Source: Litoreibacter arenae DSM 19593 (GTDB lineage: Bacteria; Pseudomonadota; Alphaproteobacteria; Rhodobacterales; Rhodobacteraceae). From it: a stretch of DNA of 64,000 nt. Made by a program: the position numbers and the translations under genes. Each line of letters begins with the position of its first letter. Position 1 is the stretch's first letter. The notes under the pieces are model-generated. The model did not search any database, was not told the DNA's origin, and saw only the letters and a list, made by a program, of their open reading frames with translations. Positions 1 to 64,000 of the stretch are shown here, piece after piece. The stretch spans positions 713,085-777,084 of the forward strand of contig NZ_KE557314.1 in assembly GCF_000442275.2 (NCBI RefSeq), read 5' to 3'.

Positions 1-1221
1 CGCCCATCATCTGGGCCGGATTACAATCCTGTCGTGACGCTGAACGGCTGGACCCTGCCGCACCGGATGAACAACGGGGTGAAGGAATTTCATCTTGTTG
101 CCGAACCGGTGGAGCGTGAAATGGCCGATGGCATGATCGCGCATCTGTGGGGCTACAACGGCCAATCCACAGGCCCCACCATCGAAGCGGTCGAAGGTGA
201 CCGCATCCGCATCTACGTTACAAACAGGCTGCCGGAGGAAACTTCGGTCCACTGGCACGGTCTGATCCTGCCGTCGGGTATGGACGGCGTCGTTGGCCTG
301 AGCCACCCCGGCATCAAACCCGGCAAGACCTTCATCTACGAGTTCGACTTAATCAAGTCCGGCACGTTTATGTATCACCCGCACGCCGATGAGATGACCC
401 AGATGGCGATGGGGATGATGGGCATGTTTGTCGTTCACCCAAAGGACCCGACCTTCATGCCGGTCGATCGCGACTTCTTGATCATGCTAAACGCATTCGA
501 CATTGATCCCGGCACCTATGTGCCCCGCATCATGACGATGGCAGACTTCAATCTCTGGACCTGGAACAGCCGTATCTTCCCTGACATCGACCCACTGGTC
601 GTTAACAAGGGGGATAAGGTCCGCGTCCGCGTCGGAAACCTGACGATGACGAACCACCCGATCCATATGCACGGTTACGACTTCAAGGTCACTTGTACAG
701 ACGGTGGTTGGGTGCCGGAGTCTGCACAATGGCCCGAAGTCAGTATCGACATTCCCGTGGGTGCGATGCGGGCCTATGAATTTGTCGCCGACAATCTTGG
801 CGACTGGGCGATCCATTGCCACAAGTCACACCATACTATGAATGCCATGGGCCATGATGTGCCGACATTCATCGGCGTGAACAAAGATCAGCTGACCCAA
901 AAAATCCGCAAGTTTCAGCCTGAATACATGCCCATGGGCACCGCAGGTATGGGGGACATGGCCAAAATGGAAATGCCGCTGCCGGACAACACCATCCCGA
1001 TGATGACGGGTTGGGGACCGCACGGACCCATTGAGATGGGCGGCATGTTCTCCGTCGTAAAGGTGCGGGACGGCATCGACGCGGACGATTATTCCGATCC
1101 CGGCTGGTATGATAACCCTCCGGGCGAGCAGGCCTATGAATGGACGGGCGAATTGCCCGAATTCGCGTCTAACAACAGCGCCAAAACCATTCTCACACCA
1201 AAACCAACCTCGAAGGGCTGA
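1..1221 (+). CDS. multicopper oxidase, 5' end outside window
   Basis: The reading frame is open from the first base, so the N-terminus and any Tat signal lie outside the window; an internal GTG at 34 is not the real start. All four copper-ligand motifs of a laccase-like oxidase are visible: HWHG (nt 250-261), HPHAD, HPIHMHG, and a C-terminal HCH-x3-H-x4-M block giving a type 1 site with a Met axial ligand. The second motif is H-P-H rather than the usual H-S-H. The C-terminal third is Met-rich, as in periplasmic copper oxidases. It is followed 46 nt later by a cupredoxin-CusF gene, so it probably oxidises Cu(I) in the periplasm. The family call is firm; the exact substrate is inferred. Confidence 0.9.
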   Translation, partial: RPSSGPDYNPVVTLNGWTLPHRMNNGVKEFHLVAEPVEREMADGMIAHLWGYNGQSTGPTIEAVEGDRIRIYVTNRLPEETSVHWHGLILPSGMDGVVGLSHPGIKPGKTFIYEFDLIKSGTFMYHPHADEMTQMAMGMMGMFVVHPKDPTFMPVDRDFLIMLNAFDIDPGTYVPRIMTMADFNLWTWNSRIFPDIDPLVVNKGDKVRVRVGNLTMTNHPIHMHGYDFKVTCTDGGWVPESAQWPEVSIDIPVGAMRAYEFVADNLGDWAIHCHKSHHTMNAMGHDVPTFIGVNKDQLTQKIRKFQPEYMPMGTAGMGDMAKMEMPLPDNTIPMMTGWGPHGPIEMGGMFSVVKVRDGIDADDYSDPGWYDNPPGEQAYEWTGELPEFASNNSAKTILTPKPTSKG

Positions 1222-1267
1222 CATGCCCTTCGTCATATCCAACCAAACCAATCTACAGGGCAATCAA

Positions 1268-1993
1268 ATGAAAAAGCTTCTTCTGACGACGACCTTCGCT
1301 ATGGCACTGTCGCTACCAGCATACGCTTCGGGCACACATAGCGATGGACATGGTGAAAATGAGACCGCCGAGCAGGCAACAATGATGATCGGTATGCCGG
1401 GCGAGGCCACAAAAGTGGATCGGACGATTGATGTCACACTGCTCGAAAACGACGAAGGCCAAATGCTGATCGAGAGTGAAGACCTGAACATAGCGGCAGG
1501 CGAAACCATCCGCTTCAACATCACCAACAAGGGTGAGCTGGAGCATGAGTTTGTTCTCGACACAATCGAGCGCAATGCCGAGCACAAGATCGAAATGGCC
1601 AAGATGGACATGGAGCACGACGATCCGAACAGTATTCGTCTGGATGCAGGAGCTTCGGGCGAGGTCGTTTGGACTTTCGCCAACGCGGGTACTTTTGAGG
1701 CGGCCTGCCTGATCGCCGGCCATTACGAGTCCGGAATGTACCGTGAGATTGCCGTCAGCGAGCAGATGGCGAAGGCCGATGTTGAATACTCGACCGGCAC
1801 GATCAAGAAAATCGACGCCAAAGCTGGCAAAGTAACAATCATTCACGGACCTTTGGTGACCCTTGATATGCCTGCAATGACGATGGTGTTCCGGGCCGAC
1901 GAGACGATGATCGCAAATATGTCGGAAGGTCAGGACATCGAGTTTGTCGCCGACCGCGTCAAAGGCAAACTAACCGTTACGCAAATGAAATAG
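1268..1993 (+). CDS. cupredoxin-CusF fusion, periplasmic copper-binding protein
   Basis: Predicted 241 aa. A Sec signal peptide (residues 1-20, ending A-Y-A) is followed by a His-rich linker. A cupredoxin domain (about 50-165) has candidate type 1 ligands H93, C147, H152 and M157. A C-terminal CusF-like domain (about 172-241) carries H193 and the MPAMTM block; the position equivalent to the cation-pi Trp of E. coli CusF is Met201. The chosen ATG directly precedes the signal peptide; an upstream in-frame extension from 1109 overlaps the oxidase gene and is not credible. The neighbouring oxidase suggests a copper shuttle or electron partner in the periplasm. Both halves are known families; the fused arrangement is the notable point. 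Confidence 0.85.
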   Translation: MKKLLLTTTFAMALSLPAYASGTHSDGHGENETAEQATMMIGMPGEATKVDRTIDVTLLENDEGQMLIESEDLNIAAGETIRFNITNKGELEHEFVLDTIERNAEHKIEMAKMDMEHDDPNSIRLDAGASGEVVWTFANAGTFEAACLIAGHYESGMYREIAVSEQMAKADVEYSTGTIKKIDAKAGKVTIIHGPLVTLDMPAMTMVFRADETMIANMSEGQDIEFVADRVKGKLTVTQMK

Positions 1994-1996
1994 GAA

Positions 1997-2026
1997 TTTC
2001 GCCGCTCTCAAAATCCCGCGGCGAAA
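1997..2026 (+). terminator. stem-loop after the cupredoxin-CusF gene
   Basis: A perfect 9-bp inverted repeat (TTTCGCCGC at 1997-2005, GCGGCGAAA at 2018-2026) with a 12-nt loop begins 4 nt after the stop codon. There is no clear T-run after it on the plus strand, so it may be a transcript-stabilising hairpin rather than an intrinsic terminator. Confidence 0.45.
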
Positions 2027-2128
2027 AAGCGTGCACCGCCAGGCTTCCAAACCTCTGAAGAAAGGGGCCGGGCGGCGCACATATCGCAACGAAGGCTTAG
2101 CCTTCATCACAATGAAGCAGGAATAAAC

Positions 2129-2434
2129 ATGAAACTTCTCGCAATCACAACAACTACGTTGATCGTTACTCTTGGTGCCGCAAATGCGAGTTCCGACTTT
2201 AGCAGTGTTCAGGAACGATTTGCTTCCGATTCCGACTCCGCAGCTGAGCGAGTTCTTAAGGGAACCAGCGAAGGCAATACACAAGCGGCATTGGAATTGC
2301 TTGCTCAATCCAACAACTCTTCAGCTGAAATGATTGTACCTGACCGCAATGTCTTCAACCCTCACAACGAGACAGTGACGCGTGAGCGGTTTTCTCGGTA
2401 CTTGAACTCTGCCGCAGAGATCGCTGCAGAATAA
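2129..2434 (+). CDS. small secreted protein, unknown function
   Basis: 101 aa with a clear signal peptide (about residues 1-20, hydrophobic core rich in Thr, Leu and Val, cleavage after A-N-A). The mature part is polar and rich in Ser, Ala and Glu, with no Cys or obvious metal-ligand cluster. An SD-like AAGCAGGA lies shortly before the ATG. It sits between the cupredoxin-CusF gene and a CueR-type regulator, so it may be copper-induced, but no family is recognised and the function is open. Confidence 0.6.
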   Translation: MKLLAITTTTLIVTLGAANASSDFSSVQERFASDSDSAAERVLKGTSEGNTQAALELLAQSNNSSAEMIVPDRNVFNPHNETVTRERFSRYLNSAAEIAAE

Positions 2435-2654
2435 TCGAGCTTTGATACTTTAGCGGTATGTCAGCGGGGCGAATGTCAGAACCCGCCCGCTGGCATATCC
2501 GTTGACATGAATGTGGCGATCATGACCGCTCACATTGCGTTCATCTCGAGCGTCATCGTTCTTAGCGCTACGACTGCACTAAGTTCCCTGCGCGCCCAGT
2601 AACGCACCAGAATGCAGAGCAGCCCACATTGCAATAAAACAAGGGAAAGAAACG

Positions 2655-3041
2655 ATGAATATTAGCGAAGTTTCTGCGCGCTCTGGTTTGCCGACAAAGA
2701 CAATACGTTACTACGATGAGATTGGGCTTGTTTGCCCGCGACGCGATACGAACGGATACCGCTCATTCTGTGAAAGCGAGATACAAAAGCTCGCATTTTT
2801 AGCGCGATCCAGAGCTCTTGGGTTTACTATTGATGACTGTCGTAATCTGTTGGTCCTATGGGAAAACAATAACCGCGCGAGTGCTGACGTCAAACGTATT
2901 GCCCTCAGTCATCTTGATGCTATCGATCGAAAGGTGCATGATCTCGTCTCCATGAGGCGAAGTCTTTCGGACCTGATCGACACCTGTCCCGGTGACCATA
3001 GACCGGATTGTCCGATCCTAAAGGATCTTGCTTCGCCCTAA
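2655..3041 (+). CDS. cueR: CueR-like MerR-family copper-responsive regulator
   Basis: 128 aa. An N-terminal MerR winged HTH (MNISEVSARSGLPTKTIRYY) is followed by a dimerisation helix and a C-terminal metal-binding loop with C111 and C119 separated by seven residues, the pattern of CueR-type Cu(I)/Ag(I) sensors. A purine-rich SD (GGGAAAG) precedes the ATG. It is one of two close paralogues in the window; the other is downstream of copA. Both are expected to bind the ACCTTCC-N7-GGAAGG promoters found here, although which one controls which promoter cannot be told from sequence. Confidence 0.88.
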   Translation: MNISEVSARSGLPTKTIRYYDEIGLVCPRRDTNGYRSFCESEIQKLAFLARSRALGFTIDDCRNLLVLWENNNRASADVKRIALSHLDAIDRKVHDLVSMRRSLSDLIDTCPGDHRPDCPILKDLASP

Positions 3042-3205
3042 ATGAGAACAATGTTTGGCAAACGACCTCGTCGGATGAAAGTAACGGCAAACTACCCAAT
3101 CACGTACTACTCCAATCTGAAATACCTCGATGGTCTGAGGCGGCGACGCTCACCTACAAAATGTCAAACAGTTTAGTATCTGTCTCAACGGCAGAAAAGT
3201 GCCGC

Positions 3206-4453
3206 TTAAAACCCCGCAAAAATAATCCGGACTGTGGCTTCGCGATTTTGATGTTCCAGCCCATCAACCGCAGGCTGTGTCCAAGCCACATAAACCCCGT
3301 CTGTTGTTGTCACCATTCGCGGAAAGTTGACGGAACCAGCTCCCGTATTGGTTGTAACGGCTTGCCGCTGGCTACACGGTTCTCCTATTTTCGCTTGGCA
3401 GGCGAAGATGACTTCACTGGCCTCTTGCCACTCCACCCAAGTGATGAGTGCAGTCTGTTCGTTTAGCATTAGAGCGTCGACGCGCCCCGCTGCCTCTCCG
3501 AGGTCTATTCGCATTGGCGCGTCAAAATGTTGACCGCCATTCCTTGAGAATGCGACTTTAGCAACAGGAGTATCATTCGCCGCAGTGCACCTTGCCACGA
3601 CAACGGTCTCGCCAAGTGCATCGATGGCCGGACCACTCACCGGGCAGCCAAAAATCTTCCAGTTATCTTTATGCACGATGCTGGGACTCGACCATTGTCC
3701 ATCTTCTAGCCGAACCACGGATATGTCACGAATTTCCGCGTCGGTCCGGTCGCGATCGGCAACCAATACATCACCGTCAGAAAGAGCCGTTACCGATGTT
3801 TGGCAGCAAGTGCATGCCTGAGAATCCAGTAGAATATCTTCCGATAGAATGCCGTCAGATGTGAGTTGTGTGGCCCGCAGTTGCATGGCATCTGGCAGCT
3901 TGGACGCCTGATCGAAAATCAGATCTCTCTTATAGACACGCGCATCGAGCCAAACACTGATCAGCGAGTTTTCAGTGATGGGTATTAAGGTTGCAAACCC
4001 ATGCTGACTTTGCGTGCCTTCTTAATGGGGCACTATGGGCGCGCTCCATGTTCTGCCTTCATCCGCCGAGAGCGCAATGTTGACATCATAGGCAAACGGC
4101 CCGTCACCATCTTCTTGCAGCCAATGAGCTGCCAAGGTTCCGTCTGGAAAAGCAGCGATTGACGGGAAATCGGCCAAGTTAATGAACAGGTCATTCGATC
4201 TGACAATAGTGCGAGCCTCGGTCCACCCTGAATAGTCGCCGACAGTCATTTTGACAACAAACCCGTCTCCATCCGGTTCTGTCCAACTCATAGCGACGCG
4301 TCCATCGTTCAGAGCAAACAACGTGGGTTCTTGTGGTTCTAGCCCTACCGGCGGATCTATGATGACAAACTGAAGGGGTTCTGCTGCGACAAAACTAGAC
4401 GTCGCAATCAAAACGAATGCGGCAACGATACTAGCAAGAGCTGATCTCAGCAT
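3206..4453 (-). pseudogene. secreted BNR/sialidase-like repeat protein split by one in-frame stop
   Basis: Two minus-strand ORFs (4453-4022, 143 codons with signal peptide; 3886-3206, 226 codons) lie in the same frame. The 45 codons between them translate without further stops and continue the fold, including V-W-L-D-A-R typical of BNR-type beta-propellers. Only a TAA at 4024-4022, in the context P-H-stop-E-G-T-Q, interrupts it, and a single base change (for example AAA to TAA) would explain it. The first part begins with a Sec signal (about residues 1-24) and has ELF/BNR-like motifs such as SADEGRTW; the second has SRNGGQHF. The intact protein would be about 415 aa and exported. Function is unknown; it sits inside the copper island and faces cueR. 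Confidence 0.8.
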
Positions 4454-4526
4454 AGCACAGCGATCATGCTAGCAGAGACGGCGTTTAGCTGTCTTCCATA
4501 TAAGTAATGTTCATTTGAGAAAAGCC

Positions 4527-4550
4527 GCTGGAATCTCTACTCTTTCCAGC
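4527..4550. promoter_or_regulatory. inverted repeat upstream of the broken BNR gene
   Basis: GCTGGAA (4527-4533) and TTCCAGC (4544-4550) form a perfect 7-bp inverted repeat with a 10-bp spacer, 74 bp upstream of the BNR gene start. The half-sites resemble those of CueR boxes but the arrangement is inverted relative to the usual ACCTTCC-N7-GGAAGG, so it may be a variant MerR-type operator or unrelated. Confidence 0.35.
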
Positions 4551-4682
4551 TTTGGTTGAATGCAAATATTTGCGGATTCGCATGGGTAGTAGGTGGGAAA
4601 ACCAAACCTGCCATCGCCAGCGCATTGGTCGCGAAGGAGGGCTTTCTGATCATTGAAACGTCCTAACTAAGAATTCCGGTTC

Positions 4683-5078
4683 TTAATCTACATTGGCGTT
4701 CGACAGATCCTCAAGAATGGGACAATCAGGTCTGTGGTCGCCGTGGCAAGCCTCCACCAAATGAGCTAGCGTATTACGCATGGACTTCAACTGCGCGATT
4801 TTCTCGTCGATCTGATGCAGATGTTCTTCGGCGATCTGCTTGACCTGAGCGCTTTCACGGGTGCCGTCATCGTAAAGCGCCAACAACGTGCGGCAGTCTT
4901 CAATGGAGAATCCTAGCGCACGAGCACGGCCCAGAAACGCGAGTTTGTGCAGGTCGTTTTTTTGAAACGCGCGGTAGCCGTTATCACTTCTCAAGGGGCG
5001 GATTAGACCAATATCTTCGTAATACCGGATCGTTTTGGGCGGCAGGCCTGCGCGTTCTGCGACTTCTCCTATGTTCAT
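4683..5078 (-). CDS. cueR: CueR-like MerR-family regulator downstream of copA
   Basis: 131 aa with an N-terminal MerR HTH (GEVAERAGLPPKTIRYYED) and the C-terminal C-H-G-D-H-R-P-D-C loop (C111, C119) of Cu(I)-sensing CueR. It begins 9 nt after the copA stop on the same strand, so the pair is very likely cotranscribed. That gives a copper-induced exporter and its activator in one operon, driven from the promoter at 7657-7627. It is closely related to the regulator at 2655-3041; the N-terminal HTHs differ at several positions, while both keep the C111/C119 pair. Confidence 0.9.
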   Translation of the reverse strand: MNIGEVAERAGLPPKTIRYYEDIGLIRPLRSDNGYRAFQKNDLHKLAFLGRARALGFSIEDCRTLLALYDDGTRESAQVKQIAEEHLHQIDEKIAQLKSMRNTLAHLVEACHGDHRPDCPILEDLSNANVD

Positions 5079-5087
5079 TTTCGGCTC

Positions 5088-7598
5088 CTATTGTGCGGGT
5101 TGAGACGTCATTTTTGTGCGGGTAGCGTCGGGTAATTCCACTTCAGACATCAGCGGTTTTACCCAGCGCAAACGTAAGGCATTGGTCAACACCGAAACCG
5201 AAGAAAGCGCCATGGCACCGGCAGCAAAGACCGGGGACAGGAGCACGCCAAATGCTGGATAAAGGACACCCGCCGCCACCGGAATAAGTGCCGCATTGTA
5301 GCCAAAAGCCCAGATAAGATTTTGGCGGATATTGCGCATCGTCGCGCGGGAAACTTCGATGGCATTGACCACGCCGCGCAAGTCGCCTGACATCAGCACT
5401 ATATCGGCGCTTTCAATGGCCACATCTGTACCGGTACCGATTGCAATGCCCACATCCGCGTGCGCAAGTGCGGGCGCGTCGTTGATGCCATCGCCGACAA
5501 AGGCAATCTGCTGACCCTCCGCACGCAGGCTGTCGAGCGCCGCAACCTTACCCTCTGGCAATACGCCTGCAACGACATGGCCGATCCCCGTCTCGCGGGC
5601 TATGGCTTGTGCGGTCTCTTCCTTGTCACCAGTAATCATCACCACTTTTATTCCCATTTTCCGCAACGCCGTGATCGCCGCAGCACTGGACGGTTTGACC
5701 GGGTCTGCCACGGCGATCACAGCTGCAAGCTTTCCGTCGATAGCGGCATAAAGCGCTGTCCTGCCGCGTTCGGCCAACCTGTGTTCTTCGCCAGCGAGCG
5801 GGTTAATGTCGATCCCTTCGCGCGTCATCAGGCGGTCAGCGCCAACCAGAACTTGGTGACCTTCGATTGTGGCCTCTACGCCGTATCCGGTAATAGAAGT
5901 GAAGGTGTCCGCCACAGCCAGTTTGATACCTTCGGCCTTTGCATTAAGCACGATGGCTTCGGCAATAGGATGTTCCGACTGAGCTTCTACAGATGCGACA
6001 AGGCGCAGAGCTTCAGCCCGAACGACCCCGTCCGCCAGAACGAAATCGGTTAGCGTCGGCTTTCCTTCCGTCACCGTCCCCGTCTTGTCGAGCGCGATCA
6101 CGTCAACATCGCTCAGCCCCTGAAGCGCGTCACCTTTACGAAACAACACGCCCATCTCGGCCGCCCTGCCGGTCCCGACCATGATAGATGTCGGTGTGGC
6201 CAAACCCATGGCGCAAGGACAAGCGATAATCAGGACCGAAACACCAGCAACCAACGCAAAAGTCAACGCGGGATCAGGGCCGACCGTTAGCCAGACAGCT
6301 ACTGTGAGTGCGGCGAGGACCAACACCGCGGGTACGAACCACATGGTAACGCGGTCCACCAGACCTTGAATAGGCAGTTTGGCGCCTTGAGCGTCCTCGA
6401 CCATACGAATGATCTGCGCCAGAGTCGTATCGGCCCCCACCCGCGTTGCGCTGAAAGTCAGGCTGCCTGTTCCGTTCACGGTACCGCCCGTGACTGAATC
6501 ACCTATCACCTTGGCGACCGCCAATGGCTCCCCTGTAATCATGCTCTCGTCTACATTGCTGGTGCCATCGCTTACTTCACCATCAACGGGTATCCGCTCT
6601 CCGGGCCGGACAAGGATTAAGTCGCCTAAGCGCAGCGCATCGATCTGAACTTCCTCAATCTCGCCGTTTCGCATCACGCGAGCAGTTTTGGGCTGCAATC
6701 CTAGAAGTGCTTGAATTGCAGCGCCTGTGCGTCCTTTGGCGCGTGCCTCCAGCCAGCGGCCCAGCAAAATTAGCACAACGATCACCGCTGCCGCTTCGAA
6801 ATAAACTGCGCGAACGCCAGCAGGCAGAAGCCCCGGAAGAAAAGTTGCGACAACCGAATATGTCCAGGCCGCCCCGGTCCCAAGGGCAACAAGGCTGTTC
6901 ATATCCGGCGCACCTTTGACCAAGGCAGGCAGACCTTTCGTGAAAAATTGACGCCCAGGGCCAAACAATACAATCGTGGTCAGCACAAACTGGATCAGCC
7001 ACGACATCTGAGTACCAATCGTGCGCTCTATAATCATGTGAAAGGCGGGAATTGTGTGTGCGCCCATTTCCATGACGAAGACCGGTGCTGTCAGGATTGC
7101 CGCGAAAATCATCCGCCGTCCCTGTGCGCGTGCTTCATCTGCCTTGCGCTCAGCCCGGCTGAGTTGTGCGTCGGCTTCGGCAATGTCGGCGGGATATCCA
7201 GCCGCATTGCTGGCTGCGATCAAAGCCGCCGGTGTCGTTGCGCCCTTTAGGTATTCCACAGTGGCGGTTTCGGATGCCAGATTGACTGATACGTCCAAAA
7301 CTCCCGAAACCGCTGAAAGTGTTTTGCCCACTCGGCCTACACAAGAAGCGCAAGTCATCGAAGCAATATTGAGCGTGACGCGCGCTGTTTGCGCCGGGTA
7401 TCCCAGCTCGACCAACGCGGCCGCGGCAGCCTCTAATGGCTCAGATCCATTCACTTCAAACGACGCCGTTTCTGTTGCCAAATTCACGGAGACGTCCTGC
7501 AGGCCCGGTATGCTGGCCAAGGTGCGATCCACACGACCCACACAGGACGCACAGGTCATTCCCTCAACAGACAGGTTGATCATATTCGAATCAGACAT
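5088..7598 (-). CDS. copA: Cu(I)-exporting P1B-type ATPase CopA
   Basis: 836 aa. Two N-terminal heavy-metal-associated domains each carry M-T-C-A-S-C. The ATPase core shows the TGE loop (MITGEP), A-C-P-C-A-M-G in TM6, D504-K-T-G-T as phosphorylation site, S-E-H-P in the N domain and [13 protein letters not shown]7 carries Y-N and TM8 M-A-L-S-S, the residue set of Cu(I) subclass P1B-1 pumps. It would move Cu(I) from cytoplasm to periplasm. It is divergent from copZ, cotranscribed with cueR, and has a CueR-type promoter. Length and motif order are normal for the family. Confidence 0.96.
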
Positions 7599-7626
7599 CC
7601 GGTAGTTCCTTTAGTTTCTGTCCATG

Positions 7627-7657
7627 TATGTAATGGTTCCAGTTGCTGGAAGCTCAA
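7627..7657 (-). promoter_or_regulatory. CueR-type promoter of copA-cueR
   Basis: Read on the minus strand: TTGAGC (-35, 7657-7652), then a 19-bp spacer containing CTTCC-AGCAACT-GGAAC, then TACATA (-10, 7632-7627). The extended 19-bp spacer with an interrupted dyad is the hallmark of MerR-family promoters. It ends about 30 bp before the copA start. Confidence 0.75.
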
Positions 7658-7691
7658 GAGAATAGTTTTTGACCAAAGATCACTTTCGAAC

Positions 7692-7722
7692 TTGACCTTC
7701 CACCTGCTGGAAGCGCCATTTA
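7692..7722 (+). promoter_or_regulatory. CueR-type promoter of copZ
   Basis: TTGACC (7692-7697) overlaps a near-perfect CueR box ACCTTCC-ACCTGCT-GGAAGC (7695-7714). The -10 would fall at about 7717-7723 (CATTTA/ATTTAT) with 19-20 bp spacing. It lies 35 bp upstream of copA's own box and points the other way, giving two divergent CueR promoters in a 140-bp gap. Confidence 0.75.
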
Positions 7723-7750
7723 TCGATAAGAACTTCCAATGGAGCATCCG

Positions 7751-7945
7751 ATGAAATTTCATGTCCCAAAGATGAGTTGCGGCCACTGTACGGCGGCAAT
7801 TCAAAAAGGAATAAAGGCCAAAGACCCAACAGCAGAAGTTACGACAGAACTTGAAACGCGCAACGTTCTGGTCACAAGCAGGCTTGCGCAGGCCGATGTG
7901 CAACAAGCCATTTTAGATGCTGGCTATGAGGCCACGGCGGCTTAA
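7751..7945 (+). CDS. copZ: CopZ-like copper chaperone (HMA domain)
   Basis: 64 aa, a single heavy-metal-associated domain with M-S-C-G-H-C near the N-terminus (C10, C13) and a ferredoxin-like beta-alpha-beta pattern to the end. A start at 7739 is possible, but GGAG at 7741-7744 is ideally placed for ATG 7751, so the shorter form is preferred. It would carry Cu(I) in the cytoplasm and hand it to the HMA domains of CopA, which is transcribed divergently. It is controlled by the CueR-type promoter at 7692-7722. Confidence 0.88.
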   Translation: MKFHVPKMSCGHCTAAIQKGIKAKDPTAEVTTELETRNVLVTSRLAQADVQQAILDAGYEATAA

Positions 7946-7970
7946 GGCCTTTGTGCTAAACCAGACAGTT

Positions 7971-8690
7971 CTAGTTAGCGGCGCGGGCCTGTTTGACAAG
8001 CTCAATCATCTGATCCGCTTCGATCAGGCCCGGAGCCAGTGCTTCGCCAATGACAAATGACGGCGTCCCGCTGAATCCAAGCGCACGCGCGAGGCGCATC
8101 GATGTCTCGATATGCGCGGCAACCTCTGGCGCGTCCATATCTCGACGCAACTGCGCGATGTCCAGACCCACCTGTTCGGCGGCGCGGATCACAGAGTCTT
8201 CCTCAGCCCGACCATTCAAAGCCATCACTGCCCAATGAAATTCTTCATATTTGTCCTGCGCACGCGACGCCAATGCCGCCCTTGCAGCGAATACTGACCC
8301 CTCGCCGAGAATTGGCCATTCGCGGTACACGACAAGTACGTTGTCATCTGCAGCCAATAGAGCTTCCATATGCGGCTTCACGCGTCTGCAGTACGGGCAG
8401 TTATAGTCAAAGAACTCCACAACCGTGACGTCACCTTCAGGGTTTCCGAGCACGGGCGCATTGGGATCTTGCTCAAGTGCCTCCCTCTGGGTGGAAAGAA
8501 CTTCAGCCGACGCAGCTTCCCTTGCCGCGCTTTCGCGAGCTTCGATGATGCCCACAGCTTCTAGAATGATCTCAGGATTTTCTCGGATGGCTTCAAGAAC
8601 CAATTCCTTGATCCGACCCTTGTCCAGCCCGTCAGCAAGGGCAGACAGTGGCAAAAGTAGCAAAGCGATGCTTGCGAAATGTGTTTTCAT
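7971..8690 (-). CDS. periplasmic DsbA-family thiol oxidoreductase
   Basis: 239 aa with a Sec signal (about residues 1-19, ending A-L-A). An N-terminal helical segment (about 25-75) precedes the thioredoxin-fold core with C98-P-Y-C101 and the cis-Pro loop (G-T-P-S-F). The layout (extra N-terminal helices plus CPYC) resembles ScsC/Com1-type disulfide isomerases, which in Salmonella are linked to copper tolerance. It is the last gene of the minus-strand cytochrome/oxidase operon, 2 nt after the preceding stop. It could protect or repair periplasmic thiols damaged by copper, or assist maturation of the operon's cytochromes. Confidence 0.85.
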   Translation of the reverse strand: MKTHFASIALLLLPLSALADGLDKGRIKELVLEAIRENPEIILEAVGIIEARESAAREAASAEVLSTQREALEQDPNAPVLGNPEGDVTVVEFFDYNCPYCRRVKPHMEALLAADDNVLVVYREWPILGEGSVFAARAALASRAQDKYEEFHWAVMALNGRAEEDSVIRAAEQVGLDIAQLRRDMDAPEVAAHIETSMRLARALGFSGTPSFVIGEALAPGLIEADQMIELVKQARAAN

Positions 8691-8692
8691 GT

Positions 8693-9175
8693 CTATTCCC
8701 CTTGCGAAATGCTTTCAGCGGCTGTGCGCTCTGCTTGATTAGCGCGAACACGGTCAGGCCATGTGGACTTGATGTAAGCGATAATATTCCAAATCTCAGT
8801 GTCACTGAGCTGATCACCGAAACCTGGCATGCCGCTATTAAACTCCATACCCTGCGCCGCCAGCGTCTTTTTTCCACCGAGTTTGGTGTACGTAAAAAGT
8901 AAGCTGTCAGGATGGTGCCAGGTGTGGCCCGTCTCATCATGGGGTGGTGCTTTCAATTGACCATCATCCCCTGGACTCTGCCAATCTTCCTGACCTTCTA
9001 GATTAGCGCCATGACACGACGCACAGCTTTCCAGATACAGCGATTCACCTTCAGCAATGTTGATCGGGAAGTCTGCCACAGTCGGAGGGTTGGCAATCGA
9101 ACTATCCCAGATGAGCGCAGCCCCAACGGCAAAAACCATTATCGCCAGCCCGCCATATACTAAGAAGCGCTTCAT
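8693..9175 (-). CDS. membrane-anchored mono-haem cytochrome c
   Basis: 160 aa. An uncleaved N-terminal helix or signal anchor (about residues 5-23) precedes a class I cytochrome c domain with C51-A-S-C-H55 and a likely axial Met in N-S-G-M-P-G-F-G (M116). It overlaps the multicopper oxidase stop by 4 nt (ATGA), indicating translational coupling. It probably passes electrons to or from the oxidase in the periplasm. The domain call is firm; the partner is inferred from gene order. Confidence 0.87.
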   Translation of the reverse strand: MKRFLVYGGLAIMVFAVGAALIWDSSIANPPTVADFPINIAEGESLYLESCASCHGANLEGQEDWQSPGDDGQLKAPPHDETGHTWHHPDSLLFTYTKLGGKKTLAAQGMEFNSGMPGFGDQLSDTEIWNIIAYIKSTWPDRVRANQAERTAAESISQGE

Positions 9176-10560
9176 GCCACATCAATCCACGTGCTCATAC
9201 CGGAAGCTGCATGAGACAGCATATGACAATGCAACAACCACTTTCCCGGATTGTCTGCCACAAAGGCAATCTCGCGGGTATCACCTCGCTCAATCAGTGT
9301 GGTATCACGCAACGCTCCAAGGTTTCCATCGTTACCGATCTCGTAAAAATGCATACCATGCAGGTGCATGGCGTGTGGAAACGCTGTGTCATTGGCAATG
9401 GCGATGCGGACATGCTCACCTTGTGAAAGTTCGGCGAAGGCAGGGCCATCCATCCCATCAGCCGCACCGTTGAAAGCCCAGAAACGGCCCGCATCCACGA
9501 TCTCACCCATGGATTTTGAGTCACCACCCAAGGTTGCAGATCGAAGGCCACCCATCGCACCGCCCTCCATCGTCAAAGACATTGCTCTCGCCTTTCCCAA
9601 GTCAACCATGGATAGCGCGTTAGGGGGCAGTGGCGATGGCACACCACGACGCTTGACGGCACCACCCGCGCGCACCTCAAAGGCCACCTGACTGAATGCA
9701 TCGCCTTGGCCCAGGTGGACGACATGCGCAGTCTCCCCCTCGCTGGCCACCACATCCACAATCAGGTCGACCCGTTGAGCAGGCCCCAGAACAATTGTGT
9801 CCGTTATCGGTAGAGGCTTCACAAGCGGCATGCCATCCAGAGCAACGGTCCAGCCGTCCAAACCATCCAGCCGCAAAGGGAAGATACGGGCGTTGGAAGC
9901 GTTGATCAGACGCAGTCTAAGCCGCTCGTTCTGCCGTGCATCCAGTGCCAGATTGTAGACGCTGTTAGTTGTGATGTAGTTCCCAATTCGGCCACCATGG
10001 CTCATTGCATGAGGTGCCGCGAAATCACCCACGATTTGGGCGGTATCGGGATCAAGCAGCCAGTCGTCGAGGATCAACACCTCTTCGCGGTCCACGTCGA
10101 TCTCATCGGGTTCTTCAATGATCAAAGCACCGGATAACCCACGGGCTACCTGTTCAAACGACTTGTTATGCGCGTGATACCAATAGGTTCCCGCGTCGGG
10201 TACGACGAAATCATACTCAAAAATCTCGCCAGACGGAACGGCCTTTTGGGTCAGGCCGGACACACCGTCCATCGCATTGTCGATCCGCACTCCGTGCCAA
10301 TGAATTGATGTGGGCTCTGGCAGGGAATTCACCAGCAGACGTTGCAGGCGGTCCCCTTGCGCAAGCCGGATTTCTGGCCCCGGTGCCGTTCCTTCAAATC
10401 CCCAGATCGACGTTGGCCCATATCCCTCTGGCAACAGTTGAATGTCGGCAACCTGCGCATTCAACTCGACTGAAGCGGAGGCCGCCAAAGACATTCTAGC
10501 TGGCAGCATAGCAAATGCGCTGGCTGTCGATAGAAATCGACGTCGATCAAGTTTGAGCAC
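9172..10560 (-). CDS. Tat-exported multicopper oxidase
   Basis: 462 aa with a twin-arginine signal (D-R-R-R-F-L-S, residues 5-11) and a hydrophobic stretch to about residue 28. Ligand motifs are H-W-H-G, W-Y-H-A-H, H-A-M-H-L-H-G and H-C-H-M-L-S-H-A-A-S-G-M, the last supplying type 1 and type 3 ligands with an axial Met. It lacks the long Met-rich insert of CueO. It is cotranscribed with four cytochrome c genes, which is unusual for a copper-tolerance oxidase and suggests Cu(I) or another reductant is oxidised with cytochromes in the chain. Confidence 0.92.
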   Translation of the reverse strand: MLKLDRRRFLSTASAFAMLPARMSLAASASVELNAQVADIQLLPEGYGPTSIWGFEGTAPGPEIRLAQGDRLQRLLVNSLPEPTSIHWHGVRIDNAMDGVSGLTQKAVPSGEIFEYDFVVPDAGTYWYHAHNKSFEQVARGLSGALIIEEPDEIDVDREEVLILDDWLLDPDTAQIVGDFAAPHAMSHGGRIGNYITTNSVYNLALDARQNERLRLRLINASNARIFPLRLDGLDGWTVALDGMPLVKPLPITDTIVLGPAQRVDLIVDVVASEGETAHVVHLGQGDAFSQVAFEVRAGGAVKRRGVPSPLPPNALSMVDLGKARAMSLTMEGGAMGGLRSATLGGDSKSMGEIVDAGRFWAFNGAADGMDGPAFAELSQGEHVRIAIANDTAFPHAMHLHGMHFYEIGNDGNLGALRDTTLIERGDTREIAFVADNPGKWLLHCHMLSHAASGMSTWIDVA

Positions 10561-10575
10561 AGAAATCGCTCCCTT

Positions 10576-11466
10576 CTAGATATCGCTGTCCATGATATAG
10601 ATCGCCATGGCTTTCAGATCATCGTCAGTTAGAAAGCGTGTTCCGAGTTGAACCACTTCCGCCATGGACCCGCCAAATACATCACCAGAAGGAGTTACGC
10701 CGGACCGCAGGGCATACGCTAAATCGTCCACGTTCCAACCCTCGGCCTCAAGATCATCAGGCAAAATAGACGGGGCCTTTCCGCCAACAGGGAGCAACGC
10801 ATTGCCTGTAAACCGTTTGGACGAAATTCGTGCACCTGCAAGGTTGCGTGGAGTATGGCACGCCGCGCAATGGGCCGCCCCCCGGACGAGAAGCTTCCCT
10901 CTGTTCCAAGCATCACTTTTGTCCGGAACGGGCTCTACATTTGTTGGAGCAAGGAAGGCAGCACGCCAGAGTTTCAGCCCCCACCGCTGATTGAACGGAA
11001 AAGCCGTATCGTGTGGCAGTGTCGACTGATTGACAGCTGGCACCGTCTGAAACGCGGCCCAAAGATCCGCGATGTCCTGATCGGTAAAATTGGCATAAAA
11101 CGGATATGTGAATGTGGGGTAATAAGGGTCACCGTCTGGCGAAATTCCTTGCCGGACCGCTTTGGCAAATTGCTCTATGGTCCAACTGCCCATCCCGAAC
11201 TCGAGATCGGTGGTCAGGTTCGGCGGGTAGAACTTGCCAAAGTCTGTTTTTAAAGGCGCACCTCCAGCCAAAGGCGCACCGCCGTCTTCTGTGTTGGTGT
11301 GGCAAGCAATGCACCCGCTGGCACGGGCCAGATAGGCACCGCGATCAACGTCCCCAGCCTGCGAAATCTTCTCTACGCTATTGCCAATTGGCCAAGCAAC
11401 GGTTGCAGCGGTCACACCTAACCCGCTGCATATTCCGGCGAAGAGTACCCACACCCAAGTCCGCAT
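10576..11466 (-). CDS. di-haem cytochrome c
   Basis: 296 aa from the ATG at 11466, which lies 4 nt after the upstream gene's stop; a longer in-frame start at 11559 would overlap that gene and give a poor signal. The N-terminal helix (about residues 3-25) acts as signal or anchor. Two haem sites are visible: C52-I-A-C-H56 and C200-A-A-C-H204. The layout resembles the cytochrome subunits of periplasmic alcohol or aldehyde dehydrogenases, which transfer electrons to the respiratory chain. Here the likely partner is the adjacent multicopper oxidase. Confidence 0.88.
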   Translation of the reverse strand: MRTWVWVLFAGICSGLGVTAATVAWPIGNSVEKISQAGDVDRGAYLARASGCIACHTNTEDGGAPLAGGAPLKTDFGKFYPPNLTTDLEFGMGSWTIEQFAKAVRQGISPDGDPYYPTFTYPFYANFTDQDIADLWAAFQTVPAVNQSTLPHDTAFPFNQRWGLKLWRAAFLAPTNVEPVPDKSDAWNRGKLLVRGAAHCAACHTPRNLAGARISSKRFTGNALLPVGGKAPSILPDDLEAEGWNVDDLAYALRSGVTPSGDVFGGSMAEVVQLGTRFLTDDDLKAMAIYIMDSDI

Positions 11467-11470
11467 TAGT

Positions 11471-12037
11471 TCACTTTTCCTCCGCGCGGAATTTCTGATG
11501 GCATGCAGAGCAGGTCTGCACGACAGCGGTAAACGCCATATCCACTGGCATGGACGCAAGCATTTCTGGCGTCATAGCTTGCTCAGCACCCATCATGCCG
11601 CCCCCCATTGAAGCGCTTGCCGTCCCGCCCATCATTGATGAACCCTGTTGCACCGCATTTTCAGCCAGACCATTGTCGGCCCCTAGCTTCATGCCTTCAG
11701 CATAGCTTTTCAGTTTCTTCGCCAATTCAGTGAAGCCGTCCCAGTCTTCCCAGACCGTTGGCAAGGCTGATGAAAGTTTTGCGCCTGTTCCTTCGGGGAA
11801 TAGGCGCGTCATCGTTTCCCCAGCATGCGCAATCATTACGTCGGCCGAGGCGCGCACTTTCGCCGCGTCATATAGCGTTTGCCCACGCATCATTGGTGTT
11901 AATATTTTTACGGCTTTGCCCATAGCAGACATACCGTCCATGCGCTCTTTCACGATACCAGTTGCCCCGCTATGCGCGAACGCTGCAACGCCTGTTAATG
12001 CAATCAGTGCCGATGTTATCCATACTCTTGCTCGCAT
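11471..12037 (-). CDS. cytochrome c' / c556 family protein with Met-Gly-rich insert
   Basis: 188 aa with a signal peptide (about residues 1-21). The domain is the four-helix class II cytochrome c type, with the haem site at the extreme C-terminus (C176-S-A-C-H180, then Q-K-F-R). Between the third and fourth helices lies an extra Met/Gly/Ser-rich stretch (about residues 134-168, with S-M-M-G-G and G-G-G-M-M-G), which could bind copper and is not usual in c556 proteins. It belongs to the minus-strand cytochrome/oxidase operon, with 18 nt separating it from the upstream gene. Confidence 0.85.
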   Translation of the reverse strand: MRARVWITSALIALTGVAAFAHSGATGIVKERMDGMSAMGKAVKILTPMMRGQTLYDAAKVRASADVMIAHAGETMTRLFPEGTGAKLSSALPTVWEDWDGFTELAKKLKSYAEGMKLGADNGLAENAVQQGSSMMGGTASASMGGGMMGAEQAMTPEMLASMPVDMAFTAVVQTCSACHQKFRAEEK

Positions 12038-12055
12038 TTCCGATACCCTTTTTGA

Positions 12056-12514
12056 CTAGTTAATTCCATTGGCCCGCTGTAATTCGCGCACGTAAGCCAC
12101 GACCATCTTTACGTCCGCGTCGGTTAATCCCTCAATTGGTGGCATATTCCCAAACCGCCAATGATGCGCCCTTACTCCATTTTTAGCCGCCAATAGAAAC
12201 GATCCGTCCCCGTGATGATTTGGTTCGTATGTTTTGTGCACCAAGGGTGGTGCGACACCATTCTGACCTGCCGCATTCACGCCATGGCAGTCCGCACATT
12301 TGGCGTCAAACACGCGTTTTCCTATCTGAGCGTTGGAGGAAAACTCTGCGGGAATCGTAACCTGCACGATCGGGCCACCTTCCGCGACCTGAGACAGGTC
12401 TGGGGGCGTCATCGAGTGCCCCTCCGATGGAGCCGGTTGCACTTGCTGCCACACGATCGCAGCTCCGGCGACAACAAGAAACGCCGCTATAAAAAGCCCT
12501 GACTTCGCCATCAC
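12056..12514 (-). CDS. membrane-anchored mono-haem cytochrome c
   Basis: 152 aa with an N-terminal helix (about residues 5-22) and a class I cytochrome c domain: C73-A-D-C-H77, then G-N-M-P-P as axial Met region. It overlaps the transpeptidase stop by 4 nt (ATGA), so translation is probably coupled. It is a second small anchored cytochrome of the operon, besides the one at 8693-9175. Confidence 0.86.
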   Translation of the reverse strand: MMAKSGLFIAAFLVVAGAAIVWQQVQPAPSEGHSMTPPDLSQVAEGGPIVQVTIPAEFSSNAQIGKRVFDAKCADCHGVNAAGQNGVAPPLVHKTYEPNHHGDGSFLLAAKNGVRAHHWRFGNMPPIEGLTDADVKMVVAYVRELQRANGIN

Positions 12515-13083
12515 AGAAGCTTCACCTGAGTTCCAACTGGCGTACGGGCAAACACTTCGGCGATTTGCTCATTGAACAGGCCAATGCAACCATTCGATGA
12601 TTTTCGCCCGATCTTGCGTGTGTCCTGCGTCCCATGGATACGGTAGTATTGCCATGACAGATAGAGAGCATGCGAACCAAGCGGATTTAACGGATCACCT
12701 CCCGGAATATAGGCTGGCCATTCTGGATTGCGTTCCCGCATCGCAGGTGTTGGTGCCCAACCTGGGGCGACCCGTTTCTCGACCACTTCAGTATAGCCAC
12801 GTTTGGTCAGGTCATCAGAGATTGGAACCGATGTTGGATAAATGCGCATTTCACCGTCGGCGGTCCAATGCTGCAGAACCTTCGACTTGGTATCCGAAAG
12901 CAAAATGCCCTTCCCGATTTTATCAAAATGGTCCTGCCATTCATGGGTCAGGAAAGACGATAGGTTCCGACGGACCGCTGTCAGCGCCTGAGCGCGGAGT
13001 ATAGAGGGCGCAAACAATGCTGCCGCACCAGACGCCAAAATAAAGCTGCGGCGGGTCACAGTTCCAATTTTTATCGACATCAA
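12511..13083 (-). CDS. Tat-exported L,D-transpeptidase (YkuD), atypical active site
   Basis: 190 aa with a twin-arginine signal (T-R-R-S-F-I-L, residues 10-16). The YkuD catalytic block starts at H150 (I-H-G-T) and contains catalytic C166 in S-S-N-G-C-I-G-L. The Arg that normally follows the catalytic Cys (S-x-G-C-[IV]-R) is Gly here. Family members cross-link peptidoglycan (3-3 bonds) or attach proteins to it. It is the first gene of the cytochrome/oxidase operon, so it should be expressed with it. Function in copper stress is inferred. Confidence 0.87.
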   Translation of the reverse strand: MMSIKIGTVTRRSFILASGAAALFAPSILRAQALTAVRRNLSSFLTHEWQDHFDKIGKGILLSDTKSKVLQHWTADGEMRIYPTSVPISDDLTKRGYTEVVEKRVAPGWAPTPAMRERNPEWPAYIPGGDPLNPLGSHALYLSWQYYRIHGTQDTRKIGRKSSNGCIGLFNEQIAEVFARTPVGTQVKLL

Positions 13084-13243
13084 ACTTGCCTTGTTGAGTT
13101 ACTTGCAGTTGCGGCAAGCTATCTGTTTGGAAGGCATTTCTGAACAGTTTGAGAGGTGGATTTTTGTAACGAAATGTATCGCCAAGCGGTTGCCGAAGTG
13201 ACGGGTAGATAATCGTTCGAATATACCCGCACTCAAAAACCTG

Positions 13244-14698
13244 TTATGCTTTCAAATGGTTACGAACATCCAAACCCTTGGTGTGGTTCTCTTGCGCGGG
13301 ATGTTCCGTATTGGAGGAAGCTTGCATTTCCAGTTCCAATGGCAATCGTACTTGAGCGCGCAATCCACCCTCCGGTAAATTTGACAGCGAAATCGCCCCA
13401 CCGTGTTCCAGAATGATGCTTCGCGCGATCGAAAGTCCAAGCCCGTGTCCGCCAGTGTTGCGTGAGCGCGAGGTTTCTAAACGCACATAGGGCCCAAAAA
13501 CCGCCTCAAGTTCACTATCTGGTATGCCGGGGCCTCTATCATCCACCCAGATCACCGCGTCAGGGCCCACCACCTCCCAGGATACGCTAGCTTCATTTCC
13601 GTAACGTATGGCATTCTCCGTTAAGTTCCGAAGCGCCCGCCGCATCGCACTTGGTTTAACGGGTACAACCAAAGCCTCGTTGCTAAGCAAGGACAGTCCC
13701 GGCGCCTCAAGACCTGCTATCAGATTTCTCACATCGGTCGGATTAACTTCTTCATGTTGTCCGACACCTTTTGCGAAATCTAGCGTGGCTTCAACCATCT
13801 GTTGCATCTCTTCGCTTGAGGCAACCAACGACACACGGGTGTCTTCATCCTCAACCATTTCCGCTCGAACCCTGAGCGCCGTAAGAGGGGATCGCAGATC
13901 ATGTGCGAGTGCTGCCAACATCTGCGTGCGGTCTGACACGAACCGTGTCAGGCGATCTTGCATCGTGTTAAACGCTCTTGTCAGATCTTGCACTTCCTTG
14001 GGGCCCACAATGGGTAATGGCCCTTCCCCTGCGCCTCGGCCGAGACGCTCCGACGCCTCTGCCAGAGTGTTCAGTGGGCCAGTCAATCGGGTTAATAAAA
14101 ACCAGAAGCTGACCACCAACAGCAATGACGCCGTGATTACGAACGACACGTTCGAAGCTAGCGACCATTGAAGCGGCGGACGTTCAAACCGGGTGCCGAC
14201 GTTCAACCATTGCCCTCCAGCCAAAGCGATAGAGAGCTCCATTTCGATCGCGGCCAACCTGTCCTGCATCATCTCGGCATGCATTTCGGCCATTTCAGGC
14301 GAAAGGTTCGGCAATGGAAGCAGGCCTTGCTCGGTTTCATGAACCTCTACTCGAATATCTCGACTGTAACTGTCCCCAAGTAAGGCGCGAAGGCGTGCTT
14401 CAACCGCAACGCCCTGATCTTCGTGCTCATGAGTGACCTTTGGTTGAGTAGATAGATCAAACCGAACAAGCGGCGATGTCGCGGCACTGATGATCTGGAA
14501 ATGAAGGTCCGAGGGTGCCCCTTCAATCAACCGGGCGACATTCGCCGCACGCCCTGCTGCCTCTGCGCCGATAGCTGCTTGAACGGCTAAACTGCGCTCA
14601 TCGACGAAAAACCACAGGCTGAGAGCCTGTGCCACGAATAGGACACCCAGCACGAGAAGCGCGATCTGGGTGCGTAGCTTGAACGCTAAAGCCCTCAC
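13244..14698 (-). CDS. sensor histidine kinase, probable metal sensor
   Basis: 484 aa. TM1 is about residues 12-32, the periplasmic domain about 33-180 and TM2 about 183-203, then HAMP (about 204-255), HisKA with H266 in A-H-D-L-R-S-P, and HATPase (N-box around NLTENAIRYG, DRGPGIP, GGHGLGLSIA). The periplasmic part contains H-E-H-E-D and a Met/His cluster (E-M-A-E-M-H-A-E-M-M, about 135-144) that could bind copper or silver. It overlaps the response-regulator stop by 4 nt. It lies just upstream of the cytochrome/oxidase operon on the same strand and probably regulates it. Confidence 0.9.
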   Translation of the reverse strand: MRALAFKLRTQIALLVLGVLFVAQALSLWFFVDERSLAVQAAIGAEAAGRAANVARLIEGAPSDLHFQIISAATSPLVRFDLSTQPKVTHEHEDQGVAVEARLRALLGDSYSRDIRVEVHETEQGLLPLPNLSPEMAEMHAEMMQDRLAAIEMELSIALAGGQWLNVGTRFERPPLQWSLASNVSFVITASLLLVVSFWFLLTRLTGPLNTLAEASERLGRGAGEGPLPIVGPKEVQDLTRAFNTMQDRLTRFVSDRTQMLAALAHDLRSPLTALRVRAEMVEDEDTRVSLVASSEEMQQMVEATLDFAKGVGQHEEVNPTDVRNLIAGLEAPGLSLLSNEALVVPVKPSAMRRALRNLTENAIRYGNEASVSWEVVGPDAVIWVDDRGPGIPDSELEAVFGPYVRLETSRSRNTGGHGLGLSIARSIILEHGGAISLSNLPEGGLRAQVRLPLELEMQASSNTEHPAQENHTKGLDVRNHLKA

Positions 14699-15414
14699 GA
14701 TAAAATCTCTACGTCGCAGGTCAGGCTGTAACCTCCGTTCCGTACTGTCGCTATCACACGGGGCCGAAGGACATCTTCTTCGATCTTGCGGCGCAACCGG
14801 CTAATCTGATTGTCTATGGTGCGATCGAGCGGCCCTGCTGTACGTCCGGCGCTCAATTCCAATAATTCGTCGCGGCTCAGAACCATACGAGGTCGTTCAA
14901 GCAAAAGACCAAGCAGCTTCAACTCACCTGACGTCAAAAGCGTGCGTGTCCCATCAGACGCAACTAAGGTGCGACCGTCATAATCCAGTTTGAGGTGGGC
15001 AAACTGGATGGTCTTGCCTGCAAGAGCGCCGATTTCAGGAATGCTCTGCGTCCGGCGCAGTATCGCATTGATCCGCGCAAGTAGCTCTCTTGGGTTAAAC
15101 GGCTTCGCCAAGTAGTCATCAGCTCCCCCGTCAAGCCCGGCAATTCGATCATTGTCTTCACCCAGTGCCGTCAGCATGAGAATTGGAATATTACCCTCCT
15201 TTCTTAGCCGCTTACACGCACTCAAGCCGTCTTCACCCGGCATCATCACATCCAGAACGATCAGATCGAACTTGGCTCGGGCGAGTTGTGTGTCCATTTC
15301 TATCGCGTTCTCCGCGCTCGAGGTGCGCATACCGTTTCGTTCAAGATAACTTGAAACAGATTTGCGGATCTCTGAGTGATCGTCGACAACAAGGATATGC
15401 GGAATGTCAGTCAT
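14695..15414 (-). CDS. OmpR-family response regulator
   Basis: 239 aa from ATG 15414; upstream in-frame codons to 15477 look non-coding in character and precede the usual receiver start. The receiver domain (about 5-120) has acidic pair D11-D12 and phospho-acceptor D55 in L-D-V-M-M-P-G, with K of K-P-F-N. The winged-helix output domain (about 135-235) has the OmpR-type pattern (L-L-T-S-G-E-L-K-L-L, R-T-I-D-N-Q-I-S-R-L-R-R-K-I). It forms an operon with the histidine kinase and is divergent from the DUF411 gene. A CopRS/CusRS-like role is inferred from context. Confidence 0.9.
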   Translation of the reverse strand: MTDIPHILVVDDHSEIRKSVSSYLERNGMRTSSAENAIEMDTQLARAKFDLIVLDVMMPGEDGLSACKRLRKEGNIPILMLTALGEDNDRIAGLDGGADDYLAKPFNPRELLARINAILRRTQSIPEIGALAGKTIQFAHLKLDYDGRTLVASDGTRTLLTSGELKLLGLLLERPRMVLSRDELLELSAGRTAGPLDRTIDNQISRLRRKIEEDVLRPRVIATVRNGGYSLTCDVEILS

Positions 15415-15551
15415 GTTGGCTTTATAACCAATGAAAGCCCAAAAGACCCATGCCGTGTTTGTAGCCAAATGTAACAAGGATTAATGGGAACCTCGCTCGA
15501 CTATTCTGTATGCCAAGCCTAGATATTGCCTATCGAAAGGATCAATAACAA

Positions 15552-16001
15552 ATGCAACGACGACATTTGCTCATAGCTGCGGCGAGCTACCTAGCCACCA
15601 GACCTGCCTTCGCCGCAGGATCACCGACCCTGAGGGTCATGAAGTCTCCTACCTGTGGGTGCTGCACCGCATGGGTCGAACAGATGCGTCAAGCCGGATT
15701 GAAGGCCGTCGTCCAAGATGTTGACCAAGACACGCTCTATGCTTTGAAAGCTCAGCTTGGTATCACGCCCGATCTTTCAGGCTGCCACACAGCGACAATT
15801 GGCAATTACTTCATTGAAGGCCACGTGCCCGCCGAAGACATCCGCCGCCTGCTGGCCGAAGCGCCAGAGGCGCACGGCATTGCAGTTCCCGGGATGCCAA
15901 TGGGGTCACCCGGAATGGACATTGGCGATGAGCGCGAGGCTTACGATGTAGTTCTTGTCCTCAAGGACGGCTCAACGCTGGTTTTCGCGAGACACAACTG
16001 A
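15552..16001 (+). CDS. DUF411 metal-binding protein
   Basis: 149 aa with an N-terminal signal (R-R-H-L-L-I, A-F-A-A-G at about residue 22). The DUF411 core shows P-T-C-G-C-C (C35, C37, C38), a conserved Cys in L-S-G-C-H-T-A, and E-G-H-V-P. The C-terminal Met-rich P-G-M-P-M-G-S-P-G-M adds potential copper ligands. DUF411 proteins are regularly found in copper-resistance clusters; their exact role (periplasmic metal binding) is only partly defined. It is divergent from the response regulator. Confidence 0.85.
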   Translation: MQRRHLLIAAASYLATRPAFAAGSPTLRVMKSPTCGCCTAWVEQMRQAGLKAVVQDVDQDTLYALKAQLGITPDLSGCHTATIGNYFIEGHVPAEDIRRLLAEAPEAHGIAVPGMPMGSPGMDIGDEREAYDVVLVLKDGSTLVFARHN

Positions 16002-16017
16002 CTTGCTCTGGTCGGTC

Positions 16018-16653
16018 ATGCTGAACAGGTACTTTGACACAGACCTGCCGTTCCTGCGCTTTTGCTGGAACGTGCTGGTATTCAGTGCAGTTAGCTTATT
16101 TCCGGTCCTGCTCTTCTATGTCGTGCTGTCACCCGGCTTGGGCGCGATGCTCATCACGAACGAGGCGGCATTTTTTCGGTTCGCGCGGCAAGTTCTGACC
16201 AACGGTGTGACAGTGATTTTTGCGGTAAATTACGCGGGATTCTTCGCGTTGGCACTGTTCCAACGACAACGGGGCAGCAAGAGACCGCACTATCTATTCC
16301 TAGACGTGCTTGCCCGCGCACTACTTTTTGTTTTGTTGCATGTGTTGATCTACGTCCTGTCAGCGGATCTTTTCGCGTCCTTCGGTGGAGACCCTAGAGT
16401 TGCCTTGCAAGTCGTCGGCCCCACACTCGAGCGTGCCTTTCTGTTTGAAAACATCTCGGGCGTCTATCTCTACAGCACTCTACCCGGAGCTTTCATTGTT
16501 TACCTTACAGTGCTTCATCAAAGTTCAGGCTCAGCCGCAGTAAATCCAAATACTTGGTTTAAGTCCGTTACCGCCATTGGTCTTTGTGCTGCAGTCGTGG
16601 TGTTGGTAACCACGATGTCTGTTGGATTAAACCATTCCTTGGGAGAGCCTTAA
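16018..16653 (+). CDS. integral membrane protein, unknown function
   Basis: About 211 aa from ATG 16018; an in-frame start at 15955 would overlap the DUF411 gene by 47 nt and give a polar extension. About five hydrophobic segments are visible: around F-W-x-V-L-V-F-S-A-V-S-L-F-P-V-L-L-F-Y, G-V-T-V-I-F-A-V-N-Y-A-G-F-F-A-L-A-L-F, L-F-V-L-L-H-V-L-I-Y-V-L, G-A-F-I-V-Y-L-T-V, and A-A-V-V-V-L-V-T-T. No catalytic or metal motif is recognised. It probably shares a transcript with the DUF411 gene 17 nt upstream. Confidence 0.65.
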   Translation: MLNRYFDTDLPFLRFCWNVLVFSAVSLFPVLLFYVVLSPGLGAMLITNEAAFFRFARQVLTNGVTVIFAVNYAGFFALALFQRQRGSKRPHYLFLDVLARALLFVLLHVLIYVLSADLFASFGGDPRVALQVVGPTLERAFLFENISGVYLYSTLPGAFIVYLTVLHQSSGSAAVNPNTWFKSVTAIGLCAAVVVLVTTMSVGLNHSLGEP

Positions 16654-16660
16654 CAGTCAG

Positions 16661-17242
16661 CTATTGAGGCAATCGCTTCGTATTTAACTGGTAGAAGCCA
16701 CGCCGCGTGTTTTCTACCCTCCCCTGTTTTACTAACTTACGAAGTGCCCGGTAAGTGGCCTCATGGGTCAGGGAAATCGTTGCGGCAAAATCGATCACTT
16801 TACCAACAAGCAATCCCGCAGCTAGGCCTGCAAAGACACGCTCTTCAGCCGATCGAATAGCAAGGACTTCCCTGATCTGACGCATCTGTTGCACTTGCAG
16901 GGCGAGAGCCTGACAATAGGTCTCGGCGAATTCCGCACATTGAAGTCCAAGCAATACCGCACCCTTGTCGATCCGGTAAACCGACCCATCACCCTGCGCA
17001 ATCGCATCGCAATGATAGGTTCCCGAAAACAGCGAGGCTTCGGCGAAACACGTCCCTGGTGCGGCGCGATGGACTATAGTCGATTGCCCATCCTGCCCCA
17101 TTCGAACCAAATGCACGTCAACATCAATTGATGCGAACAAGCCCACAGTTGTGTCTCCAGACCGAAACAATACACTGCCTCGCCGCACTGCAAGTAGTGC
17201 CGCAGAGGTTGGCGGTAAGAGGTTAAACGGTGCAGGTATCAT
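16661..17242 (-). CDS. Crp/Fnr-family transcriptional regulator
   Basis: About 193 aa from ATG 17242 (210 aa if the upstream ATG at 17293 is used). A cNMP-binding-type beta-roll (about residues 15-110) is followed by the dimerisation helix and a C-terminal HTH (I-S-L-T-H-E-A-T-Y-R-A-L-R-K-L near the end). The N-terminal Cys cluster of FNR is absent, so it does not look like an Fe-S oxygen sensor. With the shorter start, an FNR/CRP-type palindrome (17244-17255) sits just upstream of the gene, which suggests autoregulation or control of the divergent gene. Confidence 0.82.
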   Translation of the reverse strand: MIPAPFNLLPPTSAALLAVRRGSVLFRSGDTTVGLFASIDVDVHLVRMGQDGQSTIVHRAAPGTCFAEASLFSGTYHCDAIAQGDGSVYRIDKGAVLLGLQCAEFAETYCQALALQVQQMRQIREVLAIRSAEERVFAGLAAGLLVGKVIDFAATISLTHEATYRALRKLVKQGRVENTRRGFYQLNTKRLPQ

Positions 17243-17243
17243 A

Positions 17244-17255
17244 TGATCAAAATCA
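17244..17255. promoter_or_regulatory. FNR/CRP-type box TGAT-N4-ATCA
   Basis: TGAT-CAAA-ATCA is a perfect-core FNR/CRP-family palindrome (flanking bases A and T extend it). It lies 2 bp before the start of the Crp-family gene (short form) and about 58 bp upstream of the divergent GTG at 17313, a spacing compatible with class II activation of that gene. Confidence 0.55.
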
Positions 17256-17312
17256 TAAACTGATATGTAGAGATTTGATACTGTGAGCTTCATTTTCTGA
17301 AAGGAACCACTT

Positions 17313-17840
17313 GTGAAACTACTCTTAGGGCTCGCTTTGGCGCTCGTAACTGCGACGGCCGCGATGGCGCAACACGATCATTCCAGTGACATGGGTCACA
17401 CATCTTCCGGCGCGAAAGAATCCGGCCAGTCAGCGTTTGCTGCGATCGCCGAGATTGTGGGCATTTTGAAAGACGATCCGACAACTGACTGGTCGCGGGT
17501 CGATATTGAAACACTGCGTCAGCATCTAATCGACATGGAACTCGTTACCATCGGCGCAGATGTATCGACCGAGCGAACGCCGCAAGGTGCCATTTTCTCA
17601 GTTACAGGAAACGAGCGCACCCTTCGGGGCATCATGGCAATGGTTCCTACTCATGCACCATTTCTCGAAGGAGAAACCGGGTGGGACGTATTGGTCACCG
17701 AAGTCGAGGGCGGTGTGCTTATGCGAGTGGAAGGGAATCCAGCCCAGATTCAGGCCTTGGGCTTCATTGGCCTCATGACCATTGGCGCCCATCACCAAGA
17801 ACATCATTTGATGATGGCCAAAGGAAACGTGGTTCACTGA
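17313..17840 (+). CDS. secreted protein with His-rich N-terminus, unknown function
   Basis: 175 aa, GTG start preceded by AAAGGAA. A Sec signal (about residues 1-19, ending A-M-A) is followed by a short His/Met-containing tail (Q-H-D-H-S-S-D-M-G-H) that could bind metal. The mature domain (about 38-170) ends with H-H-Q-E-H-H-L-M-M. No family is recognised. It is divergent from the Crp-family regulator and may be controlled through the box at 17244-17255. Confidence 0.65.
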   Translation: MKLLLGLALALVTATAAMAQHDHSSDMGHTSSGAKESGQSAFAAIAEIVGILKDDPTTDWSRVDIETLRQHLIDMELVTIGADVSTERTPQGAIFSVTGNERTLRGIMAMVPTHAPFLEGETGWDVLVTEVEGGVLMRVEGNPAQIQALGFIGLMTIGAHHQEHHLMMAKGNVVH

Positions 17841-17990
17841 TTTAACGTGCATAAAGTTGACGAGATAACTCATCGCTACGAAGACAACGAACCACGCGCT
17901 TTCAGTGGCTTGCCAAAGAGTGCGCGCGGAAAGGTCTAGCGTTCCAAACAAAAGTCGATCAAGTTCAAGAGATTGTGGGAGGCATTAACG

Positions 17991-18281
17991 ATGAAAATCT
18001 CGGTCTGGCTTTTTGGGTGTGCAACGCTAACACTCGCGTCATGCGGTAACATTCAAAACGGTGGTGGAAATCCATCCGATCAGTTCATTACTGAATTGCC
18101 AGAAGGTGTGCTCGCGATCGCCGCTCCATTTCAGGACCTGAAAGCCGTCCGAATTGATCCATTGGACGGATGCTACGTATATCGTCACATTGGAAAAGTG
18201 GAGACTACATTCCTGCCGCTACGGGCGCGGAATGGACGGCCAATTTGCACCCGCCTACCTGACGAAGCTCAGCTAGGCTAA
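17991..18281 (+). CDS. small lipoprotein, unknown function
   Basis: 96 aa, chosen ATG preceded by GGGAGG. A lipobox (L-T-L-A-S-C, Cys about residue 18) indicates lipid anchoring. The mature part contains the segment D-P-L-D-G-C-Y-V-Y-R and ends with C-T-R-L-P, so two more Cys could form a disulfide. Small alphaproteobacterial lipoproteins of this look occur widely, but no function is known to me. Confidence 0.6.
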   Translation: MKISVWLFGCATLTLASCGNIQNGGGNPSDQFITELPEGVLAIAAPFQDLKAVRIDPLDGCYVYRHIGKVETTFLPLRARNGRPICTRLPDEAQLG

Positions 18282-18324
18282 TCAAGTATCGACGCAAGCA
18301 GCTGCGTGTTAGATGCGCGGATGG

Positions 18325-18990
18325 TCAGCTTTGGGCTGATATTCGATCTTCGGGCGGATACAGATAAGCTGTCGATCCGGTGGAAACTTGCCCGTAAAGA
18401 TCGTTGATATGGGCCATTACCATACGAACGCATCCCGAGCTGGCACGGCCACCGATGGACTTTGGGCTCGGAGTGCCGTGGATACGCAAATAGGTGTCTC
18501 TATTTCCAACATACAAATATAAAGCGCGCGATCCGAGTGGGTTTTTTGGCCCAGCATCCATTCCCTCGGCGTGTTGTTGATAGAGGTCCGGGTCGCGCTT
18601 GATCATAGCCGCAGTCGGAGTCCAGATCGGCCACTTGGCCTTGCGCCTAATTGTATAGATCCCCGGTTCGTAGAGGTTTCCCCGTGCAATTGCGACGCCA
18701 TAGCGCATCGCCGTGCCATCATCACCAATATGATAGAGGTACCTTGCGACTGCATCGACATGAATATCACCGGGTGTCAGACCTGCATTCGCCTCCACAC
18801 GTTGAGGCAGGAACCGCCGGTGAAAACCCCATGGATTTGATGTTGCAGGATCATAGTCGGCGGGTGTCACCTGCGCATCCCATGCCGACCATTTCGATCT
18901 GTTTGATGTCGGAGCTGCCCACGCCGTGCTCAGAATAGGGGGCGAAAACAAAGCTGCGGCCGAAACTACAAAATGGCGTCTGTTCAACAT
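18325..18990 (-). CDS. L,D-transpeptidase (YkuD), canonical active site
   Basis: 221 aa with a twin-arginine-like signal (L-N-R-R-H-F-V, cleavage near A-W-A-A). The catalytic region begins at H171 (I-H-G-T-P) and has C187 in S-S-G-C-V-R-M, the standard motif with the Arg that is missing in the paralogue at 12511-13083. Family enzymes form 3-3 peptidoglycan cross-links in the periplasm. It converges on the small lipoprotein gene. Two such enzymes in one copper island may replace the cell's copper-sensitive L,D-transpeptidases (inference). Confidence 0.9.
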   Translation of the reverse strand: MLNRRHFVVSAAALFSPPILSTAWAAPTSNRSKWSAWDAQVTPADYDPATSNPWGFHRRFLPQRVEANAGLTPGDIHVDAVARYLYHIGDDGTAMRYGVAIARGNLYEPGIYTIRRKAKWPIWTPTAAMIKRDPDLYQQHAEGMDAGPKNPLGSRALYLYVGNRDTYLRIHGTPSPKSIGGRASSGCVRMVMAHINDLYGQVSTGSTAYLYPPEDRISAQS

Positions 18991-19171
18991 GGGTCCAAAT
19001 TCCTCGACTACGTCTCATTAAGCGACCAAGCTTTCGAGTTAAACATTACACCACGGTGCAAAGCCACTCACATGCCCGTGTGCCGTCCGCAAGTGCACTG
19101 ATGCACGTTCAGAATGTATAATGTCCGAAGGCTGAAAGAACGCCAGAAGCAATATTTACCCGAATGTATCC

Positions 19172-19202
19172 TTGACCTTCCCTTACTGGAAGCTTCGACA
19201 GT
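19172..19202 (+). promoter_or_regulatory. CueR-type promoter of the DUF2933-like gene
   Basis: TTGACC (19172-19177) overlaps ACCTTCC-CTTACT-GGAAGC, a CueR box with a 6-bp rather than 7-bp central gap. No strong -10 is seen at the expected distance. The gene at 19232 starts about 55 bp downstream. Confidence 0.6.
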
Positions 19203-19231
19203 GCTAGCAAAATAACAGTTACGAGGTATCC

Positions 19232-19537
19232 ATGTCCAATATCGACGCTGAAAAGACAGACGCTCCGTCCAAGTTTATGCACTACGGGATGATGGCCTGC
19301 TGCGCAGTCATGTTGTTGCCAGTTGCAGCATTTTTTCTTGCCGGTGGCAGCATTGCCCAGCTTTGGACTAATTTGGGTATCTTTGCACCCATAGCGCTTT
19401 GCATCGGGGTCCACTTGCTCATGTTTAAGATGATGGGAAAGTCTTGCCATGGCACGAAAAACGAAACCGACAGAGAAGCCAAAACCGAGATAGAATTGAG
19501 CAGGATACCGGCTATCACGCGGGACCATAGCACATAA
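19232..19537 (+). CDS. small membrane protein (DUF2933-like)
   Basis: 101 aa with two hydrophobic segments (about residues 18-38 and 46-68) and H-L-L-M-F-K-M-M-G-K-S-C-H at the end of the second, a metal-binding-looking cluster. Size, topology and the CueR promoter fit the DUF2933-type proteins found in metal-resistance islands, but the family assignment is tentative. A GAGG-containing SD lies before the ATG. Confidence 0.62.
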   Translation: MSNIDAEKTDAPSKFMHYGMMACCAVMLLPVAAFFLAGGSIAQLWTNLGIFAPIALCIGVHLLMFKMMGKSCHGTKNETDREAKTEIELSRIPAITRDHST

Positions 19538-19853
19538 TCAACGCTCTCCGCAGATCAGGCACGGCACATCATCCGACGTCGGTTACCGCTGACGTCTTCA
19601 TTCGATTGGATCAGCCAGTACTTTATCCAGGCATTCCGTCTTTTGTATCCTTCAGCCGCATCTAGTAGAAGCGCATTGAGCGCTCGAGCTTCACTGGATT
19701 TACCTACTCTGGGTGAAGACAGCTGAGGATCGCGTCGTCTCAAATCATATCGAAGCGCTGTGACATTTCATTACAAATTACTGCCCTCCAAAACCTTTAC
19801 CAGTTCGTCACGGCTCCCAATATCTGGAAAGACTTCAAAAAAGGAGAAGAAGG
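19538..19853. other. intergenic stretch without a supported gene
   Basis: No convincing gene is seen. A 62-codon minus-strand ORF needs a TTG start and has no recognisable domain. A purine-rich SD (AAGGAGAAGAAGG) at the right end belongs to the Met-rich EF-hand gene. Confidence 0.6.
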
Positions 19854-20414
19854 ATGACAAATAAGAAAGCGCTTGCACTCGGGTTGTTGATTTCGGTTGG
19901 GCTGGCAAACGCCACACTGGCCGACAGCGGCCACGGACATGACAAAAAGGTAGAAGCGACGCCGTCGGTGCCTGGGATGAAGATGCAGGGCGGTGACCCG
20001 CAGATGGGCATGATGGGTGGCGACCATCAGGCAATTATGCGCTCGATGATGCAGATGCATATGGCGGGAATGACGGGCGAAGGTATGGAGCAAACCAGAA
20101 TGGGCATGATGGATCGTGATATGATGACCATGATGATGCCCGGTGACGGGGGCCAGAGCATGGGTGTCGCGATGCGCACCAAAATCGACGAATTCGACGC
20201 TGACAAAGACGGCGCATTGACGCTAGCGGAGTTTGAAAACCTGCACATGGCCGCGCTGCGCGAACGCATGGTTGACCGTTTTCAACACCTCGATTCTGAT
20301 GGTGACGGACAGATCACGCAGGGCGAAATCGAGGCGGCTGGCACAAGAATGGGCGCGATGAAGGGTAATGCTAATGCCATGGGAATGGGCGGGCAACGCA
20401 ACGGGGACAACTAG
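19854..20414 (+). CDS. secreted Met-rich EF-hand protein
   Basis: 186 aa with a Sec signal (about residues 1-23), a His-containing start of the mature chain (D-S-G-H-G-H-D), a strikingly Met-rich segment (about 42-108, with many M-M, M-x-M and M-x2-M pairs), and two canonical EF-hand loops (D115 to E126 and D147 to E158). The Met-rich segment is suited to Cu(I)/Ag(I) binding in the periplasm; the EF-hands suggest calcium-dependent folding or sensing. It is followed by the CueO-like oxidase, with which it is probably co-expressed. Confidence 0.8.
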   Translation: MTNKKALALGLLISVGLANATLADSGHGHDKKVEATPSVPGMKMQGGDPQMGMMGGDHQAIMRSMMQMHMAGMTGEGMEQTRMGMMDRDMMTMMMPGDGGQSMGVAMRTKIDEFDADKDGALTLAEFENLHMAALRERMVDRFQHLDSDGDGQITQGEIEAAGTRMGAMKGNANAMGMGGQRNGDN

Positions 20415-20550
20415 TGGTCCCCGTCGACTTTGCTCTATCAGAGCGAAGATCGTCGATGATAATAATGTTGAATCGCTGCCGGACTGTCGCCTGTGAGTAT
20501 AGAAAATGCGATCTCGGCTTTGCCGATATCATTAGTCTGAGGAGTTACTC

Positions 20551-21993
20551 GTGAATCGCCGTCAAATGATGCAAACCGCAGCTGGTCTAGGATTGGGCGT
20601 TATGCTGCCCAATGGGCTTTTCGCACAATCCATCAAGAAGCTCGAATTTCCTCCGCTTCTCGATGCGACCAGCTCGCAGAAATTTCGTTTGCGTGCGCAG
20701 GCGGGTGAAACTCAATTTGCCGAGCGTGCGGGCACCGATACGCTTGGCTTCAATCAAGGCTATCTTGGCCCTACCCTGCGGCTTCGCACCGGATTCACAA
20801 CACAAGCGGAAGTCGAGAACACTCTGGACGAACCCATGTCTGCGCATTGGCACGGGTTAATGGTACCGGGCGAGTCTGACGGTGGACCACATCAACCCAT
20901 CTTGCCCGGGCAAACGTGGCGTCCCCTTCTGCCGCTTGATCAGCCTCCAGCGACAGCGTGGTATCACAGCCACGTACATGGCGCGACGGCGCGGCAGGTT
21001 ATGTACGGTCTGGCGGGTGTGCTGCAGGTCACAGATGGGCGGGATGATGAGCGCGGACTTCCTTCAAACTACGGGGTCGACGATCTCACACTTGTCCTTC
21101 AGGATAGGCAGTTCGACTGGCGCGGTCGAATTAAATACACCCCTGGAATGCACGAGACAATGAATGGGTTTCTGGGCGACACCATTCTGGTCAATGGGCA
21201 AATTGATACTGCGGCAGAGGTCCCTCGTGGTTTGGTCCGGTGCCGTTTGGTAAACGGCTCAAATTCACGTATCTACAATCTCTGGTTGTCAGATGGTCGC
21301 CCAATGCACTTGGTTGCAACGGACGGCGGGTTTATCGATCAGCCTCTACCGCTTACAAAGTTAACGCTCGCTCCCGGTGAAAGATACGAAGCTCTCATCG
21401 ACTTCACAAACGGGAACGACACTGTTTTGATGTCCGACAATGTCAATAACTCTCCCATGGGGGGAATGATGGGCGGGTCTGGCGGCGGTGCTGGCTTTGC
21501 GGTGTTACCTTTCAGAATTGACGCGTCCCTGCCCGTCCGAATTACAAAGATGCCTCTGCACTTGAACAGCGATATACCGGACTTGATCGGAGCAGACGCG
21601 ACTGTCAGACGCATATCACTCGATATGTCGATGGGAATGGGCATGATGATGTCGCGCTCGGGTCAGCAATTCTCGATCAACGGCGAGACCTTCGATCAAA
21701 AACGCTTAAACTTTACGGTCGCGCAAAACAGTGTCGAGCGTTGGGTTGTTAGCGCAGATATGATGATGCACCCCTTCCACATCCACGGGGTGCGGTTTCA
21801 GGTCGTTTCGGAGAATGGCCAAACACCGCGCGCACAAAACGACGGGTGGAAAGACACAGTGTTGATTGATGGGACTGCGGAATTGTTGATGCAATTTGAA
21901 AAACCGGCCTCCGCAACGGCTCCTTTCATGTACCACTGTCATATTCTGGAACATGAGGACGGAGGCATGATGGGACAATTTAGTGTTGCGTGA
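20551..21993 (+). CDS. CueO-like multicopper oxidase
   Basis: 480 aa with a GTG start behind GAGGAG. The N-terminus (M-N-R-R-Q-M-M-Q-T) is a Tat-type signal. Motifs are A-H-W-H-G, W-Y-H-S-H-V-H, H-P-F-H-I-H-G and H-C-H-I-L-E-H-E-D-G-G-M. Two Met/Gly-rich patches (N-S-P-M-G-G-M-M-G-G-S-G-G-G and S-M-G-M-G-M-M-M-S) fit substrate-copper recruitment in CueO/SufI-type enzymes. It would oxidise Cu(I) to Cu(II) in the periplasm. It follows the Met-rich EF-hand gene by 136 bp. Confidence 0.93.
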   Translation: MNRRQMMQTAAGLGLGVMLPNGLFAQSIKKLEFPPLLDATSSQKFRLRAQAGETQFAERAGTDTLGFNQGYLGPTLRLRTGFTTQAEVENTLDEPMSAHWHGLMVPGESDGGPHQPILPGQTWRPLLPLDQPPATAWYHSHVHGATARQVMYGLAGVLQVTDGRDDERGLPSNYGVDDLTLVLQDRQFDWRGRIKYTPGMHETMNGFLGDTILVNGQIDTAAEVPRGLVRCRLVNGSNSRIYNLWLSDGRPMHLVATDGGFIDQPLPLTKLTLAPGERYEALIDFTNGNDTVLMSDNVNNSPMGGMMGGSGGGAGFAVLPFRIDASLPVRITKMPLHLNSDIPDLIGADATVRRISLDMSMGMGMMMSRSGQQFSINGETFDQKRLNFTVAQNSVERWVVSADMMMHPFHIHGVRFQVVSENGQTPRAQNDGWKDTVLIDGTAELLMQFEKPASATAPFMYHCHILEHEDGGMMGQFSVA

Positions 21994-22005
21994 TGCCAAT
22001 AAGCC

Positions 22006-22036
22006 TTGACCTTCCCCCAAATGGAGCCTGCAAAGT
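22006..22036 (+). promoter_or_regulatory. CueR-type promoter of the membrane-protein pair
   Basis: TTGACC (22006-22011) overlaps ACCTTCC-CCCAAAT-GGAGCC, a CueR box whose right half is degenerate. The gene at 22068 starts about 30 bp beyond the expected -10. Confidence 0.55.
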
Positions 22037-22067
22037 TCGCCTTCCATAACATGCCTGGAGCTCGTCA

Positions 22068-22472
22068 ATGACAACGGAGTTAGATTTACGGAATCCAGCC
22101 CTAATCGGTGGCCTTCTCTTCTTGGCAACTGTACCGGTTCATCTTCTTGTGCCGCAAGATGTGTCCATAGCTTTAGCAGCAGTCAGTCTCAGTCTGATCG
22201 GCGGTGCATATATCGGGTTTGGCGCGCGGTCAGATAGCTTTCCCGCATTTGCGATGGAACTTGTGGTCGCCAGCATGTTTGGAATGGCCGCCCTCACCGG
22301 TCTTTTCTTGCATTGGAGCGCGATTCCCATTGGATTAACCCTTCACGCCGTGTGGGATCTGCTGCACCACAACCCCAGATTTGGTGCCACCGTTCCGCGT
22401 TGGTATATCCCGCTTTGCATCGTCTTTGATCTGGCAGCAGCGCTGTTTTTCATCATTTTGTATGCGGTCTAA
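22068..22472 (+). CDS. small integral membrane protein, unknown (DUF6010-like)
   Basis: 134 aa with four hydrophobic segments (about residues 10-28, 32-50, 60-82 and 105-133). Conserved-looking polar residues sit in H-A-V-W-D-L-L-H-H-N-P-R-F-G. The pattern resembles small DUF6010-type membrane proteins; this is a tentative match. It is downstream of a CueR-type box and directly precedes the TVP38-family gene, so both may be copper-induced. Confidence 0.6.
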   Translation: MTTELDLRNPALIGGLLFLATVPVHLLVPQDVSIALAAVSLSLIGGAYIGFGARSDSFPAFAMELVVASMFGMAALTGLFLHWSAIPIGLTLHAVWDLLHHNPRFGATVPRWYIPLCIVFDLAAALFFIILYAV

Positions 22473-22476
22473 CAAT

Positions 22477-23133
22477 ATGCGTTTCCGAAACCTTGGTATC
22501 TGGACAGTTGCAGTGCTTGCGATAGCGCTCACTGCCGCATGGGCAACGGGGCGACTGCCGCAGGTTGATAGAGAGATGGTTGCCGCACTCGTGGAAGAAG
22601 CAGGGCCTTGGGGTCCAATTTTGATCATCGCATTCATGCTTGCTTCCATCGTTGCCAGCCCAATTCCAAGTGCTCCCGTTGCTTTGGTAAGCGGAGCCGC
22701 ATACGGGCACCTCTACGGCACCATTTATGTCGCGATCGGGTCTGTGCTGGGGGCCGTTACAGCCTTCACTATCGCACGACACATGGGGCGTGGCTATTTG
22801 GAGCGTTGGCTGGGCGACAAGACCAATTACGGCCTCCTGGGTTCACAGAACTTGCTCATGTTGACCGTTTTCGGATCGCGTCTTCTGCCATTCATCTCCT
22901 TTGATGCAATGAGTTATGCTGCTGGATTGAGCCGACTGCATCTTTGGCGGTTTCTCGTTGCAACCTTGGCGGGGATTTTGCCCGCCAGCTTTGTGCTTGC
23001 ACATTTTGGTGCTGAAGCGATGACCGGCGATTTCGGAAAAGCCGAATGGATTGTCTTAGGCCTCGGATTAATGACGGCTATTCCGCTAATTTTGGCAGCG
23101 ATTTGGCGGGGATCAGAAACGGCGAAGTCTTAG
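22477..23133 (+). CDS. TVP38/TMEM64 (SNARE-associated/DedA-like) membrane protein
   Basis: 218 aa from ATG 22477, 4 nt after the previous stop; longer in-frame starts overlap the upstream gene. The core has S-P-I-P-S-A-P-V-A-L-V-S-G-A-A-Y-G, G-S-V-L-G-A-V-T-A-F and R-L-L-P-F-I-S-F-D-A-M-S-Y-A-A-G-L, the re-entrant-loop pattern of the TVP38/DedA superfamily. Members act as membrane transporters or lipid scramblases and are common beside mercury and copper genes. Its substrate is not known. Confidence 0.82.
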   Translation: MRFRNLGIWTVAVLAIALTAAWATGRLPQVDREMVAALVEEAGPWGPILIIAFMLASIVASPIPSAPVALVSGAAYGHLYGTIYVAIGSVLGAVTAFTIARHMGRGYLERWLGDKTNYGLLGSQNLLMLTVFGSRLLPFISFDAMSYAAGLSRLHLWRFLVATLAGILPASFVLAHFGAEAMTGDFGKAEWIVLGLGLMTAIPLILAAIWRGSETAKS

Positions 23134-23186
23134 GTTTGCAGCCATATATGTGTCAGCGCTCTTCATAGATGAAATTTCACTATCCC

Positions 23187-23208
23187 TTGACCTTTCTGGA
23201 CGGAAAGC
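23187..23208 (+). promoter_or_regulatory. orphan CueR-like box with no gene behind it
   Basis: TTGACC followed by TTTC-TGGAC-GGAAAGC gives a shortened, slightly degenerate CueR dyad (ACCTTTC and GGAAAGC with a 5-bp gap). Only ORFs of 16 and 14 codons follow before the next CueR promoter at 23361. It may be a decayed promoter or drive a small RNA. Confidence 0.45.
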
Positions 23209-23360
23209 CTGTTTCCTTAAGTTATGAGCTTCCGATGACATGGGTCTTACGCAGTGGAAAACCACGATATAGTGATCACCACTAAGGGATTGTTATAATG
23301 AGAGATTTTGCAATTTTCTGCGAAAATGTCCCTAATCTCTGAAAAAACCTTCAATATCCT

Positions 23361-23391
23361 TTGACCTTCCATCTACTGGAAGGACTAGGTT
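23361..23391 (+). promoter_or_regulatory. CueR-type promoter of the second copper ATPase
   Basis: TTGACC (23361-23366), a 19-bp spacer containing ACCTTCC-ATCTACT-GGAAGGA, then TAGGTT (23386-23391). This is the best match in the window to a MerR-family copper promoter, 30 bp upstream of the ATG. Confidence 0.82.
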
Positions 23392-23420
23392 CTGGGTAGC
23401 ACCCGCTTAAAGGAATAATC

Positions 23421-25760
23421 ATGGCCCAGCAATTCCATTCAACCGCAGTAACATCACTTTATGTTTGCCCCATGCACCCCGAGGTACAGCAAGCCGGACC
23501 GGGAGACTGCCCAAAGTGCGGGATGCATTTGGTGCCAAAAGCGCAAGAAGGTGAAACTGCCCATGCAGACCATGGGCACCACGGCCATCATTCACCTCAG
23601 AAAGCGCCGGATGGTGATTTAGACATCGTCCCCGCCGGATTTTCCGGGCCAGTTTACACCTGCCCGATGCACCCAGAAGTGCGCCAGCCTCATGCCGGGT
23701 CTTGTCCAATTTGCGGTATGGGGCTTGAGCTGGAGTCGGCTTCAATGGATGCTGGCCCAAACCCAGAATTGATTGATTTTACCCGCCGGTTCTGGATAGG
23801 GACTATCCTCACAATTCCGTTGTTGATCCTGACAATGGGCCCATATCTGGGGTTGCCGGTTCGTGAGATATTCGGTGAGCGCGCCACGCTGTGGATTGAA
23901 TTGATCCTTGGAACGCCCGTCGTCCTTTATAGTGGCTGGCCCTTCTTGGTGCGCGGATGGAATTCATTCCGAACGTTGAATCTGAATATGTTTTCTCTGA
24001 TCGCGATGGGGGTCATGGCAGCTTGGATATTCAGTATTGTCGCTGTCCTTATTCCATCCGTTTTCCCGAGCGGTTTTAGGGATGCGGAGGGCAACGTCGG
24101 CGTCTACTTTGAGGCCGCTGCGGTTATTGTCACATTGGTCTTGTTAGGCCAGCTGATGGAATTGCGCGCACGTGAAGGCACCGGCAAAGCCATCCGTGCG
24201 CTTCTCGACATGGCGGCCAAGACGGCACGCGTGATCCGAGATGACGACACCGAGGAAGAAATTCCGCTGGAGGATGTCCAAGTCGGTGACCGGCTGCGCG
24301 TCCGTCCGGGTGACAAGGTGCCGGTGGATGGCACCGTTACCGACGGGCGGTCATCAATCGACGAAAGCATGATTACAGGCGAACCGGTGCCCGTCGAAAA
24401 AGTGTCCGGCGACGCCGTAACAGGCGCAACCATCAACGGCACAGGTAGTCTCGTTATCACCGCCACGCGCGTAGGCTCCGATACGATGCTGTCCCAAATT
24501 GTCGAGATGGTATCGAGCGCGCAACGCAGTCGCGCGCCTATCCAAAAATATGCAGACCAAGTCGCTGGGTTCTTTGTCCCAATCGTGATCTTGATCGCCA
24601 TTCTTGCCTTCGGGGCATGGGCGCTGTGGGGTCCGGCCCCCGCGTTGTCCTATGCGCTTATTTCTGCGGTCGCGGTCTTGATTATTGCATGTCCTTGCGC
24701 GTTGGGTCTAGCGACGCCGATGTCGATCATGACCGCTACTGGGCGCGGCGCGCAAGCTGGCGTCTTGATCAAAAACGCCGAAGCGCTGGAGCGGTTCGAA
24801 AAGGTCGACACATTGATCGTCGACAAGACCGGTACCCTAACCGAAGGCAAGCCAGTATTGGTCGCGGTCATGCCGGAAACAGGCCACGATGAGGCCGAAG
24901 TGCTGCGTCTGGCAGCCTCGCTCGAGCGCGGGTCCGAGCATCCTTTGGCAGAAGCGATTGTACGCGGCGCGGAAGATCGTGGCGTGGACATGGTCACCGC
25001 AACGGACTTCGAGGCGATAACTGGCAAAGGCGTCAAAGGTGTTGTTGATGGTAAACATGTGGCCCTTGGTAATCGCGCGTTGATCACGGACATGGGTCTT
25101 GAGGGTGGCGGCTTGGTCGGCAAAGCAAACTTGCGCCGTGACGAAGGCGAAACGGTAATGTTTGTCGTGCTTGACGGAGCTATTGCGGGCCTAGTCAGTG
25201 TTGCGGATCCGGTCAAGGAAACGACCCCGGCAGCCCTTAAAGCACTCCATGAACTTGGGTTTCGGATCATCATGGCCACAGGTGACAATGAACGCACCGC
25301 CAAAGCGATTGGTGCCCGTCTGGGGATCGACGAAATTCGCGCCGACGTTCTGCCCGAAGACAAGGCCCGTATCGTGCGTGAATTGCAGGAAGCTGGCGCA
25401 AAGGTTGCTATGGCCGGTGACGGCGTGAACGACGCACCTGCATTGGCGCAAGCCGACGTCGGTATTGCGATGGGGACGGGGGCAGATGTCGCGATTGAAA
25501 GCGCAGGGTTCACCCTTTTGAAGGGGAACCTTGACGGGATCGTGCGCGCGCGCCGCTTGGCAAGTGCGACGATGCGCAACATCCGCCAAAACCTGTTCTT
25601 TGCGCTGATCTACAACACGGCAGGTGTTCCGGTTGCTGCGGGCATTTTGTTCCCTTTCTTCGGGATATTGATCAGCCCCATGTTCGCCGCATTCGCCATG
25701 AGCGCGTCTTCGATTTCCGTTGTGCTGAACGCACTGCGGTTGCGCAGCGCAAAAATCTAA
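23421..25760 (+). CDS. copper-translocating P1B-type ATPase with two Cys-His heavy-metal-binding domains
   Basis: 779 aa. Instead of HMA domains the N-terminus has two C-P-M-H-P-E-V ... C-P-x-C-G-M modules (about residues 14-36 and 78-100) joined by a His-rich linker ([10 protein letters not shown]). The core shows [12 protein letters not shown] in TM6, D468-K-T-G-T, S-E-H-P and [11 protein letters not shown], plus Y-N and M-S-A-S-S in the last TMs, so Cu(I) or Ag(I) is the expected substrate. It has its own CueR promoter. It differs from CopA at 5088 in the sensor end and may act at a different metal load. Confidence 0.94.
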
Positions 25761-25775
25761 AGCGAAGGGTATCCA

Positions 25776-25946
25776 ATGCTATATGACCACAACGGCGCAG
25801 ACATGAACAATGGCTCGATCAGTCTCAATAGTGCTGTGGGCATGGGACCTGGGGTCATGATCTGGACAAGAAGCCGCGCACTGAAAAATCTGATTATTCT
25901 TGGGGTTTGTCATTGCTTCACCCCACACTTTGGGTTGGGCACTTGA
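25776..25946 (+). pseudogene. truncated duplicate of an APC permease N-terminus
   Basis: 56 codons with a good SD (GAAGGG). Residues 12-29 (N-G-S-I-S-L-N-S-A-V-G-M-G-P-G-V-M-I) match residues 13-30 of the permease at 28015 (D-S-I-S-L-F-G-A-V-G-M-G-T-G-V-M-I), and the DNA is also similar there. The similarity then ends and a stop follows. It looks like a remnant left by duplication or recombination; its 3' part overlaps the start region of the ABC1-kinase gene. Confidence 0.65.
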
Positions 25947-28018
25947 CGCGGTTTTCGAAGGTTCGGCGATTAAGCGTGATTTTGTGGACCTTGCGCCGTG
26001 AATTGCGAGCATTGCGGCAATACGGATCGCAGTCTCGCAGCCGAGCCGACCCGACTCGGTTTGTTGAAGCCCTAATCGAGCTCGGCCCTACATTCGTCAA
26101 ATTGGGCCAGATTCTCAGCACTCGGCCCGATATTCTGCCTGAAGAATACGTCGCTGCGCTGGAACGACTGCAAGAACGGGCTCCAGTGGTTCCACTGGAC
26201 GTCATCAAGGCAACCATCAAAACCGAACTTGGTGGCAAACTGGCTGATCACTTTGAGACATTCGAGTGCGACCCAGTCGCTTCAGCGTCGTTGGCACAAG
26301 TGCATCAGGCCACTTTGAAAGACGGCACCGTAGTCGCGGTCAAGGTTCAACGACCTGATATGGATGCATTGATCTCACGGGATATGGCGGCGCTAAGCTT
26401 CGGCATTACGATTTTAGCCAAAATTGTGCCCCGCAAGCTGCGTCGATCAAACCTGTCAGATTTTTTTGCTGAGTTCCGACGATACACCCTGAACGAGTTG
26501 GATTTCGCTGCCGAAGCCCAAACGATAGAAAGGTTTCGTCTGAATTTTGTCGGTCACGATACCGTAACAATCCCCAACACCTACCAAAAACTGACCACAC
26601 GGCGCGTTTTGACGATGGATTGGGTTGAAGGGCTGCACCTCGGCGATGCGGCTGCGATATTGACCGATGAAAAGAAAGACAAGTTGGTGAGCGGTCTGGT
26701 CAATATGCTGCTCAAGATGTTCGTGTCCGATGGCTTGTTCCATGCAGACCTGCACCCTGGCAACATCGTGTTTCATTCTGACGGGCGACTGACGCTGCTG
26801 GATTTTGGTATGTACGGCCAATTGGAGCCACCTCAGCAAGACCGCTTCATTCTCTATTGGATGGCCGTTGTTCAAGGACAGACGCGCCGTGCCTTCCATC
26901 ATTTTCGCGCTCAAACAGATGCATTACCTGACGCAGACGAGGCCGCTTTCTTCGACCAGTTCGCGAAGCTGGCAGAGGAATTTTATACCTCTCCCCTACG
27001 CGAAACGAGCCTTGCAAAGATATACTTGGAGATGATGCAGGCCGGGTATCAAACTGGGTTTGTTTTTCCCGCAAGTCTGATGTTGCACGCAAAGGCGCTG
27101 ACGACAGCGGAAGCCTTGTTGTTCGAACTGGCACCCGATGCGCGATTTGAACAGCTTTCGCGGCCATACATCGCTCGGGAATTTGCAGCGCGCGTGGCTT
27201 CCCCCAACAGATTGGCCAAACGCACGTCACAGATTTTGCCCGAGCTTCTGCTACTTGGCGAACTGCCGCCGCAAACCGCTATGGATGAGGACTGGGATTG
27301 GTCCACGACCAAGGCGCTGGCAAATGACCTTGCATCACAAATCGGGCTGACAAATGTTGACGGGGGGCGAACTATGCTACGCGATTTGGTGGAGCATCAT
27401 GCGCTGCCAATTCTACAGGCCACCAAACCCGCATTAAATGTGCCAGATATTCTGAAAGCGACATGGCGTCGTTATGATGAATTGGAGCGCAATCTACGCG
27501 TAGCAGAAACGACGGGTGCGATGATCACAACCCATCTCGCCGCGCTCACTCTGGCGATTTACGAAAGTTTGGTCGCACAGGGTCAGAGCCCCGAAGAGGC
27601 GCACGGTTTCGTGTATCAAATTTGCTGGTCGATCTACAAGCCCGTGTCAGAACTGCCACTTATGCTGGCCAAGACACTGTCCGCTGATCCAACCAAACAG
27701 ATGCGTATCGCGACTAACGTCTTCCGAAAATTCCCGTTTGGTGACCCGGCGTATGGATGGCGAGACATCGACACCGACCCGAATACCGTAGGTTTTGACT
27801 GCACAAAGTGCCCAGTTGCATCGTTCTTCAAACAACATGACGCCAGCGATCTGTGCGTGAAGACTTGGTGCGCATTGGACTACCCGCTGGCGCAAAAATG
27901 GGGCGGTAAACTGGAGCGGACGAGCACCATCGCAATGGGCGATGACCACTGTGATTTTCGCTGGAATATGGATCCGGCCCGACCACATCAGCAAAACAAT
28001 ACAAAGGCCGAAAAATGA
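25907..28018 (+). CDS. ABC1/UbiB-type kinase-like protein fused to an ATC-hydrolase-like domain
   Basis: 703 aa. The start is uncertain: TTG at 25907, with TTG 25913 also possible; no early ATG exists. The N-terminal part (about residues 25-430) is an ABC1/UbiB atypical kinase: F-V-K-L-G-Q-I-L-S-T-R-P, V-A-V-K-V-Q-R-P, H-A-D-L-H-P-G-N and L-L-D-F-G. The C-terminal part (about 530-690) resembles L-2-amino-thiazoline-4-carboxylic acid hydrolase: F-D-C-T-K-C-P-V-A-S-F-F, C-A-L-D-Y-P-L-A, G-G-K-L-E-R-T, and H-C-D-F-R-W. It overlaps the APC permease gene by 4 nt (ATGA). Both domain calls come from motifs; the joint function is unknown. Confidence 0.78.
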   Translation: MSLLHPTLWVGHLTRFSKVRRLSVILWTLRRELRALRQYGSQSRSRADPTRFVEALIELGPTFVKLGQILSTRPDILPEEYVAALERLQERAPVVPLDVIKATIKTELGGKLADHFETFECDPVASASLAQVHQATLKDGTVVAVKVQRPDMDALISRDMAALSFGITILAKIVPRKLRRSNLSDFFAEFRRYTLNELDFAAEAQTIERFRLNFVGHDTVTIPNTYQKLTTRRVLTMDWVEGLHLGDAAAILTDEKKDKLVSGLVNMLLKMFVSDGLFHADLHPGNIVFHSDGRLTLLDFGMYGQLEPPQQDRFILYWMAVVQGQTRRAFHHFRAQTDALPDADEAAFFDQFAKLAEEFYTSPLRETSLAKIYLEMMQAGYQTGFVFPASLMLHAKALTTAEALLFELAPDARFEQLSRPYIAREFAARVASPNRLAKRTSQILPELLLLGELPPQTAMDEDWDWSTTKALANDLASQIGLTNVDGGRTMLRDLVEHHALPILQATKPALNVPDILKATWRRYDELERNLRVAETTGAMITTHLAALTLAIYESLVAQGQSPEEAHGFVYQICWSIYKPVSELPLMLAKTLSADPTKQMRIATNVFRKFPFGDPAYGWRDIDTDPNTVGFDCTKCPVASFFKQHDASDLCVKTWCALDYPLAQKWGGKLERTSTIAMGDDHCDFRWNMDPARPHQQNNTKAEK

Positions 28019-29340
28019 CACACTCTCATGGCGATGAGGATTCCAATAAAGACTCGATCAGCCTCTTCGGCGCTGTGGGCATGGGCACCGGGGTAATGAT
28101 TGGGGCGGGAATTTTCGCGCTGACCGGGCAGATCGCTCAATTAGCGGGTCCCTACTTTGCCCTGTCCTTTGTATTGGGTGCGATCATCACATCTTTTAGT
28201 GCCTACAGCTACATCAAGATGTCCGATGCATGGCCGTCCTCAGGCGGGATCGCGATGATCCTGCAAAAGGCATATGGGCCCGGCGCGATTGCAGCCGCTG
28301 CCTCACTTTTAATGGCGCTCTCGATGGTCATCTCTGAAAGTCTCGTTGCACGAACATTTGCGACGTATGTCTTGCGTCCGTTCGATATTTCAGGGGGCCC
28401 ATTAGTCCCGATCTTGGCGGTCGGAGTGATCCTGTTTGCATTTCTTGTGAACATATCAGGCAACAGGTCCATTGGCCTGCTGTCGATCATCATGGCGGTG
28501 ATAAAGATCGGCGGGATCGCATTATTCGGCATCGTGGCTCTCTGGTCCGGTGGATTCAGTCTTCCAGAGGCCAGCGACAATGTCAGCGGATTTAGTACAA
28601 CGGGCTTTGTGGCGTCTGTGGCTCTATCGATCCTCGCGTTCAAGGGCTTTACTACAATTACAAACAGCGGCGGCGAGATCACCGATCCACACCGAAATGT
28701 TGGTCGAACCATCATGATCTCTATTGCGATCTGCATTATGATTTACCTGCTGGTAGCTCTAGCGGTTGGTTCCAACCTGACGATTGATGAGATTGTTGAA
28801 TCAAAAGACTATTCGCTCGCCGAAGCGGCTGAACCGGCCTTCGGTCGGGCAGGTTTTTATTTCACTGTCGTACTTGCGGTCGTCGCAACGGCATCAGGTG
28901 TTTTGGCCAGTGTCTTTGCCGTTTCACGTATGCTGGCGATGCTGACCAAAATGAAAATGATCCCTCACAGTCATTTTGGTATGTCAGGCCCAATTCGCAG
29001 CCATACGTTGGTTTACACTGTGGTCCTTGCATCAACGCTGGCCGTCTTTTTCGACCTGAGCCGTATCGCTTCCCTTGGCGCATTTTTCTATCTGATTATG
29101 GATATGTTAGTGCATTGGGGAGTGTTTCGGCACCTGCGCAAAGAAATCGGCGCAAGCGGAGCGATATTGCTGTGCGCCCTGGGATTTGACGCGATTGTTC
29201 TTGTAGCGTTCGCAACGATGAAACTGAGATCTGATCCCATGATCGTGCTTTATGCAGTCATCGCAATCACAGCTGTCTTCGCTTATGAGCGGACATATCT
29301 GTCGCATTGGACCGTCCCACAGGACGATGGCGGGGATTAG
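28015..29340 (+). CDS. APC-superfamily amino acid permease
   Basis: 441 aa with about 12 hydrophobic segments. The N-terminal G-M-G-T-G-V-M-I-G-A-G-I-F-A-L-T-G is the APC signature around TM1, and a conserved F-K-G-F-T-T-I-T-N-S-G-G-E-I lies in TM6. A His/acidic N-terminal tail (T-H-S-H-G-D-E-D) precedes it. It is translationally coupled to the ABC1-kinase/ATC-hydrolase gene, so it may import the substrate of that enzyme (for example a cysteine-related thiazoline); this is inference. Confidence 0.85.
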   Translation: MTHSHGDEDSNKDSISLFGAVGMGTGVMIGAGIFALTGQIAQLAGPYFALSFVLGAIITSFSAYSYIKMSDAWPSSGGIAMILQKAYGPGAIAAAASLLMALSMVISESLVARTFATYVLRPFDISGGPLVPILAVGVILFAFLVNISGNRSIGLLSIIMAVIKIGGIALFGIVALWSGGFSLPEASDNVSGFSTTGFVASVALSILAFKGFTTITNSGGEITDPHRNVGRTIMISIAICIMIYLLVALAVGSNLTIDEIVESKDYSLAEAAEPAFGRAGFYFTVVLAVVATASGVLASVFAVSRMLAMLTKMKMIPHSHFGMSGPIRSHTLVYTVVLASTLAVFFDLSRIASLGAFFYLIMDMLVHWGVFRHLRKEIGASGAILLCALGFDAIVLVAFATMKLRSDPMIVLYAVIAITAVFAYERTYLSHWTVPQDDGGD

Positions 29341-29570
29341 CGGCACGCATCTTATATAGTAGGGATTATTGATGTCCTGAGTAGAATTATTCCATATGCG
29401 CGCTTGTGTGAACCTGAGCTAGAGGTTGTGGAATCGCAGGGCCGAACATCTGTCGCGACAAGGCCTGCGGCGCTCATAGTATCTGGCTTTTAGATGACAT
29501 TGAGCTTGGATTCGACCACATTCAATTGACGAGGCAGAACCCAAGTTGGGCTTCGAAGTCGGAGCGTTTT

Positions 29571-29846
29571 TCACATGCCCTGTAATTTCCTTAGACCGAC
29601 GGAAAGGCTTCGCAGCTCCGCAAATTCTTTCCCTCGTAGACCATGCTTGAAGTTGGGGTGATGCGCCCCCGATGAAGCACCGCCTCGTGCGCCATGCATG
29701 CGGCATACACTCCAACCCTTAACAGCAGGAGCTCGACAGCGCAGCTTGGTCGATTTCGCCGTTGCTGCGCATCGAAGTGCGCTGTGTGCCCTTTGCATGG
29801 GGTTACCGTCATTATCCACCATTTGCCCCTGCGGGTTTAACGTCAC
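29571..29846 (-). CDS. small Cys/His mobile-element protein (HGGxSTG-like)
   Basis: 91 aa. The centre has C-x10-C spaced residues (L-R-C-R-A-P, S-V-C-R-M-H) followed by H-G-A-R-G-G-A-S-S-G-A-H-H-P-N-F-K-H-G, the hallmark of a small protein family common in alphaproteobacterial integrated elements and prophages. Its start overlaps the end of the gene at 29812-30435, the usual partner in such modules. Biochemical function is unknown. Confidence 0.7.
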   Translation of the reverse strand: MTLNPQGQMVDNDGNPMQRAHSALRCAATAKSTKLRCRAPAVKGWSVCRMHGARGGASSGAHHPNFKHGLRGKEFAELRSLSVGLRKLQGM

Positions 29847-30435
29847 CCACTATCGCCTGTCCGCCTGCGTTAACAGTCACGTGCTCTACGCGAATTGTTT
29901 GTGACGGGCCTTTGCGATATCTCTTCAACGCCTCAAGTTGGGTGACGAAGGTACGACCAAGTCGGTTCGTGATCCTGTCATATGACTCTCGTGCTTGGTC
30001 GCTCTTGGCATTCAATGAGCTTCCCGCACTAGTCATCATGGCTGCGTGTGTGATGGCCATTTGTGTGACAAGCATTGCTTCAATCGCATCGTTAGGCTCC
30101 AACTCAGCTCCCATTGATAGAACAAAGGACCGATAATGAGCACCTGCTTCGCCAAGGCCTTGAAGAGCGCTGATTAGAAGTCCGCGAGCTGCGGTCGAGC
30201 TCTTCACGCCATACATCGACTGCAATTCCATCTCATCTGGTAAGTGGTCTGCGATCTGGGATGTCGTCAGGTTGCCAAAATCAGGTGTGCATCTCTGTTC
30301 ACTAGTGCGGCTGGGTCCAACAGACGCGCCGGAGTTTCTTGCGGTAGTCGACACTTTGCTCATCGATGCTGACCGGCAAGCCGGAGTATTTCCACCTTCT
30401 AGATCGTCAGGCTTACGGTCTGTTTCCTTGTTCAT
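29812..30435 (-). CDS. conserved mobile-element protein, unknown function
   Basis: About 207 aa from ATG 30435, which has GGAGAG at SD distance; a longer in-frame start at 30537 is possible. The N-terminal 60 residues are polar and low complexity. The folded part has M-L-V-T-Q-M-A-I-T-H-A-A-M and ends with R-V-E-H-V-T-V-N-A-G-G-Q-A-I-V-G-D-V, a C-terminal motif I associate with element proteins encoded next to HGG-type genes. The overlap with that gene supports a conserved pair. Its role is unknown. Confidence 0.65.
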   Translation of the reverse strand: MNKETDRKPDDLEGGNTPACRSASMSKVSTTARNSGASVGPSRTSEQRCTPDFGNLTTSQIADHLPDEMELQSMYGVKSSTAARGLLISALQGLGEAGAHYRSFVLSMGAELEPNDAIEAMLVTQMAITHAAMMTSAGSSLNAKSDQARESYDRITNRLGRTFVTQLEALKRYRKGPSQTIRVEHVTVNAGGQAIVGDVKPAGANGG

Positions 30436-30568
30436 TTCATATCTCTCCAATCGCCAATTTTTTGCGTCTAGCTTGCTATTTGTCCACGTTCCGGAGACTG
30501 GATTCAAAGCTCTAATGGACTCTTCAATATATGCCACTCAAGATTGGTTCATGAGCGAGCTTCATCAC

Positions 30569-31546
30569 TCATAGTGACAGACCTGCGGCCAAACATTTCT
30601 TCCGGGTAACCAATCCCAATTCTAACAACTTATGCACAACATCAGACGAGCAAGTGCGACCAAGACCAGATCCCTCATTGATCCATTTCGCCCAATTTTG
30701 CAGTACAACAGCTTCTGTAACGCCATTGTGCTGAGGTGTAGGGACTTCCGAAAAATCTTTCTCAGACAACCAGTTCTCAGGGAGCTTTATGAACCGGGTT
30801 TCAACCCCTTTTTGCTCAAAGGCATATGCCGCTGCTGCATCGATGATTGCATCTGGAGATACTCCTGCCGCAATCGAGGAAGCCAAAGTGGCTTTGACTT
30901 TTTTGACATTGCCTTCGCGAGGGTAGGCATTGGTAAAGCGCTCAAGAATACTGAACATCGGTTCGATTGTTTCGCAACGCAACTTGCTTTTGCAATCTGC
31001 TATTGAACTGGATTTAGGAACTGTGATGGGTGGGTGATTCTGCCTACCAGTATGCGGTAAATTTTCCCGGTCTATGTTGGAATTCTTCCCACCATCACAC
31101 GCCGAGCCGGTAGATTCTCTTACCTCTGCTTCAGTCTGGGTTTTCTGACTATTGATCGCAGACTCACCATTAGCGCGAGTCGTATTGCTTAGCTTTCCAT
31201 CCCGACGTCTTGCTCCATCCAGCATAGCTTGACGTATCAACTGATACTCAGTCGCGAGTCCTTTGTACCTTCCACTTCTGATCTCAAAGTACTGCCGAAA
31301 TGAGGGGCTTTTCTTCACGTTGCGGCGCAGGGTATCTACTGAAATTCCGGCACAACTCGCAAGCTCCACGTCAGTTCGAAAGCACCACCCAGATTTGCCA
31401 TCAAGCAGTGCAGTAATTATGACTAGCGCGACCTTGGTCGCCGAGGGCGATAAATTTTCGTCTAGCGCCATGTTGTGGATGATTTGGAGCTTCAAATCGG
31501 ATAGTTTGTAGTTTTCACTTGAGACTAAAGTAGCTGATTGAGACAT
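30569..31546 (-). CDS. helix-turn-helix protein, possible element replication or regulatory protein
   Basis: 325 aa. The N-terminal region (about residues 15-100) has a winged-HTH pattern (L-S-P-S-A-T-K-V-A-L-V-I, then E-L-A-S-C-A-G-I-S-V-D-T-L-R-R-N-V), as in replication-initiator-like or primosomal HTH proteins of integrated elements. A polar linker (about 125-190) leads to a helical C-terminal domain. It starts 5 nt after the AlpA-like gene stop, so the two are cotranscribed. A replication role is inferred from family resemblance only. Confidence 0.65.
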   Translation of the reverse strand: MSQSATLVSSENYKLSDLKLQIIHNMALDENLSPSATKVALVIITALLDGKSGWCFRTDVELASCAGISVDTLRRNVKKSPSFRQYFEIRSGRYKGLATEYQLIRQAMLDGARRRDGKLSNTTRANGESAINSQKTQTEAEVRESTGSACDGGKNSNIDRENLPHTGRQNHPPITVPKSSSIADCKSKLRCETIEPMFSILERFTNAYPREGNVKKVKATLASSIAAGVSPDAIIDAAAAYAFEQKGVETRFIKLPENWLSEKDFSEVPTPQHNGVTEAVVLQNWAKWINEGSGLGRTCSSDVVHKLLELGLVTRKKCLAAGLSL

Positions 31547-31550
31547 GAAC

Positions 31551-31739
31551 CTAGCTCCCCTCGTTCGGTTTGGGGGCTAGTTTCTTCAATGCAGCAAAGA
31601 CCAGATGATCCGGGAAGTAGTTGATCCCGCCGATCTTGGTTGGTGTTGGTAAGCGGCCAGCCTGAATGTCCCGATAAATTGTCGTGCGACCTCGACCACC
31701 AAGCATCTGGCGTAGTTGTTCCATAGTAAAATATCGCAT
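31551..31739 (-). CDS. AlpA-like excisionase/regulator
   Basis: 62 aa from ATG 31739 (GGAG upstream); a TTG at 31823 would add 28 residues and overlap the preceding stop. The sequence is a compact MerR-like HTH: Y-F-T-M-E-Q-L-R-Q-M-L, R-T-T-I-Y-R-D-I-Q-A-G-R-L-P-T-P-T-K-I-G-G, then an F-P-D turn, as in AlpA/Xis proteins. These act as excision factors or activators of the integrase in P4-like elements, which fits the tyrosine integrase 1.3 kb upstream. Confidence 0.82.
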   Translation of the reverse strand: MRYFTMEQLRQMLGGRGRTTIYRDIQAGRLPTPTKIGGINYFPDHLVFAALKKLAPKPNEGS

Positions 31740-31819
31740 GTCACGGTACTCCGATTTGTTTCGTGGTGACCACCGTGACAGTTCAATTTGTTTGGGCCGA
31801 ACGCTCAAACAGCTTTTTT

Positions 31820-32935
31820 TCAACTATTTGCCTCATAATAAATCGCTCGAATTCGCGAGAGGCTCAACTCAAACCTATGCTCTATCTCCACTTTTCGTGC
31901 AGCGTTTGTCACACTGAGACCGGCCGCTACATGTTTATCCATCAAGTTCAGTATTTCTTGATCTCGTCGTTCGTTGTCTTTTCGACGTTTACTGTTGTTC
32001 TCAATAAGTGGCTTTTCTTGCTTCTTTTTGCCCTGCGCCAGTTTCAGTAAGTAGTGATCCTCAAGCGCGTGCAAATGGTACCCGATAGAGCAGGAAAGCT
32101 CGGTAGCCTCCATCATATGCGCAGAAACGTTTTCAGGGCTCCACATCTCCTCGTTGCTGCAAACAGGCGGCAAGAGACTGAGCTGCATCTTCAACGTCCT
32201 GACAGCCAACAAGATATTTGCAGCGTGGAAAACAATTGTACCGACCCATTTTGGGTTTTCATCTGCGATTTCAGCCAAAGAGTATGCGTTCGCTTCCCGT
32301 TCGTCTGCTCCCACCCAAACGCCATCGCGATGTTGATCGGAGCACAAGTCTTTGGCCCTTGTTTTTGGCTTCTCACCCATCCTCACAAAAGTCTTCTCGA
32401 AGTTCAGCTTATGTGGCTTTCTAGCATGCCGTTGAAAGATAACACCTTCTCTTTCGATAGCTTTGATCGCTCTCTCCTCAGCGGCAATTAACCACTCGTA
32501 GTTAAGCTCGTCGGGTAGACCGGCATTCAGGGTTTCCAGATTTATTGCTGCCCACTTTAGCTGGAATAACTTAAAACTCTCATCTCCGCCGCGGGCTTCT
32601 GACTGGCGGGCCAAGTAGCCGTCCATCGGCTCGCCGCTATCAGGACCTTTAGTGGCACTAAACTCCTTGGAGATTTCTCGAAGTGATCTGTCATACAAAC
32701 CGCGGCGGATATGCTGCAGTAATTTTGGTTCATCCCGAAGTGTTGCCCGTCGGTTGGACCCCAGAGGGCCGTCACCTCCCAAAGGTACATGTACCGTTGG
32801 GACTACCAACTCCAAAATTCTTTTCAGTTCAGAGATTTCTGATTGATCTCCACATCCGAGGAAATCCTCGGCAGAAATATGCTCCCAAAATCCATATTTT
32901 GCCCATCCACGCCATTCATACATCGCTATTCTCAC
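31820..32935 (-). CDS. hypothetical protein of the integrated element
   Basis: 371 aa, mostly helical and charged. The centre (about residues 215-300) has a helical segment with A-D-E-R-E-A-N-A-Y-S-L-A-E-I, and the C-terminal 70 residues are Lys/Arg/Glu-rich (Q-G-K-K-K-Q-E-K, K-R-R-K-D-N-E-R-R-D), ending with an HTH-like stretch (G-L-S-V-T-N-A-A-R-K-V). No family is recognised. It is the first gene of the minus-strand module downstream of the integrase. Confidence 0.6.
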   Translation of the reverse strand: MRIAMYEWRGWAKYGFWEHISAEDFLGCGDQSEISELKRILELVVPTVHVPLGGDGPLGSNRRATLRDEPKLLQHIRRGLYDRSLREISKEFSATKGPDSGEPMDGYLARQSEARGGDESFKLFQLKWAAINLETLNAGLPDELNYEWLIAAEERAIKAIEREGVIFQRHARKPHKLNFEKTFVRMGEKPKTRAKDLCSDQHRDGVWVGADEREANAYSLAEIADENPKWVGTIVFHAANILLAVRTLKMQLSLLPPVCSNEEMWSPENVSAHMMEATELSCSIGYHLHALEDHYLLKLAQGKKKQEKPLIENNSKRRKDNERRDQEILNLMDKHVAAGLSVTNAARKVEIEHRFELSLSRIRAIYYEANS

Positions 32936-33088
32936 ACACAGTTTAGTTATACTGAGGTCTTGGTTAGATCAATTTAACATCGCTCAAGGCAAGGTCGTTG
33001 CCTTACTATTTCAGAACGCAGTGTGATCAAACTGACTCATCTGGGATACGGTTGCCCAGCGCTGCAACCTTTGGCGTTTCCAAATTCA

Positions 33089-34279
33089 CTAAGTAGCTGC
33101 ATTTAATTGCTCGGGGGTCGACTTTCCCACGCAATGCGCCGACCAAGCTTTCATAAGGATGCGCCTCTTTTCGAGAAGGTCGGTGCGGCGATAGGCTCGT
33201 TCAACACTACTACCTACCACGTGGCCCAAACAGGTTTCAGCCACGTCGCGAGATACATCGGTTGCCTCAGCACACCATGTTCTAAAACTTGATCGAAAAC
33301 CGTGTGGGCGCGCAGTCATGCCGTTTCTCTCCATAAAGCGGCTCATGGTAGCGTCAGAAATGACACCTCTTCGAACGCTGGGAAACAAATACTTATCACG
33401 TTCGAATTTAGTGGCTTCCTCAATGACTGCCAGAGCTTCCTCAGATAAAGGAACACGGAAATCAGCTGTCGCATACCTCCTCCCTTTCATGGCCTCGCCT
33501 GGGATGGTCCAAACATCCTTCTCGATTTGATCAATGGTCAAGAACCGTAAAGGTCCAGACCGAACCGCAGTAAGAATCAAAAGTCGTAGGGCTAATTGCG
33601 TAATCGTGCCGTCGCTTAGCTCTTGATAGAAGGTGGGAACCTCTTGCCACGACAATGCGGGAACATTTTTGGGCCTGTGCCTCGTCTTACCCAATAAGGC
33701 CTTCGCTTTCTCTACGGCTTGAAGATCGACGATTAAGCCCAGCGCTGCAGCATGCTTTAAACAAATGCCGAGTCGGTTCATAGCTTTACGGGCGGTATCT
33801 GCTTTTGTGTGCCAGATTGGAGCTAGGGTATCTCGAATGTCACGCTGATCAATGTCAGCAACGGGGATCTTGCCGAGTTTGGGAAGAACATGAAGCTGGA
33901 GAGGAGACATCCATCGCCCCGCCTTGCCGTCGCCCCTTAAGTCAGCTTTACGGCTTTCAAATGCGTCTTCCACAATGTCGCGCAACAGGTGAATATCTCT
34001 GGTTGCATCTCGCTTTTCGCGCTCACGCTCCTTTATCGGGTCTAAGCCGCGTTGTACGATTGCTCTATTCGCGGCTGCTTTCGCACGAGCATCTTTGAGG
34101 CTAACCTGTGACAAAGGTCCTAAGCCCATTTCTCTCCGCCTTCCATGAACTGTAACGCGCAGAAACCATTGCGCTCCACCGTCACTGCGCTTGTGTAGCC
34201 AGAGACCCCCACCGTCTGAGTACTTGCCTGGTGCGCTCTTCTTGATCCCTAAAACTGTAAGCTTGTGAATGGCCGCCAT
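33089..34279 (-). CDS. int: tyrosine-type integrase with DUF4102 N-terminus
   Basis: 396 aa from ATG 34279; an upstream ATG at 34348 would add a hydrophobic 23-residue tail and is less likely. The N-terminus has the DUF4102 arm-binding pattern (G-K-Y-S-D-G-G-G-L-W-L), followed by the core-binding domain and a catalytic domain with R in T-A-V-R-S-G, H-G-F-R-S-S-F, G-H-V-V-G-S and the nucleophile region A-Y-R-R-T-D-L-L. All catalytic residues appear present, so it is probably active. Such integrases usually insert at tRNA or tmRNA 3' ends. Confidence 0.92.
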   Translation of the reverse strand: MAAIHKLTVLGIKKSAPGKYSDGGGLWLHKRSDGGAQWFLRVTVHGRRREMGLGPLSQVSLKDARAKAAANRAIVQRGLDPIKEREREKRDATRDIHLLRDIVEDAFESRKADLRGDGKAGRWMSPLQLHVLPKLGKIPVADIDQRDIRDTLAPIWHTKADTARKAMNRLGICLKHAAALGLIVDLQAVEKAKALLGKTRHRPKNVPALSWQEVPTFYQELSDGTITQLALRLLILTAVRSGPLRFLTIDQIEKDVWTIPGEAMKGRRYATADFRVPLSEEALAVIEEATKFERDKYLFPSVRRGVISDATMSRFMERNGMTARPHGFRSSFRTWCAEATDVSRDVAETCLGHVVGSSVERAYRRTDLLEKRRILMKAWSAHCVGKSTPEQLNAAT

Positions 34280-34422
34280 CTCTGTCCACCTTTGTATCCA
34301 CCCACAAATATAGAACAGGAGGAAGCATATTGAAATGCCTTGGAACAACTAAGTAATTGTAAAGATAGAGTTTGAGTGCAAACTAGGTCAGAATGAAACA
34401 GGATGAATAGCCAAAGCAATGC

Positions 34423-34437
34423 CTCTCCTGGGCACCA
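34423..34437 (+). repeat. putative attachment site (tRNA 3'-end-like)
   Basis: CTCTCCTGGGCACCA looks like the end of a T-arm plus a 7-nt acceptor strand, discriminator A and CCA. The rest of a tRNA (the matching GCCCAGG 5' acceptor strand) is not found to its left, so it would be one att copy, with the tRNA gene at the element's other end outside the window. It lies 144 bp upstream of the integrase start. Confidence 0.45.
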
Positions 34438-34670
34438 AAATCAAGCAGAAAACCCGAGAAACTTTGATTTTCTGAGCATCTTTGATTTGCCGCCGACCGA
34501 ACCAGAGGCCCGCATTATGCGGGTGCAGATCTCCGTCAGCCGCCGCCCGTAGTATTTCAGCCTATTGCTTGTGGCCCCGTCGAGCGGTGCCTTTCGATCA
34601 AGACTGTCGATAACAGCGAACGAACCGCGCCTTTGACCTCTTCAATGTCGTCAAGACCGCATCGAAGTCA

Positions 34671-34751
34671 TGTAGGGCCATCCGCGATCTCCCGCACAGT
34701 CTTGTCATCACGCAGCGCTTTCAATGCCACCTGGGCCTTGAACTGATCTGC
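34671..34751 (-). mobile_element. remnant of an IS3-family transposase orfA
   Basis: Minus-strand residues D-Q-F-K-A-Q-V-A-L-K-A-L-R-D-D-K-T-V-R-E-I-A match the start of IS3-family OrfA (F-K-A-x-V-A-L-E-A-L-x-x-x-K-T-V-x-E-I-A). A stop follows before the HTH motif is complete and no OrfB or terminal inverted repeats are seen, so this is a decayed fragment. Confidence 0.65.
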
Positions 34752-34906
34752 CCGCAACGTCGGCAACTCCTCGCAAAAGACACGCGGTTTCGTGGAACCA
34801 CGGCTATACCTTGAGCTATAATTGGCCGATCCCCGCGGTTCTGCACCAGAATCATGCAAAATCGTGCTATGGTTGAGTCAGACTTTCTGGATCTTGGACT
34901 ATTTTC

Positions 34907-37900
34907 ATGGCTGTTCGCCCCACCGGGCAAAGGCCGTCTGTCGGAGCTACCCTAACGACTAACACTGCCACCAATCTGGGTAGTGTTATCGGCACGGGGA
35001 CTCTCACAGGTGTATTCAGGCCGCGCCCGACCGATTTTATAGGCAACATTTTTGAACCGGCTCGACCGGGGACTCCGGTTGTGCGACCGGAAGACCTGCT
35101 GGCGGTCCGGATAGAGCTGCGCAATCTTGACGTCGTCGCAGGCGATCCGCCAATCCTGAAAAAGCGCGGGACAGGCGCGTCGCAACTGATCTTGCATTTC
35201 CCGCCGCAAGCCATCACCGAAGAGGCCTTCTTCCAGACCAACCCCACCGGCGTCACCGGACCTGATGTTGACGACACGATAGAATTGCAAAAGCCCGACC
35301 CCGACGCAGGCCAGACAAGCGGCGACACCCTGCCGCCTTTCGGGGGCCGGACGATCCGCGCCCGGATCGCGGATGAGTCCCGTCTGGTGTTCGACGTCCC
35401 GAACGACCTGGAGATTCCCTATACACTCGAAGGGGTGCTGGCGGCGGTTCAGGATCTCGACCTGAAAGTCGCCGACAACGCCCGACCCCGGTTCATTGTC
35501 GGCAAGATATTCAGCGTCAAGGACCTGCTCTCCGACACCGCCCTGTCGCGCGTTACGACGACGAAGCGGGCGTCCTTGGCAAGCTTTGCCGCCAACAGCC
35601 TGCGCATTTCAAAATCTTCCACCGGCGCCGCGACACTCTACATGCGGCAGCGCTCGGGCGGTGTAGGCCTGCTGGAGACCGGCCGCGTGAAGCCGCGGTT
35701 CAAACTGCCCGGTCTGCTGCGCACGAAACCCAGCCCCAAGCCGCCCGCTGCCAACACCACCGCCATTGAAATCCCGTGGCGGTTGATCCTGTCGCCGCAC
35801 AAAAGCACCCGCTGGCGTCACTCAACCACCGCCATGACCTCCGCCGCGACCACCCATACCGAGTTGTGGCATTCGCGTCTGGTGTCGCCCAACTCACAAG
35901 GCGACGCGATCGAGCCGCCCTATCCAGACCCCAGCCGGACGGTGCGCGCGATTTGGGCCAAGACCGGTGAAGGCTCCACGCCGGAGGCCATTGCCGCCGC
36001 CAAGGACCGCAGCCCCGATTTCGAGAATGTCGATCCCAGTCAAAAGCCCTTCCGCATGGCGATGGACGATTTCGACCGCACGCAGATCTCCCACCTGTCA
36101 TCCAACTTCTCCATCAGCGGCCACACGCCCGATCCCGTCAACACCAACCTGATGATGATGTCGGCGCTTGGCGGCTGGCTAGACAGCCGCGGCGCGTGGA
36201 TGCCCCCGGGCGGTTTCTCGGTCGAGGAATGGGCGCACCGCGCCAGCATGGGTCGCGACCATTTCGTGCGGGTCGTCTACAAGGGCTTCCTGTTCCCGTT
36301 CGGCCATCAGGTGTCGCTGGTGAAGGTCACCGAACGCAAGTTCCACAACGGTGCGCTATCGGACCCCAAGCCGGGTTTTCCCAACGGCATTCCGCAGATC
36401 GACCAACTGCCCGGAAACCCCGCCTATATGCGCCAGCGCATGTTCATCGTCATCCGCGAAAAGACGCGCGTTTATGGCACCGACACCCTGCGCAGCTTCG
36501 ACGGCAAGGTGGATTTGAACCTGCAATTCCCCTTCTCGACCGTCACCATCCTGACCGAAGCCACGCCCAATCTCGATGACCCGAACGATTCCGAAATAGA
36601 GGCCGACAAGGGGCAGAAATTCTTCTGGCCCATGGTCAACGAAAAGCACTTCAAGTTCCAATGCGTCGCCACCGACATGGATGACCGCAAGGTCGCGTTC
36701 GAGTTGCCGATGATCTTCATGGACAACACCTTCGCCGCTCCCTTCCTGCCCGCAAGCGGCAGTCTCGACCGGCGGCCAAACTTTGCGAACGCGCGGGCGA
36801 ACGCGGTCAAGGCGGCCGATGCCTTCGCGGCCTCCGGCAACCTCAGAACCGCCGATATGAAGCTGCAACGCGTGGCCCTCGCGGCCAGCATGAAGGCGGG
36901 CGACACCTCGGTGCAGGTCGAGACGATGGATTTCGGCGGCTTCGCGGAACTGGTCAACCCAGACCTAGACGCCGCCAGCGACGATCTCAGACATCCGCCC
37001 TTTTACCCCATGGTCACCGGGCTCGACGCCCGCATCGGGGCGATGACGCATCTCAGCGGGTCCACCGCTCCCAACCGTCTGGAATGGCACCCGTTCTACC
37101 TGAAAAACGGCTTCGATCAGGCCGGGGAGGTGTTCGCCAACGTGGTGCCCGCATCCGGCATGGCGAAGCTCGATTTCTCGGCGCAGGGCGACCGGTCCGG
37201 CGGGTTCGTGCAGCCCAATATCGTGCCCAAGGCCCTATCCCGCCTGTCAGGGCCCGTGACGGCGGAGCCGGATCAATTCATCAACGGCGTCATAGACCCC
37301 GGCGGTGGGTTTCCGGACCTGCCAGGCGACATCCCCCTGCCGCTCATCTTCGGGTGCATCCCGCTTAACGCCATCATCGACGCCGTTACGGGGCTGGCGG
37401 ACAAGCCCGAAAAGGCCCCGAAATTCGCTACCGAAGCCAGCACCCAGCTGGAAAGCTTCATCAACGGGCTGGTGCGCCTGCTGGGCTTCGTCACGGAAGG
37501 TGCCGCGCAACCGGCGAACATCGCCAACGCCGCGCTGACCGCTTTCACCGCCACGCTCGATGATTACATCCAGCAGGCGCTTGGGCTGACGGCCGCGCAG
37601 GCGACCGAGATCGAGGACAAGCTCGATGACCTCAAGGCCGAGCTTGCCAATGTCGTGGCCGATCTTGCCACACTTCTGAACAAGGCAATCGACGCCGCGC
37701 CCACCGATCCCGGTCTGGCCAACCTTCCCTCCAGCCTGAACGATGCCCGCGCCGCTGTGGATGACCTGCGCAATGCGGCCAATGCGCAGATCGCAGGCGT
37801 ATCGCTACCCGCCGGTTTGCGGCAGACGATCCTAACAACCGCCCAGCAACTGGACATATTCCTCGACGATCTGGCGCAACTGCCCGTCGTCGTGACGCAG

Positions 37901-39208
37901 GCCCGCGCACTGTTTGATGCGCTCGACGCCATCGTTGGCGCACCAGAGGCGTTCGAGGCGCTGCTCTCGGACCCCGACCAGTTGCGCGACCTCGTCGTAG
38001 AGGTTGGCGACAAAATCGACGATCTCGGCACCACGCTCGCCGGGTTCAATTTGATGGAGGGCGCCCCGCGCAAGGCGATCACCGACGCCATGTCGGCCGT
38101 CACTCAGGCCATCGGCATCGCCGACGATCTGCTGAACCTGATCGAGCAGTTGACCGGCGACGAGTTGACCATCCGCTTTGACTGGACCCCCGAAATCAGC
38201 TCTTTCCCAAGTGGCCCGCATCCGATTTTCCGCGTCAACGACAAACGTGGCTTTTCGCTGGCGGTGGAGGCGAAAGTCAAAAAGCATGGCGACACCACAC
38301 CCAAAATCAGCGTCGTTTGCGGGCTGAAACATTTCGACCTCGTGCTGATCGGCGAGGCCGCGTTTCTGGAATTGCTGTTCGAGAAGATCGAATTCAGCAT
38401 CGACAGCGCCGCCAAAATGGATGTGGACGTTGTCTTCAACGATATCAAATTCGTCGGCCCCCTCAGCTTTGTCGAGGTGCTGCGCGACCTGATCCCGCTG
38501 GACGGCTTCAGCGATCCGCCGTTTCTGGACATCACACCGCAAGGGATCGACGCGGGCTTTTCCGTCGCCCTGCCCAGCGTCAATATCGGCGTGCTCGGTC
38601 TGGCCAATCTCAGCCTTGGCGCGGGCTTCACCGTGCCGTTCATCGGCCAGCCGCTCTCCGTGCGCTTCAACTTCTGCACCCGCGAGCAGCCATTCGTGCT
38701 GACGGTCTACATGTTCGGCGGCGGCGGCTTCTTCGGCGTCACCATCGACCCCAATGGCGTGCAGATACTTGAGGCGTCCTTCGAGTTCGGAGCCAGCATT
38801 TCCATTGACCTCGGCGTCGCTTCGGGCGGCGTGTCGGTGATGGCGGGCATCTATTTCCGGATGGAGCAGGACGCGGTGTCGTTGACCGGCTACTTCCGGC
38901 TGGCAGGCCATGTCGATGTGCTCGGCATCATCACCGCCTCGCTGGAGCTGTATCTGGAACTGCGATACGAGTTTGAAACCGGCAAATGCGTCGGCAAGGC
39001 CGAACTGACGATAGAGATTTCGGTATTCATCTTCTCCGGCAGCGTCACGATTTCCTGCGAGCGCAAATTCGCAGGCTCCAACGGCGATCCCAACCTGCGG
39101 CAGATGCTGGGCCTCAATCCCGCGCTCCCGCTCGCCGATGAGCTGGACCAGATCGACGGCCCCGATGTCGATTATGCATGGCGCGAACATTGCGAGGCCT
39201 TCGCATGA
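34907..39208 (+). CDS. giant protein A (1433 aa), unknown function
   Basis: No signal peptide, membrane helix or catalytic motif is recognised. Residues 1-280 are Pro/Thr-rich and beta-like; around 300-330 is a distinctive R-W-R-H-S-T-T-A ... H-T-E-L-W-H-S-R-L segment. Residues about 400-720 continue as a large mixed domain. Residues about 845-1085 are almost wholly helical with heptad-like repeats (I-E-D-K-L-D-D-L-K-A-E-L). Residues about 1085-1400 are beta-rich with alternating polar and hydrophobic residues and an F-G-G-G-G-F-F-G loop (about 1268-1275). It is GC-rich, has a weak SD, and its stop overlaps the start of giant protein B. Together they look like a two-component structural or secreted assembly; that is inference. 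Confidence 0.8.
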   Translation: MAVRPTGQRPSVGATLTTNTATNLGSVIGTGTLTGVFRPRPTDFIGNIFEPARPGTPVVRPEDLLAVRIELRNLDVVAGDPPILKKRGTGASQLILHFPPQAITEEAFFQTNPTGVTGPDVDDTIELQKPDPDAGQTSGDTLPPFGGRTIRARIADESRLVFDVPNDLEIPYTLEGVLAAVQDLDLKVADNARPRFIVGKIFSVKDLLSDTALSRVTTTKRASLASFAANSLRISKSSTGAATLYMRQRSGGVGLLETGRVKPRFKLPGLLRTKPSPKPPAANTTAIEIPWRLILSPHKSTRWRHSTTAMTSAATTHTELWHSRLVSPNSQGDAIEPPYPDPSRTVRAIWAKTGEGSTPEAIAAAKDRSPDFENVDPSQKPFRMAMDDFDRTQISHLSSNFSISGHTPDPVNTNLMMMSALGGWLDSRGAWMPPGGFSVEEWAHRASMGRDHFVRVVYKGFLFPFGHQVSLVKVTERKFHNGALSDPKPGFPNGIPQIDQLPGNPAYMRQRMFIVIREKTRVYGTDTLRSFDGKVDLNLQFPFSTVTILTEATPNLDDPNDSEIEADKGQKFFWPMVNEKHFKFQCVATDMDDRKVAFELPMIFMDNTFAAPFLPASGSLDRRPNFANARANAVKAADAFAASGNLRTADMKLQRVALAASMKAGDTSVQVETMDFGGFAELVNPDLDAASDDLRHPPFYPMVTGLDARIGAMTHLSGSTAPNRLEWHPFYLKNGFDQAGEVFANVVPASGMAKLDFSAQGDRSGGFVQPNIVPKALSRLSGPVTAEPDQFINGVIDPGGGFPDLPGDIPLPLIFGCIPLNAIIDAVTGLADKPEKAPKFATEASTQLESFINGLVRLLGFVTEGAAQPANIANAALTAFTATLDDYIQQALGLTAAQATEIEDKLDDLKAELANVVADLATLLNKAIDAAPTDPGLANLPSSLNDARAAVDDLRNAANAQIAGVSLPAGLRQTILTTAQQLDIFLDDLAQLPVVVTQARALFDALDAIVGAPEAFEALLSDPDQLRDLVVEVGDKIDDLGTTLAGFNLMEGAPRKAITDAMSAVTQAIGIADDLLNLIEQLTGDELTIRFDWTPEISSFPSGPHPIFRVNDKRGFSLAVEAKVKKHGDTTPKISVVCGLKHFDLVLIGEAAFLELLFEKIEFSIDSAAKMDVDVVFNDIKFVGPLSFVEVLRDLIPLDGFSDPPFLDITPQGIDAGFSVALPSVNIGVLGLANLSLGAGFTVPFIGQPLSVRFNFCTREQPFVLTVYMFGGGGFFGVTIDPNGVQILEASFEFGASISIDLGVASGGVSVMAGIYFRMEQDAVSLTGYFRLAGHVDVLGIITASLELYLELRYEFETGKCVGKAELTIEISVFIFSGSVTISCERKFAGSNGDPNLRQMLGLNPALPLADELDQIDGPDVDYAWREHCEAFA

Positions 39209-42200
39209 CAAAACAAACCCTCCTCTGGACAGTTGTGCCGCACGGGCGCGTGCCGAAAGGCGAAGACGGCGAGGGCCGCCTGCGTGTCTCCGCCGTCGTC
39301 TCGCCGCGCCTCACGCCGGAAACCGCCGCCGAACAGTCCCTCGCTGCCTTCCCCGATTTTCTCGACTGGCCCGCATTGCTTGAACAGGCGGAATTCGCCC
39401 TGCGCATCGGCGGCCAGACGCTGAAACTGCGGCCGCTGGGCAAGCCCGACAGCGGGCTGTGGCGGAAGCTGCTGACCGACACGACGCCCGTGGCGGGGTT
39501 CGAGTTCAAGGACATGAGCGCCGTCAACCTGCATTCCTTCGCCGTCAAACACATGCTCGGCACGCTGCGCAAACATTACGGACGGCTGGCGGTGCAGGCG
39601 GCGTCCAACCACCCGACGCTGTTACCTTGGGAGGACGCACACCCCGACCTCAAGGATATGCTCGACGACCTTGGCACCAAGACCATCAAATACACCTTCG
39701 GCGACCGCGAAATAGAAGTCCCCCTGCCCGGCTTTTCGCGCTTTTACGACGACGAGCGATCCGTCGGGGAACGCCTGACTGCGCAGGTCTTCGGCCCCAG
39801 AAGTGTCTACCGGACCGATATACCCGCCATCGACGCCAAGGACGGCCAGCTTCCCCCCAAAGGCGGCACGTTCCGTCGCCGCGTCATGTCGCCGGACTGG
39901 TATAACCCCCGCCCCTCCGGCCCCGGCGGCACGCTGCTCGCCGCCCCTGATGCAGCGCTGATGGACCAGTTCTCAAGTCAGGCCGAATATACCTTGTATC
40001 AGGCCGACAGCTTCTACCGCCGCGAACCGGCTACCATGGCGCAGAAGGCCATGCGCTTTCCCACCTACCAGAACGTGCCGCCCCCGCCGCCGATCCCGGA
40101 ATATGATTTCCACCGCATCCTCGCCTCCTATGGCAGCTACCCGCCCCTGCAACGCGCCCTCGGGCTGGTGATTGATTTTGTGGTCGAAGGCCAGACACCC
40201 GACCCCGGCGCGGGCCAGATCAACGGCAACATGGCGCTGGTGGTCAAATGGCAAAACGGGCGTGACGACAGCGACGACGCCTACCCCGCAACGGCATGGC
40301 AGCTAGACCGCGAGCGGTTCGTCGCCCGTCCCCGCGGCGATGATCTGACCCGCGGGCTGCTCCGGCTGGAAAACAGCGATGACAGTTGGGGCCAGCAGGA
40401 CAAGGAGGAAGGCCTGTTCGACATCTATCAGGTGGACCCCGACGGAGGCGCGCTCAAGACGGTGGGCTTTACGCTGACCGCGCAGAACCTTGTCGCCAAA
40501 AGCCTCGATCTTGCGCGCCCTGACGGGCAGGTGACCTACACCACCGGCGACCGCCAGCCCGTGGCCGCCCTGCGCTCCGGCGGTTTGGGTATCTCGCGCC
40601 ACGGGCGCGCGCAGCAGGTCGCCGATGACGCTGCTGCGGCGCAGTTGAAAAATCAGGCCATCGCGGGCGGCAACGGCAAGAATGTCGTATTCTTCGCCGA
40701 GGATCTGTTTCGCGGCTACCGCGTCGACGTGGCGGCGGTCGCCCCGCCGTGGGATACGGCGGTCGAGGTGAAGCCGGAGGATTGGCGCACCCTGTGCGCC
40801 CGCCACGGCACCTATAAGCTGATCGACAGCGGCGACACGCTCGACTTCGGGGTTGACGAAGGTCACGTCGCAGGCCCGTCCGCGTCAAGCGGCACCAGTG
40901 CCGGGGTGAACCCCGACGACTACTATCTGCACGAATCCCTCTTCCGCTGGACGGGCTGGAGCCTGTCTGCCCCCCGCCCCGGCAAGACCATCCGCGCCGC
41001 GAAGGTGGACGGCACCGAATTGCAGGGCGAAATGCCCGCCGACATCAGCGACGTGGGCGAAAAGGGCAACGGGCTGGCGGTGACCTACAAGGTGCCAAAA
41101 GGCAGCCTGCCCAAGCTGCGATTCGGGCAGCATTACCGCCTTCGCGCGCGCTATGTGGATGTGGCGGGCAACAGTCTGGCGCTTGACGACCCGACACTGG
41201 ACCCGTTGGAGCAGGCGACGGACGTGGTCGGCTACTGGCGGTTCGAGCCGGTCGATCCTCCCGCAATCATGGGCCGGAACAAGCTCAGCGAAGGCGAGTC
41301 GCTGGAGCGTATGGTGATCCGCTCCGACTACGATCAGACGCCGGAAACCTACGTGAAAACGCCGCAGTTCACCGCCGCGATCATCGAGCCCGCGCTGTCG
41401 GATTTCGAATACACCGCGTTGAATGAACGCCACCTCGTGCCGCCCAAATCCGCGCAGCAGCAATGCGAAACCCACGGGCTGTTCGATCCGTATTTCGCGC
41501 AGTGGGACAACATCAAGACGGGCTACGAGATTGCCGCCCGCGAGGATGGTACCCTGTTCGACGAAATCCCCGGTGCCACCGTAGAGATCGTCACGCCCAC
41601 CTCCGTCAAAAATGTCGCCCAAACCCAGAACGCGCCGCCCGCACTCCCCACGCCCGAAAACCCCGTGGGCGACCGGCTGGTGGGCGGGCAGTATGTCATT
41701 CACCGCGAGGCGAAGCTGGTGACGCCCTACCTGCCCGACGGGGCGGCCGCAGGCATCGCCATCCGCGCGCTGCCCGGTGAAACCATCCCCGGCGTCACCG
41801 GCCCCGGCACCATCGGGACGGGCTGCGAAGTGGTCGAGGCGCCCAATTCCGAGCTGGTCATAATGCTGCCCCATCAGGGCGAATGGCCCGACATGCAGGG
41901 CTTCCGCATCGTTCTGGCCGAACGCGAGGCGGACTTGACCGAGCTTCCATGCGCCGAAAAGTTCACCAATGACGGCGCGCCGCACTGGAACCCCGACGAC
42001 CGTGTGCTGACGCTGTTCCTTGCCAAGGGCCGCATCGCCCGGTTGCGCTATGCCAGCTTCATCGACAAGTCGATGATCGGCGATTTCGGGCTCTTGAACT
42101 GGGCGCCTCAGGCGGGTCGGGTCTTTGTCGCGGAAATGGCAATGCTGGGCTGTCATTGGATGCTGACGCCGTTCCGCACGCTGACGCTGGTGCATGCGAC

Positions 42201-43887
42201 CCAGCATCCCGTATGCCTGCCGGAGATGATAGAGACCTCCATCGGGCGGGCGGCGGGCGACCAGTTTGCCGACGTCCGGTGCAGGCAGATCAGGTTGCAC
42301 GGGCCTTCCACCGGAAAGTTTGAAATCATCGCCGAGTGGCATGAATGGGTCGACGACATCAACCGGCCGAAGCCCACGCGCGAACATCGCAAGGGCCAGC
42401 TTGGTGAAATCCATCTGCCCGAAAACCATCCCCACGACGTCAATCTTTTTGCCGCCATGGCCGCGCAAATCGTCGACCCCGCGCGACCTCGCCCGCCCCC
42501 CAACCGGCACGAATTTGGCGACAGCAAGTTCCGGCTGGTCCAATACCGCCTGCAAGCCACCACCCGCTTTCGCGAATATCTGCCGCCGCCGATCTATGCC
42601 GACCCCGATCTGGTGACCCGCATCGGACCGGTGACCGAAGGGCCCGCCATGACCACCGGCGCGGATGACGACATGGGCGCGCCCGTGCTGCGCGACCCGG
42701 CTGGGACGACCGACCATTCGCTGATCCCCGCCAGCGTCGCACCGGATGATCCGCGCGTGCTCTACGTAGTGCCGACCTTCCGCTGGACGCGCACCAAAAA
42801 GGTGGGCGGCGTGGACGTCACCCGTCTTGGCAACGGGTTGCGCGTGTGGCTGGACCGTCCGTGGTTTTCATCCGGCGACGGGGAGTTGCTGGGCGTCGTC
42901 CTGCTCTCGGAGAACGGCCCGTTCACGGCGATCCCCGACAAGATGCAGACCTCGGTTACGCAATGGGGGTTGGACCCGATGTGGGACACGGTCCTGCCCA
43001 AGCACCGCACCAAAGCCAGCGATTTCCCCGCCCATGTCATCAGCGAAGATATCCGGTTACAAGAGTTCCCGACCGAGGCGCCGGTCGCCATCGTCGGCCA
43101 TCGCGTCCACTGGGACGACACCCGGGCCCTGTGGTATTGCGACATAGAGTTGAATCCGGGTGGGACCTACATGCCGTTCGTCCGGCTCGCCCTTGTGCGC
43201 TATCAGCCCAATGCGATGAACGGCATCAAAATCTCCAAGGTCGCCACCGCCGAGTTCGCGCAGGTCCTGCCCCGCCGCCGCGCGGTCATGTCGGTGAAAG
43301 ATGGCAAGGTCTCGGTCAGGGTGCATGGCAACGTGCCGGTGGGTGGCCCGCTGAATTACAAAGTCGATTCGCCCTATCTCAACGTGTCCTTTCGCGATGA
43401 TCCCAAAGACACGGGACGCAACCGGTTCGAACTGGTCCTGCAATCACGCGATCCCGCGATCGACAGTGACCTCGCGTGGGAGGATACCAAGCTGCTCGAC
43501 AGCGCAATCGTCGGCGGGGCGTCGGGGGGCATTGTGGTCACGCCAGGCCCTGGCACGGTGGGCGTGTTCCGCCGCGGCGCGCGGCCCGCGCCCGTGACGC
43601 GCACGGTCAGTACCCGCGGAGGCGGGCGACAGCGGCTGGAGGCGGTGATCGAACGGCAAACCGGAGCAATCACCTCGGTCACGCAGATCAGTGACCCTGC
43701 CATCTGGAACGTGACCGCGGACCTCGACCAGCCCGGCGGGCGGCCTACACGGCTGATGCTGCGGGAATTCGAACGCTACTACACCGACCGGTCCGGCAAC
43801 CACAAGCGGGACAGACAGATATTCCAGAAGCGCTTTGTGGAAGAACGATTGGTCTATGCAAGCGTCTTCAACATTCCCAAATCCTGA
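39205..43887 (+). CDS. giant protein B (1560 aa), unknown function
   Basis: Chosen ATG 39205 overlaps the stop of giant protein A (ATGA), so the two are translationally coupled; a start at 39178 would overlap more. No signal peptide or TM segment is evident. Features include a poly-Pro stretch (P-P-P-P-P-I-P, about residues 291-297), a beta-sandwich-like strand pattern near 640 (H-Y-R-L-R-A-R-Y-V-D-V-A-G-N-S), an A-E-W-H-E-W motif (about 1043-1048), and a C-terminal segment rich in aromatic and charged residues (F-E-R-Y-Y-T-D-R-S-G). No enzymatic family is recognised. Size and pairing suggest large extracellular or phage-tail-like architecture, but nothing in the sequence proves it. Confidence 0.8.
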   Translation: MTKQTLLWTVVPHGRVPKGEDGEGRLRVSAVVSPRLTPETAAEQSLAAFPDFLDWPALLEQAEFALRIGGQTLKLRPLGKPDSGLWRKLLTDTTPVAGFEFKDMSAVNLHSFAVKHMLGTLRKHYGRLAVQAASNHPTLLPWEDAHPDLKDMLDDLGTKTIKYTFGDREIEVPLPGFSRFYDDERSVGERLTAQVFGPRSVYRTDIPAIDAKDGQLPPKGGTFRRRVMSPDWYNPRPSGPGGTLLAAPDAALMDQFSSQAEYTLYQADSFYRREPATMAQKAMRFPTYQNVPPPPPIPEYDFHRILASYGSYPPLQRALGLVIDFVVEGQTPDPGAGQINGNMALVVKWQNGRDDSDDAYPATAWQLDRERFVARPRGDDLTRGLLRLENSDDSWGQQDKEEGLFDIYQVDPDGGALKTVGFTLTAQNLVAKSLDLARPDGQVTYTTGDRQPVAALRSGGLGISRHGRAQQVADDAAAAQLKNQAIAGGNGKNVVFFAEDLFRGYRVDVAAVAPPWDTAVEVKPEDWRTLCARHGTYKLIDSGDTLDFGVDEGHVAGPSASSGTSAGVNPDDYYLHESLFRWTGWSLSAPRPGKTIRAAKVDGTELQGEMPADISDVGEKGNGLAVTYKVPKGSLPKLRFGQHYRLRARYVDVAGNSLALDDPTLDPLEQATDVVGYWRFEPVDPPAIMGRNKLSEGESLERMVIRSDYDQTPETYVKTPQFTAAIIEPALSDFEYTALNERHLVPPKSAQQQCETHGLFDPYFAQWDNIKTGYEIAAREDGTLFDEIPGATVEIVTPTSVKNVAQTQNAPPALPTPENPVGDRLVGGQYVIHREAKLVTPYLPDGAAAGIAIRALPGETIPGVTGPGTIGTGCEVVEAPNSELVIMLPHQGEWPDMQGFRIVLAEREADLTELPCAEKFTNDGAPHWNPDDRVLTLFLAKGRIARLRYASFIDKSMIGDFGLLNWAPQAGRVFVAEMAMLGCHWMLTPFRTLTLVHATQHPVCLPEMIETSIGRAAGDQFADVRCRQIRLHGPSTGKFEIIAEWHEWVDDINRPKPTREHRKGQLGEIHLPENHPHDVNLFAAMAAQIVDPARPRPPPNRHEFGDSKFRLVQYRLQATTRFREYLPPPIYADPDLVTRIGPVTEGPAMTTGADDDMGAPVLRDPAGTTDHSLIPASVAPDDPRVLYVVPTFRWTRTKKVGGVDVTRLGNGLRVWLDRPWFSSGDGELLGVVLLSENGPFTAIPDKMQTSVTQWGLDPMWDTVLPKHRTKASDFPAHVISEDIRLQEFPTEAPVAIVGHRVHWDDTRALWYCDIELNPGGTYMPFVRLALVRYQPNAMNGIKISKVATAEFAQVLPRRRAVMSVKDGKVSVRVHGNVPVGGPLNYKVDSPYLNVSFRDDPKDTGRNRFELVLQSRDPAIDSDLAWEDTKLLDSAIVGGASGGIVVTPGPGTVGVFRRGARPAPVTRTVSTRGGGRQRLEAVIERQTGAITSVTQISDPAIWNVTADLDQPGGRPTRLMLREFERYYTDRSGNHKRDRQIFQKRFVEERLVYASVFNIPKS

Positions 43888-44303
43888 AGCCCTGCGATCT
43901 GAAGCATGCTGGCGGCCTTGCCTTGCCGCACATGTCAGCCGGGTCTCGCCATCGAACAAATGCTCAGCAGTTTGCAGCACGACGGAGCCGCAAGCTTTCT
44001 TCAGTCATCTGGACTGCCTCTGCTCCAAGTGCCGGGAATGTGGGAAATTATTCAGACTGGCGGAAATCGCGGGTCCTCAACCGGTGTTTCTCTCCTGTGC
44101 ACCGATTGAATTCACTTACGTAGCTTCCAACTTACGTCGACTTGGCGTCATGACCCAGACTTAGTCGCCAAACCGCGCGAGGTCCGACACTTATTCTGTC
44201 GTTGTTTTGTGACCTTAGGGGTGTACTAATCACATTGGGAGGACCGTGCGCTGGCCGCTGGGGTGTCAGCGCTGAGACGTGTCCACTATGATTGGAGACT
44301 ATG
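43888..44303. other. intergenic region between giant-protein operon and ABC operon
   Basis: Apart from the doubtful 67-codon ORF at 43906, no gene is seen. The right third probably holds the promoter of the ABC operon; no strong sigma70-like element or operator stands out by eye. Confidence 0.5.
43906..44109 (+). CDS. possible small Cys-containing protein after giant protein B
   Basis: 67 codons starting 18 nt after the giant protein B stop, with TGAAGC as a weak SD. The peptide begins M-L-A-A-L-P-C-R-T-C-Q-P-G and has a C-x2-C, and its codon use is not clearly coding. Two other ORFs overlap the same stretch in other frames. It could be a third member of the giant-protein operon or noise. 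Confidence 0.25.
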   Translation: MLAALPCRTCQPGLAIEQMLSSLQHDGAASFLQSSGLPLLQVPGMWEIIQTGGNRGSSTGVSLLCTD

Positions 44304-45365
44304 ATGAATACCAAACTGATCCTATCGACCGTCGCTGCGATGACCTTGTCGTCGGTTGCGGCACAAGCGGACACGCTGCGGCTGCTGACATGGGGCGGCT
44401 ACGCGCCGGAAGACGTCATCGCCAAGTTCGAGGCCGAAACCGGCCACACTGTCGAAGTGACGAAATCCAACAACGAGGAAATGATCGCCAAACTGCGCGC
44501 GACCAATGGCGGCGGGTTCGACCTTGCCCAGCCTAGCCAGGACCGGATCGCCGGACCACAGGCCGAATTCGGCATCTACAAGCCGCTGGACATGTCCAAG
44601 ATCGACACAAGCCTGTTCATCCCCTCCATGCTGGAGGCCACCAAGGGGAACACAACCGTTGACGGCGAGGTCTACGCCGTGCCGCATGTCTGGGGCACAT
44701 CCGGTCTGGTCGTGAACACCGCGCAGGCAGGCGATGTGAAGGACTACACCGACCTGTGCAACGACTCCGTCGCGGGCAAGGTGTCCTACCGCCTCAAGCG
44801 CCCGACCCTGATCGGGTTTGCCTACTCTATGGGTCTGGACCCGTTCGCAGCCTATGGCGACGAGGCGGCCTATAAAGACATCCTCGATCAGGTCGAAGCC
44901 AAGCTGGTCGAGTGCAAGTCCAACGTGAAAACCTACTGGGACGGCGGTGACGAGTTGAAAAACCTGCTCCGCTCCGGCGAGGTCGTGGCGTCGATGGCAT
45001 GGGATACCGGCGGCTGGCAGTTGAACGACGACAACGCCGACATCACTTTCGTCGCGCCTGAATCCGGCGCTTTGGGCTGGATCGACACCTTTGCGCTGCC
45101 CGCACGCGGCAGGTCTGATGATGTGGCCTATGCGTGGATCAACTTCGTGATGCAGCCGGAGGTCGCGGCCATGATCACGAGCGCTGCTGGCAACTTCACC
45201 GCCTCGCAAGGTGGGGATGCAAATGTGGATGATGCGTTGAAGGCCAAGTATCAGGCCAGCTTCCCGCAAGAAGCAATCGACAACATCAAGTGGTATCCCT
45301 CGGTGCCCGCCGGACTTGAGGCGCTGGAAGGCGCTGCGTTGGACCGGATCAACGCCGCCAACTAA
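44304..45365 (+). CDS. PotD-like periplasmic substrate-binding protein
   Basis: 353 aa; ATG 44304 has GGAG six bases upstream (ATG 44301 and TTG 44292 are alternatives). A Sec signal (cleavage near A-A-Q-A) is followed by the spermidine/putrescine-binding fold: L-R-L-L-T-W-G-G-Y-A, V-P-H-V-W-G-T-S-G-L, M-A-W-D-T-G-G-W and W-Y-P-S-V-P-A-G-L-E-A-L-E. It binds a polyamine-like or other small organic substrate in the periplasm and feeds the permeases downstream. A strong terminator follows it, as is typical where the binding protein is needed in excess. Confidence 0.9.
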   Translation: MNTKLILSTVAAMTLSSVAAQADTLRLLTWGGYAPEDVIAKFEAETGHTVEVTKSNNEEMIAKLRATNGGGFDLAQPSQDRIAGPQAEFGIYKPLDMSKIDTSLFIPSMLEATKGNTTVDGEVYAVPHVWGTSGLVVNTAQAGDVKDYTDLCNDSVAGKVSYRLKRPTLIGFAYSMGLDPFAAYGDEAAYKDILDQVEAKLVECKSNVKTYWDGGDELKNLLRSGEVVASMAWDTGGWQLNDDNADITFVAPESGALGWIDTFALPARGRSDDVAYAWINFVMQPEVAAMITSAAGNFTASQGGDANVDDALKAKYQASFPQEAIDNIKWYPSVPAGLEALEGAALDRINAAN

Positions 45366-45385
45366 AGCCGCTGTAAATGACGACA

Positions 45386-45417
45386 GGGAAGCGCGGTTTT
45401 CGCGCTTCCCGTTTTTT
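45386..45417 (+). terminator. intrinsic terminator between binding protein and ATPase genes
   Basis: A perfect 10-bp stem (GGGAAGCGCG at 45386-45395 with CGCGCTTCCC at 45401-45410), 5-nt loop, then G and six T residues. Its position inside an operon suggests partial termination that keeps the binding protein more abundant than the transporter. Confidence 0.85.
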
Positions 45418-45433
45418 GTGAAGGCCCGTCCCT

Positions 45434-46552
45434 ATGTCTGAAACCCCCGATCTGGAATGTCGCGACATCTCCAAAAGCTTTGACGATTTCAAAGCTGTGA
45501 ACGACGTCAGCTTCAGCGTGCCGCAAGGCACGTTCTTTTCCATCCTCGGGCCATCGGGCTGCGGTAAGACCACGCTTCTGCGCATGATCGCAGGTTTTCA
45601 GGAGCCCAGCAGTGGCGACTTGCTGATCAAGGGCAAATCGGTGCTGGATGTGCCGCCCAACAAGCGGCCTGTGTCGATGGTTTTTCAACATCTGGCGCTG
45701 TTTCCCATGATGAATATCGGCGCCAATGTCGGCTTTGGCCTGCGCCAGCGTGGGGTGAACAAAACGGATATCACGAAGCAGGTGGAGCGCGTGCTGGAAC
45801 GTGTGGGCCTTGGCGGCGTGGCGGAACGCCCCGTCAGCTCCCTGTCAGGCGGGCAGAAACAGCGCGTGGCGATCGCCCGCTGCATGGTGCTTGAGCCGGA
45901 CGTGCTGCTGCTCGACGAGCCACTGGGCGCGCTGGACCTGAAACTGCGCGAGCACATGAAAATTGAACTGAAGCAGCTGCAATCGGAATTCAACACCACC
46001 TTCGTCTACATCACCCACGACCAGTCAGAGGCGTTGGTGATGAGCGACCAGATCGCGGTGATGAACCAAGGTGTGTTCGAGCAGGTGGGCACGGCGAAAG
46101 AGCTATATTACGAACCGGACACCGCCTTTGTCGCAGGGTTCGTCGGCGAGGCAAATCGCTTCACCGCGAAAGTAAAAGGCAGCGCGGGCGGCAGTGTCGA
46201 GATGGTGACGAGCGACGGGCAAACTTTGCACGGCTTAGATGCGCGACGCAGTCTGTCGGTCGGTGACAGCGTCGACATATTCGTGCGCCCAGAGGCCGTG
46301 CGCCTGTCCCGCAATCAGGCAGACGTGGCGGCAATGGGAAATACCGGCCAAGGCAAGGTCGCAAACATCCTGTTCAACGGGGCCAACAGCCAGTTGATCC
46401 TGCGCGACCAGACCACGGGCGCGGAGCTAAATGTCGCTCTGCCGCAAACCGGCGAATTCCGTGACCTTGCGCGGGACGATGTGATCCATTTCGGATGGGA
46501 GCAGCAGCAGACGCGGGTTTATCTGGCAGACGGGGAGCAGACGGATGTCTGA
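45434..46552 (+). CDS. PotA-like ABC transporter ATPase
   Basis: 372 aa. Walker A G-P-S-G-C-G-K-T-T, Q-loop, signature L-S-G-G-Q-K-Q-R-V, Walker B V-L-L-L-D-E-P and H-loop T-H-D-Q are all present, followed by a TOBE domain (about residues 285-370) as in PotA. It energises uptake of the substrate bound by the upstream protein. It overlaps the first permease gene by 8 nt. Confidence 0.95.
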   Translation: MSETPDLECRDISKSFDDFKAVNDVSFSVPQGTFFSILGPSGCGKTTLLRMIAGFQEPSSGDLLIKGKSVLDVPPNKRPVSMVFQHLALFPMMNIGANVGFGLRQRGVNKTDITKQVERVLERVGLGGVAERPVSSLSGGQKQRVAIARCMVLEPDVLLLDEPLGALDLKLREHMKIELKQLQSEFNTTFVYITHDQSEALVMSDQIAVMNQGVFEQVGTAKELYYEPDTAFVAGFVGEANRFTAKVKGSAGGSVEMVTSDGQTLHGLDARRSLSVGDSVDIFVRPEAVRLSRNQADVAAMGNTGQGKVANILFNGANSQLILRDQTTGAELNVALPQTGEFRDLARDDVIHFGWEQQQTRVYLADGEQTDV

Positions 46553-47405
46553 CCGCTCCAAACTGACCTTCTGGCTCTTGCTGGCCCCGCTGCTGATCTG
46601 GCTTCTGACGCTGATTATCCTGCCCCATGTCGGCATGTTTCTGGTCAGCCTGCGCGAAAAGGTGGGCGTGCGCGAATACGAGACCGGCTTCGCCAACTAC
46701 GCCGTGTTCTTCAACGAACCGCTTTATTGGAACACCTTTGCCCGCACCGCCTATATGTCGATTGCGGCCACCCTGCTCACGCTGCTCATCGGCTTTCCGA
46801 TTGCCTACTACATCGCGAAACTGACGCGCGGGCGCAGCAAGACCACGTTGTTTTTGATGTGTCTGATCCCGTTCTGGGTCAGCGAACTGGTGCGCACCTT
46901 CGGCTGGATGATCCTGCTGCGCGAAACCGGCGTGTTTTCCAACCTGCTGCAATATGTCGGGCTGGCATCCGGCCCTGTGGAAATGCTCTACAACGATGCC
47001 GCGATCATGACGGGGCTGGTCTACACCTCGATGCTGTTCATGGTGGTGCCGTTGGTGACGACGCTCGACAGCCTTGACGACAGCCTGATCGAGGCGGGCT
47101 ACGACCTTGGGGCCAGCGGCTTCGCCATCCTGCGGGAGATCGTGATCCCCCACGCCATGCCCGGCATCGTGTCCGGCTGCATCGTCGTGTTCATGCTCAG
47201 CCTCGGCAATTACCTGACCCCGATCCTGCTGGGCGGCAAGGACAGCCTGTGGTTCACCGGCCTGATCTACAGCCAGTTCATCACGCGCTTCAACTGGGAA
47301 CTGGGGTCCGCTTTCGGTTTCCTGTTGCTCGGTTTGTCATCGCTGATCGTGTTCGTCGGCCTGAAACTGTCCCGCCAGTCGCTGGGCAAGACGATGGCGC
47401 AATGA
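46545..47405 (+). CDS. PotB-like ABC permease
   Basis: 286 aa with six predicted TM segments and the EAA loop (E-A-G-Y-D-L-G-A-S-G-F-A-I-L-R-E-I-V-I-P) that contacts the ATPase. Its start overlaps the ATPase gene and its stop precedes the next permease by 1 nt. It forms the membrane channel with the PotC-like partner. Confidence 0.93.
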   Translation: MSDRSKLTFWLLLAPLLIWLLTLIILPHVGMFLVSLREKVGVREYETGFANYAVFFNEPLYWNTFARTAYMSIAATLLTLLIGFPIAYYIAKLTRGRSKTTLFLMCLIPFWVSELVRTFGWMILLRETGVFSNLLQYVGLASGPVEMLYNDAAIMTGLVYTSMLFMVVPLVTTLDSLDDSLIEAGYDLGASGFAILREIVIPHAMPGIVSGCIVVFMLSLGNYLTPILLGGKDSLWFTGLIYSQFITRFNWELGSAFGFLLLGLSSLIVFVGLKLSRQSLGKTMAQ

Positions 47406-47406
47406 C

Positions 47407-48261
47407 ATGATTACAGGCATCCCCCAAAGCGCCGGTTTCCGATGGGCCTACAAGGCCTATGTGACGCTGTTTTTCATCTATTTGGCCCTACCGCTGGCGA
47501 CGGTCTGCGTCTTCGCATTTAACAACAGCGTGTTCCCCTCCCTGCCTTGGGAGGGGTTCACATGGGCGTGGTTTTTCGGCACCGAGGCACCTTATATCGG
47601 CGTGTTCCACGAACGCCCGATTTTGCGCTCTATCGTAACGTCCGGCGTAGTGGCGTTCTGGGTGTCGCTGTTGGCGGTGTTCGTCGGGACCTGCAACGCG
47701 TTCCTGTTCGTGCGTCACGAGTTCCGGGGCAAAGGTTTCCTCTATATCCTGATGCTGCTGCCGCTGATCATTCCGGGCATCATCCTCGGCATCTCGATCC
47801 TTGTGTTCTCATCCTCGGTCGCCAACTTTCTGGAAGACGCCACCGGCCTGTGGTTCGACGGCCTGCGCCCCGGTCTGATCCTCGTGATTCTCGGTCAGTT
47901 TTCGTTCATCACCACCTTTGCCACATTGGTCATCTCGGCACGCCTGCAAAAGTTCGATCCCAGTCTGGAGGAAGCCGCACTGAATCTGGGCGCGACCAGA
48001 TGGGGGGCCGTGCGGGCCGTGACCCTGCCGTTTCTGTTTCCGGCAATGGCGGCGGCAGGGGTCGTCGCAGTGTTGATGAGCTTCGAGAACTTCAACACCA
48101 CGCTGATGCTCGTCGGCTCCGACGCGCCGCTGACCATCACCATGTTCGACCGGCTCAAGCTGGGCTCGACGCCGGTTCTGAACGCGGTCTCACTGCTGCT
48201 GATCGTGGTCTCGGCGCTGCTTGGGCTGGCGTCGCTCCTGCTGCAAAAGCGGAAGGACTAG
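47407..48261 (+). CDS. PotC-like ABC permease
   Basis: 284 aa with six predicted TM segments and an EAA loop (E-A-A-L-N-L-G-A-T-R-W-G-A-V-R-A-V-T-L-P). It is the last gene of the Pot-type operon, and its stop overlaps the convergent alcohol dehydrogenase stop by 4 nt. Together with the other three genes it would import a polyamine-like amine. Confidence 0.93.
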   Translation: MITGIPQSAGFRWAYKAYVTLFFIYLALPLATVCVFAFNNSVFPSLPWEGFTWAWFFGTEAPYIGVFHERPILRSIVTSGVVAFWVSLLAVFVGTCNAFLFVRHEFRGKGFLYILMLLPLIIPGIILGISILVFSSSVANFLEDATGLWFDGLRPGLILVILGQFSFITTFATLVISARLQKFDPSLEEAALNLGATRWGAVRAVTLPFLFPAMAAAGVVAVLMSFENFNTTLMLVGSDAPLTITMFDRLKLGSTPVLNAVSLLLIVVSALLGLASLLLQKRKD

Positions 48262-49403
48262 AAACACGCCAGCAGCAACGCCTTGGTGTTCTCCGCTGTC
48301 ATTTCCACCGGATTGCCGCCCACGCTTGGATCGCGCAGGGCAGATTCGACTAGCGCGTCAATGTCCGGGTCTTTCACCCCCAGGTCAGTCAGGTTGTCGG
48401 GGATCGACAGGCTCCCTATCAGCAACTGCACATAGTCGCGGAAGCCATCGAAGCCGCCGGAAATACCAAGATAAGCGGCGGCCATTTCCAGCCGCTCGGT
48501 GACCGCAGGGCGGTTGAAATCCAGCACCGGCAGCATAACCACGGCATTGGTCGTCCCGTGATGCGTGTGATGCACCGCGCCTATCGGGTGGCTCAGCGCG
48601 TGAATGGCGCCTAGCCCCTTCTGAAACGCCGTGGCCCCCATAGCGGCGGCGGACATCATGTTCCCCCGCGCCTCCAGATCAGCGCCGTCGGCATAGGCAC
48701 GGGGCAGGTTGTCCTTGACCAGCCGCATCCCCTCCAGCGCGATGCCCTGAGACATCGGGTGGTAATGCGGCGAGCAGAACGCCTCCAGGCAATGCGCAAA
48801 GGCATCCATGCCCGTGCCTGCGGTAATCGCGGGTGGCATGCCAACCGTCAATTCCGGATCGCAGATCACGACCGTGGGCAGGATTTTCGGATGGAAGATG
48901 ATCTTCTTCTCATGCGTGTCAGAATTGGTGATGACGCTGGCGCGCCCCACTTCCGACCCAGTTCCGGCAGTTGTCGGCACGGCAACGATGGGCGCAATCG
49001 CATCGGCATCGGCGCGTGTCCACCAGTCGCCGATATCCTCGAAATCCCACAGCGGTCGGGTCTGTCCCGCCATGAAGGCGACGACCTTCCCCAAATCAAG
49101 GCCGGAGCCGCCGCCAAAAGCGATCACACCGTCATGACCGCCGTCGCGATAGGCACGCACCCCTGCGTCGACATTCTGCTCGGTCGGGTTCGGGTCCACA
49201 TCCGAGAAAATCGCGCGGCCCAGACCGGCGGCGTCCATCAGGTCAAGCGTGCCTTGGGTGATCGGTAATCCGGCCAACCCCTTGTCGGTGACCAATAGAG
49301 GGCTCTCGATGCCCGCTGCCGCACAGGCGTCAACGATCTCGGATATGCGACCTGCGCCGAAACGGATCGCGGTCGGGTAAGACCAGTTTGCTTTCACAGT
49401 CAT
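48258..49403 (-). CDS. iron-containing alcohol dehydrogenase
   Basis: 381 aa, group III ADH fold: G-G-G-S-G-L-D-L-G-K (NAD-binding), T-T-A-G-T-G-S-E, and metal ligands in D-A-F-A-H-C-L-E-A-F and H-A-L-S-H-P-I-G-A-V-H-H-T-H-H-G. It oxidises primary alcohols with NAD. It is the last gene of the seven-gene minus-strand operon, 3 nt after the aldehyde dehydrogenase, so an alcohol intermediate of that pathway is the likely substrate. Confidence 0.92.
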   Translation of the reverse strand: MTVKANWSYPTAIRFGAGRISEIVDACAAAGIESPLLVTDKGLAGLPITQGTLDLMDAAGLGRAIFSDVDPNPTEQNVDAGVRAYRDGGHDGVIAFGGGSGLDLGKVVAFMAGQTRPLWDFEDIGDWWTRADADAIAPIVAVPTTAGTGSEVGRASVITNSDTHEKKIIFHPKILPTVVICDPELTVGMPPAITAGTGMDAFAHCLEAFCSPHYHPMSQGIALEGMRLVKDNLPRAYADGADLEARGNMMSAAAMGATAFQKGLGAIHALSHPIGAVHHTHHGTTNAVVMLPVLDFNRPAVTERLEMAAAYLGISGGFDGFRDYVQLLIGSLSIPDNLTDLGVKDPDIDALVESALRDPSVGGNPVEMTAENTKALLLACF

Positions 49404-49406
49404 GTC

Positions 49407-50783
49407 TCAGGCTTTCTTGAAATGATAGGATTTGGGGCGGGTCAGCGCGTGGTAGCCCAACTCGGACAGCCCCTCGCCGCGCCCTGTTTGCTTGCATCCG
49501 GTCCAGCACAAGGCGGGGTCGAGATAGTCGGCGCGGTTCATGAACACAGTGCCGGTTTCCAATTGCCCGGCTATGGCTTCGGCCGCCCCCGCGTCGGCAG
49601 TGAAAATCGCGGCGGTCAGACCGAACCGGCTGTCATTCATCAGCGCCACGGCTTCCGCGTCGTCCTTCACAGGCATAATGCCAACCACCGGGCCGAAGCT
49701 TTCATCACGCATCACGCGCATGTCGTGGGTCACATCGGTCAGCACCTGTGGCGTCAGGTATGCCCCGCCATCGTCGGCAGGCATCTTCTCGATATGGGCG
49801 GTCGCCCCGTCTGCAAGCGCCTCGTCAATCTGGGCGCGGACCTCTTGGGCGAAACGGACATTGGCCATCGGGCCAAGCGTCGTTGCCTCGTCCAGCGGGT
49901 TACCGAGGTTGAGCTGGTTCACCCAAGCCACCGCCTTTTCCACGAACGCGTCATAGAGCGTCTCATGCACATAAATGCGCTCGATCCCGCAGCAGCATTG
50001 TCCCGCGTTGAACATCGCGCCATCCATCAGCGTGTCCACGGCGGCGTCCAGATTGGCATCGTGGCGGACATAGCCGGGATCTTTGCCGCCAAGTTCGGTC
50101 GCGACGCCGGTAAACGTTCCCGCCGCAGCGTGTTCCATCGCCTGACCGCCACCTATGGAGCCGGTGAAGTTGATAAAGTCGAACGCGTCATCCGCGATCA
50201 GCGCCGAGGTTGTGTCATGGTCCAGCACGATGTTCTGGAACACGTCCTTCGGCACTCCGGCGGCATGGTAAGCATCAGCCAGATGCTCCCCCACCAGAAT
50301 GGTCTGGGAGGCATGTTTCAGGATCACCACATTCCCCGCAATCAACGCGGGCGCAATCGTGTTGTTGGCGGTCATATAGGGGTAGTTCCAAGGGGCAACG
50401 ACAAAGACCACGCCATGCGGCTCGCGGGTGATCTTGCGGGTGAAACTGTCACTGTCCTCGATCACGGTGGGGGCCAGCGCGTCCTTGGCGATCTTTGCCA
50501 TATAGGCCGCGCGTTCCTGCAAACCGCCGAACTCCCCGCCATACCGCACAGGGCGTCCCATCTGATGCGCAAGCTCCGTCACCATACGGTCCCGGCTGGC
50601 GTCAATCTGGTCGATCGCTCCCATCACCAGCCGCGTGCGTTCTTCCAGCGGACGCGCGGCCCAGTCCTTTTGCGCTTTGCGGGCGCGGGCGACGGCGTCA
50701 CGTGCGGCGTCTTTGCTCAGGCAGTCCCGTTCGGCATAGACGGACCCGTCAATCGGAGAGATGCATTTTATCGTTTTGCTCAT
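49407..50783 (-). CDS. NAD(P)-dependent aldehyde dehydrogenase
   Basis: 458 aa. The cofactor and active-site elements P-W-N-Y-P, F-T-G-S-I-G-G-G, E-L-G-G-K-D-P and catalytic Cys in F-N-A-G-Q-C-C-C-G are present. It sits between a PuuA-like glutamine synthetase and an iron alcohol dehydrogenase in one operon, so it may oxidise a gamma-glutamylamino-aldehyde, as PuuC does, or a semialdehyde. Substrate is inferred. Confidence 0.93.
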   Translation of the reverse strand: MSKTIKCISPIDGSVYAERDCLSKDAARDAVARARKAQKDWAARPLEERTRLVMGAIDQIDASRDRMVTELAHQMGRPVRYGGEFGGLQERAAYMAKIAKDALAPTVIEDSDSFTRKITREPHGVVFVVAPWNYPYMTANNTIAPALIAGNVVILKHASQTILVGEHLADAYHAAGVPKDVFQNIVLDHDTTSALIADDAFDFINFTGSIGGGQAMEHAAAGTFTGVATELGGKDPGYVRHDANLDAAVDTLMDGAMFNAGQCCCGIERIYVHETLYDAFVEKAVAWVNQLNLGNPLDEATTLGPMANVRFAQEVRAQIDEALADGATAHIEKMPADDGGAYLTPQVLTDVTHDMRVMRDESFGPVVGIMPVKDDAEAVALMNDSRFGLTAAIFTADAGAAEAIAGQLETGTVFMNRADYLDPALCWTGCKQTGRGEGLSELGYHALTRPKSYHFKKA

Positions 50784-50800
50784 TTGCTTTCACCTTATCC

Positions 50801-52177
50801 TCAGGCCTGCTCGAACCCGCGTGCAATTTCCCAGTCGGTCACGACGCGGTCGAATTCTTCCTGCTCCCATTCCGCGCAACGGGTGTAATGGTCCACCACA
50901 TCGTCGCCCATGACCTCCCGCAAAAAGGCAGAGCCGCGCAGTTTGTCCGTCGCATCGCGCAGGGTTTGTGGAATGTCATCCGCTTTCGCGTCCTCATAGA
51001 CGTCGCCTGTGGTGGGCGGCGCAAGCACCATTTTATCCTCGATCCCTTTGATGCCCGCCGCCAGCATGGCCGCTTGCGCAAGATAGGGGTTCAGGTCGGA
51101 CCCGCCGATACGGCACTCCACACGCACGCCCTTGGTTCCCGCCCCGCACAAACGGAAGCCTGCGGTGCGGTTGTCCACCGACCAGACGGTCTTGGTCGGC
51201 GCAAAGGTGCCCTTGGCGAAGCGCTTGTAGCTGTTCACGTAGGGGGCCAGAAAATAGGTGTAGTCCGGCGCATTAGCGATCAGCCCGGCCATGTAGTGTT
51301 TCATCAAGTCGGACATGCCAAGCTCGTCGGACGCATCAGCAAACGCCGCCTCACCGTCCTTCCAAAGCGATTGATGCACATGGCTAGACGAGCCGACGCG
51401 GTCATGGTGCCACTTGGGCAGGAACGTCACCGAGACCCCCTGCTGCCACGCGATTTCCTTGATCGCGTGTTTCGCGATGGAGTGATAGTCGGCGCAATCC
51501 AGCGCGGGGGAATAGCGAATGTTCAGCTCTTGCTGACCGGCTTCCGCCTCGCCTTTGGTGCCTTCGACGGGCACACCCGCCGCGTGCAGGTGGTTGCGCA
51601 ACGGGCGCATGACGCTTTCTTCCTTGGTGGTCTGGAAGATGTGATAATCCTCGTTGTAGCCGCTGATCGGTTTGAGGTCGCGGAACCCGCCATCACGCAG
51701 CGCTTCAAGACTGTCGGCGAACAGGAAGAACTCCAACTCCGTCGCCATCATCGCCTCGAAACCCAACTCGTCCAACCGCGCGATCTGCTTTTTCAGAACG
51801 GCGCGGGGGGAATGCGGCACCGGCTCGTCGTGATGGTCCAGCACATCACACAAAACCATCGCGGTGCCGTCCAGCCACGGAACAGGACGGATCGTGTCCA
51901 AATCGGGCTTCATCACGTAGTCGCCATATCCTGCCTGCCACGAGGTCGAGGCATATCCCGGAGGGGTCGCCATCGCCAGATCGGTTGCCAACAGGTAGTT
52001 GCAGCAATGGGTTTCCTTATAGGACGTCTCGACGAAATTTGCGGCGTGGAACCTCTTGCCCATCAGGCGGCCCTGCATGTCCACCATGCAGACCAGCACC
52101 GTATCTATCGTGCCGTCCTTGGTTTGTGTCTTGAGGTCTTCGAAGCTGAGCGTACAGGGCATGTTCTTGGTGTCCAA
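50801..52177 (-). CDS. glutamine synthetase family protein, PuuA-like
   Basis: 458 aa. The C-terminal catalytic domain shows E-L-E-F-F-L-F, G-S-S-S-H-V-H-Q-S-L-W, N-R-T-A-G-F-R-L and R-V-E-C-R-I-G-G-S-D-L-N-P-Y. These are the ATP-grasp-like GS motifs of gamma-glutamylamide synthetases rather than of housekeeping GlnA. It would couple glutamate to an amine taken up by the adjacent transporter. Operon neighbours (aldehyde and alcohol dehydrogenases, amidohydrolase) support amine or amino-alcohol catabolism. Confidence 0.88.
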   Translation of the reverse strand: MDTKNMPCTLSFEDLKTQTKDGTIDTVLVCMVDMQGRLMGKRFHAANFVETSYKETHCCNYLLATDLAMATPPGYASTSWQAGYGDYVMKPDLDTIRPVPWLDGTAMVLCDVLDHHDEPVPHSPRAVLKKQIARLDELGFEAMMATELEFFLFADSLEALRDGGFRDLKPISGYNEDYHIFQTTKEESVMRPLRNHLHAAGVPVEGTKGEAEAGQQELNIRYSPALDCADYHSIAKHAIKEIAWQQGVSVTFLPKWHHDRVGSSSHVHQSLWKDGEAAFADASDELGMSDLMKHYMAGLIANAPDYTYFLAPYVNSYKRFAKGTFAPTKTVWSVDNRTAGFRLCGAGTKGVRVECRIGGSDLNPYLAQAAMLAAGIKGIEDKMVLAPPTTGDVYEDAKADDIPQTLRDATDKLRGSAFLREVMGDDVVDHYTRCAEWEQEEFDRVVTDWEIARGFEQA

Positions 52178-52221
52178 TGTTCAGAAGAGAGGGAGGCCGC
52201 CGAAGCGGCCACCCGTCAGGT

Positions 52222-53259
52222 TTATGACTGGCCGTAGCGGTAAGGCCGACCGGCTTTGACCATGTCAGCGTTGTACTTCTTGAGGATCTCGACAACCTTT
52301 GCCTTTGTCGGGCTTTCGGCAGCGATTTCGTCCCAGAATTTCAACGCGGCGTCTTCGACGGTCTGCCACTCCTCGTCGGGGATTGTGGTCAGCTCCATCT
52401 TGGTGCCGTTGACCCGCAGGTCGGCTTCGCCACCCCAGTACCACCATTGGCGATAGTAGTGTGACTGATCCATGCAAACTCGCAACAATTCCTGCAAGTT
52501 CGGCGGCAATTCGTTCCAACGCTCCATATTGGCGAAGAACGATCCTGCCCATGCGCCGGAGATGTTGTTCGTCAGGAAGTAGTTGGTCACATCGGCCCAG
52601 CCGACCGTGTAGTCCTCGGTGATGCCGGACCATGCGATGCCATCCAGCTCGCCGGTTTGCACCGCGACTTCGATGTCTTCCCACGGCAGGTTGACCGGGA
52701 TTACGCCGAATTGTGACATGAAGCGCCCGGCGGTCGGGAAGGTAAAGACCCGCTTGCCTTCCAGATCCTTCAGGCTGCGGATCGGCTCCTTGGTGGCGAA
52801 GTGACAGGGGTCCCACGCGCCAGCGCTGATATGCTTGACGCCAAGGGCCGAGTATTCCTCGTCCCAGATTTCGTTCAGACCGTATTGGTTGAACAACACA
52901 GGCACGTCGAGACTGTAGCGCGAGGCGAAGGGGAAGTAGCCGCCGAACACCGTCACATCAGTGGGCGACGCCATGCTGTCGTCATCGGATTGCACCGCGT
53001 CGATAGTGCCGCGCTGCATCGCCTGAAACAGCTCGCCCGTGGGCACCAGCTGGTCGGCGAAGTACAACTCGATCTGCATCTCGTCGCCCGCGATCTTATT
53101 GAAGCTGTCGATAGCGGGCTTGATGACATGCTCGGCCAGTGCGGCACCCGCATAGGTCTGCAAACGCCATGTGATCTTGGATTGGGCCAGCGCCGGCGCG
53201 GCAAGGCCAGCAGCGGGCAGCACGGCGGCCCCTTTGATGAACTTACGTCTGGTGGTCAT
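52222..53259 (-). CDS. TRAP transporter substrate-binding protein DctP-type
   Basis: 345 aa with a twin-arginine signal (T-T-R-R-K-F-I-K-G, to about A-L-A-Q). The DctP/TakP fold has L-F-Q-A-M-Q-R-G-T-I-D-A-V, L-P-W-E-D-I-E-V-A-V-Q-T-G-E-L-D-G-I and F-T-F-P-T-A-G-R-F in sequence. It binds the substrate in the periplasm for the DctQM pair encoded upstream. The substrate class (carboxylate or amine) is not determinable here. Confidence 0.92.
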   Translation of the reverse strand: MTTRRKFIKGAAVLPAAGLAAPALAQSKITWRLQTYAGAALAEHVIKPAIDSFNKIAGDEMQIELYFADQLVPTGELFQAMQRGTIDAVQSDDDSMASPTDVTVFGGYFPFASRYSLDVPVLFNQYGLNEIWDEEYSALGVKHISAGAWDPCHFATKEPIRSLKDLEGKRVFTFPTAGRFMSQFGVIPVNLPWEDIEVAVQTGELDGIAWSGITEDYTVGWADVTNYFLTNNISGAWAGSFFANMERWNELPPNLQELLRVCMDQSHYYRQWWYWGGEADLRVNGTKMELTTIPDEEWQTVEDAALKFWDEIAAESPTKAKVVEILKKYNADMVKAGRPYRYGQS

Positions 53260-53313
53260 GACTTCTCTCCTTTGGTTGGTCGATTATGTGGCCGGTTACT
53301 CCGGCACTGATTG

Positions 53314-54639
53314 TTAATTTCCGTAAATATAGCCGGGCAGCCATGTGGCGATTGCCGGGAAGATCATGACCAACGCCAGTGCCGCGACCATCACCAGCAC
53401 GAAGGGCGTGATCGACGCATAGATGTCGCGCAACGTGATCTCGGGCGGGGCCATCGCCCGCATTAGGAACAGGTTATAGCCGAAGGGCGGCGTCATATAG
53501 GCGATCTGCGTGGTGATAGTATAAAGGATGCCGTACCAGATCAGGTCGAACCCCAGCTCGCCCACCAGCGGCACGTAAAGCGGCGCGACGATCACCAGCA
53601 TCGCGGTGTCGTCCAGAAACGTCCCCATCAGGATGAACGACAGTTGCATCAGGATCAGGATCGTCCATGGCGACAGGTTCAGCCGCTCGGTAAACAGCCC
53701 CTCGATCGCCTTGACCGCGCCCAGCCCGTCAAACACCGCGCCGAAGGCCAGCGCGGCCAGAATGATCCACATGAACATGCAGGTGATGCCCAATGTATTA
53801 CGCACCGAGTTTTCGAACACCTCCCGGGTCATCCGCCCCTTGAAGATCGCCGCGAGGAACGCCGCCAGCGCACCGATGGCCGAGCTTTCTACCAGCGACG
53901 TCCAGCCGTTCACGAAAGGCACCATCATCACCGCGAATATCACTATGGGCAGGATGCCCGCCCGCAGCAGGCGCAGTTTCTCGGCCCTTGGAATGTCGCG
54001 CTCGGATGCGTCGAGCACCGGCCCCAGCACCGGGTTTTTCCAACAGCGGATGACGATGTAGGCGATGAACATCGACGCCATCATCAGCCCCGGAACGACG
54101 CCCGCGAGCCATAACTGCCCCACCGGTTGACGCGCGATCATCGCGTAGAGGACCAGTACGACAGAGGGCGGCACGAGGATGCCAAGACTGGACCCTGCCT
54201 GTATGACGCCCGTCACCATGCGCTTGTCATAGCCGCGCTTCAAAAGCTCCGGCAGCGCAATGGTCGAGCCGATTGCCATCCCCGCGACGCTAAGCCCGTT
54301 CATGGCGGAGATCAGCACCATCAACCCGATCGTGCCAATCGCCAGGCCGCCCCGCAGGCCGCCCATCCAGACATGGAACATCTTGTAGAGGTCATCGGCG
54401 ATACGAGATTCCGACAACACGTAGCCCATGAAGATGAACATCGGCAGCGTCAGTAGCGGATACCACTTCATCAACTTCATCGCCGCCGAAAAGCCGATAT
54501 CGTATCCGCCCTTGTCGCCCCAGAGCAGCAGCGCCGCCACCACCGCGACAAAGCCGATAGCCCCGAACACCCGCTGCCCCGTCAGTAGCATCAGCATCAT
54601 CGTCGCGAACATCAGCGTGGCGATCATTTCATAGGGCAT
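53314..54639 (-). CDS. TRAP transporter large permease DctM-type
   Basis: 441 aa with about 12 hydrophobic segments and the DctM pattern around G-S-S-L-G-I-L-V-P-P-S-V-V-L and P-P-F-G-Y-N. It starts at the last base of the DctQ stop, as usual for TRAP operons. It carries out Na+-coupled uptake with DctQ and the binding protein. Confidence 0.95.
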   Translation of the reverse strand: MPYEMIATLMFATMMLMLLTGQRVFGAIGFVAVVAALLLWGDKGGYDIGFSAAMKLMKWYPLLTLPMFIFMGYVLSESRIADDLYKMFHVWMGGLRGGLAIGTIGLMVLISAMNGLSVAGMAIGSTIALPELLKRGYDKRMVTGVIQAGSSLGILVPPSVVLVLYAMIARQPVGQLWLAGVVPGLMMASMFIAYIVIRCWKNPVLGPVLDASERDIPRAEKLRLLRAGILPIVIFAVMMVPFVNGWTSLVESSAIGALAAFLAAIFKGRMTREVFENSVRNTLGITCMFMWIILAALAFGAVFDGLGAVKAIEGLFTERLNLSPWTILILMQLSFILMGTFLDDTAMLVIVAPLYVPLVGELGFDLIWYGILYTITTQIAYMTPPFGYNLFLMRAMAPPEITLRDIYASITPFVLVMVAALALVMIFPAIATWLPGYIYGN

Positions 54640-55208
54640 CAGATCGCTTCACCCTTCAGTCGCAAAACGTCCTTGAGAAGCTCGGACACGCATTGCAACA
54701 ACATCAGGAACAGGCCCAGCACCATGATTGCCTTGATGGGCCACATCCACGGGCTCCACACCGAGGGTGAGGTTTCCATTCGCCCGATCTCAGAGCTGCC
54801 GGTAATCAGCCCGCCAAAGAATGAAAACGGCTCGCTTCCCCAGTAACCCAACGAATAGGCGGTCGACCCGACCGCGCCGTAGATCATCACGCACAGGTAG
54901 AAGATCAGGAACAACACAGTGATGACGTCAGCCCAAGCCTTCTTGCGCGGCGACCATGCGCCATATAAAAGGTCCATCCGCACGTTGGAGCCCAGCTGCA
55001 ACGAATACGGGCCGCCCAGAATGTAGTAGGAGACCATGGCGAACTGGGCCAACTCCAGCGTCCACAGCGACGGCAGGAAAAACGTTTTGCTGACCGAGGA
55101 CCAGATCAGGATGCCCATCAAGACGAAGATGCCGTACATCACGACTCGCCCCAAGCGGTAGTTGAGGGCGTCGACAGCGCCGATGAACCGGTGCGCGACG
55201 TTACGCAT
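54639..55208 (-). CDS. TRAP transporter small permease DctQ-type
   Basis: 189 aa from ATG 55208 (GGGGAT SD); an alternative start at 55232 is less likely. Four hydrophobic segments (about residues 25-45, 60-80, 98-120 and 155-178) match DctQ. It overlaps the upstream amidohydrolase stop by 8 nt and the DctM start by 1 nt, so the TRAP genes are tightly coupled. Confidence 0.9.
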   Translation of the reverse strand: MRNVAHRFIGAVDALNYRLGRVVMYGIFVLMGILIWSSVSKTFFLPSLWTLELAQFAMVSYYILGGPYSLQLGSNVRMDLLYGAWSPRKKAWADVITVLFLIFYLCVMIYGAVGSTAYSLGYWGSEPFSFFGGLITGSSEIGRMETSPSVWSPWMWPIKAIMVLGLFLMLLQCVSELLKDVLRLKGEAI

Positions 55209-55986
55209 CGTGATCCCCACGCGCCTTCTCAAGCGCAGCCGAAGTCCAGTCGGAAAGCATTTCCGCCATCAGGTCTTGCTGCCCCTTAGTCGCGATAAGA
55301 TCGTTGCGGACCTCTATCATCACGTTCAAATGCCCGCCCGGCAGCGCGTGTTCCTTCAGCGTGTGGGTCACACCGTCCTCAGGGCCGTATGGCGCGTTGC
55401 GCTGGGTGTTCATCACGGTATGTCCGGGGGCGAGCGCAAGCATGGCGTCGGCCAGCCTGCTGTCGCTGTCGTGCAGCAACCCGATTTCAACCTCCCGCGG
55501 TTTACCGTGGTAAAGCGGCGTGAAGCTGTGGATTGTCACGATCGCGGGTTTGGCACAGGCGGAAATGGCGTCGCCCAGCGCCTGCCGGAAAGGTTGGTAA
55601 TAGGTCGCCACGCGCTCCGCCCGTGCGCTGGCGCTCAAACCGACATTGCCCGGCACGGCGATCCTCTCGCTCCGCTCCGGCATCGCGTCGGGTGCATCGG
55701 GCGGGCGGTTGCAATCATAGACCAGCCGCGACACGGCTCCGGACACAAGCGTCGCGTCCATGATCCGCGCCATTCGCTCCGCCACGGCCAATGCGCCAAT
55801 ATCCCAGGCGGCGTGACTCAGGCGGTCCTGCTCGCGCAGCCCCAGGTTGTTCAGCGCAGGCGGGATGTAGGCAGAGGCATGTTCGCACACCAGCACGACG
55901 TCCGACGCGCCCCGCACGGTATTCACCACCACACCTTGTCCAGATGGCAATATCTGCTGCACTCTCACCCCCAGTTTCATCAACAT
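55201..55986 (-). CDS. N-formylglutamate amidohydrolase family protein
   Basis: 261 aa. The family signature is visible: V-C-E-H-A-S-A-Y-I-P, Y-D-C-N-R-P-P, T-I-H-S-F-T-P and E-V-R-N-D-L-I. The enzymes hydrolyse N-acyl or N-formyl glutamate (HutG type) using metal. In this operon, which makes gamma-glutamyl amides, it could remove the glutamyl group at the end of the pathway; this is inference. It is first in the seven-gene operon and divergent from the RpiR regulator. Confidence 0.87.
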   Translation of the reverse strand: MLMKLGVRVQQILPSGQGVVVNTVRGASDVVLVCEHASAYIPPALNNLGLREQDRLSHAAWDIGALAVAERMARIMDATLVSGAVSRLVYDCNRPPDAPDAMPERSERIAVPGNVGLSASARAERVATYYQPFRQALGDAISACAKPAIVTIHSFTPLYHGKPREVEIGLLHDSDSRLADAMLALAPGHTVMNTQRNAPYGPEDGVTHTLKEHALPGGHLNVMIEVRNDLIATKGQQDLMAEMLSDWTSAALEKARGDHDA

Positions 55987-56023
55987 TCGGGGCGTCTGGA
56001 GATTCTGTCAACTCATATTTGTA

Positions 56024-56036
56024 ATGTATGATACAT
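56024..56036. promoter_or_regulatory. perfect 13-bp palindrome, probable operator
   Basis: ATGTATGATACAT (6-1-6, perfect) lies in the 66-bp gap between the amidohydrolase and RpiR genes, 16 bp before the RpiR start. It is the only obvious operator-like element there and may be the binding site of the RpiR protein for both divergent transcripts. Confidence 0.65.
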
Positions 56037-56052
56037 CTCGTGTAGTCATGTA

Positions 56053-56955
56053 ATGATACCTATCAAACGAGGCGATTCCTCCTTGGCCCATTCAGATCTG
56101 ACCATAGCGGACCGCATCCAGAGCGGACTCGACACCCTCACAAGGGCAGAGCGGCAACTGGCCCATGCAATTCTGGAGAACTACCCTGCCAGCGGCCTTG
56201 GGCCGTTGTCGGCCTTGGCAAAAGATGCGCAGGTTTCGGGGCCGACCGTGCTGCGTATGGTGCAGAAACTGGGGTTCAGCGGATATCCGGAATTTCAGGC
56301 AGAGCTGCGCGAGGAACTGCGCGCCAAGGCGAAAAACCCCATCGCCAAGCACGACACATGGACCGAAGGCGCGCCATCCGGGCATGTCCTCAACCGGTTT
56401 ACCGATGCCGTCATCGACAACATCCGCCATTCGCTGGCGCAGATCGAACCGGATGCCTTTGACGAGGCCTGCGCCCTGATGGCCGACACGGGTCGAGCGG
56501 TCTATATTGTGGGCGGGCGTATCTCCCATACGATTGCCGAATATCTCTATCTGCATATGCAGGTGATCCGCCCCGGCGTCATTCACGTCCAGTCCACATC
56601 CAACACCTGGCCCCACCATCTGCTGGACATCAAAGAAGGCGACGTCGTGGTGATCTGCGATGTGCGTCGCTACGAGAACAACACCCTGAAACTTGCAGAA
56701 ATGGTGCATGCGCGCGGGTCCAAGATCATCCTGCTCACCGACCAGTGGCGCTCTCCGGTGCATAGTCTGTCCGACATCTGCTTCAGCAGTCGAATCGTGG
56801 TACCATCCGCATGGGATTCTGCCGTTATGCCGCTATTGTTGATCGAGACGATGATCTCGGCCGTGCAGGATCTTCTTTGGGCCGACACCCGCGACCGGAT
56901 GGAGGCGTTGGAGGATATGTTCGATCAGACCAAACTGTTTCGGAAATTCACGTAG
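56053..56955 (+). CDS. RpiR/MurR-family regulator with SIS domain
   Basis: 300 aa. An N-terminal RpiR-type HTH (about residues 15-90; L-A-K-D-A-Q-V-S-G-P-T-V-L-R-M-V-Q-K-L-G-F) is followed by a SIS domain (about 130-260; V-Y-I-V-G-G-R, V-V-I-C-D-V-R-R). SIS domains usually bind sugar phosphates, but RpiR regulators of amine and taurine catabolism are known. It is divergent from the seven-gene operon and probably controls it. Confidence 0.9.
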   Translation: MIPIKRGDSSLAHSDLTIADRIQSGLDTLTRAERQLAHAILENYPASGLGPLSALAKDAQVSGPTVLRMVQKLGFSGYPEFQAELREELRAKAKNPIAKHDTWTEGAPSGHVLNRFTDAVIDNIRHSLAQIEPDAFDEACALMADTGRAVYIVGGRISHTIAEYLYLHMQVIRPGVIHVQSTSNTWPHHLLDIKEGDVVVICDVRRYENNTLKLAEMVHARGSKIILLTDQWRSPVHSLSDICFSSRIVVPSAWDSAVMPLLLIETMISAVQDLLWADTRDRMEALEDMFDQTKLFRKFT

Positions 56956-57057
56956 GCGGCATAGCTCGCTCATACCGGCTTTGAAGCTGGTCGCCGTGCG
57001 GTCAATTTCCGGAACCAAAAAGCACCAAGCGGCGTTGGTCTTACGGAGGAAGCCATC

Positions 57058-59322
57058 ATGACCAGTTTTCGCGCAAGAATACTCACCAAGCCAATTCACA
57101 AATGGGCGAAGGGCGTGTTGCCCGCGCTGTCCCAAACCGAAAGCGAGGCGCTGACCGCCGGCGAAGTCTGGTGGGAGGCGGAGTTGTTTTCCGGCAATCC
57201 TGATTGGTCCAAACTGCATGACGTGAAAGCCCCGAAGCTCAGCGACGAGGAACAGGCGTTCTTCGACGGACCGTGCCAGGAGCTGTGCGGCATGATCGAC
57301 GACTGGAAGATCAACCACGAGGACGGCGACCTGCCGCCGGAGGTCTGGCAGTTCCTGCGCGACAACAAGTTCTTCGGCATGATCATCCCCAAGTCGCATG
57401 GCGGGCTGGAATTCTCGGCCTTTGCCCATTCGGAAATCGTGCGCTTCATCTCCACTCGCTCCGTCGCTGCCGCCGTGACGGTCATGGTGCCGAACTCCTT
57501 GGGGCCGGGCGAATTGCTGCACCAGTTCGGCACGGACGAGCAAAAGGACTACTGGCTTCCGCGTCTGACAGATGGTCGCGAACTTCCTGCCTTCGGGCTG
57601 ACCAGCGCCGAGGCCGGATCAGACGCCTCTGCCATGGTAGATGAAGGCGTGATCTGCAAAGGGCAATGGGACGGCGAGGAGGTGCTTGGCATCCGCCTGA
57701 ACTGGGCCAAGCGCTACATCACGTTGTCACCGGTCTGCACGGTGCTTGGTCTGGCATTCAAGCTGCGTGACCCAGACGGCTTGCTGGGAGACACCGAAGA
57801 TATCGGGATCACCTGTGCGCTTGTCCCCACCGATCTGGAAGGCGTTGATATCGGGCGTCGTCACCTGCCGTCCTCGACCATGTTCATGAACGGACCGACC
57901 ACCGGCAAGGACGTGTTCATCCCCATCGACAACATTATTGGCGGCCCGGATTACGCGGGTAAAGGCTGGATGATGCTGATGTCCGCGCTGGCTGCTGGTC
58001 GCGGAATTTCTCTGCCCTCGATGGGCTGCGCCGCCATCGCCCTGTCCGCGCATACAACGGGGGCTTACGCGCGCATTCGCCAGCAATTCAATCTGCCCAT
58101 CGGCAAATTTGGCGGTGTCCAGGCGCGTCTGGGCCGATTGGCCGCCGATGCCTACGCCATGGACGCCGCGCGGCACCTGACCTGCGCGGGCCTTGACGAA
58201 GGGCGGGCTCTATCCGTGATCTCGGCGATCATGAAAGCTCACGCGACTTACCGCATGCGTGAGGCTTTGAACGACGCGATGGACGTGCATTCGGGCAAGG
58301 CGGTTATCGACGGGCCGTCGAATTACCTGCTCCCGCTATATCGCGCCGTCCCCATCGGCATCACGGTGGAGGGCGCCAATATCGTCACCCGTAGCCTGAT
58401 TATCTTTGGCCAAGGGTCCATCCGTGCGCACCCGCATATGCTCGACAACATGCTGGCGCTTCAGGAAGATGACCCGCAAACCTCACTGGAAAAGTTTGAC
58501 AAAAGCTTCTGGGCGCATGTCGGACATACGACGAAAACGCTGTTCCGCGCATGGGGCCGCGCCCTGACCGGCGGGCGGTTCGCTCCGGCACCCGACGCAG
58601 GGAAGGCCACGCCGATCTATCGACAGCTATCGCGCTGGTCCGCTGCCTACGCGCTCACCGCCGACTTCGCTTTCCTGACCTTGGGTGGTGCGCTCAAGCG
58701 GAAAGAGATGATTTCGGGCCGCATGGGCGACATCCTGTCGGAGATGTATATCCTCTCCGCCGCGCTCAAACGCTGGGAGGACGAGGGACGGCAAGAAGCC
58801 GACCTGCCGGTGCTGCAATACGCTGCCGCAGATGCGTTCCAGCGCATCCAGACCGCCTTGGACGAGGTCATTGTGAACCTGCCCGCACGCTGGGCTGCTT
58901 GGGTGCTCCGTTTCCTGACCTGGCCCGGTGCCACGGCGCGTGGCCCCGACGACAGGTTGGTCGCCGAATGCAGCGACCTGATCTACGAGCCTTCCGCCAC
59001 CCGCGACCGGATTACGGGTCGTATACACGAAGGCTGCAACCGTGACGGCGTCAAGGTGCTGAACGAGTGTTATGTCAAGGTCACCGAAATGGCCCCCGTG
59101 ATGAAGCGCCTGCGCGACGCCAAGCGAACACCACAGGAAGCGTTGGAAGCCGGACTGTTGAGTGACGCGGAAATGGCGGAAATCGAAGAGATGAACAAGC
59201 TGGTTTCCCGCGTGGTCGCCGTGGACGAGTTCACGCCGGAGGAGTTGTCCCGTTACTTCAAGGACCACAGCGTCAAAGAGGCGGGCGCTTATCCCGCCAC
59301 GCCGAAGGAGGCCGCAGAATGA
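57058..59322 (+). CDS. FadE-type acyl-CoA dehydrogenase
   Basis: 754 aa, long for an acyl-CoA dehydrogenase as in FadE. The core holds F-G-L-T-S-A-E-A-G-S-D-A, the flavin-binding G-G-P-D-Y-A-G-K-G-W, and M-D-V-H-S-G-K-A-V-I-D-G-P; the C-terminal 250 residues form the FadE-specific extension. It introduces the alpha-beta double bond of acyl-CoA in beta-oxidation. It overlaps the thiolase gene by 4 nt (ATGA). Confidence 0.92.
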   Translation: MTSFRARILTKPIHKWAKGVLPALSQTESEALTAGEVWWEAELFSGNPDWSKLHDVKAPKLSDEEQAFFDGPCQELCGMIDDWKINHEDGDLPPEVWQFLRDNKFFGMIIPKSHGGLEFSAFAHSEIVRFISTRSVAAAVTVMVPNSLGPGELLHQFGTDEQKDYWLPRLTDGRELPAFGLTSAEAGSDASAMVDEGVICKGQWDGEEVLGIRLNWAKRYITLSPVCTVLGLAFKLRDPDGLLGDTEDIGITCALVPTDLEGVDIGRRHLPSSTMFMNGPTTGKDVFIPIDNIIGGPDYAGKGWMMLMSALAAGRGISLPSMGCAAIALSAHTTGAYARIRQQFNLPIGKFGGVQARLGRLAADAYAMDAARHLTCAGLDEGRALSVISAIMKAHATYRMREALNDAMDVHSGKAVIDGPSNYLLPLYRAVPIGITVEGANIVTRSLIIFGQGSIRAHPHMLDNMLALQEDDPQTSLEKFDKSFWAHVGHTTKTLFRAWGRALTGGRFAPAPDAGKATPIYRQLSRWSAAYALTADFAFLTLGGALKRKEMISGRMGDILSEMYILSAALKRWEDEGRQEADLPVLQYAAADAFQRIQTALDEVIVNLPARWAAWVLRFLTWPGATARGPDDRLVAECSDLIYEPSATRDRITGRIHEGCNRDGVKVLNECYVKVTEMAPVMKRLRDAKRTPQEALEAGLLSDAEMAEIEEMNKLVSRVVAVDEFTPEELSRYFKDHSVKEAGAYPATPKEAAE

Positions 59323-60614
59323 ATAACAAAGGTCAGCGCGTATTTCTTGTCGACGGGGCCCGCACCCCGTTTCTAAAGGCCAGGACCGGGCCCGGCCCGT
59401 TCACTCCGGTTGATCTGGCGGTTCAAGCGGGAAGGCCGTTGCTGGCACGTCAACCGTTCTCCAGCGAGGCCATTGATCTGGTTATCCTTGGCTGCGTCAA
59501 TGTGATCGCCGACGAAATGAACCCTGCCCGCGTCGCTGCCCTGCGCCTCGGCCTGCCGGAGCGCACGGTGGCCTTCACAGTCCAGATCAACTGCGGCTCG
59601 GGCATGCAAAGCATCGACACCGCCTACCGCTACATCCGCGATGGCAGTCACCAGATGATCCTTGCGGGCGGCGCGGAGGCTTTAAGCCATGCGCCGCTGA
59701 CGCTGCGCTCCTCCGCCGTTGAATGGTTCGGACGCATGAACGCGGCCAAAGGTCCGTTGGATCAAGCGAAAGCCATGGCGGGTATAAAGCCGGAGTTCTT
59801 CAAGCCCGTTGTCGGACTGGAACGCGGCCTCACTGACCCCATCACGACCCTGTCCATGGGCCAGACGGCCGAAGTTCTGGCACATCATTTCAACATCGAC
59901 CGTAAAGCAGCGGACACCTACGCCATGCAAAGCCACCACCGCTTAGCTGCGGCGCAAGAGGACGGAACACTGGCTGACGAGGTCATGCCCGCCTTCGACC
60001 GCGACGGAACTGTTTACGACCACGACGACGGGGTGCGGCCCGACAGTGACATGGAGGGGCTCGCCAAGCCCAAACCCGTGTTCGAGCCGCCCTATGGCAA
60101 GGTGACCGCGGGCAACTCCAGCCAGATCACAGATGGCGCAAGCTGGTGCATCCTCGCCTCTGAGCAGGCGGTGGAGGCCCACGGGCTGGAGCCACTGGCC
60201 GAGATCAAGGACAGCGAGTGGGCGGGGCTGGACCCGTCGATCATGGGGCTAGGGCCGGTGATGTCCGCGACACCGATCATTCAACGCCATGGGTTTGATG
60301 TCGGCGATATCGACCTATGGGAGTTGAACGAGGCCTTCGCTGCGCAGGTGCTGTCCTGCCTTGCCGCGTGGAACGACGCCGAGTTCTGCCGCGAGGTTCT
60401 TGGCTTTGATGATGCTTTCGGGCGCATCGACCGAGACCGGCTCAACGTGGATGGCGGGGCCATATCGCTGGGCCACCCTGTCGGCACCAGCGGCAACCGC
60501 ATCTTGCTGCACCTTGCCAACGCCATGAAAAAACGCGGCGCGAAACGTGGCATCGCGACGGAGTGCATCGGCGGTGGACTGGGCGGAGCGATGTTGTTGG
60601 AGGCGGTACAATGA
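59319..60614 (+). CDS. acetyl-CoA C-acyltransferase (thiolase)
   Basis: 431 aa. Catalytic Cys is in N-C-G-S-G-M-Q-S; the C-terminal G-G-A-I-S-L-G-H-P-V-G-T-S-G and E-C-I-G-G-G-L-G-G-A carry the His and second Cys. It cleaves 3-ketoacyl-CoA as the last beta-oxidation step (FadA/FadI type). It overlaps both neighbouring genes, so the operon is tightly coupled. Confidence 0.94.
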   Translation: MNNKGQRVFLVDGARTPFLKARTGPGPFTPVDLAVQAGRPLLARQPFSSEAIDLVILGCVNVIADEMNPARVAALRLGLPERTVAFTVQINCGSGMQSIDTAYRYIRDGSHQMILAGGAEALSHAPLTLRSSAVEWFGRMNAAKGPLDQAKAMAGIKPEFFKPVVGLERGLTDPITTLSMGQTAEVLAHHFNIDRKAADTYAMQSHHRLAAAQEDGTLADEVMPAFDRDGTVYDHDDGVRPDSDMEGLAKPKPVFEPPYGKVTAGNSSQITDGASWCILASEQAVEAHGLEPLAEIKDSEWAGLDPSIMGLGPVMSATPIIQRHGFDVGDIDLWELNEAFAAQVLSCLAAWNDAEFCREVLGFDDAFGRIDRDRLNVDGGAISLGHPVGTSGNRILLHLANAMKKRGAKRGIATECIGGGLGGAMLLEAVQ

Positions 60615-62683
60615 CCGGACATGTTTTGGAATTCCTTGGCGAAACAAAGCTGGAATTGGGCGCCGCCGCCGATCACGGCGACAATTGGCGCACCGGCCGC
60701 GATGCAGACGGCATCTTGTGGCTGGTGCTCGACAAGAAGGACAGCAGTGTCAACACGATCTCGGAAGACGTCATCCGCGAGTTGGAGACCCATGTGAAGG
60801 CCGCCGAAGAGGACATGCCAAAGGCGGTTGTCATCCGTTCGGCCAAGGAAGCGGGCTTTGCTGCCGGGGCGGACATCACGAGCTTTGATGCCATGTCGGA
60901 CGAAGGCGCGGTTGACCTGCTGAAGCAGGGCCATGAGGTGCTGGACCGGATCGAGGCGCTACCCTGTCCGACCATCTGCATCGTCCATGGCGCGGCACTT
61001 GGTGCGGGATTTGAACTGGCACTGGCCTGCGACTACCGCATCGCGACGCCAGGTGCCTCGTTCGGGTTTCCAGAGGTTCAGTTGGGCCTGCATCCGGGCC
61101 TTGGCGGCACTTTCCGCCTGCCTGCGCTGATTGATCCGACTGAGGCCATGACCATGATGTTGACCGGCAAGACCGCGCATACCAAACGCGCGAAGTCGCT
61201 GGGTATTGCGGACAAGGTCGTCGAGGAACGCCACGTCGCCGCCGCGGTAGACGCCGCAGCGGACGGCAAAATCGACCAGCATGAACAGGGCCTGAAAGCC
61301 CGTGCGCTGGGATTCGAGCAGGCCCGTAGTTTTGCAGCTCGTCAGATGCGCAGCCAGACCAAAAAGAAAGCTCCGAAGGAACACTACCCTGCGCCCTACG
61401 CTCTGATCGACCTGTGGGAGGAATACGGCGACGACCGCAAGGAAATGCAGCGCGGCGAAATCGAGAGTTTCGCCAAGCTGCTGAAGACCGACACCTCCAA
61501 AAACCTGCGACGCGTCTTTTTCCTGCGTCAGAAGTTGAAGGATGCCGGACGGGGGGAGGATGACATATCTCATGTGCACGTTATTGGAGCGGGCGCCATG
61601 GGTGCCGAAATCGCGGCGATGTCGGCGATCAAAGGAAAACGCGTGACCTTGGGCGACGTGGACACCGATCCGCTGGGCCGCGCGGTGAAGCAGGCCGTGG
61701 AGATTTGTAAGGACAAGCATCTGAGCGGCATCGAGACCCGCGACGCCTTGGACCGACTCATGCCTGATCCGAAGGGGTACGGGATCAGCCGCGCCGACCT
61801 GATTATTGAGGCAGCCCCCGAGCGGATGGAACTGAAGGAAAAGATCTATGCCGACCTGAAAGGCAAGATGAAGTCCGGCGCGATCCTTGCGTCAAATACT
61901 TCCAGCCTGTCGGTGGATAAACTGGCCTCCCACGCGCCCTCCAAGTCGCGCTTTGCCGGGCTTCACTTCTTCAACCCCGTCTCGAAGGTCGATCTGGTCG
62001 AGGTGGTGCAGGGCGACGCAACCAGCGACAAGACCGCGAAACGCCTCGCCGCGTTTTGCGGCCAGATCGGGAAGCTGCCCGCAAAGGTCGGGGACTATCC
62101 AGGCTTCGTCGTCAATCGTGCGCTGACCCCGTATCTGATGGAGGCGATGGTTTTGATGGATGAAGGCGTCCCGAAAGAGGTGATCGACACCGCCGCCCTG
62201 CGCTTCGGGATGCCGATGGGGCCAGTCACGCTGGCCGATCAGGTTGGCTTGGACATCGGGCTGCATGTCGCGGAATCCCTGCGCGACAATCTGGAAAAGC
62301 CCATGGCTGACATCTCCCAAACGCTGCGCGACAAGGTCGAAGCTGGCGATCTGGGCAAGAAAACCGGCGATGGCTTCTACGTATGGTCCGACGGAACACC
62401 GCATCCGGATAGCGATCGGGAGGCGCCCGACGACTTGACCGACCGGCTTATCCTGCCGATGCTGGACGCCTGTGTGGAGGTGCTGCGCCTTGGCGTGGCT
62501 GAAAGTGAGGATCAGGTGGACGGAGCAATGATATTCGCGACGGGCTGGGCACCGTTTCGTGGTGGTCCGATGCACTATGCGCGTGCCCGCGGCGTTCAGG
62601 AAATCGTGGAAAAACTGAAAGAGCTTGAGAAAGCCCACGGGCCACGTTTCACCCCTGATGAGGGCTGGCAAACTCTTGGCTAG
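60611..62683 (+). CDS. FadJ-type 3-hydroxyacyl-CoA dehydrogenase / enoyl-CoA hydratase
   Basis: 690 aa; ATG 60611 overlaps the thiolase stop (ATGA). The N-terminal crotonase domain has A-G-A-D-I-T-S and G-A-G-F-E-L-A-L-A-C-D-Y-R-I; the NAD-binding domain starts at V-I-G-A-G-A-M-G-A-E-I; L-H-F-F-N-P-V-S-K-V-D-L-V-E-V-V marks the dehydrogenase active site. It performs hydration and NAD-dependent oxidation in beta-oxidation. Confidence 0.95.
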   Translation: MTGHVLEFLGETKLELGAAADHGDNWRTGRDADGILWLVLDKKDSSVNTISEDVIRELETHVKAAEEDMPKAVVIRSAKEAGFAAGADITSFDAMSDEGAVDLLKQGHEVLDRIEALPCPTICIVHGAALGAGFELALACDYRIATPGASFGFPEVQLGLHPGLGGTFRLPALIDPTEAMTMMLTGKTAHTKRAKSLGIADKVVEERHVAAAVDAAADGKIDQHEQGLKARALGFEQARSFAARQMRSQTKKKAPKEHYPAPYALIDLWEEYGDDRKEMQRGEIESFAKLLKTDTSKNLRRVFFLRQKLKDAGRGEDDISHVHVIGAGAMGAEIAAMSAIKGKRVTLGDVDTDPLGRAVKQAVEICKDKHLSGIETRDALDRLMPDPKGYGISRADLIIEAAPERMELKEKIYADLKGKMKSGAILASNTSSLSVDKLASHAPSKSRFAGLHFFNPVSKVDLVEVVQGDATSDKTAKRLAAFCGQIGKLPAKVGDYPGFVVNRALTPYLMEAMVLMDEGVPKEVIDTAALRFGMPMGPVTLADQVGLDIGLHVAESLRDNLEKPMADISQTLRDKVEAGDLGKKTGDGFYVWSDGTPHPDSDREAPDDLTDRLILPMLDACVEVLRLGVAESEDQVDGAMIFATGWAPFRGGPMHYARARGVQEIVEKLKELEKAHGPRFTPDEGWQTLG

Positions 62684-64000
62684 TACGCCCGAGCAGTTCG
62701 ATGACGCGGACGCGATGGCGCAGGCCATCTTTCGCCAGACCGGCGGCGAGGTGCGATTGGCTCTGCCCTTGGGTTTGGGCAAACCCGTCACACTGGTCAA
62801 CGCGCTGACGCGGGCGGCTGTCGCCGATCCCGCACTTAAACTGTCGATCTTCACCGCGCTCACCTTGCAACGCCCACAATCCGAGTCTGACATCGAGAAG
62901 CGGTTTCTGGAACCAGCGATGGACCGGTTGTTCGGGGCCTACCCGTCATTGCTTTACGCTAACATGATCCACGGCCATGGGCTGCCAGACAATATCAAGG
63001 TGTCGGAGTTCTTCTTTCAGGCGGGCACCTGGCTTGGCAACAAATACGCCCAGCGGCACTACATCTCGGCCAATTACACACATGCCCGCGACGTGCTGAT
63101 TGCGCAAAAACCCAATGTGCTGTCGCAACTGGTAGCGCAGGACGGTGAGCGGTTCAGCCTTTCGTGCAATACCGACATTTCCGCTGACCTGTTCACCGCA
63201 CGCCGCGCGCGCCGGATGGACTTCATCGCGGTCGGTGAGGTTAACAATGCGTTACCGTTCATGGAGGGTGCGGACGCCGTGGTGGGCGCGGACGAGTTCC
63301 AGATGATGCTGACGCCGCCTGAACAGTTCGACCTGTTCTCGGCGGTGCGCAGACCCGTATCTGACGCCCAGCACGCTATCGGGCTGCATGTCTCGCGCTT
63401 GGTCAAAGATGGCGGCACCTTGCAGATCGGCATAGGTGCGATCGGCGACGCGGTGGCGAATGCGCTGCTGCTCCGTGACCGCTCCGCACTGGGGCCGGTA
63501 TGGGAATCCGCCCCGTTCCCGATGAAGGGCGACGGAGTCGCGCCCTTCGAGACCGGCCTATACGGCGTCACCGAAATGCTTGTCGGCGGGTTGCTTGCGC
63601 TGTTCGAAGGGGGTGTCATCCGCCGCGAGGTAGACGGCGCGGCGATCCACGCCGGCTTCTTCGTCGAGGCGCGGGATATGTATCAGAAGCTGCGCGATAT
63701 GGACCCTGCCAAACGCGCGAAAATCGCGATGAAGCCGGTGAGCTATACCAACCAGCTTTACGGCGACGAAGATGCCAAACGAGCCGCCCGCATTCATGCG
63801 CGCTTCGTCAACGGCGCGATGCAGGTTAGCTTGCTGGGCGACGCCATGTCGGATTCCGCGAAGCCCGGACAGGTTGTCAGCGGGGTCGGCGGTCAGGTGA
63901 ACTTCGTCGAACAGGCGCTGACTTTGAAAGACGGGCGGGTCATCCTGACGCTGCCCGCAACCCGAACCAGCGGCGGCAAGGTCACGTCGAACATCGTCTG
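62658..64000 (+). CDS. acetyl-CoA hydrolase/transferase family protein, 3' end outside window
   Basis: The frame is open from ATG 62658 to the window end (447 codons). The ATG overlaps the FadJ stop by 26 nt; TTG 62676 and ATG 62712 are alternatives and no strong SD is seen. The C-terminal part matches acetyl-CoA hydrolase/CoA-transferase domains (I-G-I-G-A-I-G-D-A-V, S-G-V-G-G-Q-V-N-F-V-E-Q, and T-R-T-S-G-G-K-V-T-S-N-I-V). It may release or transfer CoA from the products of the beta-oxidation operon. Confidence 0.75.
   Translation, partial: MRAGKLLASTPEQFDDADAMAQAIFRQTGGEVRLALPLGLGKPVTLVNALTRAAVADPALKLSIFTALTLQRPQSESDIEKRFLEPAMDRLFGAYPSLLYANMIHGHGLPDNIKVSEFFFQAGTWLGNKYAQRHYISANYTHARDVLIAQKPNVLSQLVAQDGERFSLSCNTDISADLFTARRARRMDFIAVGEVNNALPFMEGADAVVGADEFQMMLTPPEQFDLFSAVRRPVSDAQHAIGLHVSRLVKDGGTLQIGIGAIGDAVANALLLRDRSALGPVWESAPFPMKGDGVAPFETGLYGVTEMLVGGLLALFEGGVIRREVDGAAIHAGFFVEARDMYQKLRDMDPAKRAKIAMKPVSYTNQLYGDEDAKRAARIHARFVNGAMQVSLLGDAMSDSAKPGQVVSGVGGQVNFVEQALTLKDGRVILTLPATRTSGGKVTSNIV

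Follow-up and report, generated by a model that had tools for sequence, protein, structure and literature searches.

Genes A and B in the window

The window analysed here, a 64,000-nucleotide stretch of the Litoreibacter arenae DSM 19593 genome, carries on its + strand two very large genes, termed A and B, that together fill about 9 kb (34907–43887). A sequence-only reading of this DNA had described them as open reading frames (ORFs) of 1433 and 1560 codons joined by an ATGA overlap, and this arrangement was confirmed with the B start placed at 39205. The pair is composed of the following features:

34907–39208, + strand: gene A, first of the pair, 1433 amino acids (aa); homologous pairs occur elsewhere
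35066–35491, + strand: N-terminal beta domain of A, residues ~54–195, with FPPQ and ESR motifs (alignments A1/A7 and the model of homologue L078)
35759–37306, + strand: conserved beta core of A, residues ~285–800, with GRDH, FGH, TERKF and LRQR motifs (alignment and L078 model)
37424–38155, + strand: helical insert of A, residues ~840–1083 (anchored span lengths across homologues)
38156–39076, + strand: C-terminal amphipathic beta meander of A with one apolar face, residues ~1084–1390 (L078 model and strand composition)
39205–43887, + strand: gene B, 1560 aa; its start overlaps the A stop as ATGA

The longest B frame opens at 39178 and spans 1569 aa. We placed the start at the ATG at 39205 (1560 aa) instead, because the conserved N-terminus of the homologues, M-x-x-Q-T-x-x-W-T-V, begins there. 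At the other end of A, most rows of alignment A7 stay conserved up to the final residues; this alignment combines the window with 72 of 79 eligible A ORFs (four plasmid rows and three near-duplicate Achromobacter rows were excluded). The corresponding B alignment, A8, holds the window and 63 of 71 eligible B ORFs, after exclusion of five plasmid rows and of L036, L048 and L087, whose frames were uncertain.

Several properties read from the window alone also held. In 2-kb windows, GC content is 62–66% inside the pair, in line with the high GC ascribed to both ORFs, against 58–63% to the right and 48–58% to the left; the pair is thus closer to its right flank than to the lower-GC left flank. In a 19-residue Kyte–Doolittle scan, A and B of the window showed no transmembrane-like segment and no N-terminal signal, as had been proposed, with maximal means of 1.83 for A (internal, at residue 809) and 1.23 for B. 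The helical hydrophobic moment bears out the helical region of A, as do the helical bundles matched by the A profile. The beta-rich C-terminus of A and the poly-Pro stretch of B (NVPPPPPIPEYD) are likewise present in the sequence.

To the left of the pair, a tyrosine integrase gene (33089–34348) closes the lower-GC stretch; the right flank holds genes for ABC-transporter components (a solute-binding protein, an ATPase and a permease) and an iron-type alcohol dehydrogenase gene. The left stretch (1–34348) encodes a heavy-metal P-type ATPase, an amino-acid permease, a fusion of an ABC1-kinase-like protein with an ATC_hydrolase domain and, at its end, the integrase; it may be an integrated island with its right border next to A. 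In the gap that separates the integrase gene from A, a remnant at 34541–34808 on the − strand reads DQFKAQVALKALRDDKTVREIA on the reverse strand, followed by a stop; judged by its motif, it resembles the beginning of OrfA of an IS3-type transposase. No tRNA gene was found within the window, and terminator-like and promoter-like sites in 34300–44400 did not exceed their counts in shuffled sequences.

Distribution and pairing across bacteria

The A–B pair is widespread across bacterial groups yet patchy. Among genomes of the same family, A was found in 1 of 149 (the window's own); among genomes of the same class, full-length A was found in 2 of 387, with B adjacent to it in both and in no others, and four further genomes gave only partial A matches (in the C-terminal part of A for two genomes, in its helical part for the other two). 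Of 72,556 plasmid records, 15 contained A and 11 contained B; the homologues of Cupriavidus metallidurans CH34 share about 48–50% identity with the window's proteins. At E ≤ 1e-5, neither gene had a match in a set of 50,697 phage records. With A as the query, viral contigs yielded a single match, L090, on which a B is also present; with B as the query they yielded none. Two A motifs, used to search species genomes, returned 199 A relatives, of which 80 were kept. By title or taxonomy, the loci are labelled Pseudomonadota, Actinomycetota, Acidobacteriota, Aminicenantota, Bacteroidota, Chlorobiota, Ignavibacteriota, Balneolota, Armatimonadota and Thermodesulfobacteriota, in addition to one metagenome-assembled genome (MAG) fragment labelled Bacillota; since many loci come from MAGs, single phylum assignments may be wrong. 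The presence of homologous pairs in the same order in many phyla indicates that the pair in the window is not a chance arrangement.

The strict pairing of A and B that had been proposed from the window was upheld across the family. A B frame starts within 4 kb behind A on the same strand in 86 of the 87 loci with downstream sequence (kept, plasmid and viral-contig loci, counting the broken copies L003 and L064; two more of the 89 loci, L050 and L069, end at A). In the sole exception, L088, an unrelated 572-aa frame follows A and the contig ends 2.5 kb past A; the same genome holds two B loci elsewhere, one of which (L098) adjoins an A C-terminus. The genome of L069 likewise contains a B preceded by an A C-terminus (L101). 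Among the A-bearing genomes known to us, only that of L050 gave no B; it is a MAG, and its A runs off the end of the contig. Among plasmid relatives, an A-like gene is followed by a B-like gene in L102, L103, L105 and L107, while L104 comprises A pieces only and L106 one B piece only. Broken copies were searched piecewise (L003, with A in two frames; L064; the A pieces of L104; the B piece of L106; and L007, with B in two ORFs).

In the 62 loci with a motif-placed B start, the median gap between A and B is 25 bp, and the gap lies between −40 and 60 in 55 of them. It is negative in only one, so the family as a whole does not share the ATGA overlap: B of the homologues mostly starts 0–60 bases behind A. 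The few very large gaps are, we think, misplaced starts. Distances between A proteins and between B proteins were strongly correlated over 61 loci (r = 0.976; the best of 1,000 permutations reached 0.31), and FastTree phylogenies of the two genes for these 61 shared loci had 39 of 58 splits in common, with two well-supported conflicts, both among deep-branching rows. The two trees are largely congruent. Co-inheritance of neighbouring genes also raises such a correlation without any contact between A and B.

The trees also group Nitrosovibrio, a betaproteobacterium, with Sphingopyxis, and nest Achromobacter near Phyllobacterium, groupings that we read as likely horizontal transfer. Distant forms with a twin-arginine (Tat) motif on A occur on alphaproteobacterial plasmids (L007, L008, L009, L102, L103 and L107), and all of these except L107 encode long A proteins of 2277–3311 aa. 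In Achromobacter pulmonis (L051), extra A-like pieces at 5220–8993 lie upstream of a complete A and are perhaps a tandem duplication. On the complete chromosome of Pseudoxanthomonas sp. NC8 (L064), A and B are both split into many overlapping frames, which would reflect either indel-rich sequence or decay.

No constant third gene accompanies the pair. There were 142 first neighbours within 1.5 kb; 98 passed filters that dropped 17 loci (mostly close relatives), distances above 900 bases and sizes outside 90–1100 aa, and 89 of these 98 were scanned. Among the first 25 of the 151 Pfam families listed, none occurred in more than three of the 89 immediate neighbours, the most frequent being RCC1 repeats, patatin (three of the 89) and MarR. 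On this count a functional partner gene was rejected, and the two genes themselves look like the unit. Other neighbours were seen at single loci: dpdE/dpdF of the Dpd genes adjoin L007, conjugation genes lie near L008, and a type IIG-like methylase gene lies near L103. These genes, like the phospholipase genes below, are hints at most. A defence system was considered and rejected, as A and B have no PADLOC match and the Dpd and methylase genes lie nearby in two loci only.

Five deep-branching loci (L047, L052, L065, L076 and L083) have secreted-looking proteins beside the pair. One family with the motif PPPNQLxxxDxWxxxLxN comprises proteins of 717, 948 and 645 aa in L047, L052 and L065, respectively, and shorter frames in L076 and L083, and shows RCC1 repeats in L047; a second family of 618–666 aa is found in L047, L052, L076 and L083.

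These distributions bear on one alternative, that A and B form a two-component factor that attacks the membranes of other cells by pore formation or delivery, with B binding and A inserting strands. Patchy occurrence, carriage on plasmids and the likely transfer between alpha- and betaproteobacteria would suit such a factor. So would the phospholipase genes near some loci: a patatin-like gene adjoins B in L003, a phmmer search with it found relatives only in L016 (beside B) and L040 (about 5 kb upstream and not among the 89 scanned neighbours), and a zinc-dependent phospholipase C gene lies upstream of the pair in L009. The 89 neighbours include no constant third gene that could serve for immunity or delivery, however, and we consider this alternative unlikely, also in view of the family searches, strand counts and Tat motifs described below.

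Family comparisons and predicted folds

Neither A nor B matched Pfam, NCBIfam, PADLOC or PDB sequences at E ≤ 1, in agreement with the absence of any recognizable domain noted from the window. PHROGs returned chance-level matches to A alone (best E of 0.095). When the A profile (73 rows) was compared with PDB sequences, 161 matches were obtained at E ≤ 1 (best E of 1.6e-4), but the best 60 all fell in positions 739–994, that is, in the helical insert and its edges. The matches listed for this part include designed bundles, apolipoproteins, spikes and others, and we read them as compositional. The B profile (64 rows) had no match among PDB sequences. A PADLOC scan of the long A homologue L009 gave coil-type matches only (E of 0.007 and 0.02), and none for its B. 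Homology between A and B themselves was rejected at a profile–profile probability of 0.2%. Tc-type and other large toxins are set apart solely by the absence of Pfam and NCBIfam matches of A and B. A literature search, with most subscription papers and all preprints outside its reach, returned no paper on the A–B family within the parts of the literature it covered.

DUF6603 (PF20248) was considered as a possible relative. Like A and B, it occurs in very large frames (1565–3518 aa in the seven matches seen, L091–L097), is patchy (7 of 249 genomes) and, judged from its consensus, has a Gly-rich, beta-looking domain. In contrast, hhalign comparison with A gave non-significant probabilities of 3.1% and 2.5% (over 30 and 38 columns), there was no profile–profile match with B and no match in the genome of the window, and the Pfam scan of A and B contained no family at E ≤ 1. 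Kinship was thus rejected. Within the same literature limits (subscription papers mostly and preprints all outside), no paper naming this domain was found.

Structures were predicted for homologues, A as L078 (1112 aa, complete) and B as residues 1–1200 of the 1249-aa L082. The L078 model has a mean pLDDT of 78 and a pTM of 0.69; its core (~230–670) is mostly above 90, residues 1–59 and short stretches are below 50, and the C-terminal part is mostly at 67–86 with dips. It shows a beta core and, towards the C-terminus, an up-and-down beta meander of which one face is apolar; the chain ends in a helix rather than in a barrel strand. The L082 model (pLDDT 86, pTM 0.71) is a chain of beta-sandwich-like domains, consistent with the beta-sandwich-like stretches earlier suspected in B.

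In Foldseek searches against the PDB, the best matches of B among the 50 listed were complement C3 and alpha-2-macroglobulin-type chains, with E of about 1e-5 and TM-scores of 0.06–0.21, the latter being the maximum among the 50. The likeness lies in the chains of beta-sandwiches; given these scores and no Pfam family in B at E ≤ 1, it is generic. For A, the 50 listed matches were mainly beta-barrels (LptD, SlpA, porins, ushers and a TOC-complex chain), with E from 2e-4 and TM-scores of at most 0.30; the lipid carrier MTP ranked 8, and SlpA and the S-layer deinoxanthin-binding complex ranked 4, 6 and 12. A library of viral structures gave low-scoring matches to tail fibres and outer-membrane-like proteins. 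The structural comparison stands with the sequence and profile searches in assigning neither A nor B to a characterized family, as the sequence-only reading had held; every listed match is low in TM-score, and we claim a fold class alone, without an assigned fold or homology. The apparent novelty of the pair comes from failed family comparisons of this kind rather than from a demonstrated mechanism.

The barrel matches raise the possibility of a surface or extracellular scaffold, adhesin-like or S-layer-like, in which a B stalk of beta-sandwiches would stand on a base formed by A, the helical spacer and a barrel being arranged much as SlpA-type proteins have them. The SlpA and deinoxanthin-complex matches, the likeness of B to strings of beta-sandwiches and the secreted-looking proteins beside some deep-branching loci agree with it. 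A also shares up-and-down amphipathic strands with outer-membrane beta-barrels, but differs from them in its low TM-scores, its helical C-terminus, the lack of a clear Sec signal and its occurrence, with the same amphipathic C-terminus, in Actinomycetota. As no clear Sec signal was found, the usual route of outer-membrane insertion is not evident, and we regard a scaffold as improbable.

Invariant residues raise another alternative, in which B (or A) is an enzyme whose substrate is hydrophobic or polymeric, with the partner serving as its carrier. Across 64 sequences, B has 41 invariant columns that include His, Asp, Arg and Trp, and genes for lipases and oxidoreductases occasionally lie nearby. 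These residues are, however, scattered along the whole chain and mixed with Gly and Pro as in structural motifs, no known catalytic domain was matched, and the 89 scanned neighbours include no constant metabolic gene; we give an enzymatic role only a small chance.

The helical insert of A, which the modelled L078 mostly lacks, varies in length between homologues. Its anchored span is 60–115 aa in 21 rows, 188–223 aa in 12 and 296–312 aa in 40 (305 aa in the window), with no lengths between these classes across the 73 rows, although the 60–115-aa class is broad. The classes partly follow clades. In the long plasmid forms L007–L009, a wider anchored span reaches 1025–1159 aa, compared with 422 aa in the window. 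The insert looks like a spacer that changes length in steps. Class-specific lengths would also suit a tail-like or phage-derived structure with a tape-measure-like A, as would the weak PHROGs matches of A to tail proteins (E of 0.11 and 0.71). Against this, the phage records gave no match, viral contigs gave only L090, and no tail family was seen among the window neighbours or the listed families of the neighbour tally. On these grounds a phage or tail origin was rejected as very improbable and largely refuted, and the phage-tail and chance-ORF readings are excluded, or nearly so.

The C-terminal meander of A is two-faced. Ten consecutive strands of 5–19 residues were measured, the last eight of which are linked by seven loops of 2–4 residues. 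Over 73 rows, the apolar face consists of 94% ILVMFC plus GA and 2.2% charged residues, compared with 30% charged and 33% STNQH on the opposite, polar face. The apolar face of A in the window alone has 95.5% ILVMFC plus GA and 1.5% charged residues, and that of eight actinobacterial rows 93% and 3.6%. As a control, N-terminal strands of A were put through the same procedure and proved less amphipathic (54% ILVMFC and 12% charged residues on the apolar face); because the more hydrophobic face was picked for each strand in both sets, it is the contrast rather than the absolute value that counts. Actinomycetota as a rule have one membrane and no outer membrane. Since they share the apolar sheet, an outer-membrane barrel is not a general explanation for it.

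The alternation of apolar and polar strand faces, together with the barrel-type matches, could be taken to favour the membrane-attacking factor introduced above. Classical pore formers contribute one or two hairpins per subunit, unlike the ten or more contiguous amphipathic strands per chain found here, and A and B have no family match other than the chance-level PHROGs hits.

Tat motifs and a candidate assembly

Tat motifs, defined as (S/T)RR and a following uncharged stretch within the first 140 residues, are present in 25 of 89 A proteins and in none of 86 B proteins, compared with a mean of 0.42 and a maximum of 2 in shuffled sequences. A stricter criterion gave 22 of 90 A (one of them, L013, false) and 0 of 87 B. 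By label, the motif is found in Acidobacteriota (3/3), Aminicenantes/Aminicenantota (7/7), Armatimonadota (2/2), Balneolota (2/2), Ignavibacteriota (1/1) and 'uncultured bacterium' (2/2), in plasmid loci (4/8), in Bacteroidota (1/3), Chlorobiota (1/2), Actinomycetota (1/9) and Pseudomonadota (1/47), and not in Thermodesulfobacteriota (0/1), Bacillota (0/1) or the viral contig (0/1). It is also present on A of the plasmid relatives L102, L103 and L107, and absent from A of the window; the sequence-only reading had missed this contrast with the homologues. In S. meliloti LMB1, B is followed by a tatA-type gene. With 46 of 47 Pseudomonadota-labelled A proteins lacking the motif as well, export is not a general rule, a distribution that also speaks against the membrane-attacking factor.

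Of 90 A frames, 18 were flagged by a crude scan for hydrophobic stretches near the N-terminus; no B was. Six of these are the Tat stretch itself (L006, L047, L052, L069, L077 and L083); the others are frame extensions before the likely start (for example, L002, L015 and L044), mild, or rich in Pro and Val. Judged by reading, none of the 18 contains a clear Sec signal; a few A homologues may carry one.

Export of folded complexes through Tat with the signal on one partner is known (PMC4273604 and PMC10924467). PaoABC is an example of such hitchhiker complexes, with the motif on one partner and the other co-encoded (PMC4273604). A and B resemble it at the motif level, with Tat motifs in one subunit only, although A of the window has none. 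They differ from PaoABC, an oxidoreductase, in the absence of any cofactor domain found, in their far larger subunits and in the many clades without a Tat motif.

From the close spacing, shared history and predicted folds of the two proteins, we infer a physical complex. A tight operon would supply A and B as the obligate subunits of a single large assembly, in line with the sequence-only reading. B is a chain of beta-sandwich-like domains; in A, the beta core is followed by the helical stretch, which would act as a spacer, and by the antiparallel meander at the C-terminus. An apolar face of this kind must be buried, which points to a barrel or groove, or to membrane insertion. It may hold a lipid or other greasy ligand or insert into a membrane, and B would cover or present it. 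A large beta domain of the usual kind might also have such a meander as its core. In Tat-bearing clades, the assembly would fold in the cytoplasm and leave as one unit, with the signal-less B as a hitchhiker. In the clade of the window, where no signal is present, it would be cytoplasmic or leave by another route. Taken whole, this reading of A–B as one heteromeric assembly with an apolar sheet, linked to lipids or membranes and Tat-exported where signalled, is quite possible in our judgement, if still tentative. A more specific version, in which A–B is a giant soluble particle that carries lipids or inserts into membranes, with an apolar sheet and ruler-like helices from A, a shell of B beta-sandwiches and, in several phyla, Tat export of the folded whole of several thousand residues with B as a passenger, we hold to be doubtful.

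A 9-kb gene pair whose loci carry labels of ten phyla, and which is missing from the domain libraries searched, represents a large piece of unread bacterial biology. Concrete, testable predictions follow from the stepped insert lengths and from the division of clades into those with Tat motifs and those lacking them. If the Tat reading is true, a folded complex this large would probe the upper limit of what Tat can export and how far the hitchhiker mechanism reaches.
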